NCBI GenBank assembly: GCA_021811105.1
Contig: JAJZPM010000023.1
Span: 1-50,178, forward strand
Source: Nitrospirota bacterium
GTDB taxonomy: Bacteria; Nitrospirota; Thermodesulfovibrionia; Thermodesulfovibrionales; UBA6898
Length of the DNA: 50,178 bases
Reading direction: 5' to 3'
A program made the position numbers and the translations under genes. Positions 1 to 50,178 of the stretch are shown piece by piece; the stretch's first letter is position 1, and each line of letters starts with the position of its first letter. The notes beneath the pieces are model-generated. The model made no database searches and was not told the origin of the DNA. It saw only the letters and a program-made list of their open reading frames with translations.

Positions 1-1
1 C

Positions 2-133
2 TTGGCCCGCGTTGACGACAAAAGTATCCTCAAGCTTCGGCAGGCTTGCCGGGAGATGCTGCTTGCAAGACTTCAGGCCCTTCGGCTGGTTCGGGCGACG
101 CTTGATTTCGATGGCTCGGTTTTGAGCCAATAG
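2..133 (+). pseudogene. IS1380-family transposase fragment, truncated
   Basis: An open frame enters from the left edge and stops at a TAG. Its last residues read about ATLDFDGSVLSQ, which resembles the start of the catalytic core of IS1380-type transposases, where an LDFDGSVLS-like motif carries the first catalytic Asp. In an intact transposase several hundred residues would follow. Here the frame stops directly after the motif and the next 450 bp have no transposase coding, so the element is cut. The motif match is seen in the sequence; the family assignment rests on recall of the family and was not searched. It may be the tail of a longer remnant to the left of the window. Confidence 0.55.
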
Positions 134-602
134 TATCATGCCGCCTTTCCTTGTCAATTATAGGAATATAGGAAATTTGGGGACGCACCTGATTTCAATT
201 TTTCCCTCCATGGCCTAAGTGAGGGGGGGCTCACCTCACCCCCACTAATCTCTTAATCAGTAGCGTCTTTCCCCTTCCCTGTGCTCGCCGCGTTCTCTTT
301 CTCTATATTCTCTTCCTTCCTCATGTCGCTCTCGGCCTCTTCCTGCCCGCCACCGTTCGTCTTTTGCCCAGTACCTATCCCTCTCCCAGCCACGCCAGTG
401 TCTGTTAAAATCTCGATAGCCTATTCTCCCGATTTTTTTGTCTCTCGGTTATATAATAAAAAGCGATGACAAACAGGCACTTTGCCGTTAATGAAAAAAA
501 TCGTCGGCCGATTGCAACGGAGACACAAAGGTCCATTGACCCGCTCGAATCCAGTGCGGGACGCTGAAGTGCTAATGCAGACTACTACAGCAACCGACTT
601 GA
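134..602. other. Intergenic region, no supported gene
   Basis: No convincing coding sequence is present. A 62-codon plus-strand frame at 281-469 and a 63-codon minus-strand frame at 421-612 have low-complexity or unremarkable translations and no good ribosome site. The stretch near 195-250 holds G-runs followed by C-runs with weak inverted symmetry and may be decayed mobile-element sequence continuing from the transposase tail. No clear promoter for the downstream AraC gene was found. Confidence 0.4.
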
Positions 603-1523
603 ATGAAAACAAAAGAGAGTGAGGAGTTCGAGAAAATCCGCGGACTAGTCGGCAACGCTACTAGTGAGCAACTTCGCTACGTGGATTCTTTCATCAGCGG
701 CGAAATCGGGCTCTTCATGCCGGTCGGCGGGGCATGCTTTTATGCGTTGACTCCCGAGCACAGTCATCCCGCGTACATGTTCGTCCTTCATTTCGATGAC
801 CAGACCAGCGTGAAGCTCAAAGGCCGCATTATAACATCGCGACCCGGAAAGATCTTCTCTTTGTCACCCGGGATCGCCCACCAGGAGCTCCCTTCAGACT
901 TCCCTCCTCGCTATATCGCAATTTTGATCGAGAAGTCTTTCTTTGAGAGGCAGCTTTCGTTCTACCCGGTGAAAAGAGAGATCTGTTTCGCTGGAGAGTT
1001 CCATAATACAGCTTCCAATCTGATTAGTCTTCTGAATAAGTTCATGATAGAGGTTGATAACTCTGTTCCGGTCTGCGACGCTGTTTTGCACGGTCTTGGC
1101 CTGGAAATCTCCCATTCAATTATCAGGGGTATCTTCGATGTGAGAGCCGTAGAAGACAGAATTTCCGGCCGCGTCGAAATCGGCAGGGTCATCGAATATA
1201 TCCATGCACATATGCACTCCAAGATAACCATAGGAAAAATGGCCGAGGTCGCCTGCATGTCTTCTTCACATTTTTCACACGTATTCAAGGCCGAAACAGG
1301 GAAAACGCCTCTGGACTATTTAAATGAGGTGCGCATGCGGCGGGTCAAAAAGTGCCTGATTGCGGGGGACAGGTCAATTACAGAGATCGCCCTTGAGTGC
1401 GGATTCGGCAGCCCGGCATACCTTGCGGCAAGTTTTTACAAAAGATTCAAAATCACACCTTCGAATTTCAAGACAGTTAATAAAAGGAAAGCAGGATTTC
1501 TAAAACATATCACAGAATACTGA
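603..1523 (+). CDS. AraC-family transcriptional regulator
   Basis: A 306-aa cytoplasmic DNA-binding regulator. The N-terminal 170 or so residues fit a cupin-like effector-binding domain. Residues about 195-295 form the double helix-turn-helix of the AraC/XylS family, visible as ITIGKMAEVACMSSSHFSHV followed by a second helix pair with ITEIALECGFGSPAYLAASF and a KITPSNF-like ending. It is followed 66 bp downstream on the same strand by a small PNPOx-fold protein, a common neighbour or target of such regulators. The start has no strong Shine-Dalgarno sequence, so a start slightly further in is possible. The effector is unknown. Confidence 0.9.
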   Translation: MKTKESEEFEKIRGLVGNATSEQLRYVDSFISGEIGLFMPVGGACFYALTPEHSHPAYMFVLHFDDQTSVKLKGRIITSRPGKIFSLSPGIAHQELPSDFPPRYIAILIEKSFFERQLSFYPVKREICFAGEFHNTASNLISLLNKFMIEVDNSVPVCDAVLHGLGLEISHSIIRGIFDVRAVEDRISGRVEIGRVIEYIHAHMHSKITIGKMAEVACMSSSHFSHVFKAETGKTPLDYLNEVRMRRVKKCLIAGDRSITEIALECGFGSPAYLAASFYKRFKITPSNFKTVNKRKAGFLKHITEY

Positions 1524-1589
1524 AAGCCTAAAATTATGAAAATCCGTATAATTAGCGAAACTGTTACATAATTATATGGAGGAATCGAT

Positions 1590-2012
1590 ATGAATAAGTC
1601 TGAGATACTCGCCTTTCTGAATACCAATCCGGTTTTCCACCTTGCGACCCTGGACGGGGACAAGCCCCGTGTCCGGGGCATGCTCCTGTACAGAGCCGAT
1701 GAAAAAGGGATCTTATTCCACACCGGAAAAATGAGAGACCTCTGCAAACAACTTACTGCCAACCCTCATGTAGAGCTCTCTTTCAATAATGGTAGTGCCG
1801 AAAATCTCATCCAGGTAAGGATCAGCGGTACAGTTGAGCTTGTGGAGGACCTTGAGCTGAAGAAGGAGATAGTGCAAAACCGTGACTTTCTGAAACCCTT
1901 TGTGGAGCAGGCAGGATATGATCCTCTAGCTGTGTACGCCATCAAAGACGGGATGGCTTCAATATGGAGAATGCAGACCAATCTTGCTCCAAAAAAGTAT
2001 GTGGAGTTGTAG
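1590..2012 (+). CDS. Pyridoxamine 5'-phosphate oxidase-family (split-barrel flavin-binding) protein
   Basis: A 140-aa protein of the PNPOx-like split barrel, close to the general stress protein 26 type. The N-terminal signature is visible as PVFHLATLDGDKPRVRGM, followed by strands with FHTGKMRDLCKQL and a C-terminal WRMQTNL segment. These proteins usually bind FMN, F420 or heme; the real substrate cannot be read from sequence. A strong ribosome site (GGAGG at about 1578) precedes the ATG, and a perfect TATAAT at 1547-1552 could be its -10 box, though no good -35 was found. The AraC gene lies just upstream on the same strand. Confidence 0.85.
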   Translation: MNKSEILAFLNTNPVFHLATLDGDKPRVRGMLLYRADEKGILFHTGKMRDLCKQLTANPHVELSFNNGSAENLIQVRISGTVELVEDLELKKEIVQNRDFLKPFVEQAGYDPLAVYAIKDGMASIWRMQTNLAPKKYVEL

Positions 2013-2390
2013 GGTGATTATCACGATACAGAAATAGACGCTATACAACTTAGTGCCGGCTTGCAAGAAAAATACAACTTTCCTATACTACTTATATGTT
2101 TTACGCACTGCCATTTAAAGAAGTATTTCCTCGGGGCTTCCGGCTTACTGCCGTGGACAAAGGGGCTTCCTGTTAGCGGGTAGCAGGCAAAAGAAGAGAA
2201 TTTTTGGGATCAACCCTTCAATTAATTGTCGGGCGTACTGAAATCAATGAAAAGGGGTCAAACCCTTATTCAACAGTTAACACGCTCCTCAGCTTTTCAA
2301 TCTCCCGTCTCTGCCGCCAGCCGCCTGTTACCCGCATATTCCTTAAGCGTTATTTATGGGTTTGACCCCGCAGACGCGGTCTTCATAGAC
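2013..2390. other. Intergenic region with inverted-repeat element
   Basis: No gene is supported. A 143-codon plus-strand frame at 2226-2657 runs antisense through the GYD gene and is a shadow. The region holds the perfect 12-bp inverted repeat listed separately. Confidence 0.5.
2254..2369. repeat. 116-bp element bounded by perfect 12-bp inverted repeats
   Basis: GGGGTCAAACCC at 2254-2265 is matched exactly in reverse complement by GGGTTTGACCCC at 2358-2369. The 92 bp between the arms have no coding potential. The arrangement suggests a small non-autonomous element or a REP-like repeat. No other copy of the arms was noticed in the window. Confidence 0.5.
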
Positions 2391-2684
2391 TCAAGGCAGC
2401 TTCTTGACAGCTGCTGCGAATTCGTCCTTTGTGAATGCCCTGAGTGTGACTGTCTTTACATTTCCAACTGCCCCCATTCCAAGCAACTGCATCAGCCCGA
2501 CTTCGTCACTCGGAACGTCCGCGATGCAAACATAATCGTATTGCCCCAGTACCGTATAGAAGTCAACCATCTTCCCACCCGCAGCCTCCAGTGCCCTGGC
2601 AGCATCCTGGATTCGTGCTGGCGCTTCTTTGATAGTCTTGGCTCCCTGTTCGGTTAAATTCATCAGAATTATGTATCTCGGCAT
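2391..2684 (-). CDS. GYD domain-containing protein
   Basis: A 97-aa small cytoplasmic protein. The start MPRYIILMNLTEQG and the internal GQYDYVCIADVPSDE are typical of the GYD family (ferredoxin-like fold, function unknown). The full-length family member is about 95-110 residues, so this one looks complete. A strong ribosome site (AAGGAGGTGAG) lies just upstream of the ATG. It stands alone, with a decayed kinase region upstream and an inverted-repeat element downstream. No catalytic role is established for the family. Confidence 0.85.
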   Translation of the reverse strand: MPRYIILMNLTEQGAKTIKEAPARIQDAARALEAAGGKMVDFYTVLGQYDYVCIADVPSDEVGLMQLLGMGAVGNVKTVTLRAFTKDEFAAAVKKLP

Positions 2685-2733
2685 AATCTCACCTCCTTGT
2701 TCTTTCAGGTTTCTTGTCTAAGTTCGTTCTTTA

Positions 2734-2805
2734 ACAGGAGGCGAACCATCAAATCCCCAGTATCCTAATAGAAAGATGGATTGCAAATCCGAATGAGCCT
2801 CCTGT
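2734..2805. repeat. 9-bp perfect inverted repeat pair
   Basis: ACAGGAGGC at 2734-2742 and GCCTCCTGT at 2797-2805 are exact reverse complements 54 bp apart. They lie between the GYD gene and the decayed kinase. This may be a hairpin in a leader or the edge of a decayed element; no T-run follows either arm. Confidence 0.3.
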
Positions 2806-2839
2806 AATTCCTTCATGGATTGTCCCCTTACTTTCCTTT

Positions 2840-3210
2840 TTACCACGGAAATCCTTGCTCGTGAAGGTTTAAAAATATGATCGGCTCATAAGATTGCCTA
2901 ATGCCCGGCGTGACCTGTACGGAGGGACGGCGGTTTACTCTTTTCGGTGGGTTTACGGGACGAATACTGGAGAGAGCCATATCAAAACCAGTACCATTGT
3001 CTTTAACGTAATAAACATTTTCGCTGTCTTTGCTGCGTCCGCCGACCATGATGAGTGCCAAACCAAATCCTTGGCCCCAGTGAATTTAACAGCATTGGAG
3101 AGGAGATTCGTAAGTACCTGACGAATCAATGTAATGTCACCATGTGCAGGAGGAAGATGCTCGATATAACAGGAAGTGTAAAACCACAGCCTTAAGAGTA
3201 TGTGGCGCAA
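2840..3210 (-). pseudogene. Histidine kinase ATPase-domain remnant (frameshifted, truncated)
   Basis: Two overlapping minus-strand frames together encode part of a HATPase_c domain. The first (3210 downward) has the N-box region with GDITLIRQVLTNLLSNAVKF. After a frame change near 3050-3060 the second carries ENVYYVKDNGTGFDM, the G1 box. The order and spacing match a phytochrome-type histidine kinase. There is no dimerisation domain upstream, and coding similarity stops just after the G1 box, where the direct repeat at 2926-2977 begins. The gene is therefore frameshifted and cut at both ends and should not be functional. Confidence 0.75.
2926..2977. repeat. 52-bp direct repeat, copy A
   Basis: This stretch matches 4251-4302 in the same orientation with about nine mismatches; the core TCTTTTCGGTGGGTTTACGG is identical in both. 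Copy A sits exactly where the kinase remnant loses its coding similarity. Copies A and B bracket the protoglobin-PsiE gene. Confidence 0.75.
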
Positions 3211-3224
3211 TCGACATCCGAGGT

Positions 3225-4121
3225 TTATTTATGGGGCTCTTCGGTCTTGGTGACGATCCAGTATACAAAGCCGATCACGAGAATTGCGGCTATAAGGTAA
3301 TAGACTGACTCCGGTTTTTCATGGCGGAGGGTGGCGATCATCGTCTCCCGGATCATCGTCACAAGTGCAACACCCACGAAAACGCTTATGTGGAATTTGC
3401 CGCCTTTCAGATGCGAGATCTCGGTATTCATGAGTTCTATCATGAGCCAGAGGAGGAGCATTGACCCGAGGGAAGAGATAACGCTTTGCTCGATATCACC
3501 GGAGAAAATATTGATTACGTCCCGGAGGAAAAGCCAAACGACGCCGAGAGTCAGACCAATGAGCGCAAACACCAGCATGAAATTTGTGGCTTGGGAGAAG
3601 CGTTCAGAAAAGCTGAGCAGGGCGCTTTTTACCTTATAAACCGGTGAGTAGAGGCGTATCTCTTCCTCGATGTATGCACTTACGATCACGTTCATGCTGA
3701 TGTCGATGATCTTCCCGACACTGATAATATCGCTTGCGATATCAGCCACCGGATGGTCTACCCCGGCGAGAATACCGGTGCATGCGTTCCTGATGATGTT
3801 GGCCGCGCGCTGCAGGTAGTGGACGTCGACATTTCGGCGCACATGGGCGGCACCTATCTTTATGAGTTGTTCGTAAAAGCGGTTGTCATAGATCCCGGAA
3901 AAAAGCTCCTCAAACCACATCTTCTGAGTCTTGAAGACATGGGTTTTAAGCGTCCCGGCCGTGAAGAAAGTCAACGCGCCTTTGGTACCCATGAACCAGA
4001 GGTTGAGCGTGCTCATGATCTCCTCGGTGTGCTCGGCCATAAGAGGCTGAAGCGCTGCGAGGCGCTTTTGATCGTCTTCCGTGAAACGGTAATCGTGTTT
4101 GATTTCCCTGAATGAGCGCAT
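3225..4121 (-). CDS. Protoglobin-domain, PsiE-like membrane protein
   Basis: A 298-aa protein with two parts. Residues about 15-160 resemble the protoglobin/globin-coupled-sensor heme domain; His93 in IKIGAAHVRRNVDVHYL aligns with the proximal (F8) heme His of HemAT-type sensors. Residues about 175-290 hold roughly four membrane segments and match PsiE (phosphate-starvation-inducible E), including the conserved block LLLWLMIELMNTEISHLKGG and FHISVFVGVALVTMIRETM. The likely role is a heme-based O2 or redox sensor in the inner membrane; no output domain other than PsiE is visible. The gene is complete, has a weak ribosome site, and lies between direct repeats and beside a broken kinase, which suggests it arrived by recombination. 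The function of PsiE is not well established. Confidence 0.85.
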   Translation of the reverse strand: MRSFREIKHDYRFTEDDQKRLAALQPLMAEHTEEIMSTLNLWFMGTKGALTFFTAGTLKTHVFKTQKMWFEELFSGIYDNRFYEQLIKIGAAHVRRNVDVHYLQRAANIIRNACTGILAGVDHPVADIASDIISVGKIIDISMNVIVSAYIEEEIRLYSPVYKVKSALLSFSERFSQATNFMLVFALIGLTLGVVWLFLRDVINIFSGDIEQSVISSLGSMLLLWLMIELMNTEISHLKGGKFHISVFVGVALVTMIRETMIATLRHEKPESVYYLIAAILVIGFVYWIVTKTEEPHK

Positions 4122-4250
4122 GATGGTACGTAAGGTTTCCTTTTGCTCATATGGTAGCGAAAGATAATGGTCCGGTCAACCTTGGGCAGAAGAGAGCCTG
4201 TTTCGCGAGGTGGGTCAATCCGAATCCCCCTGGGCAAGGCGGAGTCCAGA

Positions 4251-4302
4251 GGGATGGCGGTTAGCTCTTTTCGGTGGGTTTACGGGAAGAATACAGAAGA
4301 AA
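4251..4302. repeat. 52-bp direct repeat, copy B
   Basis: Second copy of the direct repeat at 2926-2977, same orientation. It lies about 130 bp upstream of the protoglobin-PsiE start codon, inside the 324-bp gap 4122-4445. The rest of that gap holds no gene, apart from the promoter for the YeeE/YedE pair at its right end. Confidence 0.75.
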
Positions 4303-4375
4303 GATTTAGACCGTTGTCCAATTGATTCCAGTTGAACACTCGCTTGCCCAAGGCCCCGGAATCTAAGTTGCATTG

Positions 4376-4404
4376 TTGCTAAACTTTATTTCCTGTGGTA
4401 TTAT
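4376..4404 (+). promoter_or_regulatory. Sigma70-type promoter for the YeeE/YedE pair
   Basis: TTGCTA (4376-4381) and TATTAT (4399-4404) are separated by exactly 17 bp, giving 4 of 6 and 5 of 6 consensus matches. Transcription would start near 4411, about 35 nt before the ATG at 4446. No operator symmetry was noticed. Confidence 0.55.
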
Positions 4405-4445
4405 GTAAATGTAAGCTATGTAAACCTTTACAAAAGGACTGCAGC

Positions 4446-4955
4446 ATGGAAAAGAACAGTTTCTGGTCCCCCTATGTATCGGGTATCGGCCTCGGATTGA
4501 CCCTTCTCGCCACATTTTACGTAATGGGAAAAGGTCTCGGAGCATCGAGCGCGTTTTCGATCTTCTCTGTGGTGGCCACGCAGAAAATAGATCCGGAATA
4601 CGCGGGAGGCCTGAAATATTTCTCGCGCTATCTTAGCGGCGGTTCTCCGCTAAAGGACTGGATGGTTTTCGAGATCCTCGGCCTTTTCGTAGGCGCGCTC
4701 ACCGGAGCGCTTCTCAGCCGGAGCTTCAGGCTGAAATTTGACAAGCCGTCACACATGACCGGCGGCGGGAGGCTCTTCACCGCTCTGAGCGGCGGCATCC
4801 TGCTGGGCTTCGCCGCGAGGCTTGCGCGGGGGTGCACCAGCGGAGTCGCCCTTACCGGGGGTGCCCAACTGGCGGTAGCAGGATGGGTATTTGTGATAGC
4901 GATGTTCGTAAGCGGCTTTATATTCGCCGCCGTCTTCAGGAGGATGTGGTCATGA
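4446..4955 (+). CDS. YeeE/YedE family membrane protein, first half-transporter
   Basis: A 169-aa inner-membrane protein with about five hydrophobic segments. It belongs to the YeeE/YedE (sulfur transport, TsuA-like) family; the signature with a conserved Cys is visible as RLARGCTSGVALTGGAQLA. TsuA of this family imports thiosulfate and uses membrane-embedded cysteines. The open frame extends upstream, but the ATG at 4446 is preferred because AAAAGGA lies at the right distance and the upstream residues are not family-like. Its TGA overlaps the ATG of the next gene (ATGA), so the two halves are translationally coupled and probably form one transporter. Confidence 0.85.
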   Translation: MEKNSFWSPYVSGIGLGLTLLATFYVMGKGLGASSAFSIFSVVATQKIDPEYAGGLKYFSRYLSGGSPLKDWMVFEILGLFVGALTGALLSRSFRLKFDKPSHMTGGGRLFTALSGGILLGFAARLARGCTSGVALTGGAQLAVAGWVFVIAMFVSGFIFAAVFRRMWS

Positions 4956-5533
4956 ACTCTCCACTTTATGAATATGGTCTTTTCGGTGAGGGCGCAAGCC
5001 TTATTGTGGCCCTGGTCGTAGGATTTTTCTTCGGATTGTTTCTCGAAAGAGGAGGTCTCGGTAATCCTCACAAGCTTACCGGCGTGTTTTATTTGAAAGA
5101 TTTTGCAGTGCCGAAGGCGATGTTCACTGCGATCCTCGTCGCCTCCTCGGGCCTGTACCTGCTTGGGGACCTGAAACTCCTCGACATGACGAGGATCTGG
5201 ATCGTGCCGACATTCTTCTGGCCGCAGCTGGTCGGAGGGGCACTGTTCGGCCTGGGCTACCTGGTTGCAGGATATTGTCCCGGTACGGCCGTCGCCGGTC
5301 TCGCAAGCGGGAGACTCGACGCCCTGGTCGCCATGTTCGGGATGATTGCCGGGTCACTGCTGTTTGCCGTAGTCTATCCGGCCCTCGAACATTTTTATAT
5401 GTCGTCAGGCCTGGGCACGGCTACGCTGCCAAGTGTCCTTGGGGTGAATCACTGGGTCGTGATAGCCATTGTGGTCCTGATGGCCGGGATGATGTTTTAC
5501 TCAATGGAACGGTTCGAAAGAAAAAGTCATTAA
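4952..5533 (+). CDS. YeeE/YedE family membrane protein, second half-transporter
   Basis: A 193-aa inner-membrane protein with about five hydrophobic segments. The family motif with its Cys is visible as GYLVAGYCPGTAVAGLASG, and an N-terminal GLFLERGGLGNPHKL segment is typical of the second half. The start at 4952 overlaps the preceding stop codon and has AGGAGG about eight bases upstream; an upstream in-frame start would overlap the first half by 120 bp and is unlikely. With the preceding gene it makes a split version of the single-chain TsuA/YeeE transporter, likely for thiosulfate or another reduced sulfur compound. No sulfur-metabolism gene is adjacent. Confidence 0.87.
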   Translation: MNSPLYEYGLFGEGASLIVALVVGFFFGLFLERGGLGNPHKLTGVFYLKDFAVPKAMFTAILVASSGLYLLGDLKLLDMTRIWIVPTFFWPQLVGGALFGLGYLVAGYCPGTAVAGLASGRLDALVAMFGMIAGSLLFAVVYPALEHFYMSSGLGTATLPSVLGVNHWVVIAIVVLMAGMMFYSMERFERKSH

Positions 5534-5647
5534 GGTTGTCACCGAGGCTAGATTCGAACAGGAGTCAGCTTCGTCATAATAATATCCTTCCAAGCTGAAA
5601 ACCCTTCCAGCTGAAGTCGATATGCGCTAGACAGGGCCGGCCGCGGA

Positions 5648-7546
5648 CTAAGCAGGCACCTCTGTGCCGCGTTTCTTCCTTAACGCTTCCTGAGCGGACA
5701 GGATGAGTTTAAACGCGGCCTTCAGCATTGTCCTTTCCATATCACCGAGGTCATGGGGATCGATAAAATTGTCAGGGTCGGTCCCCTCCTGAATCTGCTG
5801 GAACTGATGCCGGAGCCTCAGTGACATGAGGAACTCAAAGGCCTGTTCAAGTTCAAGCGAGAACCTGCCGACCGCGCTGTCCCTTTCTTTCAGTCCTGCG
5901 AGCCTCGCAAGGGTGGAGGTGTGATACATCCCTGTTTCGAGCGCGGCGAGTCTTGCAATATCGATGATGGGACAGAGCCCGTTGACCTTGATATTGAACT
6001 TCCCTTTCTGTACGCCTTTCTTTTCGCAGCTGATCCTTCCCAGGAAATCGAGGGGGGGTCTGTTCTGGAGCACGATATTGGTCATATGGGCAAGGAAGAG
6101 GTCGTTCCCTTTAATTTGCTGGCCAAGAAACGCCCTCAGTTGCTCAGCGAGCAGGAGATTACCGTGGACCGGTCTGAAATCGAAAAAGATAAGGGACCTG
6201 AGTATCGCCTCCGGGGTAGGGCTGTTTACCCAGTCCGAGAAATATTTCTTCCAGACGCTCAATGGCTGGCACCATTGCGGGTTGCTCGCCATATAGTCGG
6301 CACTGCAGGGAGGGAAACCGCATTTTGCAAGAGCCTCCCTCATATGCACGGCAAACTCGGGAAAATACGCCACCGCTTCTTCGGCGTTGTCTTTCGGGTC
6401 TTCATGAATAATGGCATTGTCCTGGTCCGTCCAGAAGGTCTGCTCCTTTCTCCCCTCGCTGCCGAATACGATCCAGCAATAGCCTAGTGGTGGCGGCCCG
6501 AGTTTCTTCTCAGTAATCTCGAGGACCTTTTTCAGAAGTCTGTCGTTTATCTCGGTCATGATCCTCGTGATATGACTCGCCTTTGCCCCCTCCCTGATCA
6601 GCAGGGTGATGATCTTTCCGATCTTCTTCGATGCAGGTACCAGCCCGTCTATCGTGTCCTGGCCCTCGATCTCCCCGGCGACGGACAGAGGAGATGTCCC
6701 CTGGAGCATCATGAGGTCATGATTGGTAATGATCCCCTTCATCTCCCCCTTGTCGACGACCAAAAGGTGGTGTATGTTATACCGTATCATTTTCAGGAGC
6801 GCCTCGAAGCAGTAATCGCGCGCCTCCGATTTGATGATCGTGGCGCTCATAATATCCCCCACCCTTCCTGTAATGTCTCTGCCCTTCGATACGACCTTGT
6901 TCCTGAGGTCCCTGTCGGTTACCATGCCTGACGGAAAACCGTGGGAATCGAGCAGGACCAGCGAACTGATCCTGCGCTCGGCCATGATCTCAGCCGCCTC
7001 CCGTATGCTTATGTCCTCCGGGGCCGTGATCACCTCTTTGGTGGCAAGGTCTTTCAGGACATTCGTAAAAAGGAGCTTGTCTCCTCCCCCATACAGAAGG
7101 GTCCTGTCGCGTATTTCCCGATAGGTCATGTCAAGGAGCCGTTTCAGCCGTGATCTGAAACAGAACTCGGAAAATTCTGCATCCGTTTTCAAAAGCCCGA
7201 GCACGATTTCCTTTTTGATCAGACAGCATGAGGTGTCTTCCACTGCAACGACAGTGTCCCTCGCAACGTCGCCGCAGGCAAAGGAAAGCAGACCGAAGAA
7301 ATCCCCTCTCGTCCGGTAGTCCGCTAATACCTCCTCGCCCTCATTCGTCTTGACGAATACCTTTACCGCTCCGCTCTGTATGATGCTGAGGTGTGCGGCT
7401 GATGGTCCGTTCTGGTGCTGTATGGTTTGTCCCTTGGGATAATGCTCCTCCAGAATCTCCCCGGCGATGGTACGGAGGACGGTGGGATCAAGAAAGCTGA
7501 AAGGGGGTGTTCTTCTGAGAAGCGTGAATACGTCTTCGCTGGACAT
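5648..7546 (-). CDS. cNMP-binding, CBS and DUF294 nucleotidyltransferase-like signalling protein
   Basis: A 632-aa cytoplasmic protein. Residues about 10-130 are a cyclic-nucleotide-binding domain (cupin roll with GDFFGLLSFACGD). Residues about 165-285 are a CBS pair (GMVTDRDLRNKV and GIITNHDLMML). Residues about 300-470 are the DUF294 domain, related to the GlnD-type nucleotidyltransferase fold, with GSEGRKEQ at 362-369 and the acidic pair D374 and D376 in TDQDNAIIHED, so the metal-binding site is intact. The C-terminal DUF294_C domain completes the usual architecture of these proteins. The substrate of such transferases is unknown. It follows a response-regulator gene by 19 bp on the same strand, which implies shared control. 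Confidence 0.88.
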   Translation of the reverse strand: MSSEDVFTLLRRTPPFSFLDPTVLRTIAGEILEEHYPKGQTIQHQNGPSAAHLSIIQSGAVKVFVKTNEGEEVLADYRTRGDFFGLLSFACGDVARDTVVAVEDTSCCLIKKEIVLGLLKTDAEFSEFCFRSRLKRLLDMTYREIRDRTLLYGGGDKLLFTNVLKDLATKEVITAPEDISIREAAEIMAERRISSLVLLDSHGFPSGMVTDRDLRNKVVSKGRDITGRVGDIMSATIIKSEARDYCFEALLKMIRYNIHHLLVVDKGEMKGIITNHDLMMLQGTSPLSVAGEIEGQDTIDGLVPASKKIGKIITLLIREGAKASHITRIMTEINDRLLKKVLEITEKKLGPPPLGYCWIVFGSEGRKEQTFWTDQDNAIIHEDPKDNAEEAVAYFPEFAVHMREALAKCGFPPCSADYMASNPQWCQPLSVWKKYFSDWVNSPTPEAILRSLIFFDFRPVHGNLLLAEQLRAFLGQQIKGNDLFLAHMTNIVLQNRPPLDFLGRISCEKKGVQKGKFNIKVNGLCPIIDIARLAALETGMYHTSTLARLAGLKERDSAVGRFSLELEQAFEFLMSLRLRHQFQQIQEGTDPDNFIDPHDLGDMERTMLKAAFKLILSAQEALRKKRGTEVPA

Positions 7547-7565
7547 ATAGTCGATCTACGATCAG

Positions 7566-7937
7566 TTATCCACCCGGCTTATCAAGGACGTTCCTGACAG
7601 CCCTTTTCATCTCGTCATGCATCAGCGGTTTCACAATGAAATCGGAGGCACCCGCCTTAATGGCTTCGACGGCCGTGGTAAGCGATGCATATGCCGTGAT
7701 GATAATCACTTTTTGAGAAGGATTTTCCTTCCGGTACTTCGTCAGAAGCTCAATGCCGCTGATGCCGGGGAGGATGATGTCTGTGATGATGAGGTCGTAT
7801 GATTTTCCCTGGAGGAGTTTAAAGGCCGATTCGGCGCTGTCTGCTCTGTCCACTTCATACCCCTCGGCTGTTAACACTCTCTGCAGGGACTTGCAGAGGG
7901 TGTCCTCATCTTCTACTAAGAGCAGTCTTTCAGCCAT
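7566..7937 (-). CDS. Single-domain response regulator
   Basis: A 123-aa CheY-like receiver without an output domain. The acidic pocket is LLLVEDED at the N-terminus, the phospho-acceptor is Asp53 in LIITDIILPG, and the conserved Thr81 and Lys103 (IVKPL) are present, so it should be phosphorylatable. It is cotranscribed with the cNMP/CBS/DUF294 protein 19 bp downstream. No partner kinase is intact in the window; the only kinase-like sequence nearby is the broken one at 2840-3210. Confidence 0.93.
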   Translation of the reverse strand: MAERLLLVEDEDTLCKSLQRVLTAEGYEVDRADSAESAFKLLQGKSYDLIITDIILPGISGIELLTKYRKENPSQKVIIITAYASLTTAVEAIKAGASDFIVKPLMHDEMKRAVRNVLDKPGG

Positions 7938-8245
7938 TTTCCCCCGGGAACTTTATCCCTATGTAATGCCTTGCATCTCTACTACAATGATCCCTATGTC
8001 GTCTTGACTATACTATACCATACGCAGGCCACGGTTACGTAACAGCCATTGTCCTCGCAGGGCTTTCTGGTGGATGACAAAGCAGCACCACTTGACGGCC
8101 TCCCTATATCTGATACCATGGGAATAAGGCTGTGGACAACGATTAATCGGCGATACACTCCATAGAAGAGGAGTTTACCCGATTGCCGTCCCAGAATTCC
8201 CTGCAACGGACTGTGCCATTTTCCAGCGAAAGGAGGTGAAATACG
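7938..8245. other. Divergent intergenic region
   Basis: This 308-bp gap separates the minus-strand response regulator from the plus-strand cytochrome gene and must hold both promoters. TATAGT-like sequence on the minus strand near 8010-8020 could be a -10 box for the response regulator, but no convincing -35 pairs with it. Minus-strand frames in this region have no family resemblance. Confidence 0.35.
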
Positions 8246-8620
8246 ATGACACTTTTCAAGATTCTGTTGTTTTCACTGATAGCCCTTTCCCTGATCGCCT
8301 CTTTTGCTTTTGCAGCAGGCGATGTGGAGAAAGGGAAGGCATTGTTTAACGACCCGAAGTTGGGTACAAACGGCTCAACCTGCGGCACATGCCATCCTGG
8401 CGGAAAGGGCCTCGAAAAATCCGGGGCCGCGGACAAGAAGGAATGGACGACCCCCGGCGGCGTCGAAAAATCCCTTGAGGATGCCGTTAACATCTGCATA
8501 ACCATGGCCCTGAAGGGCAAGGCCCTCGACAAGAATTCCCAGGAGATGCAGGACCTCGTCGCCTATATCAAGTCTTTGGGAGAAAAAGCACCGATGAAGC
8601 ACAGCGCACCAGGGTATTGA
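8246..8620 (+). CDS. Small periplasmic class I cytochrome c
   Basis: A 124-aa precursor with a signal peptide of about 23 residues (hydrophobic run then FAFAAGD). One heme-binding motif is present, Cys46-Gly-Thr-Cys49-His50, and a candidate distal Met lies in CITMALKGKAL or at SQEMQDL. The C-terminal helix MQDLVAYIKSLGE is typical of class I cytochromes c. The start has a strong ribosome site (AAAGGAGGTGAAATACG). It is monocistronic; its electron-transfer partners are not in the window, except that a cytochrome c peroxidase remnant lies 1.7 kb downstream. Confidence 0.9.
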   Translation: MTLFKILLFSLIALSLIASFAFAAGDVEKGKALFNDPKLGTNGSTCGTCHPGGKGLEKSGAADKKEWTTPGGVEKSLEDAVNICITMALKGKALDKNSQEMQDLVAYIKSLGEKAPMKHSAPGY

Positions 8621-8643
8621 TCCTCAATCAGAACTTTCGCAAC

Positions 8644-8670
8644 AAAAAGGGAAAGAGCTTACCCTTTCCC
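8644..8670 (-). terminator. Intrinsic terminator on the minus strand
   Basis: A 7-bp stem (GGGAAAG at 8649-8655 with CTTTCCC at 8664-8670) is followed, reading the minus strand, by TTTTTGTT. It would end minus-strand transcripts coming from the glucosidase remnant at 8721-9440. It does not have a T-run in the plus direction, so it is not an obvious terminator for the cytochrome gene. Confidence 0.55.
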
Positions 8671-8720
8671 CTCCGCTACAGGCCAACTGCCTGTTATGCG
8701 TGTCCGCCTTCATTATGTAA

Positions 8721-9440
8721 TTACTCGCACCAGCACCACTGTATCATCTCTGCCACAAGGCCTGTCCATCCGGTCTGGCGGTCTGGTGGCTTGCACCGAG
8801 ACCTTTTCCGGTGTCTCCGTGGAAATATTCGTAGAGGAGGACGAGATCCATCCATGCCGGGTCGACCCGGTATTGCTCCGTCCCGCCATGGACCGGCCTT
8901 CTGCCGTTTTCGTCCCTGATGAATATGCCGGTCACCCTCCGGGAAATCTCCTTTGCCACCTCCCAAAGGTCCATCATGTTCCCTGATCCCGCGGGGCATT
9001 CCACTTTCAGTGAATCTCCGTAAAAGCGGTGGTACTTTCTCAGGGATTCTACCAGAAGGTAGTTCATCTGCACCCAGACAGGACCACGCCAGTTGGAGTT
9101 TCCGCCGAAAATGTCACTCGTCGATTCGTCCGGCTCGTAGTCGACCCTGAATTCTGCTCCACCGTATTCGAAGACAAAGGGGTGGTCCTTATGGTACAAA
9201 GCAGAGGTCCTGGTTGACGTCCGATATGCCTCCAAGGCCGTCTTCACCCCAACGGTAGACGCGCGACCGTGCGTGGTCATGGGGGAAATAGTCCCAGGCC
9301 CCACCGTCTTCACTGTAATCTTCGCGGACCGTGCCCCATTGGCGGAGGCTCAGATAGGGTCCCCATCTTTTCCAGAAGGCAACATGAGCGGCATTTTCGG
9401 CCAGTCTTTTTTCTTCAGCCGTGTTTTTTTTTAAAGCCAT
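8721..9440 (-). pseudogene. GH63-like glucosidase, internally deleted and frameshifted
   Basis: The minus strand starts with an N-terminus typical of large (about 900-aa) bacterial GH63-like glucosidases: [19 protein letters not shown], then [20 protein letters not shown]. At [10 protein letters not shown] (about 9190-9200) the frame changes and the sequence jumps to the C-terminal part: [32 protein letters not shown], then YEYFHGDTGKGLGASHQT. About 600 residues, most of the catalytic domain, are therefore missing. A second frameshift near 8780 moves the last residues (TGWTGLVAEMIQ) to another frame. The original start still has no lesion upstream, so the loss looks recent. Confidence 0.8.
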
Positions 9441-9520
9441 CGCCGCCCCCTTTTATGCAAGTCTGTCATAGGATACTCTCCCTACCCTTTCCGGGGTCTC
9501 ACTTGGTTGAGTCTATTTTC

Positions 9521-10252
9521 TCATTTCTTCTTCCTGCGACTTCCCTCCATCCTTGCATCGGCAAGCTCACGAAAACGCATCGCCATTTCAGCCCCTTTTG
9601 CCCCTTCCTCATGCTTAAAGAACACGAAGGCCCTCTCCCATTTTTGCGAAAGGACCCTTTCCATCCATTTTGACAGATCGGCATCCGTATAATCGGGACG
9701 GCGCAGACGCAGGTATCCCCACGACGCCGTGCTGATGATCGCATCCGCCGGATTCTCATCAACGTCAGCTATGCACAGACTGCACCCTTTTTTGCGAAGG
9801 AGGTCGAAGATTTCAACTTCGTTCCAGGACGGACTGCGGAACTCGAACGCGCAGGAGATATCGCCCGGGATCAGTCCGAGAAAATCTTCCAACACCCGGC
9901 GGTCGGCGCGAAAGCTTCCGGGGAACTGAAAAAGGACCGGCCCCAGTTTTCTTCCCAGGACCGACAGCGTTCTGAAGAGGTATTCGGCCTCACCGCCCAC
10001 ATTTGTCAGCTGCTTCAGATGCGTTATGACCTGAGGCGCCTTGAGCGCGAAAACAAAATCGTCCGGGACCTGCTCCGCCCAGGACGTAAGGACGCCCTCT
10101 GTGGGCATGTGATAAAAGGTGTTGTTGATCTCCACCGCACTGAGGCGTCCCGAATAGAAGCGAAGCATCTCCCTGGGCGAGATCTTTTCAGGATAGAATC
10201 TCCCTTTCCATTCCTTGTACCCATACCCGCTCGTACCGGCATAGATTTTCAT
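9521..10252 (-). CDS. DUF72 (YecE-like) family protein, copy 1
   Basis: A 243-aa protein of the DUF72 family, a TIM-barrel-like fold of unknown activity. The family's opening is visible as YAGTSGYGYKEWKGRFYPEK, followed by SAVEINNTFYHMP, FALKAPQVITH, LGPVLFQFPGSF, CAFEFRSPSW and a late WERAFVFFKHEEG. Length and motif order are normal. A second family member lies at 23616-24344 on the other strand; they are diverged, not a recent duplication. The ribosome site is weak. No operon partner is apparent. Confidence 0.87.
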   Translation of the reverse strand: MKIYAGTSGYGYKEWKGRFYPEKISPREMLRFYSGRLSAVEINNTFYHMPTEGVLTSWAEQVPDDFVFALKAPQVITHLKQLTNVGGEAEYLFRTLSVLGRKLGPVLFQFPGSFRADRRVLEDFLGLIPGDISCAFEFRSPSWNEVEIFDLLRKKGCSLCIADVDENPADAIISTASWGYLRLRRPDYTDADLSKWMERVLSQKWERAFVFFKHEEGAKGAEMAMRFRELADARMEGSRRKKK

Positions 10253-10319
10253 GTCTTATGGCCCTTACACGCCTCTGCGGTGTCCATAGGAAAAGCATCG
10301 CACAGGATTTCCCGCTGTC

Positions 10320-10580
10320 AAGCCGAGCGGGCTCCCGGCCCGCCAGACCCGGCTAAATAACATCGCACTCACTTCGCCCTATTTTCATTCGGGGCGGGTA
10401 TGGTCGCCGGAGGAAGCCGTATCGATCATGAGTTCCGTCCAACTGGGCATATCTCTGACTAAAGAGGACATAAGCGACATCACAGCTTTTTTGCACACGA
10501 CAACCGGGAATCAGCCGAAGGTGGAATATCCCGTGCTGCCGGCACCTACCGATTCCACTCCGAAACCGAAGCTCGACTAA
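10320..10580 (+). pseudogene. Cytochrome c peroxidase (CcpA/MauG-type) C-terminal remnant
   Basis: An open plus-strand frame has no start or N-terminal part but reads well as the last 75 residues of a di-heme cytochrome c peroxidase: RLNNIALTSPYFHSGRVW, then EEAVSIMSSVQLGISLT, DISDITAFLHTTTGN and a Pro-rich tail ending at TAA 10580. Both heme-binding motifs of the family lie upstream in an intact gene and are absent here. The sequence before about 10345 no longer resembles the family, so the left limit is approximate. It is a relic in the same decayed stretch as the glucosidase. Confidence 0.75.
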
Positions 10581-10797
10581 CCTCCGGCGGGGCAAATGAA
10601 TAAATGTTGAAGATCAGGAGACTGCCTGCAGCTTGCACATAAACATATGGACGCCCGATATTTATTATGGCTGGACAAGCTCGCAGAAAGACCGGAGAAA
10701 TAGAATAAAAAACATGTGAAGTGCTTTCGTCCCCAGACAGAAGTTTGTGCCTCCGATCTCCACATATTCCATCCGCACTCCTTCACACGGCGCTGCA

Positions 10798-10974
10798 TTA
10801 TTTCAGCGCCTGCAATTTCTCCATTATGCCTCTTAATACCGCCTCTTCCTCCTTCAGTTCCATTTTAAAATCGTGTTTACCGCCCGAAGCAATTTCACCC
10901 CTGAGTTCAGGTATATAGTCCTTGAGTACTCCTACAAGCATATCTTTCTCCTTGCCTGTCAGTTCCAGGTTCAT
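10798..10974 (-). CDS. Conserved-looking 58-aa small protein
   Basis: A 58-codon frame, MNLELTGKEKDMLVGVLKDY at its start and EEEAVLRGIMEKLQALK at its end. The ribosome site is strong (GAAAGGAGGATAGAC before the ATG). The composition (charged, amphipathic helices, no Cys, no membrane segment) suggests a small cytoplasmic helical protein. I do not recognise a named family with certainty. It stands alone between the peroxidase remnant and VF530. The strong ribosome site and clean codon use make it more likely real than a chance frame. Confidence 0.7.
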   Translation of the reverse strand: MNLELTGKEKDMLVGVLKDYIPELRGEIASGGKHDFKMELKEEEAVLRGIMEKLQALK

Positions 10975-11155
10975 GTCTATCCTCCTTTCTTAAAAAAAGC
11001 ACAATTCAATATTTGCTTCATCCTTGATTACTACTTATCATGAAAATCAAAACAAGTCAAAGCAATGTTTATAGACAGGACCCTTCTTCTTCGCGGAAAA
11101 GAAAGCTTCTATGGCCCACTCGCCTCGGAGGGACTCCGCAGGCAGCGAGGGTCTT

Positions 11156-11395
11156 CTAAAGGGGTTTACTCCTTGTCTCCCTCCTGCTCCTCAGATACAA
11201 GGCTTCAACTTTACTTCTCGCCCAGGGCGCCCTTCTCAGAAATTGCAGGCTGGACTTGATACTCGGGTCATTATTAAAACACCTTATGCGGATAATTCTT
11301 CCCATTTTCTCCCAGCCATAAAGTTCCACCAGCCGGGTCAATATCATTTCCAGGGTGACACCGTGAATGGGATCGCTGGATTGTCGCTCAGTCAT
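11156..11395 (-). CDS. VF530-family DNA-binding protein (DUF2132)
   Basis: A 79-aa protein matching the VF530 (DUF2132) family, a small DNA-binding fold known from Vibrio fischeri. The signature is clear: DPIHGVTLEMILTRLVELYG, then GRIIRIRCFNNDPSIKSSL and FLRRAPWARSKVEALYL. The last dozen residues are extra and basic. Its start overlaps the end of the upstream S1-domain gene by 8 bp, so the two are translationally coupled. Confidence 0.85.
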   Translation of the reverse strand: MTERQSSDPIHGVTLEMILTRLVELYGWEKMGRIIRIRCFNNDPSIKSSLQFLRRAPWARSKVEALYLRSRRETRSKPL

Positions 11396-11948
11396 GTTTC
11401 AGCCCCGACTTCGCTAGCCTTATACCGGAACTCTCTATAAGAATAAGCCGTTTCTTGTAAAGAGCGCCTATCGCCTTTTTAAAGGTCTTCTTGCTTGCCC
11501 CGAACAGGCGATAGATAACTTCAGGCGGGCTCTTATCGTCCACGGCAATAGATCCGCCCTGCGCCTTCAATGCGTCGAGAATTTTCCCCGATACCTCATC
11601 AATCTTTTCAGCACCGGGTTTTTGAAGACAGAGATCAATCTTGCCGTCGTCACGCACCTTCTTGATGAACCCTGCGATATGCTGTCCCTTTCTTAAGGTC
11701 TGAAACACCTCGTTTTTATAAAGCAGGCCCTCGCGGGAGTCGTTGATAATAGCCCTGTAGCCTATTTCGGTCCGTTCGCAGATCAGCAGCTCCACGCTCT
11801 GGCCTTCCTCAAATTCGGTCTGTTCCTTATCAATAACCTTGTGCTGCTCAGGAGAGGCAACGGTGCGGTTTCTTTTGTCAGAAAGTCTTTTGACAGCCTT
11901 CACCCTATCAACTTTTCCTGACTTCTCCATGTATCTTCTGTTTTTCAT
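11388..11948 (-). CDS. Short CvfB-like S1 and winged-helix RNA-binding protein
   Basis: A 186-aa protein resembling the C-terminal half of CvfB/YitL-type proteins. Residues about 45-115 form an S1-like barrel (VELLICERTEIGYRAIIND, then GLLYKNEVFQTLRKGQ and GFIKKVRDDGKIDLCLQKPG). Residues about 120-183 form the winged helix (GGSIAVDDKSPPEVIYRLFG, then FKKAIGALYKKRLI). The usual protein is about 280 residues with further S1 repeats at the front; here a basic 40-residue leader replaces them. That may be a natural short form or a 5'-deleted gene. No ribosome site is obvious before the ATG. It overlaps the VF530 gene by 8 bp. Confidence 0.75.
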   Translation of the reverse strand: MKNRRYMEKSGKVDRVKAVKRLSDKRNRTVASPEQHKVIDKEQTEFEEGQSVELLICERTEIGYRAIINDSREGLLYKNEVFQTLRKGQHIAGFIKKVRDDGKIDLCLQKPGAEKIDEVSGKILDALKAQGGSIAVDDKSPPEVIYRLFGASKKTFKKAIGALYKKRLILIESSGIRLAKSGLKHD

Positions 11949-12208
11949 TTACCTTACAGTTGCAGACAAGTCTTTGCATAGCCGGACAGGGACGCTGAAA
12001 AATGGCTTGTAGCGACACCTTGCAGACCTATCGAAAGGCCGGCCAGCCTTTTCCTGAAAATCACTTGGCTTTAGAACATCGGCCACGTGGAAGATAAATG
12101 AAATCATGTCGTCATTACAAGACATTTTCGGCGTTCCTGTCCGGCGTTTATGGTGGTTACGGTTCGTTTTTCCTGTCTTCGCCAGATGCAACACTATCCT
12201 CTTTCTTT

Positions 12209-14140
12209 CTATTCTACGCCGAAGCCCGGATCTTTCTCACTCCGCCCCTTCGGGATGGATTCCAGCAGTTCCCAGCGCTCATACGCCGCGGGGATCTCTT
12301 TGTCGAGTTCAGCCACCCTCGCCTTGACCGCCGGGATCCTGCTTCCGTCTTGTCTGTAGAACTCGGGGGCAGCAAGCCTCTCGTAAAGTCCTGCCCGCTC
12401 CGCTTCCATCGACTCAATGAGGCCGGGCAGCGTTTCTATCTCCTTTTTCTCCTTGAACGTCAGGGTGCGCGGACGCTCCCGCTGCGGCCTGGACCTTTCG
12501 GGCTTCTCCTTCTTTTTCGCCTTCTCCGTTCCTCCCGTGGACGGAGAACTGCGCTGCCGCAGCCAGTCATCGTAGCCTGCCACGTATTCGACAAGCCTTC
12601 CGCCGCCCTCAAACACAATCGTGCTGGTGACGATGTTATTGAGAAACTCTCTGTCGTGGCTCACCAGCAACACGGTGCCCTGATATTCCATGAGCATCTC
12701 TTCGAGGAGCTCCAGGGTATCGGCGTCGAGATCGTTCGTCGGCTCATCCAGCACCAGCACATTCGAAGGCTTCGTAAAGAGCTTCGCAAGAAGCGCGCGG
12801 TTTCTCTCCCCTCCGGAGAGAACCTTCACCGGAAGCCGCGCTCTTTCAGGGGGAAAGAGAAAATCCTCAAGGTAGCCGATGATATGTCTCGTCCTTCCGT
12901 TGACCGTCACCTTGTCGCATCCGTCTCCGACGTTGTCCACTACCGATTTCCCGTCGTCCAGCTGCTCCCGGTGCTGGTCGAAATAGGCGACTTCGAGGCG
13001 GGTGCCCATGCGCACGGAACCTTGAAGGGGCACGATCGAACCGAGCAGGATACTGAGAAGGGTCGTTTTCCCCGAGCCGTTAGGGCCGATGATGCCGATC
13101 TTGTCGCCCCTCATGACGACTGTCGAGAAATCGCGGATAACGGGGCGCCCCTCATAGCTGTGTCCTATGCCTTTGGCCTCGAGGACAAGCCTGCCCGACC
13201 TTTCTGCCTCGTTCAGTCTCATCTCGGCTGACCCGGTCTGTTCACGCCTTGCCGACCGCTGCCTCCTCAGCTCCTTCAACGCCCTCACCCTTCCTTCGTT
13301 GCGCGTGCGGCGCGCCTTGATCCCCTGCCGTACCCAGGCCTCCTCCTGAGCGAGCTTCTTATCAAAAAGCGCGTTGTGAACAGCCTCTGCATCGAGTTCT
13401 GCCTGCCTTCTCGCCAGGTAGGTCCTGTAATCTCCCGGCCAGTCGGTGATCCGCCCCCGGTCGAGCTCGATTATGCGCGTTGCCAGGGTTTCAAGAAATC
13501 TCCGGTCGTGGGTGATAAAGAGTACGGCGCCCCGGAATTCGAGGAGAACTTCCTCGAGCCAGCCGATCGAATCGATGTCAAGATGGTTCGTCGGCTCATC
13601 CAGAAGCAGGAGGTCCGGCTCGTTCACCAGTGCCCTCGCAAGGAGGACCCTCCTTTTGTAGCCGCCGGAGAGTTCCGCAGCCTGGGCGTCAGGGTCCAGC
13701 CCGAGGCGGGAGAGGACCGTCTCCACCCGCTGCTGTATCCGCCAGCCGCCGGAGGACTCGATCAGGTGCTGCGCCCGTTCGAGCTCCGCGAGAATGCCGG
13801 CGTCATGGCCGAGGGCGAGCCTATGGCCCAGGGCGCGATACTCCGATAGCAGCCCGACGATGCCGCCGAGTCCTTCAGAGACAGCGTCGAAGACCGTTCC
13901 GGGCAGATCCCGCGGCACTTCCTGTTCGAGAAAGGCAACCCTGGCCCCATTTGCCCGTATGATTTCTCCGGAGTCGGGGGGCAGCGCGCCACTCACGATC
14001 TTCAGCAGTGTGGATTTGCCTGCCCCGTTCCTGCCGACAAGGCATATCCGTTCCCCCCGCTCGATCTGGAAGGTTACCCCGTCAAGCAGCTCGGGGCCGC
14101 CGAACGCGATCCTCACCTCCTGCAAACTCATCAATGCCAC
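12209..14140 (-). CDS. uup: ABC-F ATPase, Uup-like
   Basis: A soluble protein of about 643 residues with two ATP-binding cassettes and no membrane part. The first has Walker A GRNGAGKST, signature LSGGYKRRVLL and Walker B LLLLDEPTNHLD. The second has GPNGSGKTT, LSGGERNRALL and VLVLDEPTNDLD. A charged linker precedes a C-terminal coiled coil of about 70 residues, the arrangement of Uup rather than EttA. ABC-F proteins act on ribosomes or DNA structure. The frame opens at 14302, but the likely start is a GTG at 14140 (GAGG seven bases upstream) or the ATG at 14131, giving the family-typical MSLQEVRIAFGG. Divergent from tex. Confidence 0.88.
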   Translation of the reverse strand: MALMSLQEVRIAFGGPELLDGVTFQIERGERICLVGRNGAGKSTLLKIVSGALPPDSGEIIRANGARVAFLEQEVPRDLPGTVFDAVSEGLGGIVGLLSEYRALGHRLALGHDAGILAELERAQHLIESSGGWRIQQRVETVLSRLGLDPDAQAAELSGGYKRRVLLARALVNEPDLLLLDEPTNHLDIDSIGWLEEVLLEFRGAVLFITHDRRFLETLATRIIELDRGRITDWPGDYRTYLARRQAELDAEAVHNALFDKKLAQEEAWVRQGIKARRTRNEGRVRALKELRRQRSARREQTGSAEMRLNEAERSGRLVLEAKGIGHSYEGRPVIRDFSTVVMRGDKIGIIGPNGSGKTTLLSILLGSIVPLQGSVRMGTRLEVAYFDQHREQLDDGKSVVDNVGDGCDKVTVNGRTRHIIGYLEDFLFPPERARLPVKVLSGGERNRALLAKLFTKPSNVLVLDEPTNDLDADTLELLEEMLMEYQGTVLLVSHDREFLNNIVTSTIVFEGGGRLVEYVAGYDDWLRQRSSPSTGGTEKAKKKEKPERSRPQRERPRTLTFKEKKEIETLPGLIESMEAERAGLYERLAAPEFYRQDGSRIPAVKARVAELDKEIPAAYERWELLESIPKGRSEKDPGFGVE

Positions 14141-14327
14141 ATTTCGCCTCGAAAAAATAAGATCAAAAAGTTCATAAATATGACTCATTACTATTATAAT
14201 AGACCCTAACGTTGTATTGCCGCGGGTCCCTTGCATTCGGGACAACGACAACATAATCTTGCTATGAATCGTGAGAGTACACCGGCACTGCTTAAGTTCC
14301 ACACTCTAAGAAAGAACCGGGGAGATA

Positions 14328-16595
14328 ATGAACGAACTGCATATTTCTGCAATCGCAAAAGAACTGGCGGTAAAACCGTCACAAATCAGGGCTGCGGCGG
14401 CACTGCTGGACGAGGGCGCCACCGTGCCCTTCATATCGCGCTACCGGAAAGAGGCCACCGGCAGCCTTGATGAAGTTGCCGTCTCTTCCGTCAGTGACAG
14501 GCTGGAGCAGCTCAGGGAACTGGATAAGAGGCGCGATGCGGTCCTCAAATCACTGGAAGAGAGGGGCCTGCTTACCGATGAGTTAAGGGGAAAGATCGAA
14601 GGGGCCGATTCCCTCACCATACTCGAAGACATCTACCTTCCCTTCCGGCCGAAGCGCCGGACGAGGGCGACGATCGCAAAGGAAAAGGGACTTGAGCCGC
14701 TTGCAGCAAAGATCTTCGGTCAGGCTGAGATGGCTGTCGAAGCCGAGGCTGCCTCATTCGTGGATGCCGAAAAAGGGGTCGCGGATGTTGAAGGGTCTCT
14801 CGCCGGGGCCAGGGACATCATCGCCGAATGGGTCAGCGAGGACCAGCAGGCACGTGAAAGAATGCGCGTCCTTTTTTCCGGCAAAGGAATAATGCGATCA
14901 AAGGTCGTCTCTGGAAAGGAGGAAGAAGGGATAAAGTACGGGGACTATTATGAATGGGAGGAGCCTGTATCAAAGGCCCCTTCCCACAGGGTCCTGGCGA
15001 TCCGCCGGGGAGAGGCCGAGGGGTTTCTCATCCTGCGCGTCACGCCTCCCGAAGACGAGGCGCTCAAACTGCTCGAAACGCTTTTCATAAAGGGCGCCGG
15101 CCCTGCCTCAGAGCAGGTGAGGTCCGCTGTCCATGACAGCTACAAACGGCTGCTTTCTTCTTCGATGGAGGCCGAGGTCCGTCTTGCGGTAAAGAGGAAG
15201 GCCGATGAGGAGGCCATACGCGTCTTTGTTGGAAACCTGCGTCAGCTCCTGCTTGCGCCGCCTCTGGGAAACAGGAATGTGCTTGCGATCGATCCGGGGT
15301 TCAGGACCGGCTGCAAGGTAGTCTGTCTCGACCGGCAGGGAAAACTGCTCCATAACGACACCATCTATCCGCACTTATCGGACAGGCAAAAAGAGGAGGC
15401 AGGAGCAAAGATCAGGGACACCTGCAAACGTTTCGGGACCGAGGCCATAGCAATAGGAAACGGCACGGCAGGCAGGGAGACGGAATTCTTCATCAGGGGG
15501 CTCGGCCTCGCCGGAGAGATTCCCGTCGTGATGGTTAACGAAAGCGGCGCGTCCATATACTCGGCCTCGGAGGTTGCCAGGCTGGAATTCCCCAACCATG
15601 ATGTCACTGTCCGCGGGTCGGTCTCTATCGGGCGGCGGCTTATGGACCCTCTTGCCGAACTTGTGAAAATAGACCCCAAGTCTATCGGTGTAGGGCAATA
15701 TCAGCATGACGTGGACCAGAGCGCATTGAAAAAAAGTCTTGACGACGTTGTCGTCAGCTGCGTCAATGCCGTGGGTGTCGAGGTGAATACGGCGAGCAGA
15801 CAGCTTCTCACTTATGTCTCCGGGCTGGGCCCGCAGCTTGCCAGGGGGATTGTCGAGTACAGGAATGAGAACGGCCCGTTCAGGTCTCGTGAGGAACTGC
15901 GGAAGGTCCCCCGTTTGGGACCGAAGGCATTCGAGCAGGCGGCAGGGTTTCTCCGCATCAGGGACGGTGAAAACCTCCTTGACCGGTCCGCGGTCCATCC
16001 GGAGAGCTATCACATAGTCTATGCGATGGCCCGCGATCTGGGCTGTTCTTTGTCGGACCTTATGAAGGATGAAGGGCTGAGAAAGAATATCGATCTTTCC
16101 CTATATGTCACCGATTCAGTCGGCATTCCGACGCTGAACGATATCATGTCCGAACTCGCGAAGCCGGGCCGTGACCCCAGGGAGGGGTTCGAGACAGTGG
16201 CGTTCCACGAAGGAGTACAGAAGATCGAGGACGTGAAGCCCGGCATGAAGCTCCCTGGCATTGTCACTAATATTACCGCTTTTGGCGCCTTCGTCGACAT
16301 AGGCGTCCATCAGGACGGTCTTGTGCATATCAGCGAGCTCTCGGACGGTTTTGTAAAGACTCCGGGGGATGTGGTAAAAGTCCATCAGAACGTGACGGTT
16401 ACGGTCCTTGCGGTAGACCTTCAGAGAAAGCGTATAGCCCTCTCGATGAAGAGCGGGCAGAAAAAGATCGAAAGGCCTCAAAAAAAGACAGAAGCCGTGG
16501 CAGCGCCCAAGGAAGCGATAAAAAGAGATAGGGGAGAAAAGAAACCGCTTAGGTTCTCGAACAATCCTTTCTATGAGGCGTTTAAGAAAAAGTAG
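14328..16595 (+). CDS. tex: Tex-like transcription accessory protein
   Basis: A 755-aa cytoplasmic nucleic-acid-binding protein of full Tex length. The N-terminal helical part contains GATVPFISRYRKEATGSLDE, the middle has the YqgF/RuvX-like fold (NVLAIDPGFRTGCKVVCLD) and the helix-hairpin-helix region (VNTASRQLLTYVSGLGPQLA). The C-terminal S1 domain is visible as GIVTNITAFGAFVDIGVHQD and LVHISELSD. After it comes a basic tail of about 50 residues. Tex is related to eukaryotic Spt6 and influences transcription and toxin expression in several bacteria. A GGGGAG site precedes the ATG. A short hairpin (GGGCGA/TCGCCC near 16598-16615) follows the stop but lacks a T-run. Confidence 0.95.
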   Translation: MNELHISAIAKELAVKPSQIRAAAALLDEGATVPFISRYRKEATGSLDEVAVSSVSDRLEQLRELDKRRDAVLKSLEERGLLTDELRGKIEGADSLTILEDIYLPFRPKRRTRATIAKEKGLEPLAAKIFGQAEMAVEAEAASFVDAEKGVADVEGSLAGARDIIAEWVSEDQQARERMRVLFSGKGIMRSKVVSGKEEEGIKYGDYYEWEEPVSKAPSHRVLAIRRGEAEGFLILRVTPPEDEALKLLETLFIKGAGPASEQVRSAVHDSYKRLLSSSMEAEVRLAVKRKADEEAIRVFVGNLRQLLLAPPLGNRNVLAIDPGFRTGCKVVCLDRQGKLLHNDTIYPHLSDRQKEEAGAKIRDTCKRFGTEAIAIGNGTAGRETEFFIRGLGLAGEIPVVMVNESGASIYSASEVARLEFPNHDVTVRGSVSIGRRLMDPLAELVKIDPKSIGVGQYQHDVDQSALKKSLDDVVVSCVNAVGVEVNTASRQLLTYVSGLGPQLARGIVEYRNENGPFRSREELRKVPRLGPKAFEQAAGFLRIRDGENLLDRSAVHPESYHIVYAMARDLGCSLSDLMKDEGLRKNIDLSLYVTDSVGIPTLNDIMSELAKPGRDPREGFETVAFHEGVQKIEDVKPGMKLPGIVTNITAFGAFVDIGVHQDGLVHISELSDGFVKTPGDVVKVHQNVTVTVLAVDLQRKRIALSMKSGQKKIERPQKKTEAVAAPKEAIKRDRGEKKPLRFSNNPFYEAFKKK

Positions 16596-16696
16596 GGGCG
16601 AACGGCCTCGCCCGCGACACGTCTCACGTTTCTTGTTGATCTTTCTTCTGCCGCAACGTATGATATTTTTGAGTATGGGGAAATGGGACAGCTATT

Positions 16697-17236
16697 ATGG
16701 CGGGTAAAAGACGACACAAGAGAATTATTAAGCGCCTCGATACCGAGTTTTCCTCGGAGGGTTCAAGCTTCCGTGGCACGTCCAGCAACCTCTCCGAGGG
16801 CGGCCTCTTTCTAAGAACAACGAAACCGTTACCTACTAACACCCAGGTCGATGTTTGCATTCATCTGCCTGAAAATATTGTCTCAAGGCTTAAGGGCACG
16901 GTCCGTTGGGTCTTAAAGTCTGCGATGAGGACCGGTAGGTCCGGGATGGGGATCGAGATCAGCGAAAATGATCACCATTATGTCAATTTCCTCAACACCT
17001 TGTTGCTCCCCGAGGAGCAGAAACTTTATAAAGAACATGAGAAGGCTGTGCCGGCGTCTCCAGCTGCAAAGATCGAGCACGCCGCCCGTGGGAGGAGCGG
17101 GCCTGTTCCCCGTCCAAAAAGCCCACCCGTTGCCACCCGGAAGAGTGGCCACGAAACGGAAGACAACGAGATCGATTCAATGATCTCCTCGCTATTTTCC
17201 AAACGTCAGAAAAAACAGGGTGAGAGTGAAGAGTAA
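16697..17236 (+). CDS. PilZ-domain protein
   Basis: A 179-aa protein. Residues 1-115 are a PilZ domain with both c-di-GMP-binding elements: the RxxxR motif in KRRHKR (Arg5 and Arg9) and N31-x-S33-x-x-G36 in SNLSEGGLF. The last 60 residues are low complexity and charged and probably disordered. It should bind c-di-GMP and act as a receptor; the target is unknown. No diguanylate cyclase is in the window, though a nucleotide cyclase is present at 43195. It lies 100 bp after tex on the same strand and converges with the Mla lipoprotein gene. Confidence 0.87.
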   Translation: MAGKRRHKRIIKRLDTEFSSEGSSFRGTSSNLSEGGLFLRTTKPLPTNTQVDVCIHLPENIVSRLKGTVRWVLKSAMRTGRSGMGIEISENDHHYVNFLNTLLLPEEQKLYKEHEKAVPASPAAKIEHAARGRSGPVPRPKSPPVATRKSGHETEDNEIDSMISSLFSKRQKKQGESEE

Positions 17237-17258
17237 AGAGCATTCAAAAGGCTGCAAG

Positions 17259-17867
17259 TCATAGCGGATCTTTAAAAGCCCTGGCGATTTCCGCCTTGGC
17301 CTCGTCGATCCCCTCTGCTAAAACACCGCTCATGGCCTCCGCCAGGGCCCGGAAGTCCCGGCCGGCGAGCCTTATTTTCTTCTTGAAATAGCCCCGGTAA
17401 AGCGACTTGCCCTCAGGAGAGGAGAGGTCCAGATCGAAGGCCAGATCTGCGAACGAATCACCGCCGTTGTCGAGTCTTTCGAACTTTTGAAGATAGATTT
17501 CGAGGGAATAGTAGGCAGGAGGAACAAAATTCGAAGCCTTAACCTCCCTGAATAAACCTGTCGCCGATAGAGCATTCCGGAATGAATCCCTTACCATCTC
17601 TGAGGGAGGGGCGTCCCACTTCGAATACCTCGCGATCTCGAGCTGATAAGGCGACGTCCTGAGGGCGATATAGGGCTGGGAGAGATAGCGTGGCGACCGC
17701 ACAACGAGATCGAGTGAAGCGTCCGTCTCTATCTTTGCAGCCGGACCACCATTAGTAAGAGCGAGGCTGTAAATCTTCGTCTGCGGAACCGAGCATGCCG
17801 CAAAGACAGCGGCCAGGACAAACCCAAGAAACACCTTCCGATATGCTCTCCTGTTACTCTCCCTCAA
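17259..17867 (-). CDS. ABC-type transport auxiliary lipoprotein (PqiC/YmbA-like)
   Basis: A 202-aa lipoprotein: a basic start, hydrophobic stretch and lipobox VFAAC place the lipidated residue at Cys25. The mature part matches the ABC_trans_aux family (SVPQTKIYSLALTNG, then LDLVVRSPRYLSQPYIALRT and a SKWDAPPSEMVRDSFRNAL helix), which includes PqiC and the lipoprotein partner of MCE transporters. It likely acts in the periplasm or at the outer membrane with the MlaD protein encoded just upstream. The two frames overlap by 14 bp, so they are coupled. It is the last gene of the Mla locus. Confidence 0.87.
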   Translation of the reverse strand: MRESNRRAYRKVFLGFVLAAVFAACSVPQTKIYSLALTNGGPAAKIETDASLDLVVRSPRYLSQPYIALRTSPYQLEIARYSKWDAPPSEMVRDSFRNALSATGLFREVKASNFVPPAYYSLEIYLQKFERLDNGGDSFADLAFDLDLSSPEGKSLYRGYFKKKIRLAGRDFRALAEAMSGVLAEGIDEAKAEIARAFKDPL

Positions 17868-18756
17868 CTTTCCCCTCCTTATATATGACGCTCCATGGCT
17901 TTTGTTTTACCTCCTGCAGGAGGTCCTGCAGGTCCTCGGCAGTCCTCGTGAGGGTGTCCACCAGGTTGCCGAGACCTGCTGCCTGCTGATCAATCGCCCT
18001 GCCTACGGAGCCAGTCGTTTTTTGGGCCGATCTCGCCGCGGCATCGAGCGACCTGATCATGTCGCCCGCTCTGTCGAGGTCTTCCCTGGCCTTCTTTATC
18101 AAATCGGTGACCTCGGGCTTATTCGTCTTAACCAGGTCTTCGACCTCGCCCAGGACAACTTCAAGTTTGTCGGTCGTGGCCTTCAGGGAGGAGGCGACCT
18201 TCCCGATATTTGCGGAACCGTCTACGACCGCCTTATTGGTGTTGCCGATAAGCCTTTCTATCTCGCCTAAATTCTTCGGACTGAAAAGTCTGTCGACGTC
18301 ATTTACAAGTCCTTCCACGGTCTGAGAAAGACCGTCAAGTCTTGCCATGATCTGCGCAAAGTCCGGCGACTCCTCCGCCGGGATCTCGCCGCCCGGCGTT
18401 ATCCTTCCGTCGGTCGTCTTGTCGACTGCAAGGAGCATGAAAATATCGCCGACAAAACCGTTCTGCGTTATCATCGCCCTCGTTCCATTGTACACGGGCG
18501 TCCCCTGCTTAATGCCGATCTCTATCGTGACCCGCTTGCCGGGTCCGGCCGGCTCCTTGATAGCCGTAACACTGCCGACCCTCACACCTCCCAGCTTCAC
18601 CGGGCTGCCGACTTCGAGCCCCGTGGCGTTCGTTATCTTTACGGTGTATCTGTCGAGCTTCTCGAAAAAATGGCTCCCCCCGATAAGGACCACCAGGGCG
18701 CTGAGGGCAAGAAAAGAAGAGACGACGATTATCCCTGCCTTGATTTCTTCCTTCAC
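17854..18756 (-). CDS. mlaD: MlaD-family MCE-domain protein
   Basis: A 300-aa protein with one N-terminal membrane anchor (residues about 8-27) and a periplasmic MCE domain (about 34-110) with NATGLEVGSPVKLGGVRVGS. The C-terminal 180 residues are helical and longer than in E. coli MlaD (183 aa), as in many non-enterobacterial MCE proteins. MCE proteins form hexameric rings that carry lipids through the periplasm. An open frame begins at 18864, but that would overlap mlaF by about 90 bp. The GTG at 18756 has GGAGG upstream, gives the family-like VKEEIKAGIIV start and leaves a 19-bp gap after mlaF, so it is preferred. Confidence 0.87.
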   Translation of the reverse strand: MKEEIKAGIIVVSSFLALSALVVLIGGSHFFEKLDRYTVKITNATGLEVGSPVKLGGVRVGSVTAIKEPAGPGKRVTIEIGIKQGTPVYNGTRAMITQNGFVGDIFMLLAVDKTTDGRITPGGEIPAEESPDFAQIMARLDGLSQTVEGLVNDVDRLFSPKNLGEIERLIGNTNKAVVDGSANIGKVASSLKATTDKLEVVLGEVEDLVKTNKPEVTDLIKKAREDLDRAGDMIRSLDAAARSAQKTTGSVGRAIDQQAAGLGNLVDTLTRTAEDLQDLLQEVKQKPWSVIYKEGKVEGE

Positions 18757-18775
18757 TCCTCGGCACCTCCAGTCG

Positions 18776-19573
18776 TCAGTCGCCCACGATAAATCTGAAA
18801 TAATCGTCGGGCGAGTAGGTCTTGGTTTCGGGTCTTCTTTCCAGGAACATCCTGACTCTCTCATTTTGAGAGTTTCTCAGGTCGTCCAGTATGCCGGAAA
18901 AGATGACTTCTCCGGCATCGAGCATGATAACATAATCTGCAATCGTGAATACACTGGGCAGTTCATGCGTCACGACGACTATCGTTATCCCGAAAACGTT
19001 TCTGAGCTTTAGTATAAGGTCGTCGAGACCGGCGGCCGTCACCGGATCGAGACCGGCTGAGGGCTCATCAAAGAACAGTAATTCGGGATCCAGCGCGATA
19101 GCGCGGGCGAGTCCCGCCCTTTTCTTCATCCCTCCGGAGAGCTGGGATGGATAAAAATTCTCGAAGCCCGATAGCCCAACGAGATCGAGCTTCATCCGGA
19201 CCATTATCATGACCGTAGACTCATTGAGTCTGGCATGTTCACGTATCGGGAGGGCAACGTTTTCGGCAACGGTCAGAGAATTCAGCAGCGCTGCGCCCTG
19301 AAAGAGCATCCCCATCTTCCTGCGGACCCTGTTCAGTTCCTCCTCATCCATTGCCGCGATGTCTCTGCCGTTGATGGCGATCTTCCCCGCTGTCGGCCTT
19401 AAGAGACCGATGAGGTGTTTCAGGAGCGTACTTTTTCCGCAGCCGCTCCCTCCGAGTATCACGGACGTCTTACCGCGCGGTATGGCTATGCTTATGCCCT
19501 TAAGTATTTCCCTCTGGCCGTAATGGGTCCGGAGACCTGTGACTTCTATCGCATTTTCCATAACCGCGGACAT
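18776..19573 (-). CDS. mlaF: MlaF-type ABC transporter ATP-binding protein
   Basis: A 265-aa ATPase of the Mla lipid transporter. Walker A is GGSGCGKSTLLKH, the signature is LSGGMKKRAGLARAIAL, Walker B is LLFFDEPSAGLDP and the H-loop is VVVTHELPSVF. It should bind MlaE on the cytoplasmic face. Start candidates are GTG 19576, ATG 19573 and ATG 19561; 19573 is chosen because GGAG lies about 11 bases upstream. It is separated from mlaE by about 270 bp containing a palindromic repeat, so the two may be on separate transcripts or the repeat may fine-tune the ratio. Confidence 0.9.
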   Translation of the reverse strand: MSAVMENAIEVTGLRTHYGQREILKGISIAIPRGKTSVILGGSGCGKSTLLKHLIGLLRPTAGKIAINGRDIAAMDEEELNRVRRKMGMLFQGAALLNSLTVAENVALPIREHARLNESTVMIMVRMKLDLVGLSGFENFYPSQLSGGMKKRAGLARAIALDPELLFFDEPSAGLDPVTAAGLDDLILKLRNVFGITIVVVTHELPSVFTIADYVIMLDAGEVIFSGILDDLRNSQNERVRMFLERRPETKTYSPDDYFRFIVGD

Positions 19574-19599
19574 CACCTGAAAATCTCCTCTACCCCCTG

Positions 19600-19760
19600 G
19601 ATCATAACTCCCCTTTTACCCCCTCTTATCTTTTCTCCTCGGCGAATCCGCCTGAGTGCGGAAAGAGGGGGAGAGGCGCCGTGCCTGCCGGCAGGCAGGG
19701 AGCCTGGGGGCGTTACTCCTAAGAGGGGTATAATTCCTCCCCGTGGCAAAAGGATGTCAG
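19600..19760. repeat. GC-rich palindromic intergenic repeat
   Basis: The gap between mlaF and mlaE holds C-runs and G-runs arranged with inverted symmetry (CCCCCTCTTATC on the left, CCTAAGAGGGG on the right) around a perfect GTGCCTGCCGGCAGGCA-like centre. A TAACTCCCC followed by CCCTCTTA also occurs, in reverse complement, at 36262-36345, so this looks like a dispersed repeat family. No coding sequence is supported; the 89-codon minus-strand frame across it is low complexity. Confidence 0.5.
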
Positions 19761-19842
19761 GAGGGATTTTATTAACCCATATATGCACTACCATGAGATT
19801 ATGACATCTTAAACAGTTCAAGCCGTTTGTAACGTGTTTCAT

Positions 19843-20649
19843 CTATGTAAAGTAATAGAACAAGGTCGTAAAGAAAAGATCAAAAACGATTACAAGGAAA
19901 ATGGATGCGACCACCGAAGCCGTGGTCCTCCTGCCCACCTCCTCTGCGCCCCCCTCGACCTTGAAGCCCTGATACGCGCCGACTATCGTAATTACGATGC
20001 CGAAAGCCCACGCCTTCACTAAGCCGGTCATGACGTCTTTCACCAAAAGCGCATTTACCGATTGCTGGAAATAATTGTAGGGGTGGATGCCGATTACCGT
20101 CGTCGAAAGGAGAAACCCCCCGAATATCCCTATCATGTCGGCAAAAACAGTCAGTGCCGGCAGCATGAACATGAGCGCAAGAAGTTTCGGCGTAACAAGG
20201 AACCTCACCGGGTTGATGCCCATCGTGACAAGGGCATCAACCTCTTCGGCCGATTTCATCGAACCTATCTCAGCGGCGAAGGCCGAGCCGCTTCTTCCGG
20301 CGACGATTATCGCGGTCAGTATGGGCCCCAACTCCCTTGTGATCGAGACCCCGACCAGGTTGGCCACGTATATCAGAGCGCCGACCCTCTTGAGCTGATA
20401 CGCCGCCTGCAGGGCAAGGATTATCCCCACAAAAAGCGATATGACCGCAACGATCGGGACAGCGTTATATCCGGCCTTCACGATCTCGGATATGGTCGCT
20501 CTGACCCTGACCGGCTTCCCTTTCACCGGTGATACGAAGGTCCAATAGAAGGCGTCGTTTATTATCTTCGACGCATAATGTACGTCCCTCCCGAAGAGGA
20601 TGACCCGCCGGCCGACAGACCCAAAGAATGCCTCAGTCTTTGACGGCAT
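19843..20649 (-). CDS. mlaE: MlaE-type ABC transporter permease
   Basis: A 268-aa inner-membrane permease with about five membrane segments. Family blocks are visible: VPIVAVISLFVGIILALQAA, then ITRELGPILTAIIVAGRSGS and AFAAEIGSMKSAEEVDALVT. The start codon is taken as the ATG at 20649; the frame opens six bases earlier with TTG. The coding sequence overlaps the end of the upstream STAS gene by 17 bp, which couples their translation. In E. coli the Mla complex contains a STAS-domain subunit, MlaB, that binds MlaF; here the only STAS gene sits just upstream of mlaE. Confidence 0.9.
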   Translation of the reverse strand: MPSKTEAFFGSVGRRVILFGRDVHYASKIINDAFYWTFVSPVKGKPVRVRATISEIVKAGYNAVPIVAVISLFVGIILALQAAYQLKRVGALIYVANLVGVSITRELGPILTAIIVAGRSGSAFAAEIGSMKSAEEVDALVTMGINPVRFLVTPKLLALMFMLPALTVFADMIGIFGGFLLSTTVIGIHPYNYFQQSVNALLVKDVMTGLVKAWAFGIVITIVGAYQGFKVEGGAEEVGRRTTASVVASIFLVIVFDLFFTTLFYYFT

Positions 20650-20962
20650 CGTCAAGGCTACCGCAGATATCGAATACCTTGTCCAGCTTCGAGAAAGCGA
20701 ATATCTCGACGATCCTCTCCGGTATCCCGAAGAGCTTCATTTTCCCGCCGTGTGACATCATACCCCTGAGCCCCTCGACGAGCGTCGCGATCCCGGAGCT
20801 GTCGATATACGAGACGTCTCTGAAATCGACAAGCAACAGGGGGACTTTTTCCCCTATGAAGAAGATCAATTCCTTCCTTAACGCAGGAGACGAATACAGG
20901 TCGATGTCGCCGGACAAGGAAAAAACCTTTGCCCCGTTATGCTCCGTTATATCGATCTTCAT
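20633..20962 (-). CDS. STAS-domain protein (anti-sigma-factor antagonist or MlaB-like)
   Basis: A 109-aa single STAS domain. The phosphorylation site is visible as YIDSSGIATLV; by alignment with SpoIIAA the target Ser is Ser55. It overlaps the RsbW-like gene upstream by 26 bp and mlaE downstream by 17 bp. Two roles are possible: the antagonist in a SpoIIE/RsbW/STAS switch, or an MlaB-type subunit of the lipid transporter. MlaB proteins usually lack a phosphorylatable switch, while this one keeps the DSSG motif, so it might do both. See the finding on this locus. Confidence 0.88.
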   Translation of the reverse strand: MKIDITEHNGAKVFSLSGDIDLYSSPALRKELIFFIGEKVPLLLVDFRDVSYIDSSGIATLVEGLRGMMSHGGKMKLFGIPERIVEIFAFSKLDKVFDICGSLDDAVKD

Positions 20963-21362
20963 CTTTCTCCTTTAGGTATCTGACGAGTCTGAGGCGGTTG
21001 CCTTTTTTCTTCTTCCCGTCAAATTCGAAAATGTCGAAGCACCTCTTGATAAAATGGACGCCGAGACCTCCGGGCCTGACCTCCTCAAGTCTCCTGCCCA
21101 TTATCGCCTCAGGGTCCGCCTTAACGCCGCTGTCTTCAATGACGACTTCGAACCACCCACGGTCGACCTTGTACCGGATAACAATCCGCTTGCGCGCGTC
21201 CCCCCCGTATGCATACTTTATTACATTTGCGCACGCTTCATCAACCGCAAGTTTTAGCTGCTCCACCAGATCTTCATTGATGCCGTGTATATGTCCGACC
21301 TTCGCCGTCACCTCTCTGACAATGCAGAGGTATTTCGGATGAGAAGGTATCTTGACTACCAC
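20937..21362 (-). CDS. Serine-protein kinase / anti-sigma regulatory factor, RsbW-like
   Basis: A 141-aa GHKL-type ATPase of the RsbW/SpoIIAB group. The N-box is LKLAVDEACANVIKYAYGGD, the G1-like motif is VIEDSGVKADPE, and the glycine-rich G2 is RPGGLGVHFIKRCFD. Such proteins phosphorylate a STAS partner and sequester another protein when the partner is phosphorylated. The adjacent phosphatase (14 bp gap upstream) and STAS gene (26-bp overlap downstream) complete a partner-switching module. No sigma-factor gene is adjacent, so its target is unclear. Confidence 0.88.
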   Translation of the reverse strand: MVVKIPSHPKYLCIVREVTAKVGHIHGINEDLVEQLKLAVDEACANVIKYAYGGDARKRIVIRYKVDRGWFEVVIEDSGVKADPEAIMGRRLEEVRPGGLGVHFIKRCFDIFEFDGKKKKGNRLRLVRYLKEKDEDRYNGA

Positions 21363-21375
21363 CGCGCTCTTGATC

Positions 21376-22662
21376 TCAGGCCCCCCATTTAAGTTCCACT
21401 ATCGTCAGATCGTCCGCCCTGTCGCCTCCGCCTGAAAAGTCGTCGGCGAAATCCACGAGCCTCTCGATGAGCTGTTCTTCATGGAGATGTTCCGTCACAA
21501 GCTTCACGACCGCATCGAACCCGAGTCTCTGTCCGTCCCTGTTCTTTGCGTCGAAGAGGCCGTCCGTAAGCAGAATAAGCCTGTCACCCTTGTTTAGCCT
21601 GAATGAGGCAGACGGGTATTCCGACGGAACAATCCCCACAGGAGGGCCGGCCGGAACGGACATGACCCTTACGGTGCTGTCGGACAGCCACAAAAAAGGC
21701 GGATGGCCGGCAACAGAAACATGGCAATTTCCCGTGGAAGTGTCGACGATCATATAAATACCGGTCAGGAACATGCCGCGCGGGGCCCCGGCCAGCGATA
21801 TATTCAACCGGTCCAGTGCCGTCGACGGCGAATCCGCAAGACAGGCGATGTATCTGAAATCGCTGCTCACCTTTGCCATATAAATGGCGGCAGAAACACC
21901 CTTGCCTGAGACATCACCGATGAGGACACCGACCCTTCCCTCCGCCGGTTCCACAAAATCATAGATGTCTCCCCCCACCTTCGCCGCAGAAATGTTCTTC
22001 GCCGAGACAATGAGGTTGCCTTTTCTGAAAACGGGCGATGCGGGCAGAAAGCTCTTTTGGATTGCGGAGGCGATATCGAGCTCCTGCTTCATGCGCTCTC
22101 TCTCGAGGGATTCCTTGTGAAAAAGAGAGTTCTCAATGGCGATTGCGAACTGCCTGCAGAGGAGTTGAAAGATCTCCATATCGTAATCTTTCTTGTGGTT
22201 GATCACCTCTGCGACCCCGATCAGGCCTCCCCTGCCGATAAGCGGGACGGCGATTATGCTTTTTGTCGTGAAACCGGTCAGTTTGTCCGCGTCTCCGTAA
22301 AATCTCTTGTCTGAGCCGACATCGGGGATGACAAGGGGCCTAAGGTTTTGGGCCACCCATCCTGCGATGCCCTGCCCCATTTCAAGGGTAACCTGTTTTT
22401 TCAGCAGCTCTGAAGTTGGACCTTCCTCGCAAAGGGCGACCTCAAACTCGAGTCTGTTCGCGTCTTTGTTATAGAGGAGTATGGAGCAGGCCTCGGCCTC
22501 CATGACCGCCTTCGCCTTCTCCATCACAATAGGGATCAGCTCGCTGAAATCGAGTGTCGAGGAGATTACAGATGAAAGGTCCATCAGCATCTTCAGTGCC
22601 TCGACCTTCTTTTCCATGCCCTTCAGGACTTCGCCGCTTATCTCGGTAGGTTTTTCTCCCAC
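21376..22662 (-). CDS. GAF-SpoIIE (PP2C) serine phosphatase
   Basis: A 428-aa cytoplasmic phosphatase. Residues about 25-170 are a GAF sensor domain (LLYNKDANRLEFEVAL, GQGIAGWVAQNLRPLVIPDV). After a short helix (about 175-195) the SpoIIE/RsbU-type PP2C domain fills 205-425, with metal-binding blocks KVGGDIYDF, GVLIGDVSGKGVSAA and LLTDGLFDAKN, and ADDLTIVELKW at the end. It should dephosphorylate the neighbouring STAS protein in response to the GAF ligand. It is the first gene of the minus-strand locus. Upstream, 22663-22899 has no gene and should contain the promoter. Confidence 0.9.
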   Translation of the reverse strand: MGEKPTEISGEVLKGMEKKVEALKMLMDLSSVISSTLDFSELIPIVMEKAKAVMEAEACSILLYNKDANRLEFEVALCEEGPTSELLKKQVTLEMGQGIAGWVAQNLRPLVIPDVGSDKRFYGDADKLTGFTTKSIIAVPLIGRGGLIGVAEVINHKKDYDMEIFQLLCRQFAIAIENSLFHKESLERERMKQELDIASAIQKSFLPASPVFRKGNLIVSAKNISAAKVGGDIYDFVEPAEGRVGVLIGDVSGKGVSAAIYMAKVSSDFRYIACLADSPSTALDRLNISLAGAPRGMFLTGIYMIVDTSTGNCHVSVAGHPPFLWLSDSTVRVMSVPAGPPVGIVPSEYPSASFRLNKGDRLILLTDGLFDAKNRDGQRLGFDAVVKLVTEHLHEEQLIERLVDFADDFSGGGDRADDLTIVELKWGA

Positions 22663-22899
22663 AGCTATGCATAACAGATTATCTGCAGTTTTTTCAAGGC
22701 AAAAAAGAAGAGCCTATCAGCTATCAGTACAATCATGAAACTTAGGACCGTCAGTGACAATATCCGGCTGACCGTTCATCGCCAGTCCCTCCTTTCTTTT
22801 ACCTCAAAACAACCAGCCATAGGATAAACAAAACCGTGCAAAATCTCAATTAGGGTGAGGAGAAATAGAAAGGCCTGGGAGGCTCTTGAAGCAGCCATG

Positions 22900-23439
22900 T
22901 CAGTCGAGTCTGATGAACGGGTACCGCTGAAGCTCCTCGCGGTTCCAGATTGAAAGCCCTGCCCATGGACCAATGGTTTCCACTGCAATGATCGCGTCAG
23001 GATCATCAAAGGTAATGTGCCCCGGGGGCCCAACCTTTTCTATTGCGGCGAGCAGTATGTTGTCCAGAAAATGTTCTTCATCGAGGCTCGAAAGTTTGCC
23101 TTTAAACCCGCGGCGCCGCATCCTCACATGGAAGCACTTGTCCGACAGCGCGGGCGCCCACTGCAAAACAGCTTCCGCGGCCCTGGCTTCAAACTCCTCA
23201 GGGGCCTGAAACGTGAAGGTGACAGTTGCCGGAATCATCCTTGAAAGGAAAGACAAAGATTGGGGGTCTTCCTGAGTCCATCGCCGCAGGGTTTCGAGCA
23301 TCCCCGGCAGATCGTTCACTTTCATAACGAGGACATTCAAAAATCCGGCCTTTCTTATCGTGCCGAAGATACCGAGCTTTTTATATGCCTGTCGGGTGCC
23401 ACGCTCGTTGAGATTAATTACAACATTCCATTCCTGCAC
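22900..23439 (-). CDS. THUMP-domain protein
   Basis: A 179-aa protein. The C-terminal 80 residues resemble a THUMP domain, the RNA-binding module of tRNA-modifying enzymes, visible as FHVRMRRRGFKGKL, then LDNILLAAIEKVG and ITFDDPDAIIAVETIG. The N-terminal 90 residues have no family that I recognise. No methyltransferase, thiolation or acetyltransferase domain is attached, so it may work as a partner, like Tan1-type stand-alone THUMP proteins. It starts with a good match to the ribosome site (GGGGGAGGAAG upstream). It is monocistronic and divergent from the second DUF72 gene. Confidence 0.75.
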   Translation of the reverse strand: MQEWNVVINLNERGTRQAYKKLGIFGTIRKAGFLNVLVMKVNDLPGMLETLRRWTQEDPQSLSFLSRMIPATVTFTFQAPEEFEARAAEAVLQWAPALSDKCFHVRMRRRGFKGKLSSLDEEHFLDNILLAAIEKVGPPGHITFDDPDAIIAVETIGPWAGLSIWNREELQRYPFIRLD

Positions 23440-23580
23440 AGCTTCCTCCCCCTATCCGGCAATCCCAGATCTGATCATGTCCTCATTTCTTATAACACGG
23501 AAAGGCAGGGCCGTCAATCGACGGAAGGAAGAAATATTGCACGCTCCCTTGTCCAGGTGCGCATTCACCCGAAATTTCAA

Positions 23581-23616
23581 TTTTCAGCCGATCTTTCCGG
23601 TGCTACAATCTATACA
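23581..23616 (+). promoter_or_regulatory. Promoter placing the start of transcription on the ATG
   Basis: TTTTCA (23581-23586) and TACAAT (23604-23609) are spaced exactly 17 bp, matching 4 of 6 and 5 of 6 consensus bases. The ATG of the DUF72 gene begins seven bases after the -10 box, the normal start position, and no Shine-Dalgarno sequence precedes it. The transcript is predicted to be leaderless. Confidence 0.5.
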
Positions 23617-24344
23617 TGCCTGAATCACTTATCGGCTGCAGCGGGTTTAATTACCGGGACTGGAAGGGTAATTTTTATCCTGACGGTCTGCCGCAAAAAA
23701 AATGGCTCGAATATTACTGCACGGTTTTTAAAACTGTCGAACTGAATGTTACATTCTACAGACTCCCCCTCGTGAAAACATTCGAAAAATGGTACACTGA
23801 AACGCCCCCGGACTTTGCTTTTTCCTTAAAAGGCAGCCGTTTCATTACCCACATAAAAAGGCTTTTAGACCCTGAAGAGCCTTTGGACTTGTTCTTTGAG
23901 AGGTCGTTACATCTGAAGGAAAAGCTTAAGGTTGTGTTATGGCAGTTTTCCCCCGCTTTTAAGATCGACCTTGAACGGTTGAGTAGATTTGTAAAATTAC
24001 TTGGAGGGTATCCCGTGCGCAATACTCTAGAGTTCAGAAATGAGAGTTGGATGACAAAAAAAACCATAGATCTGTGCAAAGAAGCTAAGGCCGGCCTATG
24101 CATGGCTGACTGGCCTGAATTTCTTGATGACCTTCCGGTCACGTCCGACTTTGTCTACATAAGAAGACACGGCGAAGGCGGGAGCTACGCCACGAGTTAT
24201 TCAAAAAAGGCCTTGGAAAGAGACGCAATGAGCCTAAAGAATTACGTGAAGAACGGAAAGGATGCGTTCATATATTTCAATAATGATTTCCAAGGATACG
24301 CGCCAAAGAATGCGCGGGAGTTGACTGAGATGCTGAGATGCTGA
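23616..24344 (+). CDS. DUF72 (YecE-like) family protein, copy 2
   Basis: A 242-aa DUF72 protein: IGCSGFNYRDWKGNFYPDGL at the start, then KTVELNVTFYRLP, FSLKGSRFITHIKRL, VVLWQFSPAFKI, NTLEFRNESW and FIYFNNDFQGYAPKNA at the end. Length and motifs are normal. It is more AT-rich than its neighbours and clearly diverged from the copy at 9521-10252. The activity of the family is unknown. It lies between a THUMP gene and nhaA; the convergent gap of 53 bp to nhaA holds a T-run but no convincing hairpin. Confidence 0.87.
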   Translation: MPESLIGCSGFNYRDWKGNFYPDGLPQKKWLEYYCTVFKTVELNVTFYRLPLVKTFEKWYTETPPDFAFSLKGSRFITHIKRLLDPEEPLDLFFERSLHLKEKLKVVLWQFSPAFKIDLERLSRFVKLLGGYPVRNTLEFRNESWMTKKTIDLCKEAKAGLCMADWPEFLDDLPVTSDFVYIRRHGEGGSYATSYSKKALERDAMSLKNYVKNGKDAFIYFNNDFQGYAPKNARELTEMLRC

Positions 24345-24397
24345 GATGAAAAACAGAGAAGAACGGGTGGACCACAGCTAGATTGCTTAACTTTTTT

Positions 24398-25762
24398 TCA
24401 ATCAAGGCTTCTTTTCCGATAAGACACCGACCACAAAAAGGCAAGGCCAAGAAGCGCCGATGCCAGGGAGCCGGAAAGTATGCCGAGTTTTGCCTGGATC
24501 AACAACTTATCTTCGTTAAAGCTCAGTCCCATTATAAAAAGCGACATGGTAAAACCGATGCCGCCCAAAATGCCAGCGCCTATGACGTGCGGCCACTTCA
24601 CCCCCCGTGGCAGAGAGGCAAGGCCGGTTTTCACAGCGAGGTAGGAAAACAGCCCGATCCCGAGGGGCTTGCCTAACAACAACCCGAAGACGATACCCAA
24701 TGTCAGGGGCGACGTGAAAGCCCGAAGAGCCCCTGTTCCCGCAAAAGTCAGGCCGGCGTTGCATAGGGCAAAGAGAGGAATTATGACAAAGGCAACCCAG
24801 GGATAGAGGGAATGCTCTAGGCGCTGAAGCGGGGTCTCAGCGTGGTGCGCGGCAAGCTCAACGGACTGGACTATGTTCAGATGACGTGCGTTGAGAAGAA
24901 TGGAGTGTCCGAAACCAGACGGATCGCATTGTAACTCATTCATAAGGGTCCCTACTTCTCCAATGAATTTGTCCGTATCATACTTGCCCTTAGCTGGAAT
25001 AAACATGGCGATAACAATCCCCGCAACAGTGGCATGGACACCGGAGCCCAGAACAGACAGCCAAAGGCCGATGCCGAGGAGCACATAGACCAGCGTCCTG
25101 CGGATCCGGAAAAAGTTTGCTATGGCCAATCCGCCGATGAAGACCGCTCCGACGAGCAAATAATCCAATACGATCGCCTTCGTATAAAAAAGCGCAATAA
25201 CAAGAACAGCGCCCAGATCGTCGGCTATCGCAAAGGCAGAGAGAAACGCCCTAAGGCCCAAGGGCAGCCTCCGCCCCAGGACTGCAAGCGCGCCGAGGGC
25301 AAAGGCGATATCCGTGGCCATAGGGATACCCCATCCGTGTAGGGCAGGAGTGCCCCGGTTAAACAAAAAGAATATCAAGGAAGGAAAGAGCATTCCCCCT
25401 AAAGCCGCAGCCGCGGGGAGAAACACCTGTCTGAATGAGGCGAGCTCGCCAACCAGCATCTCTTGCTTGATTTCGAGTCCCACTGTAAAGAAGAAAAAGG
25501 CCATAAGGCCGTCATTGATCCAGTGGAAGAGACTCTTGCTTATGGCGTAAGGGCCGACCGACAGGGAAAGTTCGATATGCCAGAAAGTGTGGTACAGTTG
25601 GGAAAAAGGCGAATTCGCCCATACAAGCGCGGCGACTGCAGCCCCAAGGAGGAGAATACTGCTTGACGCCTCCTGTTCGGAAAACCGCTGAAAAGGCCTA
25701 ACCAGCCGTTCACCGATCTCCTCGCCGGAGAAGAGATTTTTTTTCAGTTTCGTAAGCATCAT
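24398..25762 (-). CDS. nhaA: Na+/H+ antiporter NhaA
   Basis: A 454-aa inner-membrane antiporter with about 12 membrane segments, exchanging cytoplasmic Na+ for external H+. The ion-binding aspartates are Asp181 and Asp182 in AIADDLGAVLVIALFYT, and Asp151 lies in ATDIAFALGALAVLG, both as in E. coli NhaA. About 65 residues longer than the E. coli protein, mainly in the N-terminal extension and the loop between the two halves. A GGGAGG site precedes two tandem ATG codons (25762 and 25759); the second is better spaced. It lies beside trehalose and glucosylglycerate genes, which fits a role in salt stress. Confidence 0.93.
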   Translation of the reverse strand: MMLTKLKKNLFSGEEIGERLVRPFQRFSEQEASSSILLLGAAVAALVWANSPFSQLYHTFWHIELSLSVGPYAISKSLFHWINDGLMAFFFFTVGLEIKQEMLVGELASFRQVFLPAAAALGGMLFPSLIFFLFNRGTPALHGWGIPMATDIAFALGALAVLGRRLPLGLRAFLSAFAIADDLGAVLVIALFYTKAIVLDYLLVGAVFIGGLAIANFFRIRRTLVYVLLGIGLWLSVLGSGVHATVAGIVIAMFIPAKGKYDTDKFIGEVGTLMNELQCDPSGFGHSILLNARHLNIVQSVELAAHHAETPLQRLEHSLYPWVAFVIIPLFALCNAGLTFAGTGALRAFTSPLTLGIVFGLLLGKPLGIGLFSYLAVKTGLASLPRGVKWPHVIGAGILGGIGFTMSLFIMGLSFNEDKLLIQAKLGILSGSLASALLGLAFLWSVSYRKRSLD

Positions 25763-25874
25763 TTCCTCCCTGGGCCTTCTTCCACCTCAGTATAAATCAG
25801 AGCGGCGGAATAGTGAACCGTGAAATACGCCGGTTGCGGCGATTAATTGCGGGCGCTTCCTTCATGAGCGGACT

Positions 25875-26675
25875 TTACATATGTTCGACCGCGTCGATTA
25901 GGAGAGCCAGGACCCTCTCTACCTCTCCCTGTTTTTTCACATAGAACCGCGCGGATGTCCTGCGGGACCTCCCCACCCTTATGGTTATCCCTCTTTTCTT
26001 TAAAGCCTCGAACGCCGTTTCATCGGTCAGGTCATCCCCGATTACGACGGGCAGCCAGTTCCGTCCGAGCCGGTCGAGAAGCATAAGGGCAGCCTTCCCT
26101 TTGTCCCATGACGCAACAGCAGTAAGCTCAAGGACTTTTTTCCCTCTGATCACGGAAAAAGAGTTCTTCTCCGGAAATTCGCCAAGGGTCTTATAAAATG
26201 CCCGTTTAAGCGCAGTAATTTCTTCTCCCCTGAGGCGTCTGAAATGCAGGCTGAGGGAATATTTCTTGTCTTCAAGCCATGCGCCTTCAAAGAGACGCAG
26301 TTCACGGGCAAGCATCCTTTTTGCACTAGTCATGAGCTGTCTTGCCGCTGTTGCCCCGTCGTGTATGAATCGTATGCCGGGACCTGAAATATCCAGGCCG
26401 TGATTCCCCCCGTAGCAGATCGTCCTGATTCCAACCCTTTTCCTTACGTCAGTCAAGGTCCTTCCGCTCAGGACAGCGATGCGGACGCGTCTGCCTTGGG
26501 ACAGTATGTGAAGCTGCTCTTTCAGTCCTTCTGTCAGGACACATTGTGAAGGATCTTTCTGAATAGGCGTGAGCGTCCCGTCGTAATCCAGAAAGAGGGC
26601 GATGCCGGAATAAAGTTTGAGACCTCGTGAAACGCGGTCCATCAGAAAATCTCTCTCAAAATAATAGTCTGGCAT
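25875..26675 (-). CDS. otsB: Trehalose-6-phosphate phosphatase
   Basis: A 266-aa HAD-superfamily phosphatase that removes phosphate from trehalose-6-phosphate. Motif I is LFLDYDGTLTP with the nucleophilic Asp, motif II lies in IAVLSGRTLTDV, and motif IV is VIGDDLTDETAF. The order and length fit OtsB. It begins three bases after the stop codon of the trehalose-6-phosphate synthase gene on the same strand, so the two form an operon that makes trehalose from UDP-glucose and glucose-6-phosphate. Confidence 0.93.
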   Translation of the reverse strand: MPDYYFERDFLMDRVSRGLKLYSGIALFLDYDGTLTPIQKDPSQCVLTEGLKEQLHILSQGRRVRIAVLSGRTLTDVRKRVGIRTICYGGNHGLDISGPGIRFIHDGATAARQLMTSAKRMLARELRLFEGAWLEDKKYSLSLHFRRLRGEEITALKRAFYKTLGEFPEKNSFSVIRGKKVLELTAVASWDKGKAALMLLDRLGRNWLPVVIGDDLTDETAFEALKKRGITIRVGRSRRTSARFYVKKQGEVERVLALLIDAVEHM

Positions 26676-26678
26676 TAC

Positions 26679-28943
26679 TTACTCCGATCTTTCGACATTG
26701 CAGCCCTCCTCAGGGAGCCTAAGGCGCGCCAATGAAGTGATCAAGTTGCCGGCCCAACGGTATATGTTATGCTCTTTTACCGAGGTCCGCATCCTGGCCA
26801 TACGCGCTGTTCTTTCTTGCGCATCCATGGTGAGTGACAACTGAATTGCGTCGGCCATTTCCTCGATGTCGTAAGGGTTCACAATGATTGCGTCTGCGAG
26901 CTCACGGCTCGCCCCTGCAAAACGACTCAAAATTAGCACTCCATCATCGTCGTTCCGTGAAACCACGAACTCCTTTGCCACGAGATTCATGCCGTCATGG
27001 AGAGAAGTGACCATGCAGACGTCGGCCCCTTTGTAAAAATTTGTTATCTCCTCATGGCCGTGGTGCGCCTTCAGGAATACGACCGGTTTCCAGGATTTGT
27101 TCTGGAAACGCCAGTTGATCCTGTCGACCATCTCTTCCACTTCAGCCGTAAGTTCGCGGTAGCGCTTAATATGCGTGCGGCTCGGGGCGCCAAGCTCCAC
27201 AAAAGTGAACCGTTTGATGAAATCGGGGTATTTCTCGAAAAAGCGTTCGACCGCCCTCAGCCGTTCGGGAATCCCCTTCGTATAATCCACGCGGTCCACT
27301 CCCACCCCCAGATATTCCGACGCAACCCCTATTTTCTTAAACAGACTCACTTTCAACTCTTTCTTGCGGTCAGCATCCGGCTGTTCCGAAACGGCGGCGT
27401 CAAAGGCCACGCTTATAGGGAAAGGCTTTACGATCGTTGTATGTCCTCCCCGGGTGACGGAGAACCGCTCCCAATCGATCTGGGACTCAAGGAAACGGTC
27501 CACAGTATCGAGGAAATTATTGCAGTGAAACTGGATATGGAACCCTATAATGTCGGCTCCAAGCATCCCCATCAGGATTTCCCTATGCCACGGACAAATC
27601 CCGTATGCCTCCGGATTCGGCCACGGGATGTGCCAGAAAAGTGATATCTTTGCATCGGGACGCTTTTCCTTTATGAGGAGCGGGAGAAGGGCGAGGTGGT
27701 AATCCTGAATGAAAATCAGAGGAGCTTCCTCGTCCGCGATTTCGTCAAGCAGGACCTCAGAGAACTTTTCGTTGACCTTCTGGTATGAGATCCAGTCGTC
27801 GAGGCGGAAGGTTGGACGGGTGTGCGTAATATGACACAGGGGCCATATGCCCTCGTTGGAAAAACCATAATAATACCCGTTCTCCTCCTCTTTTGTCAGC
27901 CATACCCTTCTGAGGGCATAAGAAGGATCTTCAGGCGGTACACGCAGTTTATCCCCCGCTCCAACCGTTTCACGGTCGGCGTCCCCGCTGCCGTGGGCAA
28001 TCCAGAGACCATCGCATATCCTCATCACAGGGTCAAGCGCGGTGACGAGCCCTCCCGCCGGGGTAATGCATTTGTTGTTTCCCCCGTCCTTTACATGCAT
28101 AAAAGGTTCGCGGTTCGAAACGAGAAACAGTTTTTTCCCGTTCAGCTCGATCTTCATGTGCTCTTTCAGCCGCTGGGCCGTCCAGGCAGAGCCGACCTTG
28201 GCCCTCGCTTCCTCTTCGGCCCTCGTGCGAGCTGCAGCAAGGCTCCTGGCAAGCTGTGAGGCCTCGGAAATCAGCGGCGCCAGCAGGTCACCTTTTGGGG
28301 AAATAGCAGGTTGGACGATCTTCCCTTTTCCTGTCCGCATTTCCTTCATCCAGTCGGCAACCTGTGCTATAGGGCCTGTGATGCTCCATCGTACCGTCAC
28401 AATGGTGATGACCACAATAAGCGCAGAAAGTGTGAAAAAACGCAAGAGATTGTTTTTCCAAATTTCCCTTAGCCTCACGTCTATGTAGGAAGCATCATGG
28501 AAAAGACCAATGGCGCCGATTACCTCATCGTCCTCCAGAGGAACAATATAGACATAGATATTTTCACCGTCGATATGCGCAGATGCGCTTACAGGGCTTT
28601 TTTCCGTAAGAGCGCTTACAACCTGTGGAAATAGCTCGGGGTTCTTCGGATCAAGATTAGGGCTGGATGCGAGGACAGCCCCCTGGCCGTCATATACGGC
28701 AACGCCCTTAAGCCTTTCACGGTTCCCAAACCGCTCTACGAGCCTCTTCAACTTGTCGGATGCATTGTTCTGAACGAGGGCCTTCACCGACTCCTGCAGA
28801 CTGTCAGCCAGGATAATCGTCCTCCGTTCCAGGTCAGAAGTTAGACGTTTATTTTCAGCCCGCACCTGGTAAAACGAAAAAAAGGCAGCTACCAGGGCCG
28901 CAACAAAAAGAAGGGACACGATAAGCCGGACTGTGATCTTCAT
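26679..28943 (-). CDS. otsA: Membrane-anchored trehalose-6-phosphate synthase with sensor and HAMP region
   Basis: A 754-aa protein, about 280 residues longer than normal OtsA. The first 270 residues are a signalling front end: a membrane segment at about 7-26, an extracytoplasmic region of about 140 residues (27-164), a second membrane segment at 165-188, and a HAMP-like linker to about 240. From about 271 the GT20 catalytic domain follows ([11 protein letters not shown], then [31 protein letters not shown] and [19 protein letters not shown]), with all usual substrate-binding blocks. Known OtsA proteins are soluble. The arrangement implies that an external or envelope signal controls trehalose synthesis. 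Stop and otsB start are three bases apart. Confidence 0.92.
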
Positions 28944-28969
28944 ATCAAAACTCCATCATCCCTCTTCCG

Positions 28970-30187
28970 TCATTTGTTTGTTTTTCCGGCAAAAGCTAAA
29001 ACAGGCGTTGCCATGGAAGCAAGGCGTATATTCATGCTATTCCTGAAATGTTCAAATTCGGTCATATACATTTTGGGGACGGAGCCACCCCGCGGCAATT
29101 TCAGCGCAAGCGGATTGACAGGTCTGTTTGCAATCCTCACCTCGTAATGCAGATGGGGCCCCGTTGCAAGTCCGGTCGCGCCGACGCGTCCGATGACCAC
29201 GCCCTGGCCGACGGCCCCGCCCCGCCGAATACCCTTTCCTATTTTGGAGAGATGGCCGTAATATGTCTTCCAGCCGTTCGGATGTCGTATGATCACGAGA
29301 TTGCCGAACTGTCCTTTATGTCCCGCGAAAACTATCTTCCCGTCTCCGACAGCTGAAACAGGCGTACCGCTCGGGGCGGCGTAATCAAGGCCATGGTGGG
29401 GCCTGTACGTCTTCAATATAGGATGAAACCGGCCTCTCGAAAAACCTGAGCTTATGCGCCTGAAGCTGAGGGGCGCCTTCAAGAATGCCTTCTTGAGTGA
29501 CCTGCCTTCGGCGTCGTAGTATGCGGCCGCTCCGTCCTGCTCAAAACGGTAGGCGCGGAAGACCTCTCCATTGTTCACGAATTCCGCCGAAAGAACGTCT
29601 CCATATTTCCTGAACTCGCCGTTACGATATAATCCTTCGACGACGACCTTGAAGACGTCCCCTTTTCTGAGGTCCGTAGTGAAGTCGATGTCCCAGGAGA
29701 AGATGTCGGACATCTGCAGGGCTAGCAGGAGATCGTCCCTCGTGTTGCCAAGGGAAGAAACGAGGTTGTCACCAATTACTCCGCTTACATACTCGATCCT
29801 TTTCTGATATTGCACAGTCTTCCTGGCCGCGCAAAAACCGTCCTGCCGCCGGGTGATGCAGAGGATTGAATCGTCGTCTATCCGATAGTCGAACGACCTG
29901 ACCCCGTTGTCATCGAGGACTATCTTGTAAGGTTGTCCAGGCTGGACTTCCCGTAGCCGGTGGATGCTTGCAGAGGCTTCACGGATCCTAAAGAGTTCCC
30001 CGGCGTCGAGTTTCCATTTTTTGAAGACATCGGAAAGGGTTTCTCCCTTCCGTATGGTGCCATCGATCTCTTTACAGTCACCCTGCCCGGAGGCCTGCTG
30101 TTCACCGGTCCGGACAAGGCTGAGATTGCCTCTCATAATCCATAATGCAATCAATATGACGCAGACAGCCATAAGTGATTTTTTCAT
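28970..30187 (-). CDS. M23-family peptidoglycan endopeptidase
   Basis: A 405-aa envelope protein with an N-terminal membrane anchor or signal (residues about 5-22). A LysM/OapA-like region follows (about 40-115, IRKGETLSDVFKKWKLDAGE and EVQPGQPYKIVLDDNG). The C-terminal LytM domain carries the zinc ligands HHGLDY (H and D) and HLHYEVR (second H), with VGDGKIVFAGHKG and GNLVIIRHPNGWKTYYGHL between, so it should be catalytically active as a D,D-endopeptidase. A strong ribosome site (AGGGAGGACAG) precedes the ATG. It follows a double-SH3 gene by 15 bp, and the two probably act together at the wall. Confidence 0.9.
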   Translation of the reverse strand: MKKSLMAVCVILIALWIMRGNLSLVRTGEQQASGQGDCKEIDGTIRKGETLSDVFKKWKLDAGELFRIREASASIHRLREVQPGQPYKIVLDDNGVRSFDYRIDDDSILCITRRQDGFCAARKTVQYQKRIEYVSGVIGDNLVSSLGNTRDDLLLALQMSDIFSWDIDFTTDLRKGDVFKVVVEGLYRNGEFRKYGDVLSAEFVNNGEVFRAYRFEQDGAAAYYDAEGRSLKKAFLKAPLSFRRISSGFSRGRFHPILKTYRPHHGLDYAAPSGTPVSAVGDGKIVFAGHKGQFGNLVIIRHPNGWKTYYGHLSKIGKGIRRGGAVGQGVVIGRVGATGLATGPHLHYEVRIANRPVNPLALKLPRGGSVPKMYMTEFEHFRNSMNIRLASMATPVLAFAGKTNK

Positions 30188-30202
30188 CTGTCCTCCCTTT
30201 CC

Positions 30203-30655
30203 TTAGTGAATCCACAGCAACTTTCCGTAGATCCAGCCGTTATCCCTATACTCGTCCCTGACTTTGACCCAGGCACCCTTTTTCTTGAGCACCCTGAAGG
30301 TATCGTACTTTTTTGCCGGCTCCGTGAATTTTTCTGCGTATAGGAGTCCCGGGCCGGTCCTTATATTCGCGGTTTTCGATTTTACGATTGCACAGCGGTA
30401 AGATGAGGTCACAAGCCCTTTGTGTATCCAGTTGACATCTCCATCGACATCCTGAACGGCATACCAGCTTCCCGAAAGCGATACGCCGACTTTTGCAAAA
30501 GGCATATGTCGATAAACCTCCCAAACGATCTTGTAGCCGGTGCCCGGTCCTGTCCTCACATTGGCCTGCCCGGCGTTTACGCAGAGCGGCTCCGCGTATC
30601 CCGCGACAAACACCATCACTATGATCAAACCTGCTATCGGAAGTTTTCTTGTCAT
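30203..30655 (-). CDS. Exported protein with two bacterial SH3 domains
   Basis: A 150-aa protein with a signal peptide or anchor (residues about 5-22). Two SH3b-type repeats follow: ANVRTGPGTGYKIVWEVYRH and ANIRTGPGLLYAEKF, each ending in a Trp-rich strand (GSWYAVQDVDGDVNWIHKG, AWVKVRDEYRDNGWIYG). SH3b domains bind peptidoglycan or other wall ligands. A GGAG site lies upstream of the ATG. It is the first gene of a pair with the M23 peptidase, 15 bp apart; the SH3 protein may direct the peptidase to its substrate. Confidence 0.87.
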   Translation of the reverse strand: MTRKLPIAGLIIVMVFVAGYAEPLCVNAGQANVRTGPGTGYKIVWEVYRHMPFAKVGVSLSGSWYAVQDVDGDVNWIHKGLVTSSYRCAIVKSKTANIRTGPGLLYAEKFTEPAKKYDTFRVLKKKGAWVKVRDEYRDNGWIYGKLLWIH

Positions 30656-30717
30656 ATCTATCTCCTTTACGGTTGCACCGAATTCTTCAACAATCGGAGC
30701 GACCTTCGAAAGACCGC

Positions 30718-31926
30718 CTACCTGTTGTCTTCTTCAACGCTCTTCCTGATCTTCACATGGATATCCGGTATGGCCGACGTTATCCTGTCCCAACTCGCTA
30801 TCAGCGGGACGCCGAGTGGGTCGTCCATGATCATTTCTGCGGCTATCTTAATACCGCTTGTAAATGTGTCCACCGCCAGGCTCTCCTCATGCCTGTCGAA
30901 GAAGAGGCCGTTTATCGCTGCGTCATCCTCGTATCTTTTGAGCATGTCCTGGGCCGTTCTGACGTACGTCGCAACGAGCGTCTTGAATATTCCTTCAGAG
31001 AATGTGATCCCTTCAGATACGAGGGTCCTGAAAATGGACTTGCTGATGTCCACGCACATCTTGTGGAGTCCCTTTGTTGCGTCTTCCGGAGAGAGCGTTT
31101 GGTGTTTATGTTCGTAGTTTTCAGCGACATCGACCTGACAGACCCTTCTCAGCGAAGTATTCCTGTAAACCTCCGCTAGGATACCGACCTCAAGACCCCA
31201 GTCGCCGGGGATCTTGTTGATCCTCGCAATGTCCACATCCATCGAAAATTCACCGGCAAGGGGATACCTAAAGCTGTCGAAAAAAATCAGGAGAGGGTGA
31301 TATCCCATAATCTTCTGAAGCGAGCGGATGAGGGGGGCGACGAGAAGCCTTGTCACCCTGCCGTGAAGCCTGTCGGTCACCCGACTGTAAAACCCCTTGC
31401 AGAAATCGTAATCAAGGCTCGGGTTCGTGACGGGATAACACAATCGCGCGAGCATGTCCCGGCTGTAAGTAAGGATATCGCAGTCGTGAAGCGCGATGAC
31501 GCGGAATTCACGCTTTGAAAGGACATAGCCGTAAGCCATCCAAACCGACCTCCCCTTTCCCGGCTCTCCGATGGGCAGCCCCGCTGATTCGATCTCCGTA
31601 TATATTTCGCTCAATCGCGGGCCTGAATTCCATACGATGCTCGTCTTCTGAGGGAGGACCGAAAAGAATTCTTTTACGCGCCTGAACTCCGCATAGGTTG
31701 CCGGCCCGAGAGCAACGACAGCTTCACCTACATACGCGACTTCCTTCAGTTCTCTTACGATACCCTTTAATGCTTCACCTTCGAGTTCGCTGTAAAGGGA
31801 CGGCAGCACCAGGGCAATAGGCCTATCCTGAGAATACCAGGTCAGTTCCGCTTCGATTTTCTCTATGCCGACCCTTCCAAGTTTATGGAAGGTCGCGACT
31901 GCACCGGTTTGATAAAAATCGGACAT
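30718..31926 (-). CDS. Glucosyl-3-phosphoglycerate synthase-like glycosyltransferase (GpgS/MpgS type)
   Basis: A 402-aa soluble GT-A glycosyltransferase resembling GT81-type GpgS, which forms glucosyl-3-phosphoglycerate. The acidic metal site is in VIALHDCDILTYSR; later YPLAGEFSMDVDIARINKIP and GDWGLEVGILAEVYRN match the family's acceptor region. It could instead make the mannosyl form (MpgS, GT55); the family split cannot be decided here. Such products are precursors of glucosylglycerate or mannosylglycerate, compatible solutes. No dedicated phosphatase is adjacent, but OtsB-like HAD enzymes can be. It supports the osmotic-stress theme of this region. Confidence 0.8.
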   Translation of the reverse strand: MSDFYQTGAVATFHKLGRVGIEKIEAELTWYSQDRPIALVLPSLYSELEGEALKGIVRELKEVAYVGEAVVALGPATYAEFRRVKEFFSVLPQKTSIVWNSGPRLSEIYTEIESAGLPIGEPGKGRSVWMAYGYVLSKREFRVIALHDCDILTYSRDMLARLCYPVTNPSLDYDFCKGFYSRVTDRLHGRVTRLLVAPLIRSLQKIMGYHPLLIFFDSFRYPLAGEFSMDVDIARINKIPGDWGLEVGILAEVYRNTSLRRVCQVDVAENYEHKHQTLSPEDATKGLHKMCVDISKSIFRTLVSEGITFSEGIFKTLVATYVRTAQDMLKRYEDDAAINGLFFDRHEESLAVDTFTSGIKIAAEMIMDDPLGVPLIASWDRITSAIPDIHVKIRKSVEEDNR

Positions 31927-32020
31927 TTCACGCCTCCAGCGGCAGTTAGCCTTTGGTCGTTATTTTGGTTGAGTGATTCTTTTTTGCCGAAATGAGAAAG
32001 TGTAAGACTGGATTGTAAGA

Positions 32021-32488
32021 CTACGCTGCTGGAGGAGAAAGACCTGAATATAAGAGGGGAGAGTTTATCTGAAACGATATATCGATTGTGCGGACCCGAG
32101 CTGTAACTTCAGAGAACGGCATAGGGACAACGTTGATTTTTTCGATCACATAGCATTTCGCCTTTTCGGGGAAATTCTTCGAACCTGTCTTCTCAACGAC
32201 GAACTTGTTTCCGCCCGCATCGAAGGAAGGCTTCCCTTCCTTGAGGATCTTCCAAAGCGCCATGTTAAACAAGAAAGGATTGATGTCCCCTTCCTTTCGA
32301 CCTTTAACATCCGTAGATCTCTCAAGTGGAACAGAAACTACATGCCGGGAATAAACGATTTCCTGAAGATTACATTGCCGCGTTTCCGAAGCGCGCGGCT
32401 GTTGGAACGGCAGCACAGCAGAAAAAGGGGATACCGCATAGAAAACGAAATGTGTAAGAAAGAAAAATGCAAAAATACGTTGCGTCAT
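32021..32488 (-). CDS. Exported protein of unknown function
   Basis: A 155-aa precursor with an N-terminal hydrophobic segment (residues about 5-28) fitting a signal peptide. The mature part has alternating strands (KFVVEKTGSKNFPEKAKCYV, TARVRTIDISFQINSPL) and two Cys, which could form one disulfide. I do not recognise a family. It lies alone, 95 bp from the glycosyltransferase gene on the same strand. The clean open frame with a signal sequence supports it as real. Confidence 0.6.
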   Translation of the reverse strand: MTQRIFAFFFLTHFVFYAVSPFSAVLPFQQPRASETRQCNLQEIVYSRHVVSVPLERSTDVKGRKEGDINPFLFNMALWKILKEGKPSFDAGGNKFVVEKTGSKNFPEKAKCYVIEKINVVPMPFSEVTARVRTIDISFQINSPLLYSGLSPPAA

Positions 32489-32914
32489 CGTCTATAAGTA
32501 TTGCATACAGGAAGCCTGCTTTTCAATAAAACCTATAGGCTTCTAATGCTGTAATTGTTTTTTGGTGTCTCTCAGCTCGCTTCGAAGACGTCAGGGAGAT
32601 CCGTGCCGCTGAATAACCGATTCCATGACATAGGCACTGTAGCTTCTCGCAGGCGACTTTGATGAGTCAACCCTAACGTTGCATAAAGTGTGTGTATTTA
32701 GGCCGTCATTCCCGCAGTCTTTAGGCGGGAATCCATTCTTAAGAAAACATGGATGCCCGACTGAGAACCTCGGGCATGACGGAAAAAGAACTATGACCTG
32801 GAGGTAACATTCGGAGAACTCCAGCATAAGGAGTGTCATCAGGCTCAAAAGCCCGTCAATCAAGCTTTTGTGGCTGTTAATTTACAATCTTTATGCAACT
32901 GGAAGGTCAACTCT
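32489..32914. other. Intergenic region with a mobile-like repeat
   Basis: No supported gene. The 90-codon minus-strand frame at 32591-32863 runs through the repeat element and has no family features. The element at 32703-32782 is the main content; the rest shows nothing recognisable. Confidence 0.5.
32703..32782. repeat. 80-bp palindromic element with two internal hairpins
   Basis: The ends are inverted repeats (CCGTCATTCCC on the left, GGGCATGACGG on the right, one mismatch). Inside lie two hairpins: TCCCGC with GCGGGA (loop about nine bases) and the perfect TGCCCGA with TCGGGCA. As single strand it would fold into a three- or four-way cruciform. Elements with the CCGTCATTCCCGC start are abundant in several bacterial genomes as dispersed palindromes; other copies are not in this window. 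Confidence 0.65.
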
Positions 32915-34528
32915 TCATCTATATTCTTCCCCGGGCTTTTCTTTCACCACCTCGTGTGCGGCCTTGTCCTCGCGCAGTCTTAAGAAAACCGGCTGCCTCA
33001 TGATGCCCTCTTCTGTCCAGCCGTGGAAGGCGACCTCGCAGACCAGTTCAGGCTTCAGCCAGGTGATCCCGCTGCAGTCCCGCCATGCGGGACTGCGGGA
33101 CTCCACTTTAAAGGGGCATTTTTTTTGGATCAGAGGATCCATTTTCTCGCGGATCTCCTTCAACTTTTTCATCGAGAATCCGCCTCCCGAATGACCGATG
33201 TAAATTAGTTCGCTCCCTTCGAATGCGCCTAACACAAGGCTGCCGAAATATTTTCTTCCCCCCCTCGGTTCCGTAAATCCCGCGACTACGCCTTCCTGCG
33301 TGAGTTTCGTCTTCACTTTCAGCCACTGTCTGGTCCTCCTGCCCATCCTGTAGATGCTTTGAGAATGCTTTGCGATGACTCCCTCGAGTCCCTTTCCTTT
33401 GACTACGCTGAAAAACAGGGCGCCCTCTTTCGATATGTGATCGCTGAATTTTATTTTCGGGGAAGAGGGGAGAACTTTTTTCAGGAGTTCTTTTCTCCTG
33501 ATCAGGGGCAGGTTCGTCAGATCATGCCCCTGGAAGTACAGGAGATCGAAGACGTAGTAGACCAAATGACCGTCGCCGGATTTTTGGTAATTCTGCAGCA
33601 TCTGGAAATCAGGACGCCCCTGGTCATCTACCACAACAATTTCGCCGTCGAAGACAGCCTCAAATCTGAATTTCCGAAGCGCCTCCACAATTGGGGAAAA
33701 CTTTTGATTGAGGGAGATTTGGTTGCGCGAATAAAGAGAAACATTTCCATCCCGGATTTCTGCAACGGCCCGGTACCCGTCCCACTTCACCTCAAAGATC
33801 CAGTCCGGATGATCAAGCGGTTCTTTGACCAGTGTAGCGAGCATCGGTTTTATGCCGTGGGGCATCGATTTTACCGGCGCATCCATCAGGTCTTCACTCT
33901 CCATCGCCTCACGAAGACGGATCCGGTTTATCTTTTGTCCGGAAGATTTCACCGGGTTGGCCTTTGAAACATCCTCCAGGGTCTTGCCGGACAAGACGGA
34001 GCGGTTCTCTCTGAGAATGTCCCCTTTGACTGCATATCGGTCTTTTTTCTTCAAAAGGAGCCACGACTTTTCACCCATCCCCGTTTTTACCAGTGCAAAT
34101 TCACCCTGAAGCTTTTCCCCTTCGAGTACAAACTTCAGGTCCCCTTTTTTCAGTCCGTCCAGAAGTAGCTTTTCGCTTTCCTTCCTGTCTCGCGCGGAAG
34201 GGTGATGATAAAAGCCTCTGTCCCATATGATGACGCTTCCTGCGCCGTAATTGTCCTCGGGTATAATTCCCTCAAAATCCTTATAATCGAACGGATGATC
34301 TTCGACCATCACGGCCAACCTTTTCAATGAAGGGTCCTGCGAGGGGCCCTTCGGCACTGCCCAGCTCTTAAGCACCCCTTCCATCTCCAGCCTCAGATCA
34401 TAATGAAGGGCCCGGGCCGCGTGCTTATGAATCACAAATAGAAGCTGGGCCTCCCCGGGGTGTGGCACTGGTTTCGGTTCGGGAGTTTTCCCAAATTTCC
34501 GTTTGGATTTATATTCCTTTAATTTCAT
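32915..34528 (-). CDS. ligD: LigD-type DNA ligase with 3'-phosphoesterase domain, no polymerase domain
   Basis: A 537-aa nonhomologous end-joining enzyme. Residues about 20-160 are the 3'-phosphoesterase domain (HKHAARALHYDLRLEMEGV and FEGIIPEDNYGAGSVIIWD). Residues about 220-530 are the ATP-dependent ligase domain; the nucleotidyl-binding Lys is in IFEVKWDGYRA, about residue 248, followed by DGEIVVVDDQGRPDF, VVAGFTEPRG and a C-terminal OB fold. The polymerase domain that LigD normally carries is encoded separately by the next gene upstream, nine bases away. The start is the ATG at 34528 with GAGGG upstream; the frame opens six bases earlier at a TTG. Confidence 0.93.
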   Translation of the reverse strand: MKLKEYKSKRKFGKTPEPKPVPHPGEAQLLFVIHKHAARALHYDLRLEMEGVLKSWAVPKGPSQDPSLKRLAVMVEDHPFDYKDFEGIIPEDNYGAGSVIIWDRGFYHHPSARDRKESEKLLLDGLKKGDLKFVLEGEKLQGEFALVKTGMGEKSWLLLKKKDRYAVKGDILRENRSVLSGKTLEDVSKANPVKSSGQKINRIRLREAMESEDLMDAPVKSMPHGIKPMLATLVKEPLDHPDWIFEVKWDGYRAVAEIRDGNVSLYSRNQISLNQKFSPIVEALRKFRFEAVFDGEIVVVDDQGRPDFQMLQNYQKSGDGHLVYYVFDLLYFQGHDLTNLPLIRRKELLKKVLPSSPKIKFSDHISKEGALFFSVVKGKGLEGVIAKHSQSIYRMGRRTRQWLKVKTKLTQEGVVAGFTEPRGGRKYFGSLVLGAFEGSELIYIGHSGGGFSMKKLKEIREKMDPLIQKKCPFKVESRSPAWRDCSGITWLKPELVCEVAFHGWTEEGIMRQPVFLRLREDKAAHEVVKEKPGEEYR

Positions 34529-34537
34529 GGACAACCC

Positions 34538-35443
34538 TCATAAATGCGGGAGCTTCTGCTTTTTCACGAGCACCTCGCGAAAAAGATCACCCTGTTTTTC
34601 GGCCCTGCGAACAGCTTCGGACTGAATGACCAGCAACTTTTCAGGGTTGCCCTGCCCGGCCAGACCTTCCAGTTCCTTCCATCCAAGCGGAAACGAAACG
34701 ACCGGTCTTTCGCGGGCCCGCAGGGAATACACGCAGATCATCGTCTTTGAAGAGTCGTTTTGGGACCAGTTGATAAAAACCCTTGCCTTCCGGTATTCCT
34801 TCGCCATCTTTGCAGTCACCAGATCCGGATAATTTTTCTGCATGATGGTCGCCACGGTCTTTGAAAATTTCTTGGTGTCCTCGAAGGTCGTCTCTTTGCG
34901 GTTCAGCGGCACATACACATGGAGTCCTTTTTTGCCGGAGGTTTTTACGTAGCTTGCAACCCGCAACTCAAGGAGCAGGTCCCGAAGTATCAGCGCCACC
35001 CGCGCACAATGAAGTATGTTTGCCTGATCACCAGGGTCCAGATCGAAGACCATTGAATCCGGTGTCTCCGGAGAGCCGACCCCGGCCAAAGGCACATGGA
35101 GTTCGACAGATGCAAGGTTTCCCACCCACATCAGCGTTTCCAGATCGTTCACCAGGCAAACAGTCATCCTCTCCTCAGAATGCCGATGGACATCCGCCGT
35201 TTTCAGCCAAACCGGACGGTAGGAGGGACAACGCTTCTCGAAGAAAAAATCCTTTTCCACTCCTTCAGGGTAACGTTTCAGGGTTAATGCACGGTCTTTC
35301 AGATGCGGCAAAATGAACTTTGCAATCCGCCGGTAGTATTCCAGAATGTGCGCCTTGGTGAAACCATAGGAAGGATAGAGGTCCTTTTCAAGGTTCGATA
35401 AAGAAAGCCTTCTCCCGGCGACCTCGACGACTTTTCGGCTCAC
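34538..35443 (-). CDS. ligD: LigD polymerase (PrimPol) domain as a separate protein
   Basis: A 301-aa archaeo-eukaryotic-primase-like polymerase, matching the LigD Pol domain. Characteristic blocks are RALTLKRYPEGVEKDFFFEK, then VWVGNLASVELHVPLAG-like sequence, the catalytic SMVFDLDPGDQANI with the metal-binding Asp pair, and TSGKKGLHVYVPL with the His. Its reading frame overlaps the end of the Ku gene by four bases, so they are translationally coupled. It should fill gaps and add ribonucleotides at ends bridged by Ku. A free-standing Pol protein is known from some bacteria and archaea. Confidence 0.92.
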   Translation of the reverse strand: MSRKVVEVAGRRLSLSNLEKDLYPSYGFTKAHILEYYRRIAKFILPHLKDRALTLKRYPEGVEKDFFFEKRCPSYRPVWLKTADVHRHSEERMTVCLVNDLETLMWVGNLASVELHVPLAGVGSPETPDSMVFDLDPGDQANILHCARVALILRDLLLELRVASYVKTSGKKGLHVYVPLNRKETTFEDTKKFSKTVATIMQKNYPDLVTAKMAKEYRKARVFINWSQNDSSKTMICVYSLRARERPVVSFPLGWKELEGLAGQGNPEKLLVIQSEAVRRAEKQGDLFREVLVKKQKLPHL

Positions 35444-36225
35444 CGGCTCTTCTTCACCTTGCGCATGCTCTCCTCTAGCGCGGCGATCAAATCGGCAGGA
35501 CCTTCTCCCTCTTCTTCCTCTATTTCAGGGGCCTGTACCGGCGCTTTTTCCTTCACCTTCTTCTTCAAAAGGGCCACGATCTTTTTCCGGCGCCCGTCCG
35601 CATATTTTCCCGGGTTAAAGTCCGCCATCATTTTCTTAATATTTCTTTGCATACGGCTCTTATCTTCGTCTTCGATCCCTTCTTCCTTCGGTGAGATGCC
35701 TTCATCGGGCAGTATTTCGTCGCGGTAATGAAGTGTGATCAGGGCCAGCGCTCCCTCCGTGCTTTTGACCGCCACGAGATACTCTCGCTCACCCAGCACA
35801 AATTTTGCGAGTCCTGCCTTGTTTGTTCGGCGCATCGCCTCGACCAGCAGCCGGTAAGCTTTTTCGCCCCCTTTCGAGGGAACGAGATAATACGGATGAT
35901 CATAATATATTGAATCCACTTCCTTCAAATCGATGAACTCGACGATCTCGATAGTCCGGCTCCGTTCCGGCGACACGGATTCCAGTTCCTCGTCCGTTAT
36001 CAGTATGTATTTCCCGGGTCCGATTTCGTATCCCCTGATAATCTCATCCGGGGGGACCATCTTATCCTCTTCCGGACAGAACATTCTTCTCTGAAGGGGA
36101 GAGTAATCTTTGCTGTGAAGCAGGCGAAAAGAGACACGACCGGGCTCCACTGCCTTCACCAACTGTACCGGAATCGCCACCAGGCTGAAACTGATCGTCC
36201 CGCTCCATATCCCCTGCACGGCCAT
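35440..36225 (-). CDS. ku: Ku-family DNA end-binding protein, copy 1
   Basis: A 261-aa bacterial Ku: IWSGTISFSLVAIPVQLVKA at the start, HSKDYSPLQRRMFCPEEDKM in the core, EIVEFIDLKEVDSIYYDHPY and a basic tail (VKEKAPVQAPEIEEEEG, then ALEESMRKVKKSR). It would form a ring that encircles DNA ends and recruits LigD. The longer frame to 36261 is unlikely: the ATG at 36225 has AGGAGG six bases upstream and gives the normal MAVQGIWSG start. It is coupled to the LigD polymerase gene by a four-base overlap. Confidence 0.93.
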   Translation of the reverse strand: MAVQGIWSGTISFSLVAIPVQLVKAVEPGRVSFRLLHSKDYSPLQRRMFCPEEDKMVPPDEIIRGYEIGPGKYILITDEELESVSPERSRTIEIVEFIDLKEVDSIYYDHPYYLVPSKGGEKAYRLLVEAMRRTNKAGLAKFVLGEREYLVAVKSTEGALALITLHYRDEILPDEGISPKEEGIEDEDKSRMQRNIKKMMADFNPGKYADGRRKKIVALLKKKVKEKAPVQAPEIEEEEGEGPADLIAALEESMRKVKKSR

Positions 36226-36261
36226 TTCATGCCTCCTGTTTGACTCGGAATAGTTCTTCAT

Positions 36262-36345
36262 AACGCCCCCTATCCCCCTTTTATCTTAAGTGGGGGGACT
36301 CTAAAGCTTCCCCTCTTAGGTTAAGAGGGGAATGAGGGGAGTTAC
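36262..36345. repeat. GC-rich palindromic repeat between the two Ku genes
   Basis: CCCCTCTTA (36310-36318) and TAAGAGGGG (36322-36330) form a perfect 9-bp stem with a three-base loop, flanked by further C-runs and G-runs. In reverse complement this stretch shares the TAACTCCCC and CCCTCTTA blocks with 19600-19760. It may be a dispersed repeat or a hairpin that shapes the transcript between the Ku genes. Confidence 0.5.
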
Positions 36346-36380
36346 TTAATTTCATTCTTCTTTGTTTCCGTTAATCATCG

Positions 36381-37151
36381 TCAGGCAACCTTCTTTAAAC
36401 TCGCCTCAAGGGCCTGAAGCAGCTTATCCGGCGCTGTGGGTTTCAGCCGCCTCGGCCGCAGGACAGCAACCTTTTCTCCGCGGGCTTTTTTGTCTATCAG
36501 GTTTCGCAGCTTTTTCTCATGTTCGTTTTCGAATTTCTCCGCCCGAAAAGGACCGGTCCACTGATTGATCAAATCGCTCCCGATCTTCAGTTCTTTTTCA
36601 GTCAAGGAAATTTTCTCCAGTTCCAGAGATTTTACCGGAACCACTTCGTCGGCATACCGCAGAGTATTCAGACGAAGGATCTTTCCGCTTGACTGAAGGG
36701 CCCCGAGATAGGACCGCTTTCTCATGGTCCAGGTGCAGATACCTTCTGCCTCCATCTCCTTCAAGGCCACAGCGAGCGCGTTATATTCCTTTGACTGACT
36801 ATCCGGCTCCAGGTAGTAGGCGCGATCTAGGAAGAGGGGATCGATTTGTCCGGTCTTGACGAATTCGTGGACTTCGATCACGCGGCTGCTTTCCGGAGCG
36901 GTCTGTTCGAGCTCCTCAGGATCGACGATGATATATTTCCCTTCCTCCACTTCAAACCCTTTGGCCTGCGCTTCCGCCGGCACCGGTTTTTTTTCGTATG
37001 CACAGATCATCTGCTGCCGCAATTTCACGCGATCATGCTTGTGAAGGAGGTGAAACTGTATCCGCTCTTCCCTGATTGCGGGATGCAGCTTCACGGGCAG
37101 ATTCGTATCCCCAAAACGGATATATCCCTTCCAGATCGTTCCTCCAGACAT
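36381..37151 (-). CDS. Ku-family DNA end-binding protein, copy 2
   Basis: A 256-aa second Ku: IWKGYIRFGDTNLPVKLHPA at the start, HLLHKHDRVKLRQQMICAYE, VIEVHEFVKTGQIDPLFLDR and LNTLRYADEVVP in the core, then a basic tail (LRPRRLKPTAPDKLLQALEA). It is clearly homologous to but diverged from copy 1, so the two may form a heterodimer or serve different ends. The start is the ATG at 37151; the frame opens at a TTG 18 bases earlier. The ribosome site is weak. It lies 155 bp upstream of copy 1 with a palindromic repeat between. Confidence 0.92.
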   Translation of the reverse strand: MSGGTIWKGYIRFGDTNLPVKLHPAIREERIQFHLLHKHDRVKLRQQMICAYEKKPVPAEAQAKGFEVEEGKYIIVDPEELEQTAPESSRVIEVHEFVKTGQIDPLFLDRAYYLEPDSQSKEYNALAVALKEMEAEGICTWTMRKRSYLGALQSSGKILRLNTLRYADEVVPVKSLELEKISLTEKELKIGSDLINQWTGPFRAEKFENEHEKKLRNLIDKKARGEKVAVLRPRRLKPTAPDKLLQALEASLKKVA

Positions 37152-37251
37152 AAGAGAAGTATCGCACAAAAAATATCTTCGTCAAGCTTTCCCGTTTCTT
37201 CTGTCCCCTTACGGCATTTTCTTAATGGTCTCTTTTCCCACGCCGCTTCCC

Positions 37252-39789
37252 TTATCCGCCTTTAGGGTTTCCTCTCCGTTTAATCGCAGCAGTCGGCGCC
37301 GCATTCCATGGATCATCCGGCCACGGGTGCTTAGGATAGCGGCCCTTTAGTTCCTTCTTCACCTGCGGATATCCGCTGTTCCAGAAACCCTTAAGGTCCT
37401 GCGTGATCTGGACCGGCCTGCGTGCCGGGGAAAGAAGATGGAGAAGCACCTTCACCCGCCCCGCTCCAACAGCAGGGGTGTCCGCAAGCCCGAACATCTC
37501 CTGGAGCTTGACCGCGAGGACAGGTATATCGCCCGAGGCATAATCGAGTGGTACGCTGCGACCGCTCGGCACGAGCACCGATGCAGGGGCGCGCTCATCG
37601 AGCAGGGTTCTTTGTTCCCACGAAAGCCGGAATCTGAGTGCGGGCAGGAGATCCAGATTTTTTATTCCCCGGGCAGACCGGACGCCGGCAAGCCAGGGTC
37701 CGAGCCATTCTGCCGGTCCGGAGAGAAGGAGCTCTTCGGAAAGATCGGGCCAGTTCTCCTCCGTATAAATCCGCCTCATCAGCCCCACCCTGCCCTGAAA
37801 CTGAAGGACATCCTTGCCGAAGGTAAGCATCCCCTTGGTCGTCCTGATCGCCTCGCAGATGATCGGCACTGTTTCTTCGTCACCGGGGCTGAAGGGCTTC
37901 GAAGACAGGAGCACAGCCCCTATCCTTTCTTCCATGGCGGCGACGATCCGCCCTTCCCGCTTGTCCCACTCCACTTTTTTCGTTGTCTCTATCCGGCCGC
38001 CGAGTTCCCTTCGGATGCTGTCTTCGGAAACCGGACCAGCAAGGTGCACAGTCCCCTCGGCGGCTATGCCTGCGTCAACGTTAAGGGCAACGATGTACGC
38101 GCTCCTGCCCGCAGCACTCGCAGGAGACATCCTGACCCCCCTTCCCGTTGAAAGGACGAAACGGCCTCCATCGTCCTCACGGAGACTGGCGATCCTGTCG
38201 GGAAAGCCGCAGAGCAGGAGACGCGATATCATGGCAGGCCCGTAAGGCTTTTCGTGGCGTGAGCTGCCTTTTTCCTGCATCAGCCGCAGGAGCTGGTCAG
38301 ACGTCCTGCCCACCGCCCGTATTGCCCAGACATCCGCGGAGCCGGGGAGTTCTTTTCCGTGCCTCCATTCATGAAGTATGTCCAGTCTGTAGCTGATATC
38401 CGGTTCAGGCCCCTCGCCCGTTCCACGGGAGCGGCTTCTCCGGATTATGTCGCGCTCGGAGAGGAGCGCAGCAAGGTCCGCACCCAGACGGGCTACTCCC
38501 AACTCCTTTGCCCTGCAGATCAGCCGTGCAAGACGGGGGTGAAGAGGCAGCCCTGACATCGCTCTGCCCGCAGACGTTGCCGAACCCGACGAATCAAGAG
38601 CGCCGAGTTCCATGAGCAGATGCCGGCCCGTTTCCCATGAGGCCGACGGCGGCGGATCGAGCCATGACAATGCGGAGGGGTCTTTCACTCCCCAGACCGC
38701 CAGATCGAGCACCAGAGGTGAGAGGTCCGAGACGAGTATCCCGGGAGGAGAAAAAGGCAGCAGCGACTGAAAGACATGCCTGCCGTACAAACGGTAGCAG
38801 ACACCCGGGCCAAGGCGGCCGGCCCTGCCCTTTCTCTGTTCGGCCGATGCCTTTGATACCGGGACGGTGATCAGCCTGTTCATGCCGGTCGAAGGATCAT
38901 ACTGAAGTCTGCGGGTGAGTCCGCTGTCGATCACCACGCGCACGCCTTCGATCGTAAGGCTGGTCTCGGCAATATTCGTGGCAAGAACGATCTTTCTCTG
39001 TTCGGAGGGAAGGATGGCGCGCTCCTGCTCCTCGAACGGGAGATCGCCGTAAAGAGGGAATATGCCCGCCCCCTTCCGTCCCGCAAAAGGGCCGAGCGCA
39101 TCGGCGCAGGCCCTGATTTCACCGGAGCCTGGAAGAAAGACAAGGACATCCCCTGATGTCTCTCTCATCGCAGTACTTACTGCATCGGCGATCCTCTCCC
39201 TGAGAGGCATTTGCTTCTCTTCGCGGTAGTATTCCATTACAGGAAATGACTTTCCTTCGGATGAGATCACCGGCGCTCCGCCGAGCAGAGAGGCGATCGG
39301 ACCGCAGTCGAGCGTTGCGGACATGACGAGGAGTTTAAGATCGTCCCTAAGGCCCCGCCTAATATCAAGACAAAGGGCGAGCGCCAGGTCAGCATGAAGA
39401 CTCCGCTCATGGAATTCGTCGAAGATGACCATAGCCACGCCCTCGAGCCCAGGGTCTGCCTGGATACGACGGGTGAGGATGCCCTCGGTAACGACCTCGA
39501 TCCGGGTCGATTTCGAGACGCGGCTCTCGAACCTGATCGAGTAGCCGACCGTCCCGCCGGCCTGCTCCCCGAGGGTACGCGCCATCCACCGGGCAGCGGA
39601 GACCGCAGCGATCCTTCGCGGCTCGAGCATGACTATGCGGCCTTTTTCAGGCGGTATCAGATCCAGCAGCGCGAGAGGGACCCGCGTCGTCTTTCCGGCG
39701 CCGGGCGGCGCACTCAGCACGACGGAACGGTTTCCTGCTATCGTCTTTGTCAGTTCAGGGAGAACAAGATCGATCGGAAGGGAACTCAC
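37252..39789 (-). CDS. hrpB: ATP-dependent RNA helicase HrpB
   Basis: An 845-aa DEAH-type helicase of full HrpB length. Walker A is APPGAGKTTRVPLALL (Gly30-Thr34), Walker B is VIFDEFHERS (Asp124-His127), motif III is LVMSATLD, and motif VI is QRKGRAGRLGPGVCYRLY. The HrpB-specific C-terminal domain ends with a basic tail (RYPKHPWPDDPWNAAPTAA). The start is a GTG at 39789, the only possible one because a TGA lies in frame just upstream. Its substrate is not known, though HrpB proteins affect RNA metabolism and virulence in some bacteria. It is monocistronic, 100 bp upstream of the second Ku gene. Confidence 0.93.
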   Translation of the reverse strand: MSSLPIDLVLPELTKTIAGNRSVVLSAPPGAGKTTRVPLALLDLIPPEKGRIVMLEPRRIAAVSAARWMARTLGEQAGGTVGYSIRFESRVSKSTRIEVVTEGILTRRIQADPGLEGVAMVIFDEFHERSLHADLALALCLDIRRGLRDDLKLLVMSATLDCGPIASLLGGAPVISSEGKSFPVMEYYREEKQMPLRERIADAVSTAMRETSGDVLVFLPGSGEIRACADALGPFAGRKGAGIFPLYGDLPFEEQERAILPSEQRKIVLATNIAETSLTIEGVRVVIDSGLTRRLQYDPSTGMNRLITVPVSKASAEQRKGRAGRLGPGVCYRLYGRHVFQSLLPFSPPGILVSDLSPLVLDLAVWGVKDPSALSWLDPPPSASWETGRHLLMELGALDSSGSATSAGRAMSGLPLHPRLARLICRAKELGVARLGADLAALLSERDIIRRSRSRGTGEGPEPDISYRLDILHEWRHGKELPGSADVWAIRAVGRTSDQLLRLMQEKGSSRHEKPYGPAMISRLLLCGFPDRIASLREDDGGRFVLSTGRGVRMSPASAAGRSAYIVALNVDAGIAAEGTVHLAGPVSEDSIRRELGGRIETTKKVEWDKREGRIVAAMEERIGAVLLSSKPFSPGDEETVPIICEAIRTTKGMLTFGKDVLQFQGRVGLMRRIYTEENWPDLSEELLLSGPAEWLGPWLAGVRSARGIKNLDLLPALRFRLSWEQRTLLDERAPASVLVPSGRSVPLDYASGDIPVLAVKLQEMFGLADTPAVGAGRVKVLLHLLSPARRPVQITQDLKGFWNSGYPQVKKELKGRYPKHPWPDDPWNAAPTAAIKRRGNPKGG

Positions 39790-39982
39790 CGGATCAGACG
39801 GTCACCGCCTCGAGCGCCACATTGTATCCCCTGCGGCATTCGATCTTCTTCACAATCATCTCCGGCCGCGTACATGGTCATTATGATATCTGCCCGGAAC
39901 ACGATTACGCAAGCCATACCCGAAACCTTTCGGGGATCCATTAGATCCGGATGCGAGGGGAGTCTTATCCGGGTATGAAGGA

Positions 39983-40195
39983 CTACTTGTCAAGAAAAAA
40001 CAACAGAATACTGTTGAGTATCACGCCGATCAGCGCTATGAATATTCCGCCGACAATCGCATATGCGGCCGCCTGCCATCCGTTGATATGGGGTAAAATA
40101 TTATGAAGGCTCGCGGCTCCCACCGCAGCAAGAACGATGCAGACAACACCCACTATCAATGAAATCCCGCTCGCTTCATTTTTAGGTCTCACCAC
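39983..40195 (-). CDS. Small membrane protein, paralogue 1
   Basis: A 70-aa protein with two hydrophobic segments (about residues 10-32 and 44-66) and a charged start. The loop between them, HINGWQAAAYAIVGGIFIAL, is very similar to HLKGWQAGAYAAAAGVFIAL in the 69-aa protein at 40791-41000, and both share ASG near the N-terminus and a short hydrophobic end. I do not recognise the family. A GGAG site lies upstream. The two paralogues flank an uncharacterised 134-140-aa gene. Confidence 0.72.
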   Translation of the reverse strand: MVRPKNEASGISLIVGVVCIVLAAVGAASLHNILPHINGWQAAAYAIVGGIFIALIGVILNSILLFFLDK

Positions 40196-40318
40196 GTCTC
40201 TCCTTTCCGCAGCATCAAACTCATATGCGCATTTTACCTCTGATGGAAGTCCGTTTCAAGATATCCCATAGAAAAAGAGCGAACCCGCACAAAGGGAGAG
40301 CAGGCCGATTCGGCAGCG

Positions 40319-40723
40319 CTATTCTATCATAACTGAATAGTCTTTCAGCGCCTCCACCTGCAGGATTCTCTCCCTTAATCCCCTCGGATCGAATCTGCCG
40401 TACGCCATCGAGTTGTCGTAGAGACGGAGCCGTTTCCCCGGACCGTCGATCTCGAACTTGCCGCCTCCTGCGACGACCCAGGTCTGATCATGGATGTCGA
40501 AACGTTTCTTCTCTGTATTGTAGACGCCGTCTATATCCCTGTCGCGGCAGAAACGTTCGACGATTTCGGCGTGATAGGCGGTGAGACCGGAAGGAGAAAA
40601 GACAAGATATTCCACGTCGTCCTTCCTCAACTGGACGAACTTGCCGCTCCGGTTGTCAGGCAGGGACGCCTTCTTTCCGCCCGAATAATACATTCCGGAA
40701 TAGTCGATGAAGACGGTCTTCAT
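40319..40723 (-). CDS. Uncharacterised protein between two paralogous membrane proteins
   Basis: A 134-aa protein with no membrane segment, signal peptide or Cys-based motif except one Cys (RFCRDRD). It is rich in aromatic and charged residues (MYYSGGKKASLPDNRSGKF, KRFDIHDQTWVVAGGGKFEI, KRLRLYDNSMAYGRFDPRG), suggesting a beta-rich soluble domain. I recognise no family. The start is taken as the ATG at 40723 (MKTVFIDYSG); the frame opens six residues earlier at 40741. It may work with the two flanking membrane proteins. Confidence 0.65.
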   Translation of the reverse strand: MKTVFIDYSGMYYSGGKKASLPDNRSGKFVQLRKDDVEYLVFSPSGLTAYHAEIVERFCRDRDIDGVYNTEKKRFDIHDQTWVVAGGGKFEIDGPGKRLRLYDNSMAYGRFDPRGLRERILQVEALKDYSVMIE

Positions 40724-40790
40724 CGGAGCTGCCGCCCCCATCTGTCTGCAGCGTGAAAGCGCCGCTGAACCCGGCCGGGCGACGCCAACG

Positions 40791-41000
40791 TTATTCCGTT
40801 GCTAAAAAAGACAATATCTGCGTGAGTATGACAGCGGTCAACGCAATGAATACCCCGGCCGCAGCCGCGTATGCGCCTGCCTGCCATCCTTTGAGATGGG
40901 GCATGATCTGATCGAGACTGAAGGCGCCTGCAATGCTCGACAAAACGCTGAACGCGATCAGTAATATCGCTACCCCGCTGGCCTTATTCTTTGATTCCAC
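40791..41000 (-). CDS. Small membrane protein, paralogue 2
   Basis: A 69-aa protein with two hydrophobic segments (about residues 8-28 and 42-64) and the same layout as the 70-aa protein at 39983-40195. The conserved block is LKGWQAGAYAAAAGVFIALT. A strong ribosome site (AGGAGGATGTCG) precedes the ATG. The two paralogues differ enough to be an old duplication. Small proteins with two membrane helices may be regulators or subunits of a larger membrane complex; no function can be assigned. Confidence 0.75.
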   Translation of the reverse strand: MESKNKASGVAILLIAFSVLSSIAGAFSLDQIMPHLKGWQAGAYAAAAGVFIALTAVILTQILSFLATE

Positions 41001-41132
41001 TCGACATCCTCCTTTATTAAATTAGATTGCGAAAAGACGAACAATTTTACTACAAAGCGCAGTCCTGTTTCAAAGGCCGGAAGGAGACGCAGCATCGGCA
41101 ATCGAAGACTGACAAACCCACCGGGTCATCTG

Positions 41133-41720
41133 TTACCTCAGCTCCTTCTTTAACCTCTCGACCGCCTGACTGAACATCGCCTCATATCGCTTCTCGTGTT
41201 CGGGAAGAAACTCGGCCGCCTTCTCCAGCACCGCCTCATCGACCGACATGGGCACCTGTCCCGCCCTCCCGTCCGCGGTCCTGACGGTCCGCATCCTCAG
41301 GTGGGGGTTTTGCTCGACCGCCTGCCGCACCTGCTGCAGCGCGCGTTCTTTCACGTCGCTATATTCCCTGCGCAGTTTATCGATCGCGTTGAGCACGGCC
41401 TCGATCGCAGCGATATTCTGCTTGTCCTTAAGCGCCTCCACGGCAAGCAATCCCTCTTTTCTCAGCGTGAATTCCTCCGGCATATTCGATAACCTCAGAG
41501 AATCGGCCATCCCCTGCTGCGCTTCTGTCAGGAGGGAAGGCTTGCTGCCCTTCAGCCTTTCCCATATTTCATCCCGCTTAAGTTCGCCTCTGTAAAGCCC
41601 CGACAGCACCTCACGTATCTTTTCGCGGTCTTTCATCTCCGCTTTTTCTTCCGGTGTCAGCGCTTCGATCCCCTGTATTTTTTCCATCGCCTTTTCAAAG
41701 GCGGTCTTAACTTTTTCCAT
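41133..41720 (-). CDS. Uncharacterised helical protein
   Basis: A 195-aa hydrophilic, mostly helical protein with no Cys or membrane segment. The N-terminal part (KTAFEKAMEKIQGIEALTPE, then REVLSGLYRGELKRDEIWER) and the C-terminal part (RREYSDVKERALQQVRQAVE, FLPEHEKRYEAMFSQAVERL) are likely coiled coil. I do not recognise a named family. The frame opens far upstream, overlapping the PAS gene, but the ATG at 41720 has AAAGGAGC upstream and is the sensible start. It lies 140 bp after the PAS gene on the same strand. Confidence 0.75.
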   Translation of the reverse strand: MEKVKTAFEKAMEKIQGIEALTPEEKAEMKDREKIREVLSGLYRGELKRDEIWERLKGSKPSLLTEAQQGMADSLRLSNMPEEFTLRKEGLLAVEALKDKQNIAAIEAVLNAIDKLRREYSDVKERALQQVRQAVEQNPHLRMRTVRTADGRAGQVPMSVDEAVLEKAAEFLPEHEKRYEAMFSQAVERLKKELR

Positions 41721-41860
41721 CTTGCCCTGCTCCTTTCCCTCATGGGGCGCGAACGGCCCTGCCGCCCGCGGTCCCTCTTTGTACAGTGATATAGTATTCC
41801 AATACCCGGATTCCTTCTGCAATATCCGCCGGCCCCGAATGACTCCGCTCCGGGCGGCGT

Positions 41861-42514
41861 TCAGCCGCTTTTTTCGTCTTCCGTCGACTCCAGTTCGACA
41901 ACCGCATTTCTGAGACATTCCGGACAGATGCCGTGCGTAAAATCGGCGTCGGTGTGCTCCCGGACATAGTTTTCCAGGTCGTCCCAGTACCCTTTGTCGT
42001 TGCGCGCCTTCCTGCACCAGGCACAGACCGGGATCAGCCCCTTCAATGTCTTGATCTTGTCAAACGCCTCCCGGAGGCCGGCGATCAGTTTCTCTCTTTC
42101 GACCTCCAGCAGTTGTCTATCGGTCACATCTCTGACTATTTCGACGCCCGCGATGACATTGCCGGCAGCATCACGCAGATTCGACGAAGTTACCTCAACG
42201 TATCGAGTCCCCTTATCGGTCATGACACTTCTCACATCTTTATGGATCTTTCCGTCAAGAAAAGACCTGTATACCGCGCAATCATCACATACCGTATCCC
42301 TGTGCTGATAGGCACGATAGCAATGTTCGCCGACATGGTTGCCAAGAAGGTCACGGTGCGCCTGGTTCTCATAGACGACTCTGAAGTCTTTGTCGACGAT
42401 CCTGAGGCCGTCTCCGATTACGTCCAGGAGCAAGACCACTGTCCCTTCGATCCTAGGGGAGGATTCAGTCAAAAGCCTTCGCAGCGTCTCTGATTCACCC
42501 TTGATTGGATTCAT
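41861..42514 (-). CDS. PAS-domain protein with C-terminal zinc-ribbon-like motif
   Basis: A 217-aa cytoplasmic sensor-like protein. A PAS domain occupies about residues 25-140 (GLRIVDKDFRVVYENQAHR, then EHCYRAYQHRDTVCDDCA and VEIVRDVTDRQLLEVE). A short coiled linker follows. The last 60 residues carry CAWCRKARNDKGYWDDLENY and HGICPECLRNAV, a pair of Cys-x-x-Cys knuckles seen at the end of many PAS and response-regulator proteins, whose role is unknown. No kinase or output domain is present. The Cys-rich part of the PAS domain may bind metal or heme. The ribosome site is weak. The promoter region is at 42551-42590. Confidence 0.82.
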   Translation of the reverse strand: MNPIKGESETLRRLLTESSPRIEGTVVLLLDVIGDGLRIVDKDFRVVYENQAHRDLLGNHVGEHCYRAYQHRDTVCDDCAVYRSFLDGKIHKDVRSVMTDKGTRYVEVTSSNLRDAAGNVIAGVEIVRDVTDRQLLEVEREKLIAGLREAFDKIKTLKGLIPVCAWCRKARNDKGYWDDLENYVREHTDADFTHGICPECLRNAVVELESTEDEKSG

Positions 42515-42550
42515 AATTCGATCACCTTGGCTGACGGAGCATGCGGTACG

Positions 42551-42590
42551 GCCCGCCGGCTATGGTATTATACCGCAGAAACCGGCGGCT
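42551..42590 (-). promoter_or_regulatory. Probable promoter and operator of the PAS gene
   Basis: A perfect TATAAT lies on the minus strand at 42572-42567, about 50 bases before the ATG. It is centred in the palindrome GGTATTATACC (42564-42574) and flanked by exact 7-bp inverted repeats, CCGCCGG (42553-42559) and CCGGCGG (42582-42588). No good -35 is present, as expected for activator- or repressor-dependent promoters. The nested symmetry suggests a dimeric regulator binding over the -10 box. Confidence 0.45.
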
Positions 42591-42717
42591 GGTCTTGTAA
42601 AACATGCAAAGAAAAGAAAGATTTTTTGGTCTTTTTTCCCGTCTGCCGACCTCGGACACTTCCTTCCGTGAAAGAGGTGCTCGAAGACGCAACCTGCCTA
42701 TTTACCAACAATTCTTA

Positions 42718-42759
42718 ATAAGTTGTTGATAAGTTCATTAAGAATTCTTAATTCATCGC
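42718..42759. repeat. AT-rich inverted repeat
   Basis: ATTCTTAAT and ATTAAGAAT are perfect complements about 17 bases apart, followed at once by TAAGAATTCTTA. The loop includes TTATCAACA on the minus strand, one base from a DnaA box, but only one such site is visible. It may be an operator or a decayed element; nothing identifies it. Confidence 0.35.
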
Positions 42760-42934
42760 GGCCTGTAGCGAAGAAGTCCTTTTTGCACAAAAAAAGGGCA
42801 CTAAACTAAATGAATAATATCGGCACCTTACCAGTTCCGAACGGCATTTTCGTCCGCTCATCTCTTTAGGCCGGGCTACCACCCTTGATACGCAATATTT
42901 TCATAGCAGGCAATATAAAAAGCGTAAATATTTA

Positions 42935-42957
42935 TATGTCATGCATGCGCTGACATA
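42935..42957. promoter_or_regulatory. Palindromic operator candidate
   Basis: TATGTCA (42935-42941) and TGACATA (42951-42957) form perfect 7-bp inverted repeats around a nine-base spacer that contains GCATGC. This is a typical size for a dimeric regulator site. It lies about 20 bases upstream of the promoter candidate at 42975. Confidence 0.4.
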
Positions 42958-42974
42958 AGAATCAAAAGTTGATG

Positions 42975-43003
42975 TTGAAACTCTCACTCAAATGTGGTAA
43001 CTT
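42975..43003 (+). promoter_or_regulatory. Promoter candidate for a short leader RNA
   Basis: TTGAAA (42975-42980) and TAACTT (42998-43003) are spaced 17 bp. The -35 box is strong (5 of 6), the -10 box moderate. Transcription would begin near 43010 and end about 70 nt later at the terminator at 43045-43078. Confidence 0.4.
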
Positions 43004-43009
43004 TGTCAC

Positions 43010-43078
43010 CGGGAGAGAAATCCGGGAGGTAAAGGATACGGTGGTTGCTGGGGCATATCAAGCCGGCGGTTTTTTTTT
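43010..43078 (+). ncRNA. Possible short structured RNA or attenuator
   Basis: Between a sigma70-like promoter and an intrinsic terminator lies a purine-rich stretch of about 70 nt. Possible pairings include CACCG with CGGTG. No known riboswitch class was recognised by eye. If readthrough occurs, the FHA-cyclase gene starts 117 nt after the terminator, so it could be an attenuator; alternatively it is a free small RNA. Prediction only. Confidence 0.3.
43045..43078 (+). terminator. Intrinsic terminator upstream of the FHA-cyclase gene
   Basis: A 7-bp stem with three G-U pairs (TTGCTGG at 43045-43051 with CCGGCGG at 43063-43069), an 11-nt loop and then nine T residues at 43070-43078. No annotated plus-strand gene lies upstream for it to end, which suggests a regulatory leader or small RNA. 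Confidence 0.5.
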
Positions 43079-43090
43079 ATTATACCCTTG

Positions 43091-43205
43091 TATGCCAGGT
43101 ATCTCGGTGAGTCTTCATAAAGTTTGCCCTGTCTGCAAGAGTCTCAATGAGGCCACCGGCAAGATCTGGGTGCGGCTAGGACGATATTTCGATAATGGTT
43201 CCTGA
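43091..43205 (+). CDS. Possible 37-aa Cys-x-x-Cys small protein
   Basis: A short frame reads MPGISVSLHKVCPVCKSLNE and ends WVRLGRYFDNGS. The CPVC...WVRLGRY pattern resembles the Cys-knuckle part of the PAS-protein tail at 41861 (CAWCRK...GYWDDLENY). It overlaps the start of the FHA-cyclase gene by 11 bases, and that gene lacks a good ribosome site, so coupling is possible. No ribosome site precedes this ATG. The longer frame from 42969 runs through the terminator T-run and is less plausible. It may be the remnant of a longer gene. Confidence 0.3.
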
Positions 43206-44139
43206 GCAGGACAATTTGCAGGGTCCGGAGGGGAAAAAAGAGGAATCGTCTCCTGAAGGGACAATAACCCTGGTTTCGTCCGAAGGGAGGACCTTCGAGG
43301 TGCGGAACGGGGGCGTGGTAGGGCGCGCGGCGACAGGGAGGGAAGTACTGGAGATCCATGAAGAGATATCGAGGCGTCATGCTCAGTTTGTCGCGAGCGA
43401 CGGGGCATGGTTTATCGTGGACCTCGGTTCAAGCAACGGGACGTTCCTCGATGGGGAGCGATTGCCCGCGAAAGAGAAAATCCCCATCAGGAACGGTCAG
43501 CGGATAATGTTCTCTCCCGTGTTTCAGGCCGATATAAGGATTCGGGAGGCCCTGAAAGAAAAAGCGGTCCCACCTTCCGTGCCTGAAGAAGCCGGCAATA
43601 CAGACAGCCCCAGAAAGACGATGGTGATCCTGTTCGCTGATCTGAAGGGCTCCGTCGACTTCTTCCAGGAAAGGGGCACGATCATCGCGCGCAACTGGAT
43701 ACTGAAACTCTATCGCATGCTGTCTTCGATCATAGACGCCCACAGGGGGAGACATGTGAAGAACATCGGAGACGCAATTCTCGCAGTCTTCGAAACCCCC
43801 CGCGAAGCGGCGCGGGCGGCCGTCAGGATGCAGGATGACCTAAGGAGACATAATAGCCTGGCGGACGAAACAAACCGGTATTATCTGAGGATAGGGATGA
43901 ACATGGGAAGGGTGCTCTTCGAAGGCAGCGACGTCTTCGGAAATTCCGTGAATATCGCATCGAGGGTCCAGGCACTTGCGTCCCCCGAGAAGATATTTAT
44001 CACCGAGCAGCTGTACGAAGCGATCAAGGACGACAAGGATGTTCAGTGCCGCTTCATCGGCCTTGAGCAACTCAAGGGAGTGAAAGAGAAAACCGGCATA
44101 TACGAAATTCTGTGCGATGAGGACCCCAATGTTGCATAG
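43195..44139 (+). CDS. FHA-domain class III adenylate/guanylate cyclase
   Basis: A 314-aa cytoplasmic protein. Residues about 20-105 are an FHA phosphothreonine-binding domain (GGVVGRAATGRE, then ISRRHAQFV and LGSSNGTFLDGERL). Residues about 140-310 are the cyclase catalytic domain with metal-binding aspartates Asp149 (VILFADLKGSVDFF) and Asp193 (HVKNIGDAILAVFE), and FGNSVNIASRVQALASPEKI. Both metal ligands are intact, so it should make cAMP or cGMP. The FHA domain suggests control by Thr phosphorylation; a Ser/Thr kinase gene begins 43 bp after its stop. The cNMP-binding protein at 5648-7546 could be a receptor. Confidence 0.9.
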   Translation: MVPEQDNLQGPEGKKEESSPEGTITLVSSEGRTFEVRNGGVVGRAATGREVLEIHEEISRRHAQFVASDGAWFIVDLGSSNGTFLDGERLPAKEKIPIRNGQRIMFSPVFQADIRIREALKEKAVPPSVPEEAGNTDSPRKTMVILFADLKGSVDFFQERGTIIARNWILKLYRMLSSIIDAHRGRHVKNIGDAILAVFETPREAARAAVRMQDDLRRHNSLADETNRYYLRIGMNMGRVLFEGSDVFGNSVNIASRVQALASPEKIFITEQLYEAIKDDKDVQCRFIGLEQLKGVKEKTGIYEILCDEDPNVA

Positions 44140-44182
44140 GGGGCAAGGGCAAGCGCATTCTGAAACCACTGGAGGAGGCTTC

Positions 44183-45934
44183 ATGATAGGGAAGAGACTG
44201 GGAGATTTCGAGATACAGGAGGAGATCGGCAGGGGAGGAATGGGACAAGTCTACCGTGCGAGACAGATTTCCCTTGACCGGGACGTCGCGATCAAGATAC
44301 TGCCCGGCAACCTGAGCGAGGTGGAAGAGTTCCGGGAGAGATTTGACATCGAGGCAAAGGCCGTTGCATCCCTGGTGCACGAAAATATCCTGCAGATGTA
44401 CAGCAAGGGTGTGACAGATGACGGGGTCCATTACTTTGCGATGGAATATGTCGACGGCGAAGACCTTGGAAACATGCTGAAAAAAGGGGCCACCTTTTCT
44501 GAAGGTGAGGCGATCGGGATCGCAATCCAGATCTGCCGCGGACTCGAGGCAGCCTGGAAGAAGAACATCATCCACAGGGACATCAAGCCGAGCAATATCA
44601 TACTCACGAAAAGCGGGACTGCCAAGATCGCCGATTTCGGGCTTGCCAAGAGCCTTGATGCGACGAAAAGACTGACCCAGACGAATATGTACATGGGGAC
44701 AGTGGCCTATATTTCTCCCGAGCAGGGGGAAGGGAAACCGCTGGACCACCGCACCGACATTTATTCCCTCGGGATCGTCCTCTATCAGCTCCTGACAGGC
44801 AGCGTCCCGTTCAAGGCAGAGACGCCCTCGTCCGTTATCTACAAACATGTCTATGAGGTGCCGCCGCCGCCCCGAACGATCAACCCGGCAATTTCCTCCG
44901 CAGCGGAAGCGGTCGTATTGAAGGCGATCGCCAAGAAACCGGAAGACCGGTTTCAGAACCCGGTGGAATTCAGGGAAGCCCTTGAATCGGTGAATAAGGC
45001 GCAACCCGAAAAAAAGGGGGAAGTCCCGAAACAGGCGGCTGTCTTTGCCGGTCAGAAGGAGGCCGCTGCCCCAGTGGCTGCGGCAGGGCCTGGGAACAAG
45101 GTCCCTATCGTGATCCTCGCTGCGGCGATCATTCTGCTCCTTGGAGGCTCCGGTCTCTATGCCTCGATCTACGGCTATCGGGCGCTCCTGTCGAAGGTAT
45201 TGCCTTTTACGACACAGGAAGACAAGCAAAGTGAAGCGGTCCCGCAGCAGGCAGGGGGAGCAGTTGCGCCTTCTTCTGCGGAGACTGGTGGGCCGTCACA
45301 GGAACAAGCCGGGCCTGCCGGCTCGAATACGCCCAGTTCCAGCTCTCCGGAGGTCGCTGCCATCCCTCCGCAGTCGTCATTATCAAAATCAAAGGAGACC
45401 GGCAAAGCGGGGGACTTCGTAGGACGGCGCAGGGCAACTTCGGATGCCAGGAGCATCCCTCCTGTTCAGTCGCAGCCTGCGAAACGTTCTGCGATGCCGT
45501 CGGTGCTGGTGGTCACCTCCGGCGAGCCGAATATCGCGGACATTATTGAATCGGTGATCGGGAAAAAACTGTTGGCGCGCTCTTTTCCCCTCTCGGCATC
45601 CGGCGAGATCCAGGGCCTTTCGGAGCGGTACGGCCAGCATGGGATTCCGCTGAATGCACTTGACCGGCGCCGCTTGAAGTCCGATATACTCGTCTACGCC
45701 TCGATATCTACCATGGACGCAGCTCCTCTGCGATTTTACGGCCATACCGCCGAGCAGTACGCCTCGACAATTTCTATTAAAGTCATCGACACCGCAACTA
45801 AGAAGGTGATCGCTTCACCCCGTTCGAGGACAGTCAATTACACAACACTCAATATGCAGGACAACATAGAAGAGGCGATCGGGGAGATGACCTCCGATCT
45901 CCCCAAGAAGATCGAGGCATTCTGGAAGGGTTGA
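44183..45934 (+). CDS. Membrane-bound Ser/Thr protein kinase (Hanks type)
   Basis: A 583-aa kinase. The kinase domain fills residues about 9-275: glycine loop GRGGMG (16-21), Lys38 in VAIKIL, catalytic HRDIKPSN with Asp133, DFG at 151-153, and YISPEQGEG. A membrane segment lies at about 306-326 (VIVLAAAI-like IVILAAAIILLLGGSGLYAS), then a long Ser/Pro-rich linker. The C-terminal 120 residues (PSVLVVTSGEPNIADIIESV, DILVYASISTMDA, IKVIDTATKKVIAS) resemble periplasmic LpoB/CsgG-like folds rather than PASTA repeats. The start at 44183 has GGAGGAGG upstream; the longer frame overlaps the cyclase gene. It likely signals envelope state to the FHA cyclase. Confidence 0.9.
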   Translation: MIGKRLGDFEIQEEIGRGGMGQVYRARQISLDRDVAIKILPGNLSEVEEFRERFDIEAKAVASLVHENILQMYSKGVTDDGVHYFAMEYVDGEDLGNMLKKGATFSEGEAIGIAIQICRGLEAAWKKNIIHRDIKPSNIILTKSGTAKIADFGLAKSLDATKRLTQTNMYMGTVAYISPEQGEGKPLDHRTDIYSLGIVLYQLLTGSVPFKAETPSSVIYKHVYEVPPPPRTINPAISSAAEAVVLKAIAKKPEDRFQNPVEFREALESVNKAQPEKKGEVPKQAAVFAGQKEAAAPVAAAGPGNKVPIVILAAAIILLLGGSGLYASIYGYRALLSKVLPFTTQEDKQSEAVPQQAGGAVAPSSAETGGPSQEQAGPAGSNTPSSSSPEVAAIPPQSSLSKSKETGKAGDFVGRRRATSDARSIPPVQSQPAKRSAMPSVLVVTSGEPNIADIIESVIGKKLLARSFPLSASGEIQGLSERYGQHGIPLNALDRRRLKSDILVYASISTMDAAPLRFYGHTAEQYASTISIKVIDTATKKVIASPRSRTVNYTTLNMQDNIEEAIGEMTSDLPKKIEAFWKG

Positions 45935-46038
45935 GGCCATGCGTTGGAACGATAATGAGATGAGCGGGGCATCCGACATTGTGCCACACCTCCTTTTATG
46001 CTATATATAAGCTATCCAATCCCGATAGGAGGTCGATC

Positions 46039-46644
46039 ATGAACTACTCAAGTAAAACCCTATGTCTGTCCCTCTGTGCCTGCGCCGTTTTCCTTACTTC
46101 ATGCGCGACGACAACGCTGACGACGGTATGGAAAGATGAAGCCTTCCACGGGACAGTCAAAAAGATCGTAGTCGTGGGGGCCTTCAGGAGACCCACGGTA
46201 AGGAATTTTTTTGAAGACGAGTTTGCAAGACAACTGAAGGCGCATGGGGTAGAAGCAATAGCGAGCTATACATTAGTGCCGATCGGCGAGCTGCCTGAAA
46301 AAGACCTGCTCATGGCAAAGATCAGGGAGACCGGGGCCGACGCCGCGCTCGTAACAAGGATGGTCGACAAGAAAACGGTAGAAAGCTATGTGCCGGGACA
46401 GGTCTACGCTGTCCCCAATTATTACCGGCGCTGGGGCCCTTACTTCGATTATATTTATACGCCGGGTTATATGGTCAGGGAAGAGTATGCCTATGCGGAG
46501 ACGAATATCTATGAAACGAACACCCAGCAGCTCATCTGGTCAGCCATGTCGAGGACGCTTCTCTCCGGCGACAAGCAGGACCTCATCAAGTCGTTCGTAA
46601 GTATCATGGTCGGCAAGATGGCGGAGGACAAGTTAATTCCTTAG
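46039..46644 (+). CDS. Lipoprotein of the DUF4136-like group
   Basis: A 201-aa lipoprotein: lipobox LTSCATT places the lipidated residue at Cys22. The mature part begins LTTVWKDEAFHGTVKKIVVV and continues FEDEFARQLKAHGVEAIASY, with a Tyr-rich loop (AVPNYYRRWGPYFDYIYTPG). This resembles outer-membrane DUF4136-type and CsgG/LpoB-like folds, similar in outline to the C-terminal domain of the kinase just upstream. AGGAGGTCGATC precedes the ATG; the frame opens 20 residues earlier. Cotranscribed or close to the kinase gene, 105 bp apart. Confidence 0.82.
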   Translation: MNYSSKTLCLSLCACAVFLTSCATTTLTTVWKDEAFHGTVKKIVVVGAFRRPTVRNFFEDEFARQLKAHGVEAIASYTLVPIGELPEKDLLMAKIRETGADAALVTRMVDKKTVESYVPGQVYAVPNYYRRWGPYFDYIYTPGYMVREEYAYAETNIYETNTQQLIWSAMSRTLLSGDKQDLIKSFVSIMVGKMAEDKLIP

Positions 46645-46747
46645 GCAGGCTCCTCGTGCATATTTCCAATTGATTGTGAGAAGGCATTTGAAATGGGGCC
46701 GATTTGCTGGTGGGAAGTAACATGTATGTTGGAATTTCTTGATGACG

Positions 46748-46918
46748 TCACTGCCTCTCTGTCTCTTCATTTTCTTTACATTCTTGGGCATTGAATATGG
46801 CAGGGTAGTCCTTTTCTAACCTTGAAAGGAGGGAATTTTTCTCTTCATGGGACATTGTCTGATAAAGTGATGAGTTCTTTAATATAGCTATCAAAACTTT
46901 TGCTTTAGCTCTGTCCAT
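46748..46918 (-). CDS. 56-aa small helical protein
   Basis: A 56-codon frame starting MDRAKAKVLIAILKNSSLYQ and ending SRLEKDYPAIFNAQECKENE, with a ribosome site (GAGGGGGTAAATAACT) before the ATG. It is hydrophilic and helical, with one Cys. It is more AT-rich than neighbouring genes. The 13-base palindrome ATACAAGTTGTAT lies 29 bases upstream, suggesting regulation. I do not recognise a family; small regulators or antitoxin-like proteins are possible but unsupported. Confidence 0.55.
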   Translation of the reverse strand: MDRAKAKVLIAILKNSSLYQTMSHEEKNSLLSRLEKDYPAIFNAQECKENEETERQ

Positions 46919-47201
46919 AGTTATTTACCCCCTCTGGGCAACATAAATACAAGTTGTATGCCATATTAAAGCGTCAAACTTACGGCCGGGGGAAAAAGGA
47001 TATATTGCGATTAATTGTCTTGAAACTTAAGGGTTTACAATGGAATAACGACTAAGAAAAAATGTAAGGTCTTTATTTGTGAGATAGGCAAGATGTATCA
47101 TTGAAGACACTTTTCTGCCTTTTTGAGTACACATCTTAACAAAGGTCAAGAGGTCGTCATTAACCTTGAGTCAAGAAAGACTTAACGGTTGTGAAGGCCG
47201 C
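46919..47201. other. Intergenic, AT-rich, with an operator-like palindrome
   Basis: ATACAAGTTGTAT (46947-46959) is a perfect 13-base dyad upstream of the 56-aa gene, near a TTGACG that could be its -35 box. A short minus-strand open stretch near 47020-47150 translates to a protein-like sequence (KGRKVSSMIHLAYLTNKDLT) without a start or ribosome site; it may be decayed coding sequence. Confidence 0.35.
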
Positions 47202-47792
47202 TCATGAAGCCTTCTTGACAACCTTCTCGCTCCCTGCGACCGCCAAGTGGCCTTCTATTGCGTCCTTCATCATCTCAAGTGCCTCTTCGACCGAGTCACC
47301 CTGAGATGCACATCCTGGCAGCGACGGGCATTCGATCCAGAAGCCGCCGTCCTCTGTATCCGGATGAAGAACAACGGCATACTTCGTGCCTTTGAGGGTA
47401 ACCTCGTATTTCTTCTCTTTCTGCATCGAGACAATCTCGCCTTTGAGGTCCTCGATGATCTCGCCCAGCGCGATTGAGAAAACAAGCTGCCCGCTCCTTA
47501 GGGTGTCAATGATCACCTTCTTATCCTTCGTGAGCACAAAGATTGATTCGCCGTCTGTAAGAAAGCGTAGTTCAGCAAGTGGCCTTTCTACCTCCGGCAT
47601 GTTCTTCTTGAGGTAGGTGATCGCCTTTCTTATCTGCTGAAGGCTGATCCCCTTATCGAGAAGGGTCTTTGCTACCTTCATCTGCACAAGATCGGTGAAG
47701 GAGTAAAGCCTTACAGAGCCATGACCGGCCGCCTCACTGATCGAAGGCTTTATGAAATGGGTCCTGTCCCAGTAGTCGACCGTAGCAAGGCA
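47202..47792 (-). pseudogene. 5'-truncated MerR-like/HicB-domain gene
   Basis: The minus strand encodes a MerR-type DNA-binding region joined to a HicB-like domain. A start ATG can be found at 47687 (MQMKVAKTLLDKGISLQQ), but clear coding continues before it: ATVDYWDRTHFIKPSISEAA then GSVRLYSFTDLVQMKVAKTL, the recognition part of a MerR helix-turn-helix. This ends at a TGA (47793-47795) with no start codon after it, so the first 15 or so residues of the DNA-binding domain are lost. The HicB part (LKGTKYAVVLHPDTEDGGFW, then GCASQGDSVEEALEMMKDAI) is complete. The plus-strand TOTE gene starts 44 bases beyond the TGA, so the truncation marks a junction. Confidence 0.75.
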
Positions 47793-47838
47793 TCAAAGCT
47801 TGAGATTTTCCCTGTATTTCTGAGTAAAATGATGAATC

Positions 47839-50178
47839 ATGGCACCCAAAGACGATGCAGCATTGTTGAAGGCGGCTCTCGAAGAGTGCGCTCGCCTGAA
47901 AGAGGAAAACCGGCGGCTCAGATCGCTTCTCGGCATGCCGGAAGAAAATTCTAATCCTCCCATGGCGACCATCCTGTCACCCGAGGACAAAGTTACTTTT
48001 TTTCAGAGTCTGTTCCGAGGTCGCGAGGATGTTTACCCACTCAGATGGGAGGCTAAGACAGGGAAATCAGGTTACTCCCCCGCCTGCTCCAACGAATGGA
48101 AGAGGCCTCTCTGTGCAAAACCGAGGATCAGGTGTTCGGAGTGCGAAAACCGGGAACTTCTTCCCGTAACAAGTGAGGTAATCCACGCGCATCTGCTGGG
48201 GAAACACACAATCGGAGTCTATCCACTTCTTTTGGACGAGACCTGCTGGTTTCTAGCGGCAGATTTCGACAAAGCCACCTGGAAGGACGACGTAGCGGCA
48301 TTCTTAAAGACTTGCGAGGACATGAGTGTTCCTGCAGTGCTCGAACGTTCCCGCTCAGGCAACGGAGGGCATGTCTGGATATTTTTCGATTCGCCGGTGC
48401 AAGCGGCCTTAGCCCGAAAACTCGGTTCAGCCCTTCTTACCATCACGATGGAAAGACATCCACAGTTGGGTCTCGATTCCTACGATCGTTTCTTCCCGAG
48501 CCAGGATACCATGCCGAAAGGAGGATTCGGGAGTCTCATAGCCCTTCCGCTTCAGCGAGGCCCGAGGGACAAAGGGCACTCCCTCTTTCTGGACAAGGAC
48601 TTCAATCCCTATCCGGATCAATGGGCCTTCCTTTCCGGCATCAGGAAAATGCAGGCGGAAGAGGTTGAGGCAATTGTTCACGAAGCACAGCGAAAGGGGA
48701 AAATTATCGGCGTGCGCATGAGTCTGACCGAGGATACAGACGATGATCCGTGGACTCTCCCGCCGTCCGGAAGGAAAGCAGAAAAGACAGTTGAAGGGCC
48801 TTTCCCTGAGAAGGTCGGCATTGTTATCAGCAATATGGTATACATAGAAAAAGATGGCCTGCCTCCGGGCATAATCAACAAGCTCATCCGCCTCGCGGCC
48901 TTCCAGAACCCTGATTTCTATAAGGCCCAGGCCATGCGTTTGTCGACTTTCGATAAACCGAGGATAATATCGTGCGCCGAGGATTTTGGAAGACATATCG
49001 GGCTGCCCCGCGGCTCTCTGGACGAGGCCATCGGGCTGCTGAAAGCGCACGGCATCAAGCCTGTCATCAGCGATGAACGGTTTTCGGGAATGCCAATTAC
49101 AGCGGCTTTCAAAGGCGAGCTTCGCTATGTCCAAAGAACTCCCGCGTCGGAAATCTTGAAGCACGACATCGGGGTGCTTAGCGCGCCGACCGCATTCGGC
49201 AAGACCGCCATAGCAGCATATCTCATCGCCGAACGCAAAACAAACACTCTTGTTCTGGTTCATAGAAGGCTTCTCATGGATCAATGGCGCGAGCGACTGA
49301 AGGCCTTTCTGGATACCGCCTCCATCGGCCAAATAGGAGGCGGTCGCGGCGACAGAACAGGTGTTATTGACGTCGGAATGATTCAAAGTCTGAACCGCAA
49401 AGGGATTGTGAATGACATTTTGGCTGAATACGGTCAGATAATTGTCGACGAGTGTCACCATGTTTCTGCTTTTAGCTTCGAGCAAGTGCTGAGGCAGGCG
49501 AAGGCGAAATATGTTGTGGGTCTCACAGCCACGCCGGTCAGAAAAGATGGTCACCACCCAATTATAATTATGCAGTGCGGCCCGATCCGTTTCCGCGTGG
49601 ATGCAAGAAGACAGGCACAGGAGAGGCCGTTTGAACATGTGGTTATCAGTCGCGATACCAGCTTCAGCTTGCCCCCAGGACAGGAGGAAGGCATACAGTC
49701 TATCTATGCGGCCATAATCAGGGATACTCAGCGAAATGACCTCATATTCACCGATCTGCTCAGCGCACTCGAAGAAGGCCGCTCCCCGATTCTTCTTACC
49801 GAGAGAACAGAGCATGTTGACGAGTTCGCCGAGCGGTTAAAGGGTTTTGCCAAGAACGTAATTGTACTTAAAGGCGGGACTGGGAAAAAGCAGCGGAAGG
49901 AATTGACCCAGCGAATCGCTTCCATTCCTGAGGGGGAAGAGAGAGTGCTCATCGCCACCGGCAGGTACATAGGCGAGGGGTTTGACGATGCCCGCCTGGA
50001 TACGCTCTTTCTCGCCATGCCCATTTCATGGCGAGGGACGCTCCAGCAGTATGCCGGCCGTCTTCACCGCCTCCACGACAGCAAAAAGGTTGTCAGAATT
50101 TACGATTATGTGGATACCGAAGTCCCCATGCTGATGCGCATGTACAAGAAAAGGCTCCAGGGTTACGGGGCGATAGGA
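47839..50178 (+). CDS. TOTE conflict-system primase-helicase, incomplete at the window edge
   Basis: An uninterrupted frame of 780 codons runs off the right edge. A short leucine-rich coiled coil (residues about 5-35) precedes an archaeo-eukaryotic primase-like domain with Asp142-Phe-Asp144 (FLAADFDKATW) and His178 in RSRSGNGGHVW. The following region (about 180-300) has LGLDSYDRFFPSQDTMPKGG and LIALPLQRGPRDKG, typical of the TOTE primases. From about 440 an SF2 helicase begins: Walker A APTAFGKT (Lys455), DECHH at 537-541, LTATPVRKDG, and QQYAGRLHRLH with Arg741 and Arg744. All catalytic residues seen are intact. TOTE proteins are linked to conflict or anti-mobile-element systems. The start at 47839 has no Shine-Dalgarno sequence; a TTGAGA/TAAAAT pair lies just upstream. 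Confidence 0.87.
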   Translation, partial: MAPKDDAALLKAALEECARLKEENRRLRSLLGMPEENSNPPMATILSPEDKVTFFQSLFRGREDVYPLRWEAKTGKSGYSPACSNEWKRPLCAKPRIRCSECENRELLPVTSEVIHAHLLGKHTIGVYPLLLDETCWFLAADFDKATWKDDVAAFLKTCEDMSVPAVLERSRSGNGGHVWIFFDSPVQAALARKLGSALLTITMERHPQLGLDSYDRFFPSQDTMPKGGFGSLIALPLQRGPRDKGHSLFLDKDFNPYPDQWAFLSGIRKMQAEEVEAIVHEAQRKGKIIGVRMSLTEDTDDDPWTLPPSGRKAEKTVEGPFPEKVGIVISNMVYIEKDGLPPGIINKLIRLAAFQNPDFYKAQAMRLSTFDKPRIISCAEDFGRHIGLPRGSLDEAIGLLKAHGIKPVISDERFSGMPITAAFKGELRYVQRTPASEILKHDIGVLSAPTAFGKTAIAAYLIAERKTNTLVLVHRRLLMDQWRERLKAFLDTASIGQIGGGRGDRTGVIDVGMIQSLNRKGIVNDILAEYGQIIVDECHHVSAFSFEQVLRQAKAKYVVGLTATPVRKDGHHPIIIMQCGPIRFRVDARRQAQERPFEHVVISRDTSFSLPPGQEEGIQSIYAAIIRDTQRNDLIFTDLLSALEEGRSPILLTERTEHVDEFAERLKGFAKNVIVLKGGTGKKQRKELTQRIASIPEGEERVLIATGRYIGEGFDDARLDTLFLAMPISWRGTLQQYAGRLHRLHDSKKVVRIYDYVDTEVPMLMRMYKKRLQGYGAIG

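Follow-up and report, generated by a model that had tools for sequence, protein, structure and literature searches.

What would a bacterial partner switch control if the genes that follow it encode a lipid transporter? The question is raised by a locus in the 50,178-nucleotide stretch of Nitrospirota DNA analysed here (the window), in which a phosphatase, an RsbW-like kinase and a STAS protein are encoded directly ahead of an MlaE/MlaF-type transporter. To our knowledge, enzymes regulating the lipid pump had not been identified before. For the STAS subunit of the E. coli transporter, MlaB, regulation was termed an open question in a 2020 paper (PMC7367683), and control by phosphorylation has been raised as a hypothesis but not demonstrated (PMC7367683; PMC5016091). 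The original prediction for this locus was that phosphorylation of the STAS protein by the kinase governs its use by the transporter.

Organization of the locus

Profile searches with Pfam and NCBIfam identify seven genes on the minus strand, running from 22662 down to 17259, and confirm the gene order, the single strand and the coordinates first assigned to them. The leading gene (21376..22662) encodes a 428-residue protein with a GAF domain (PF01590, 9e-17) and a SpoIIE (PP2C-type) phosphatase domain (PF07228, 8e-44). It is followed by a 141-residue RsbW/SpoIIAB-like serine kinase of the HATPase_c_2 type (20937..21362; PF13581, 1.5e-24), a 109-residue STAS protein (20633..20962; PF01740, 2e-18, with TIGR00377 above cut-off) and a 270-residue MlaE-family lipid ABC permease (19843..20655; PF02405, 1.7e-77, with TIGR00056 above cut-off). 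The MlaF-type ATPase (18776..19576, 266 residues) carries a C-terminal handshake extension. An MCE (MlaD-like) protein of about 300 residues with a long C-terminal part (17854..18756; PF02470, 2.6e-14) and a 202-residue ABC-type transport auxiliary lipoprotein of the PqiC type (17259..17867; PF03886, 4e-13) complete the operon. The start of the MCE gene was chosen by comparison with orthologues, and its product scores 83 bits against TIGR00996, below the cut-off.

The two overlaps described previously are present: the kinase and STAS genes share 26 bp (20937-20962), and the STAS gene and mlaE share 17 bp when mlaE is read from its ATG (20649) or 23 bp from an upstream TTG. The suspected repeat between mlaE and mlaF is also real. 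It is a dispersed element of 266 bp (19577..19842, with no strand assigned) with partial matches at about 50 other places in the genome; it is absent from most orthologous loci, where the gap is much shorter.

Conservation in Nitrospirota

A search of other genomes for the same gene order, as proposed with the original prediction, found the linkage to be widely kept. A close relative of the kinase occurs in 60 of 396 sampled Nitrospirota genomes, a sample whose related members are not independent of one another. Of the 60, 59, spread over 13 GTDB families, have the kinase, STAS and mlaE genes contiguous and on the same strand. Most of these loci were read directly, and three were placed from the coordinates of kinase, STAS and MlaE searches; one of the 59 (G034, locus L123) has an extra frame between STAS and mlaE. 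The single exception (G378, locus L116) has the order kinase, STAS, lipoprotein, with mlaE missing and the phosphatase broken. The phosphatase lies immediately upstream in nearly all loci read, and the genes of the operon mostly overlap or are within a few tens of bases of each other.

Viewed from the permease, the association is similar. MlaE proteins of the operon clade (at least 297 bits) are encoded in 63 genomes, with STAS adjacent in every one and the kinase in 59; the remaining four genomes all belong to one genus, g15. A lack of conserved linkage in related genomes would have counted against the original prediction. Conservation on this scale rules out a chance neighbourhood of unrelated genes, and shows that the two modules are linked in function, although it does not thereby fix the mechanism. 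In a scan of genome contigs (genome_contigs) the nearest relatives were four Nitrospirota MAGs, with no other matches. A combined kinase-STAS-MlaE query found no place covering 80% of its length in plasmids, where the places listed matched mainly its STAS or MlaE portions, and a scan of viral contigs (viral_contigs) found no relatives.

The STAS protein and its candidate phosphorylation site

The putative acceptor, Ser55, is the first serine of a D54-S-S-G motif (codon AGC, 20798-20800). The suggestion that the STAS protein keeps the phosphorylatable serine of switch antagonists is borne out across the family, since Ser55 is invariant in all 56 distinct STAS sequences. On alignment it corresponds to Ser58 of SpoIIAA and to Thr52 of E. 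coli MlaB.

A structural model of the STAS protein built from a five-row alignment has a pLDDT of 92; the single-sequence fold reached only 43. Ser55 begins a helix in this model (residues 55-69), so that the protein has the phosphorylatable serine at the start of α2 that is expected of a STAS antagonist. Two elements missing from MlaB, a fifth strand and a helix at the C-terminus, are also present in the model. The closest solved folds are TM1442, TM1081, RsbV from its complex with RsbW and SpoIIAA from its complex with SpoIIAB (Z of 17-18.5); P. aeruginosa MlaB gives a Z of 12.8 over 96 residues. The sequence, too, is nearer RsbV than MlaB. As modelled, the STAS protein is thus an antagonist-type fold that occupies the MlaB position.

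One element of the original prediction does not hold. The protein had been described as the only STAS protein, but five other places in the genome match STAS, one of them an N-terminal STAS domain fused to another MlaE permease, with Asp at the phosphosite in an alignment-dependent assignment. The operon protein is nevertheless the sole free-standing STAS adjoining an Mla-type transporter in the genome. A separate mlaB gene elsewhere, which would have counted against the idea, was not found in free-standing form; the only counterpart is the STAS domain fused to the paralogous permease.

The kinase and the phosphatase

Both enzymes retain the residues expected of a partner-switching module. RsbW models score the kinase below their curated cut-offs. 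Its N-box and G motifs are intact, as in GHKL serine kinases, with Glu42 and Asn46 (N-box), Asp77 and Gly98, Gly99 and Gly101 (GGLG motif) invariant across the operon homologues. In the phosphatase Asp232, Asp250, Asp367 and Asp417, which include the metal ligands of the SpoIIE/PP2C domain, are each kept in at least 56 of 57 sequences. The input domain of the phosphatase varies by family, being GAF in most and a receiver domain in family f32, and in one f32 genome the receiver, SpoIIE and kinase domains are fused in a single frame of 574 residues. We propose that the kinase and the phosphatase would act as a pair on the STAS protein.

The transporter

The handshake extension of MlaF, TYSPDDYFRFIVGD, is encoded by codons 18779-18820. 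The tail motif of the window's MlaF is YSPDDYFRFIVGD, and YSPDDYFRFIV aligns with Tyr261, Leu265 and Leu266 of the E. coli protein; these positions, and that of Thr52 in MlaB, were confirmed in the MG1655 sequence. In E. coli the three MlaF residues dock in the MlaF-MlaB groove (PMC7367683). We examined 35 complete MlaF tails from the operon, and every one has an aromatic residue followed after three positions by a hydrophobic one, with slight variation in family f32. The three other MlaF paralogues of the genome all end before the handshake tail; one of them goes with a STAS-permease fusion, and the other two have no STAS at all. The extension and the gene linkage together suggest that the STAS protein binds the operon MlaF as a subunit.

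Thr52 of MlaB lies near the centre of the MlaF-MlaB interface, and its replacement by Glu weakens MlaF binding (PMC7367683). Mutation of Thr52 to Ala abolished ATPase activity, and phosphorylation was hypothesized (PMC5016091). The Thr52Ala protein still binds MlaF yet is inactive, and the site may therefore serve in ATPase coupling, beyond binding alone.

Calling the transporter Mla is correct in part. The permease and ATPase are of the MlaE/MlaF type, but assignment to the canonical Mla pathway was rejected: the Mla equivalog models score below cut-off, MlaA and MlaC are absent from the locus and the last gene encodes a PqiC-type (ABC_trans_aux) lipoprotein. MlaA of this genome is encoded at another locus, adjoining a different mlaEF pair without STAS. 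The transporter resembles an Mla-Pqi chimera, nearer to Brucella Mpc than to canonical Mla.

Relatives without the kinase

Two groups of relatives were informative. Family f35 has STAS, mlaE and mlaF together without the kinase or the phosphatase, the fuller locus adding mlaD and the lipoprotein. Its MlaF retains a handshake-like tail, and the phosphosite of its STAS protein is Thr (DTAG), as in E. coli MlaB; this contrast between kinase-linked Ser and kinase-less Thr is drawn from two f35 loci plus the known MlaBs. The deep branches of the MlaE tree carry long-branch warnings, so that we are unsure if the switch was lost from f35 or had never been present there.

Genus g15 is nested within the operon clade in the MlaE tree and has lost the kinase and phosphatase. 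Here STAS still lies beside mlaE, the orthologous MlaF is kept elsewhere in the genome and the phosphosite is still Ser. The serine is therefore not strictly tied to the operon kinase. The STAS-mlaE adjacency outlasts loss of the kinase, which argues that the partner of the STAS protein is the transporter.

A putative switch acting on a transporter

The original idea of regulated transport is supported by the gene linkage, the MlaF tail, the invariance of Ser55 and the Thr in kinase-less relatives, and from these we infer phosphorylation and the exclusion of the STAS protein from MlaF. We consider it probable, from comparison of sequences, that the locus encodes a partner switch with a lipid ABC transporter, and not a sigma factor, as its output. 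The STAS protein would take the place of MlaB on the MlaF ATPase. In its unphosphorylated form it would also be bound by the kinase, which would phosphorylate Ser55 at the N-terminus of α2, the helix that is central to the MlaF-MlaB interface in E. coli; kinase and MlaF would thus compete for the same helix. Phosphorylated STAS would leave both the kinase and MlaF, the transporter would lose its activating subunit and transport would be switched off. A signal sensed by the GAF domain (or by the receiver domain in one family) would lead the SpoIIE phosphatase to remove the phosphate, whereupon STAS could return to MlaF and lipid transport resume. The competition, the direction of control and the nature of the signal are presumed in this scheme.

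Other arrangements of the same components have to be considered. Classical RsbW/RsbV wiring, in which RsbW binds sigma B, would make the kinase the inhibitor, an `anti-transporter factor' bound to MlaF or MlaE and removed by unphosphorylated STAS acting as the antagonist. The kinship of the STAS protein with RsbV and TM1442, by sequence and predicted fold, fits this wiring, but the operon MlaF has retained its C-terminal tail, whose E. coli counterpart docks at the MlaF-MlaB groove, STAS stays beside mlaE after the kinase is lost and the kinase-less family f35 has a free STAS with its transporter. This makes an inhibitory kinase unlikely in our view. Slightly less likely again is that the STAS protein is a constitutive MlaB subunit, Ser55 being structural and the two enzymes being vestigial or acting elsewhere. 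The serine of g15 would suit such a subunit, as would the need of E. coli MlaB for Thr52 without any known kinase; however, the catalytic residues of both enzymes are kept in 13 families, so they are not vestigial, and f35, which has no kinase, has Thr in place of Ser.

A switch that acts on transcription, through a sigma factor or another distant target, with the transporter as a co-regulated neighbour or a member of the regulon, is less likely, and we regard it as the most improbable of these arrangements. It has precedent, since sigma factors are the target of most characterized RsbW/SpoIIE/STAS modules, and RpoD-like sigma factors and FliA are encoded in the genome. The original prediction had named a sigma factor bound by the kinase as evidence against it. 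Searching the genome gave no match above cut-off for a SigB/F/G-type sigma factor, the five sigma factors examined being four RpoD-like proteins and FliA, and a sigma-factor target of the classical kind was rejected on these grounds; a non-classical sigma partner is improbable, though conceivable. Linkage to mlaE in 13 families, with overlapping frames, and the persistence of STAS-mlaE linkage after kinase loss also speak against a transcriptional output.

We therefore return to the transporter as the output of the switch. With somewhat less assurance than for that output itself, we favour the broader proposal that this is a widespread, dedicated serine kinase/phosphatase switch, which would toggle an ABC transporter through reversible phosphorylation of its STAS subunit and so couple sensory input to lipid transport, with an ATPase in the place of the sigma factor. 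If this is true, partner switching reaches beyond transcription and governs a membrane transporter directly at the post-translational level. The kinase and phosphatase that the phosphorylation hypothesis calls for have natural candidates in this operon, in an order conserved across the phylum, and the question of regulation becomes approachable with MlaF and only three further proteins, all small and soluble.

Comparison with known systems

The open-licence literature that we searched contains no description that joins MlaE with RsbW or SpoIIE, or partner switching with lipid transport, in agreement with the earlier statement that no such regulation of Mla was known. Both halves of the locus are of known kinds; it is their combination that appears to be new.

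The transporter half is like E. coli MlaFEDB in having STAS beside MlaF and MlaE, a phosphosite in the column of Thr52 and the handshake extension of MlaF (PMC7367683; PMC5016091). The E. coli system has Thr at this site, works with MlaC and MlaA and has neither a kinase nor a phosphatase dedicated to it, whereas here the residue is Ser and two enzymes precede STAS; the modelled STAS fold also appears complete, since both elements missing from MlaB, the fifth strand and the C-terminal helix, are there. Brucella Mpc shares the MlaE/MlaF-type transporter, a long MlaD, a PqiC-like lipoprotein and an operon without MlaC or MlaA (PMC12436622). Mpc differs in that its STAS is fused to the permease in a four-gene operon for which no kinase or phosphatase is reported (PMC12436622); the present genome has an Mpc-type paralogue of its own in the STAS-permease fusion (locus L033).

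The regulatory half brings together the three protein classes of RsbU/RsbV/RsbW and SpoIIE/SpoIIAA/SpoIIAB, with the kinase motifs, the DSSG motif and the SpoIIE ligands kept. Unlike those systems, it has no sigma factor encoded alongside, and its output genes are those of a lipid transporter. Cases in which a STAS protein acts with no known sigma factor have been reviewed, SypA being an example (PMC8256260). In the SypA/SypE system, as in the switch proposed here, it is the STAS protein in its unphosphorylated form that serves as the output. The target of SypA is unknown (PMC8256260), whereas the candidate linked to the present switch, an ABC ATPase, has a known mode of STAS binding.

Variation around the locus

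In the window mlaE and mlaF are separated by a repeat (19577-19842), of which some 50 partial matches occur elsewhere across the genome. The spacing between the two genes is far smaller in most orthologous loci. Just beyond the end of the lipoprotein gene, and convergent with it, lies a gene (16697-17236) for a small protein with a putative PilZ-type (c-di-GMP) domain.

The architecture of the switch varies in other genomes. At locus L100 (3250-4974; family f32) a receiver domain, the SpoIIE phosphatase and the RsbW-like kinase are fused in a single frame of 574 aa, with STAS-mlaE-mlaF immediately downstream. In genome G034 (L123, 920-3154; family f31) the kinase has an extra 110 aa at the N-terminus and is followed by STAS, a putative response-regulator frame and then mlaE. 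The operon of G378 (L116, 3748-6137) is decayed: mlaE is absent, the phosphatase is fragmented and the lipoprotein gene directly follows those for the kinase and STAS.

Additional candidate kinase-STAS pairs were observed. G154 carries a second, divergent RsbW-STAS pair with the motif SSAG (L082, 185-1020), a few kilobases from the Mla-linked switch and on the opposite strand. The window's own genome encodes a 551-aa protein (L035, 3628-5283) with an apparent ATPase part at the N-terminus and a C-terminal HATPase_c_2 domain; its gene overlaps a STAS gene and lies upstream of a GAF/HD-GYP-like gene. This gene set is a candidate second switch, unrelated to the Mla-linked one.

The same genome also holds a paralogous operon (L033, 4855-8446) of the type of Mpc, the Brucella Mla-Pqi chimera, in which the permease carries a fused STAS domain. 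In the alignment this domain has Asp at the phosphosite position (WDSG), and the accompanying MlaF is without the C-terminal handshake tail.
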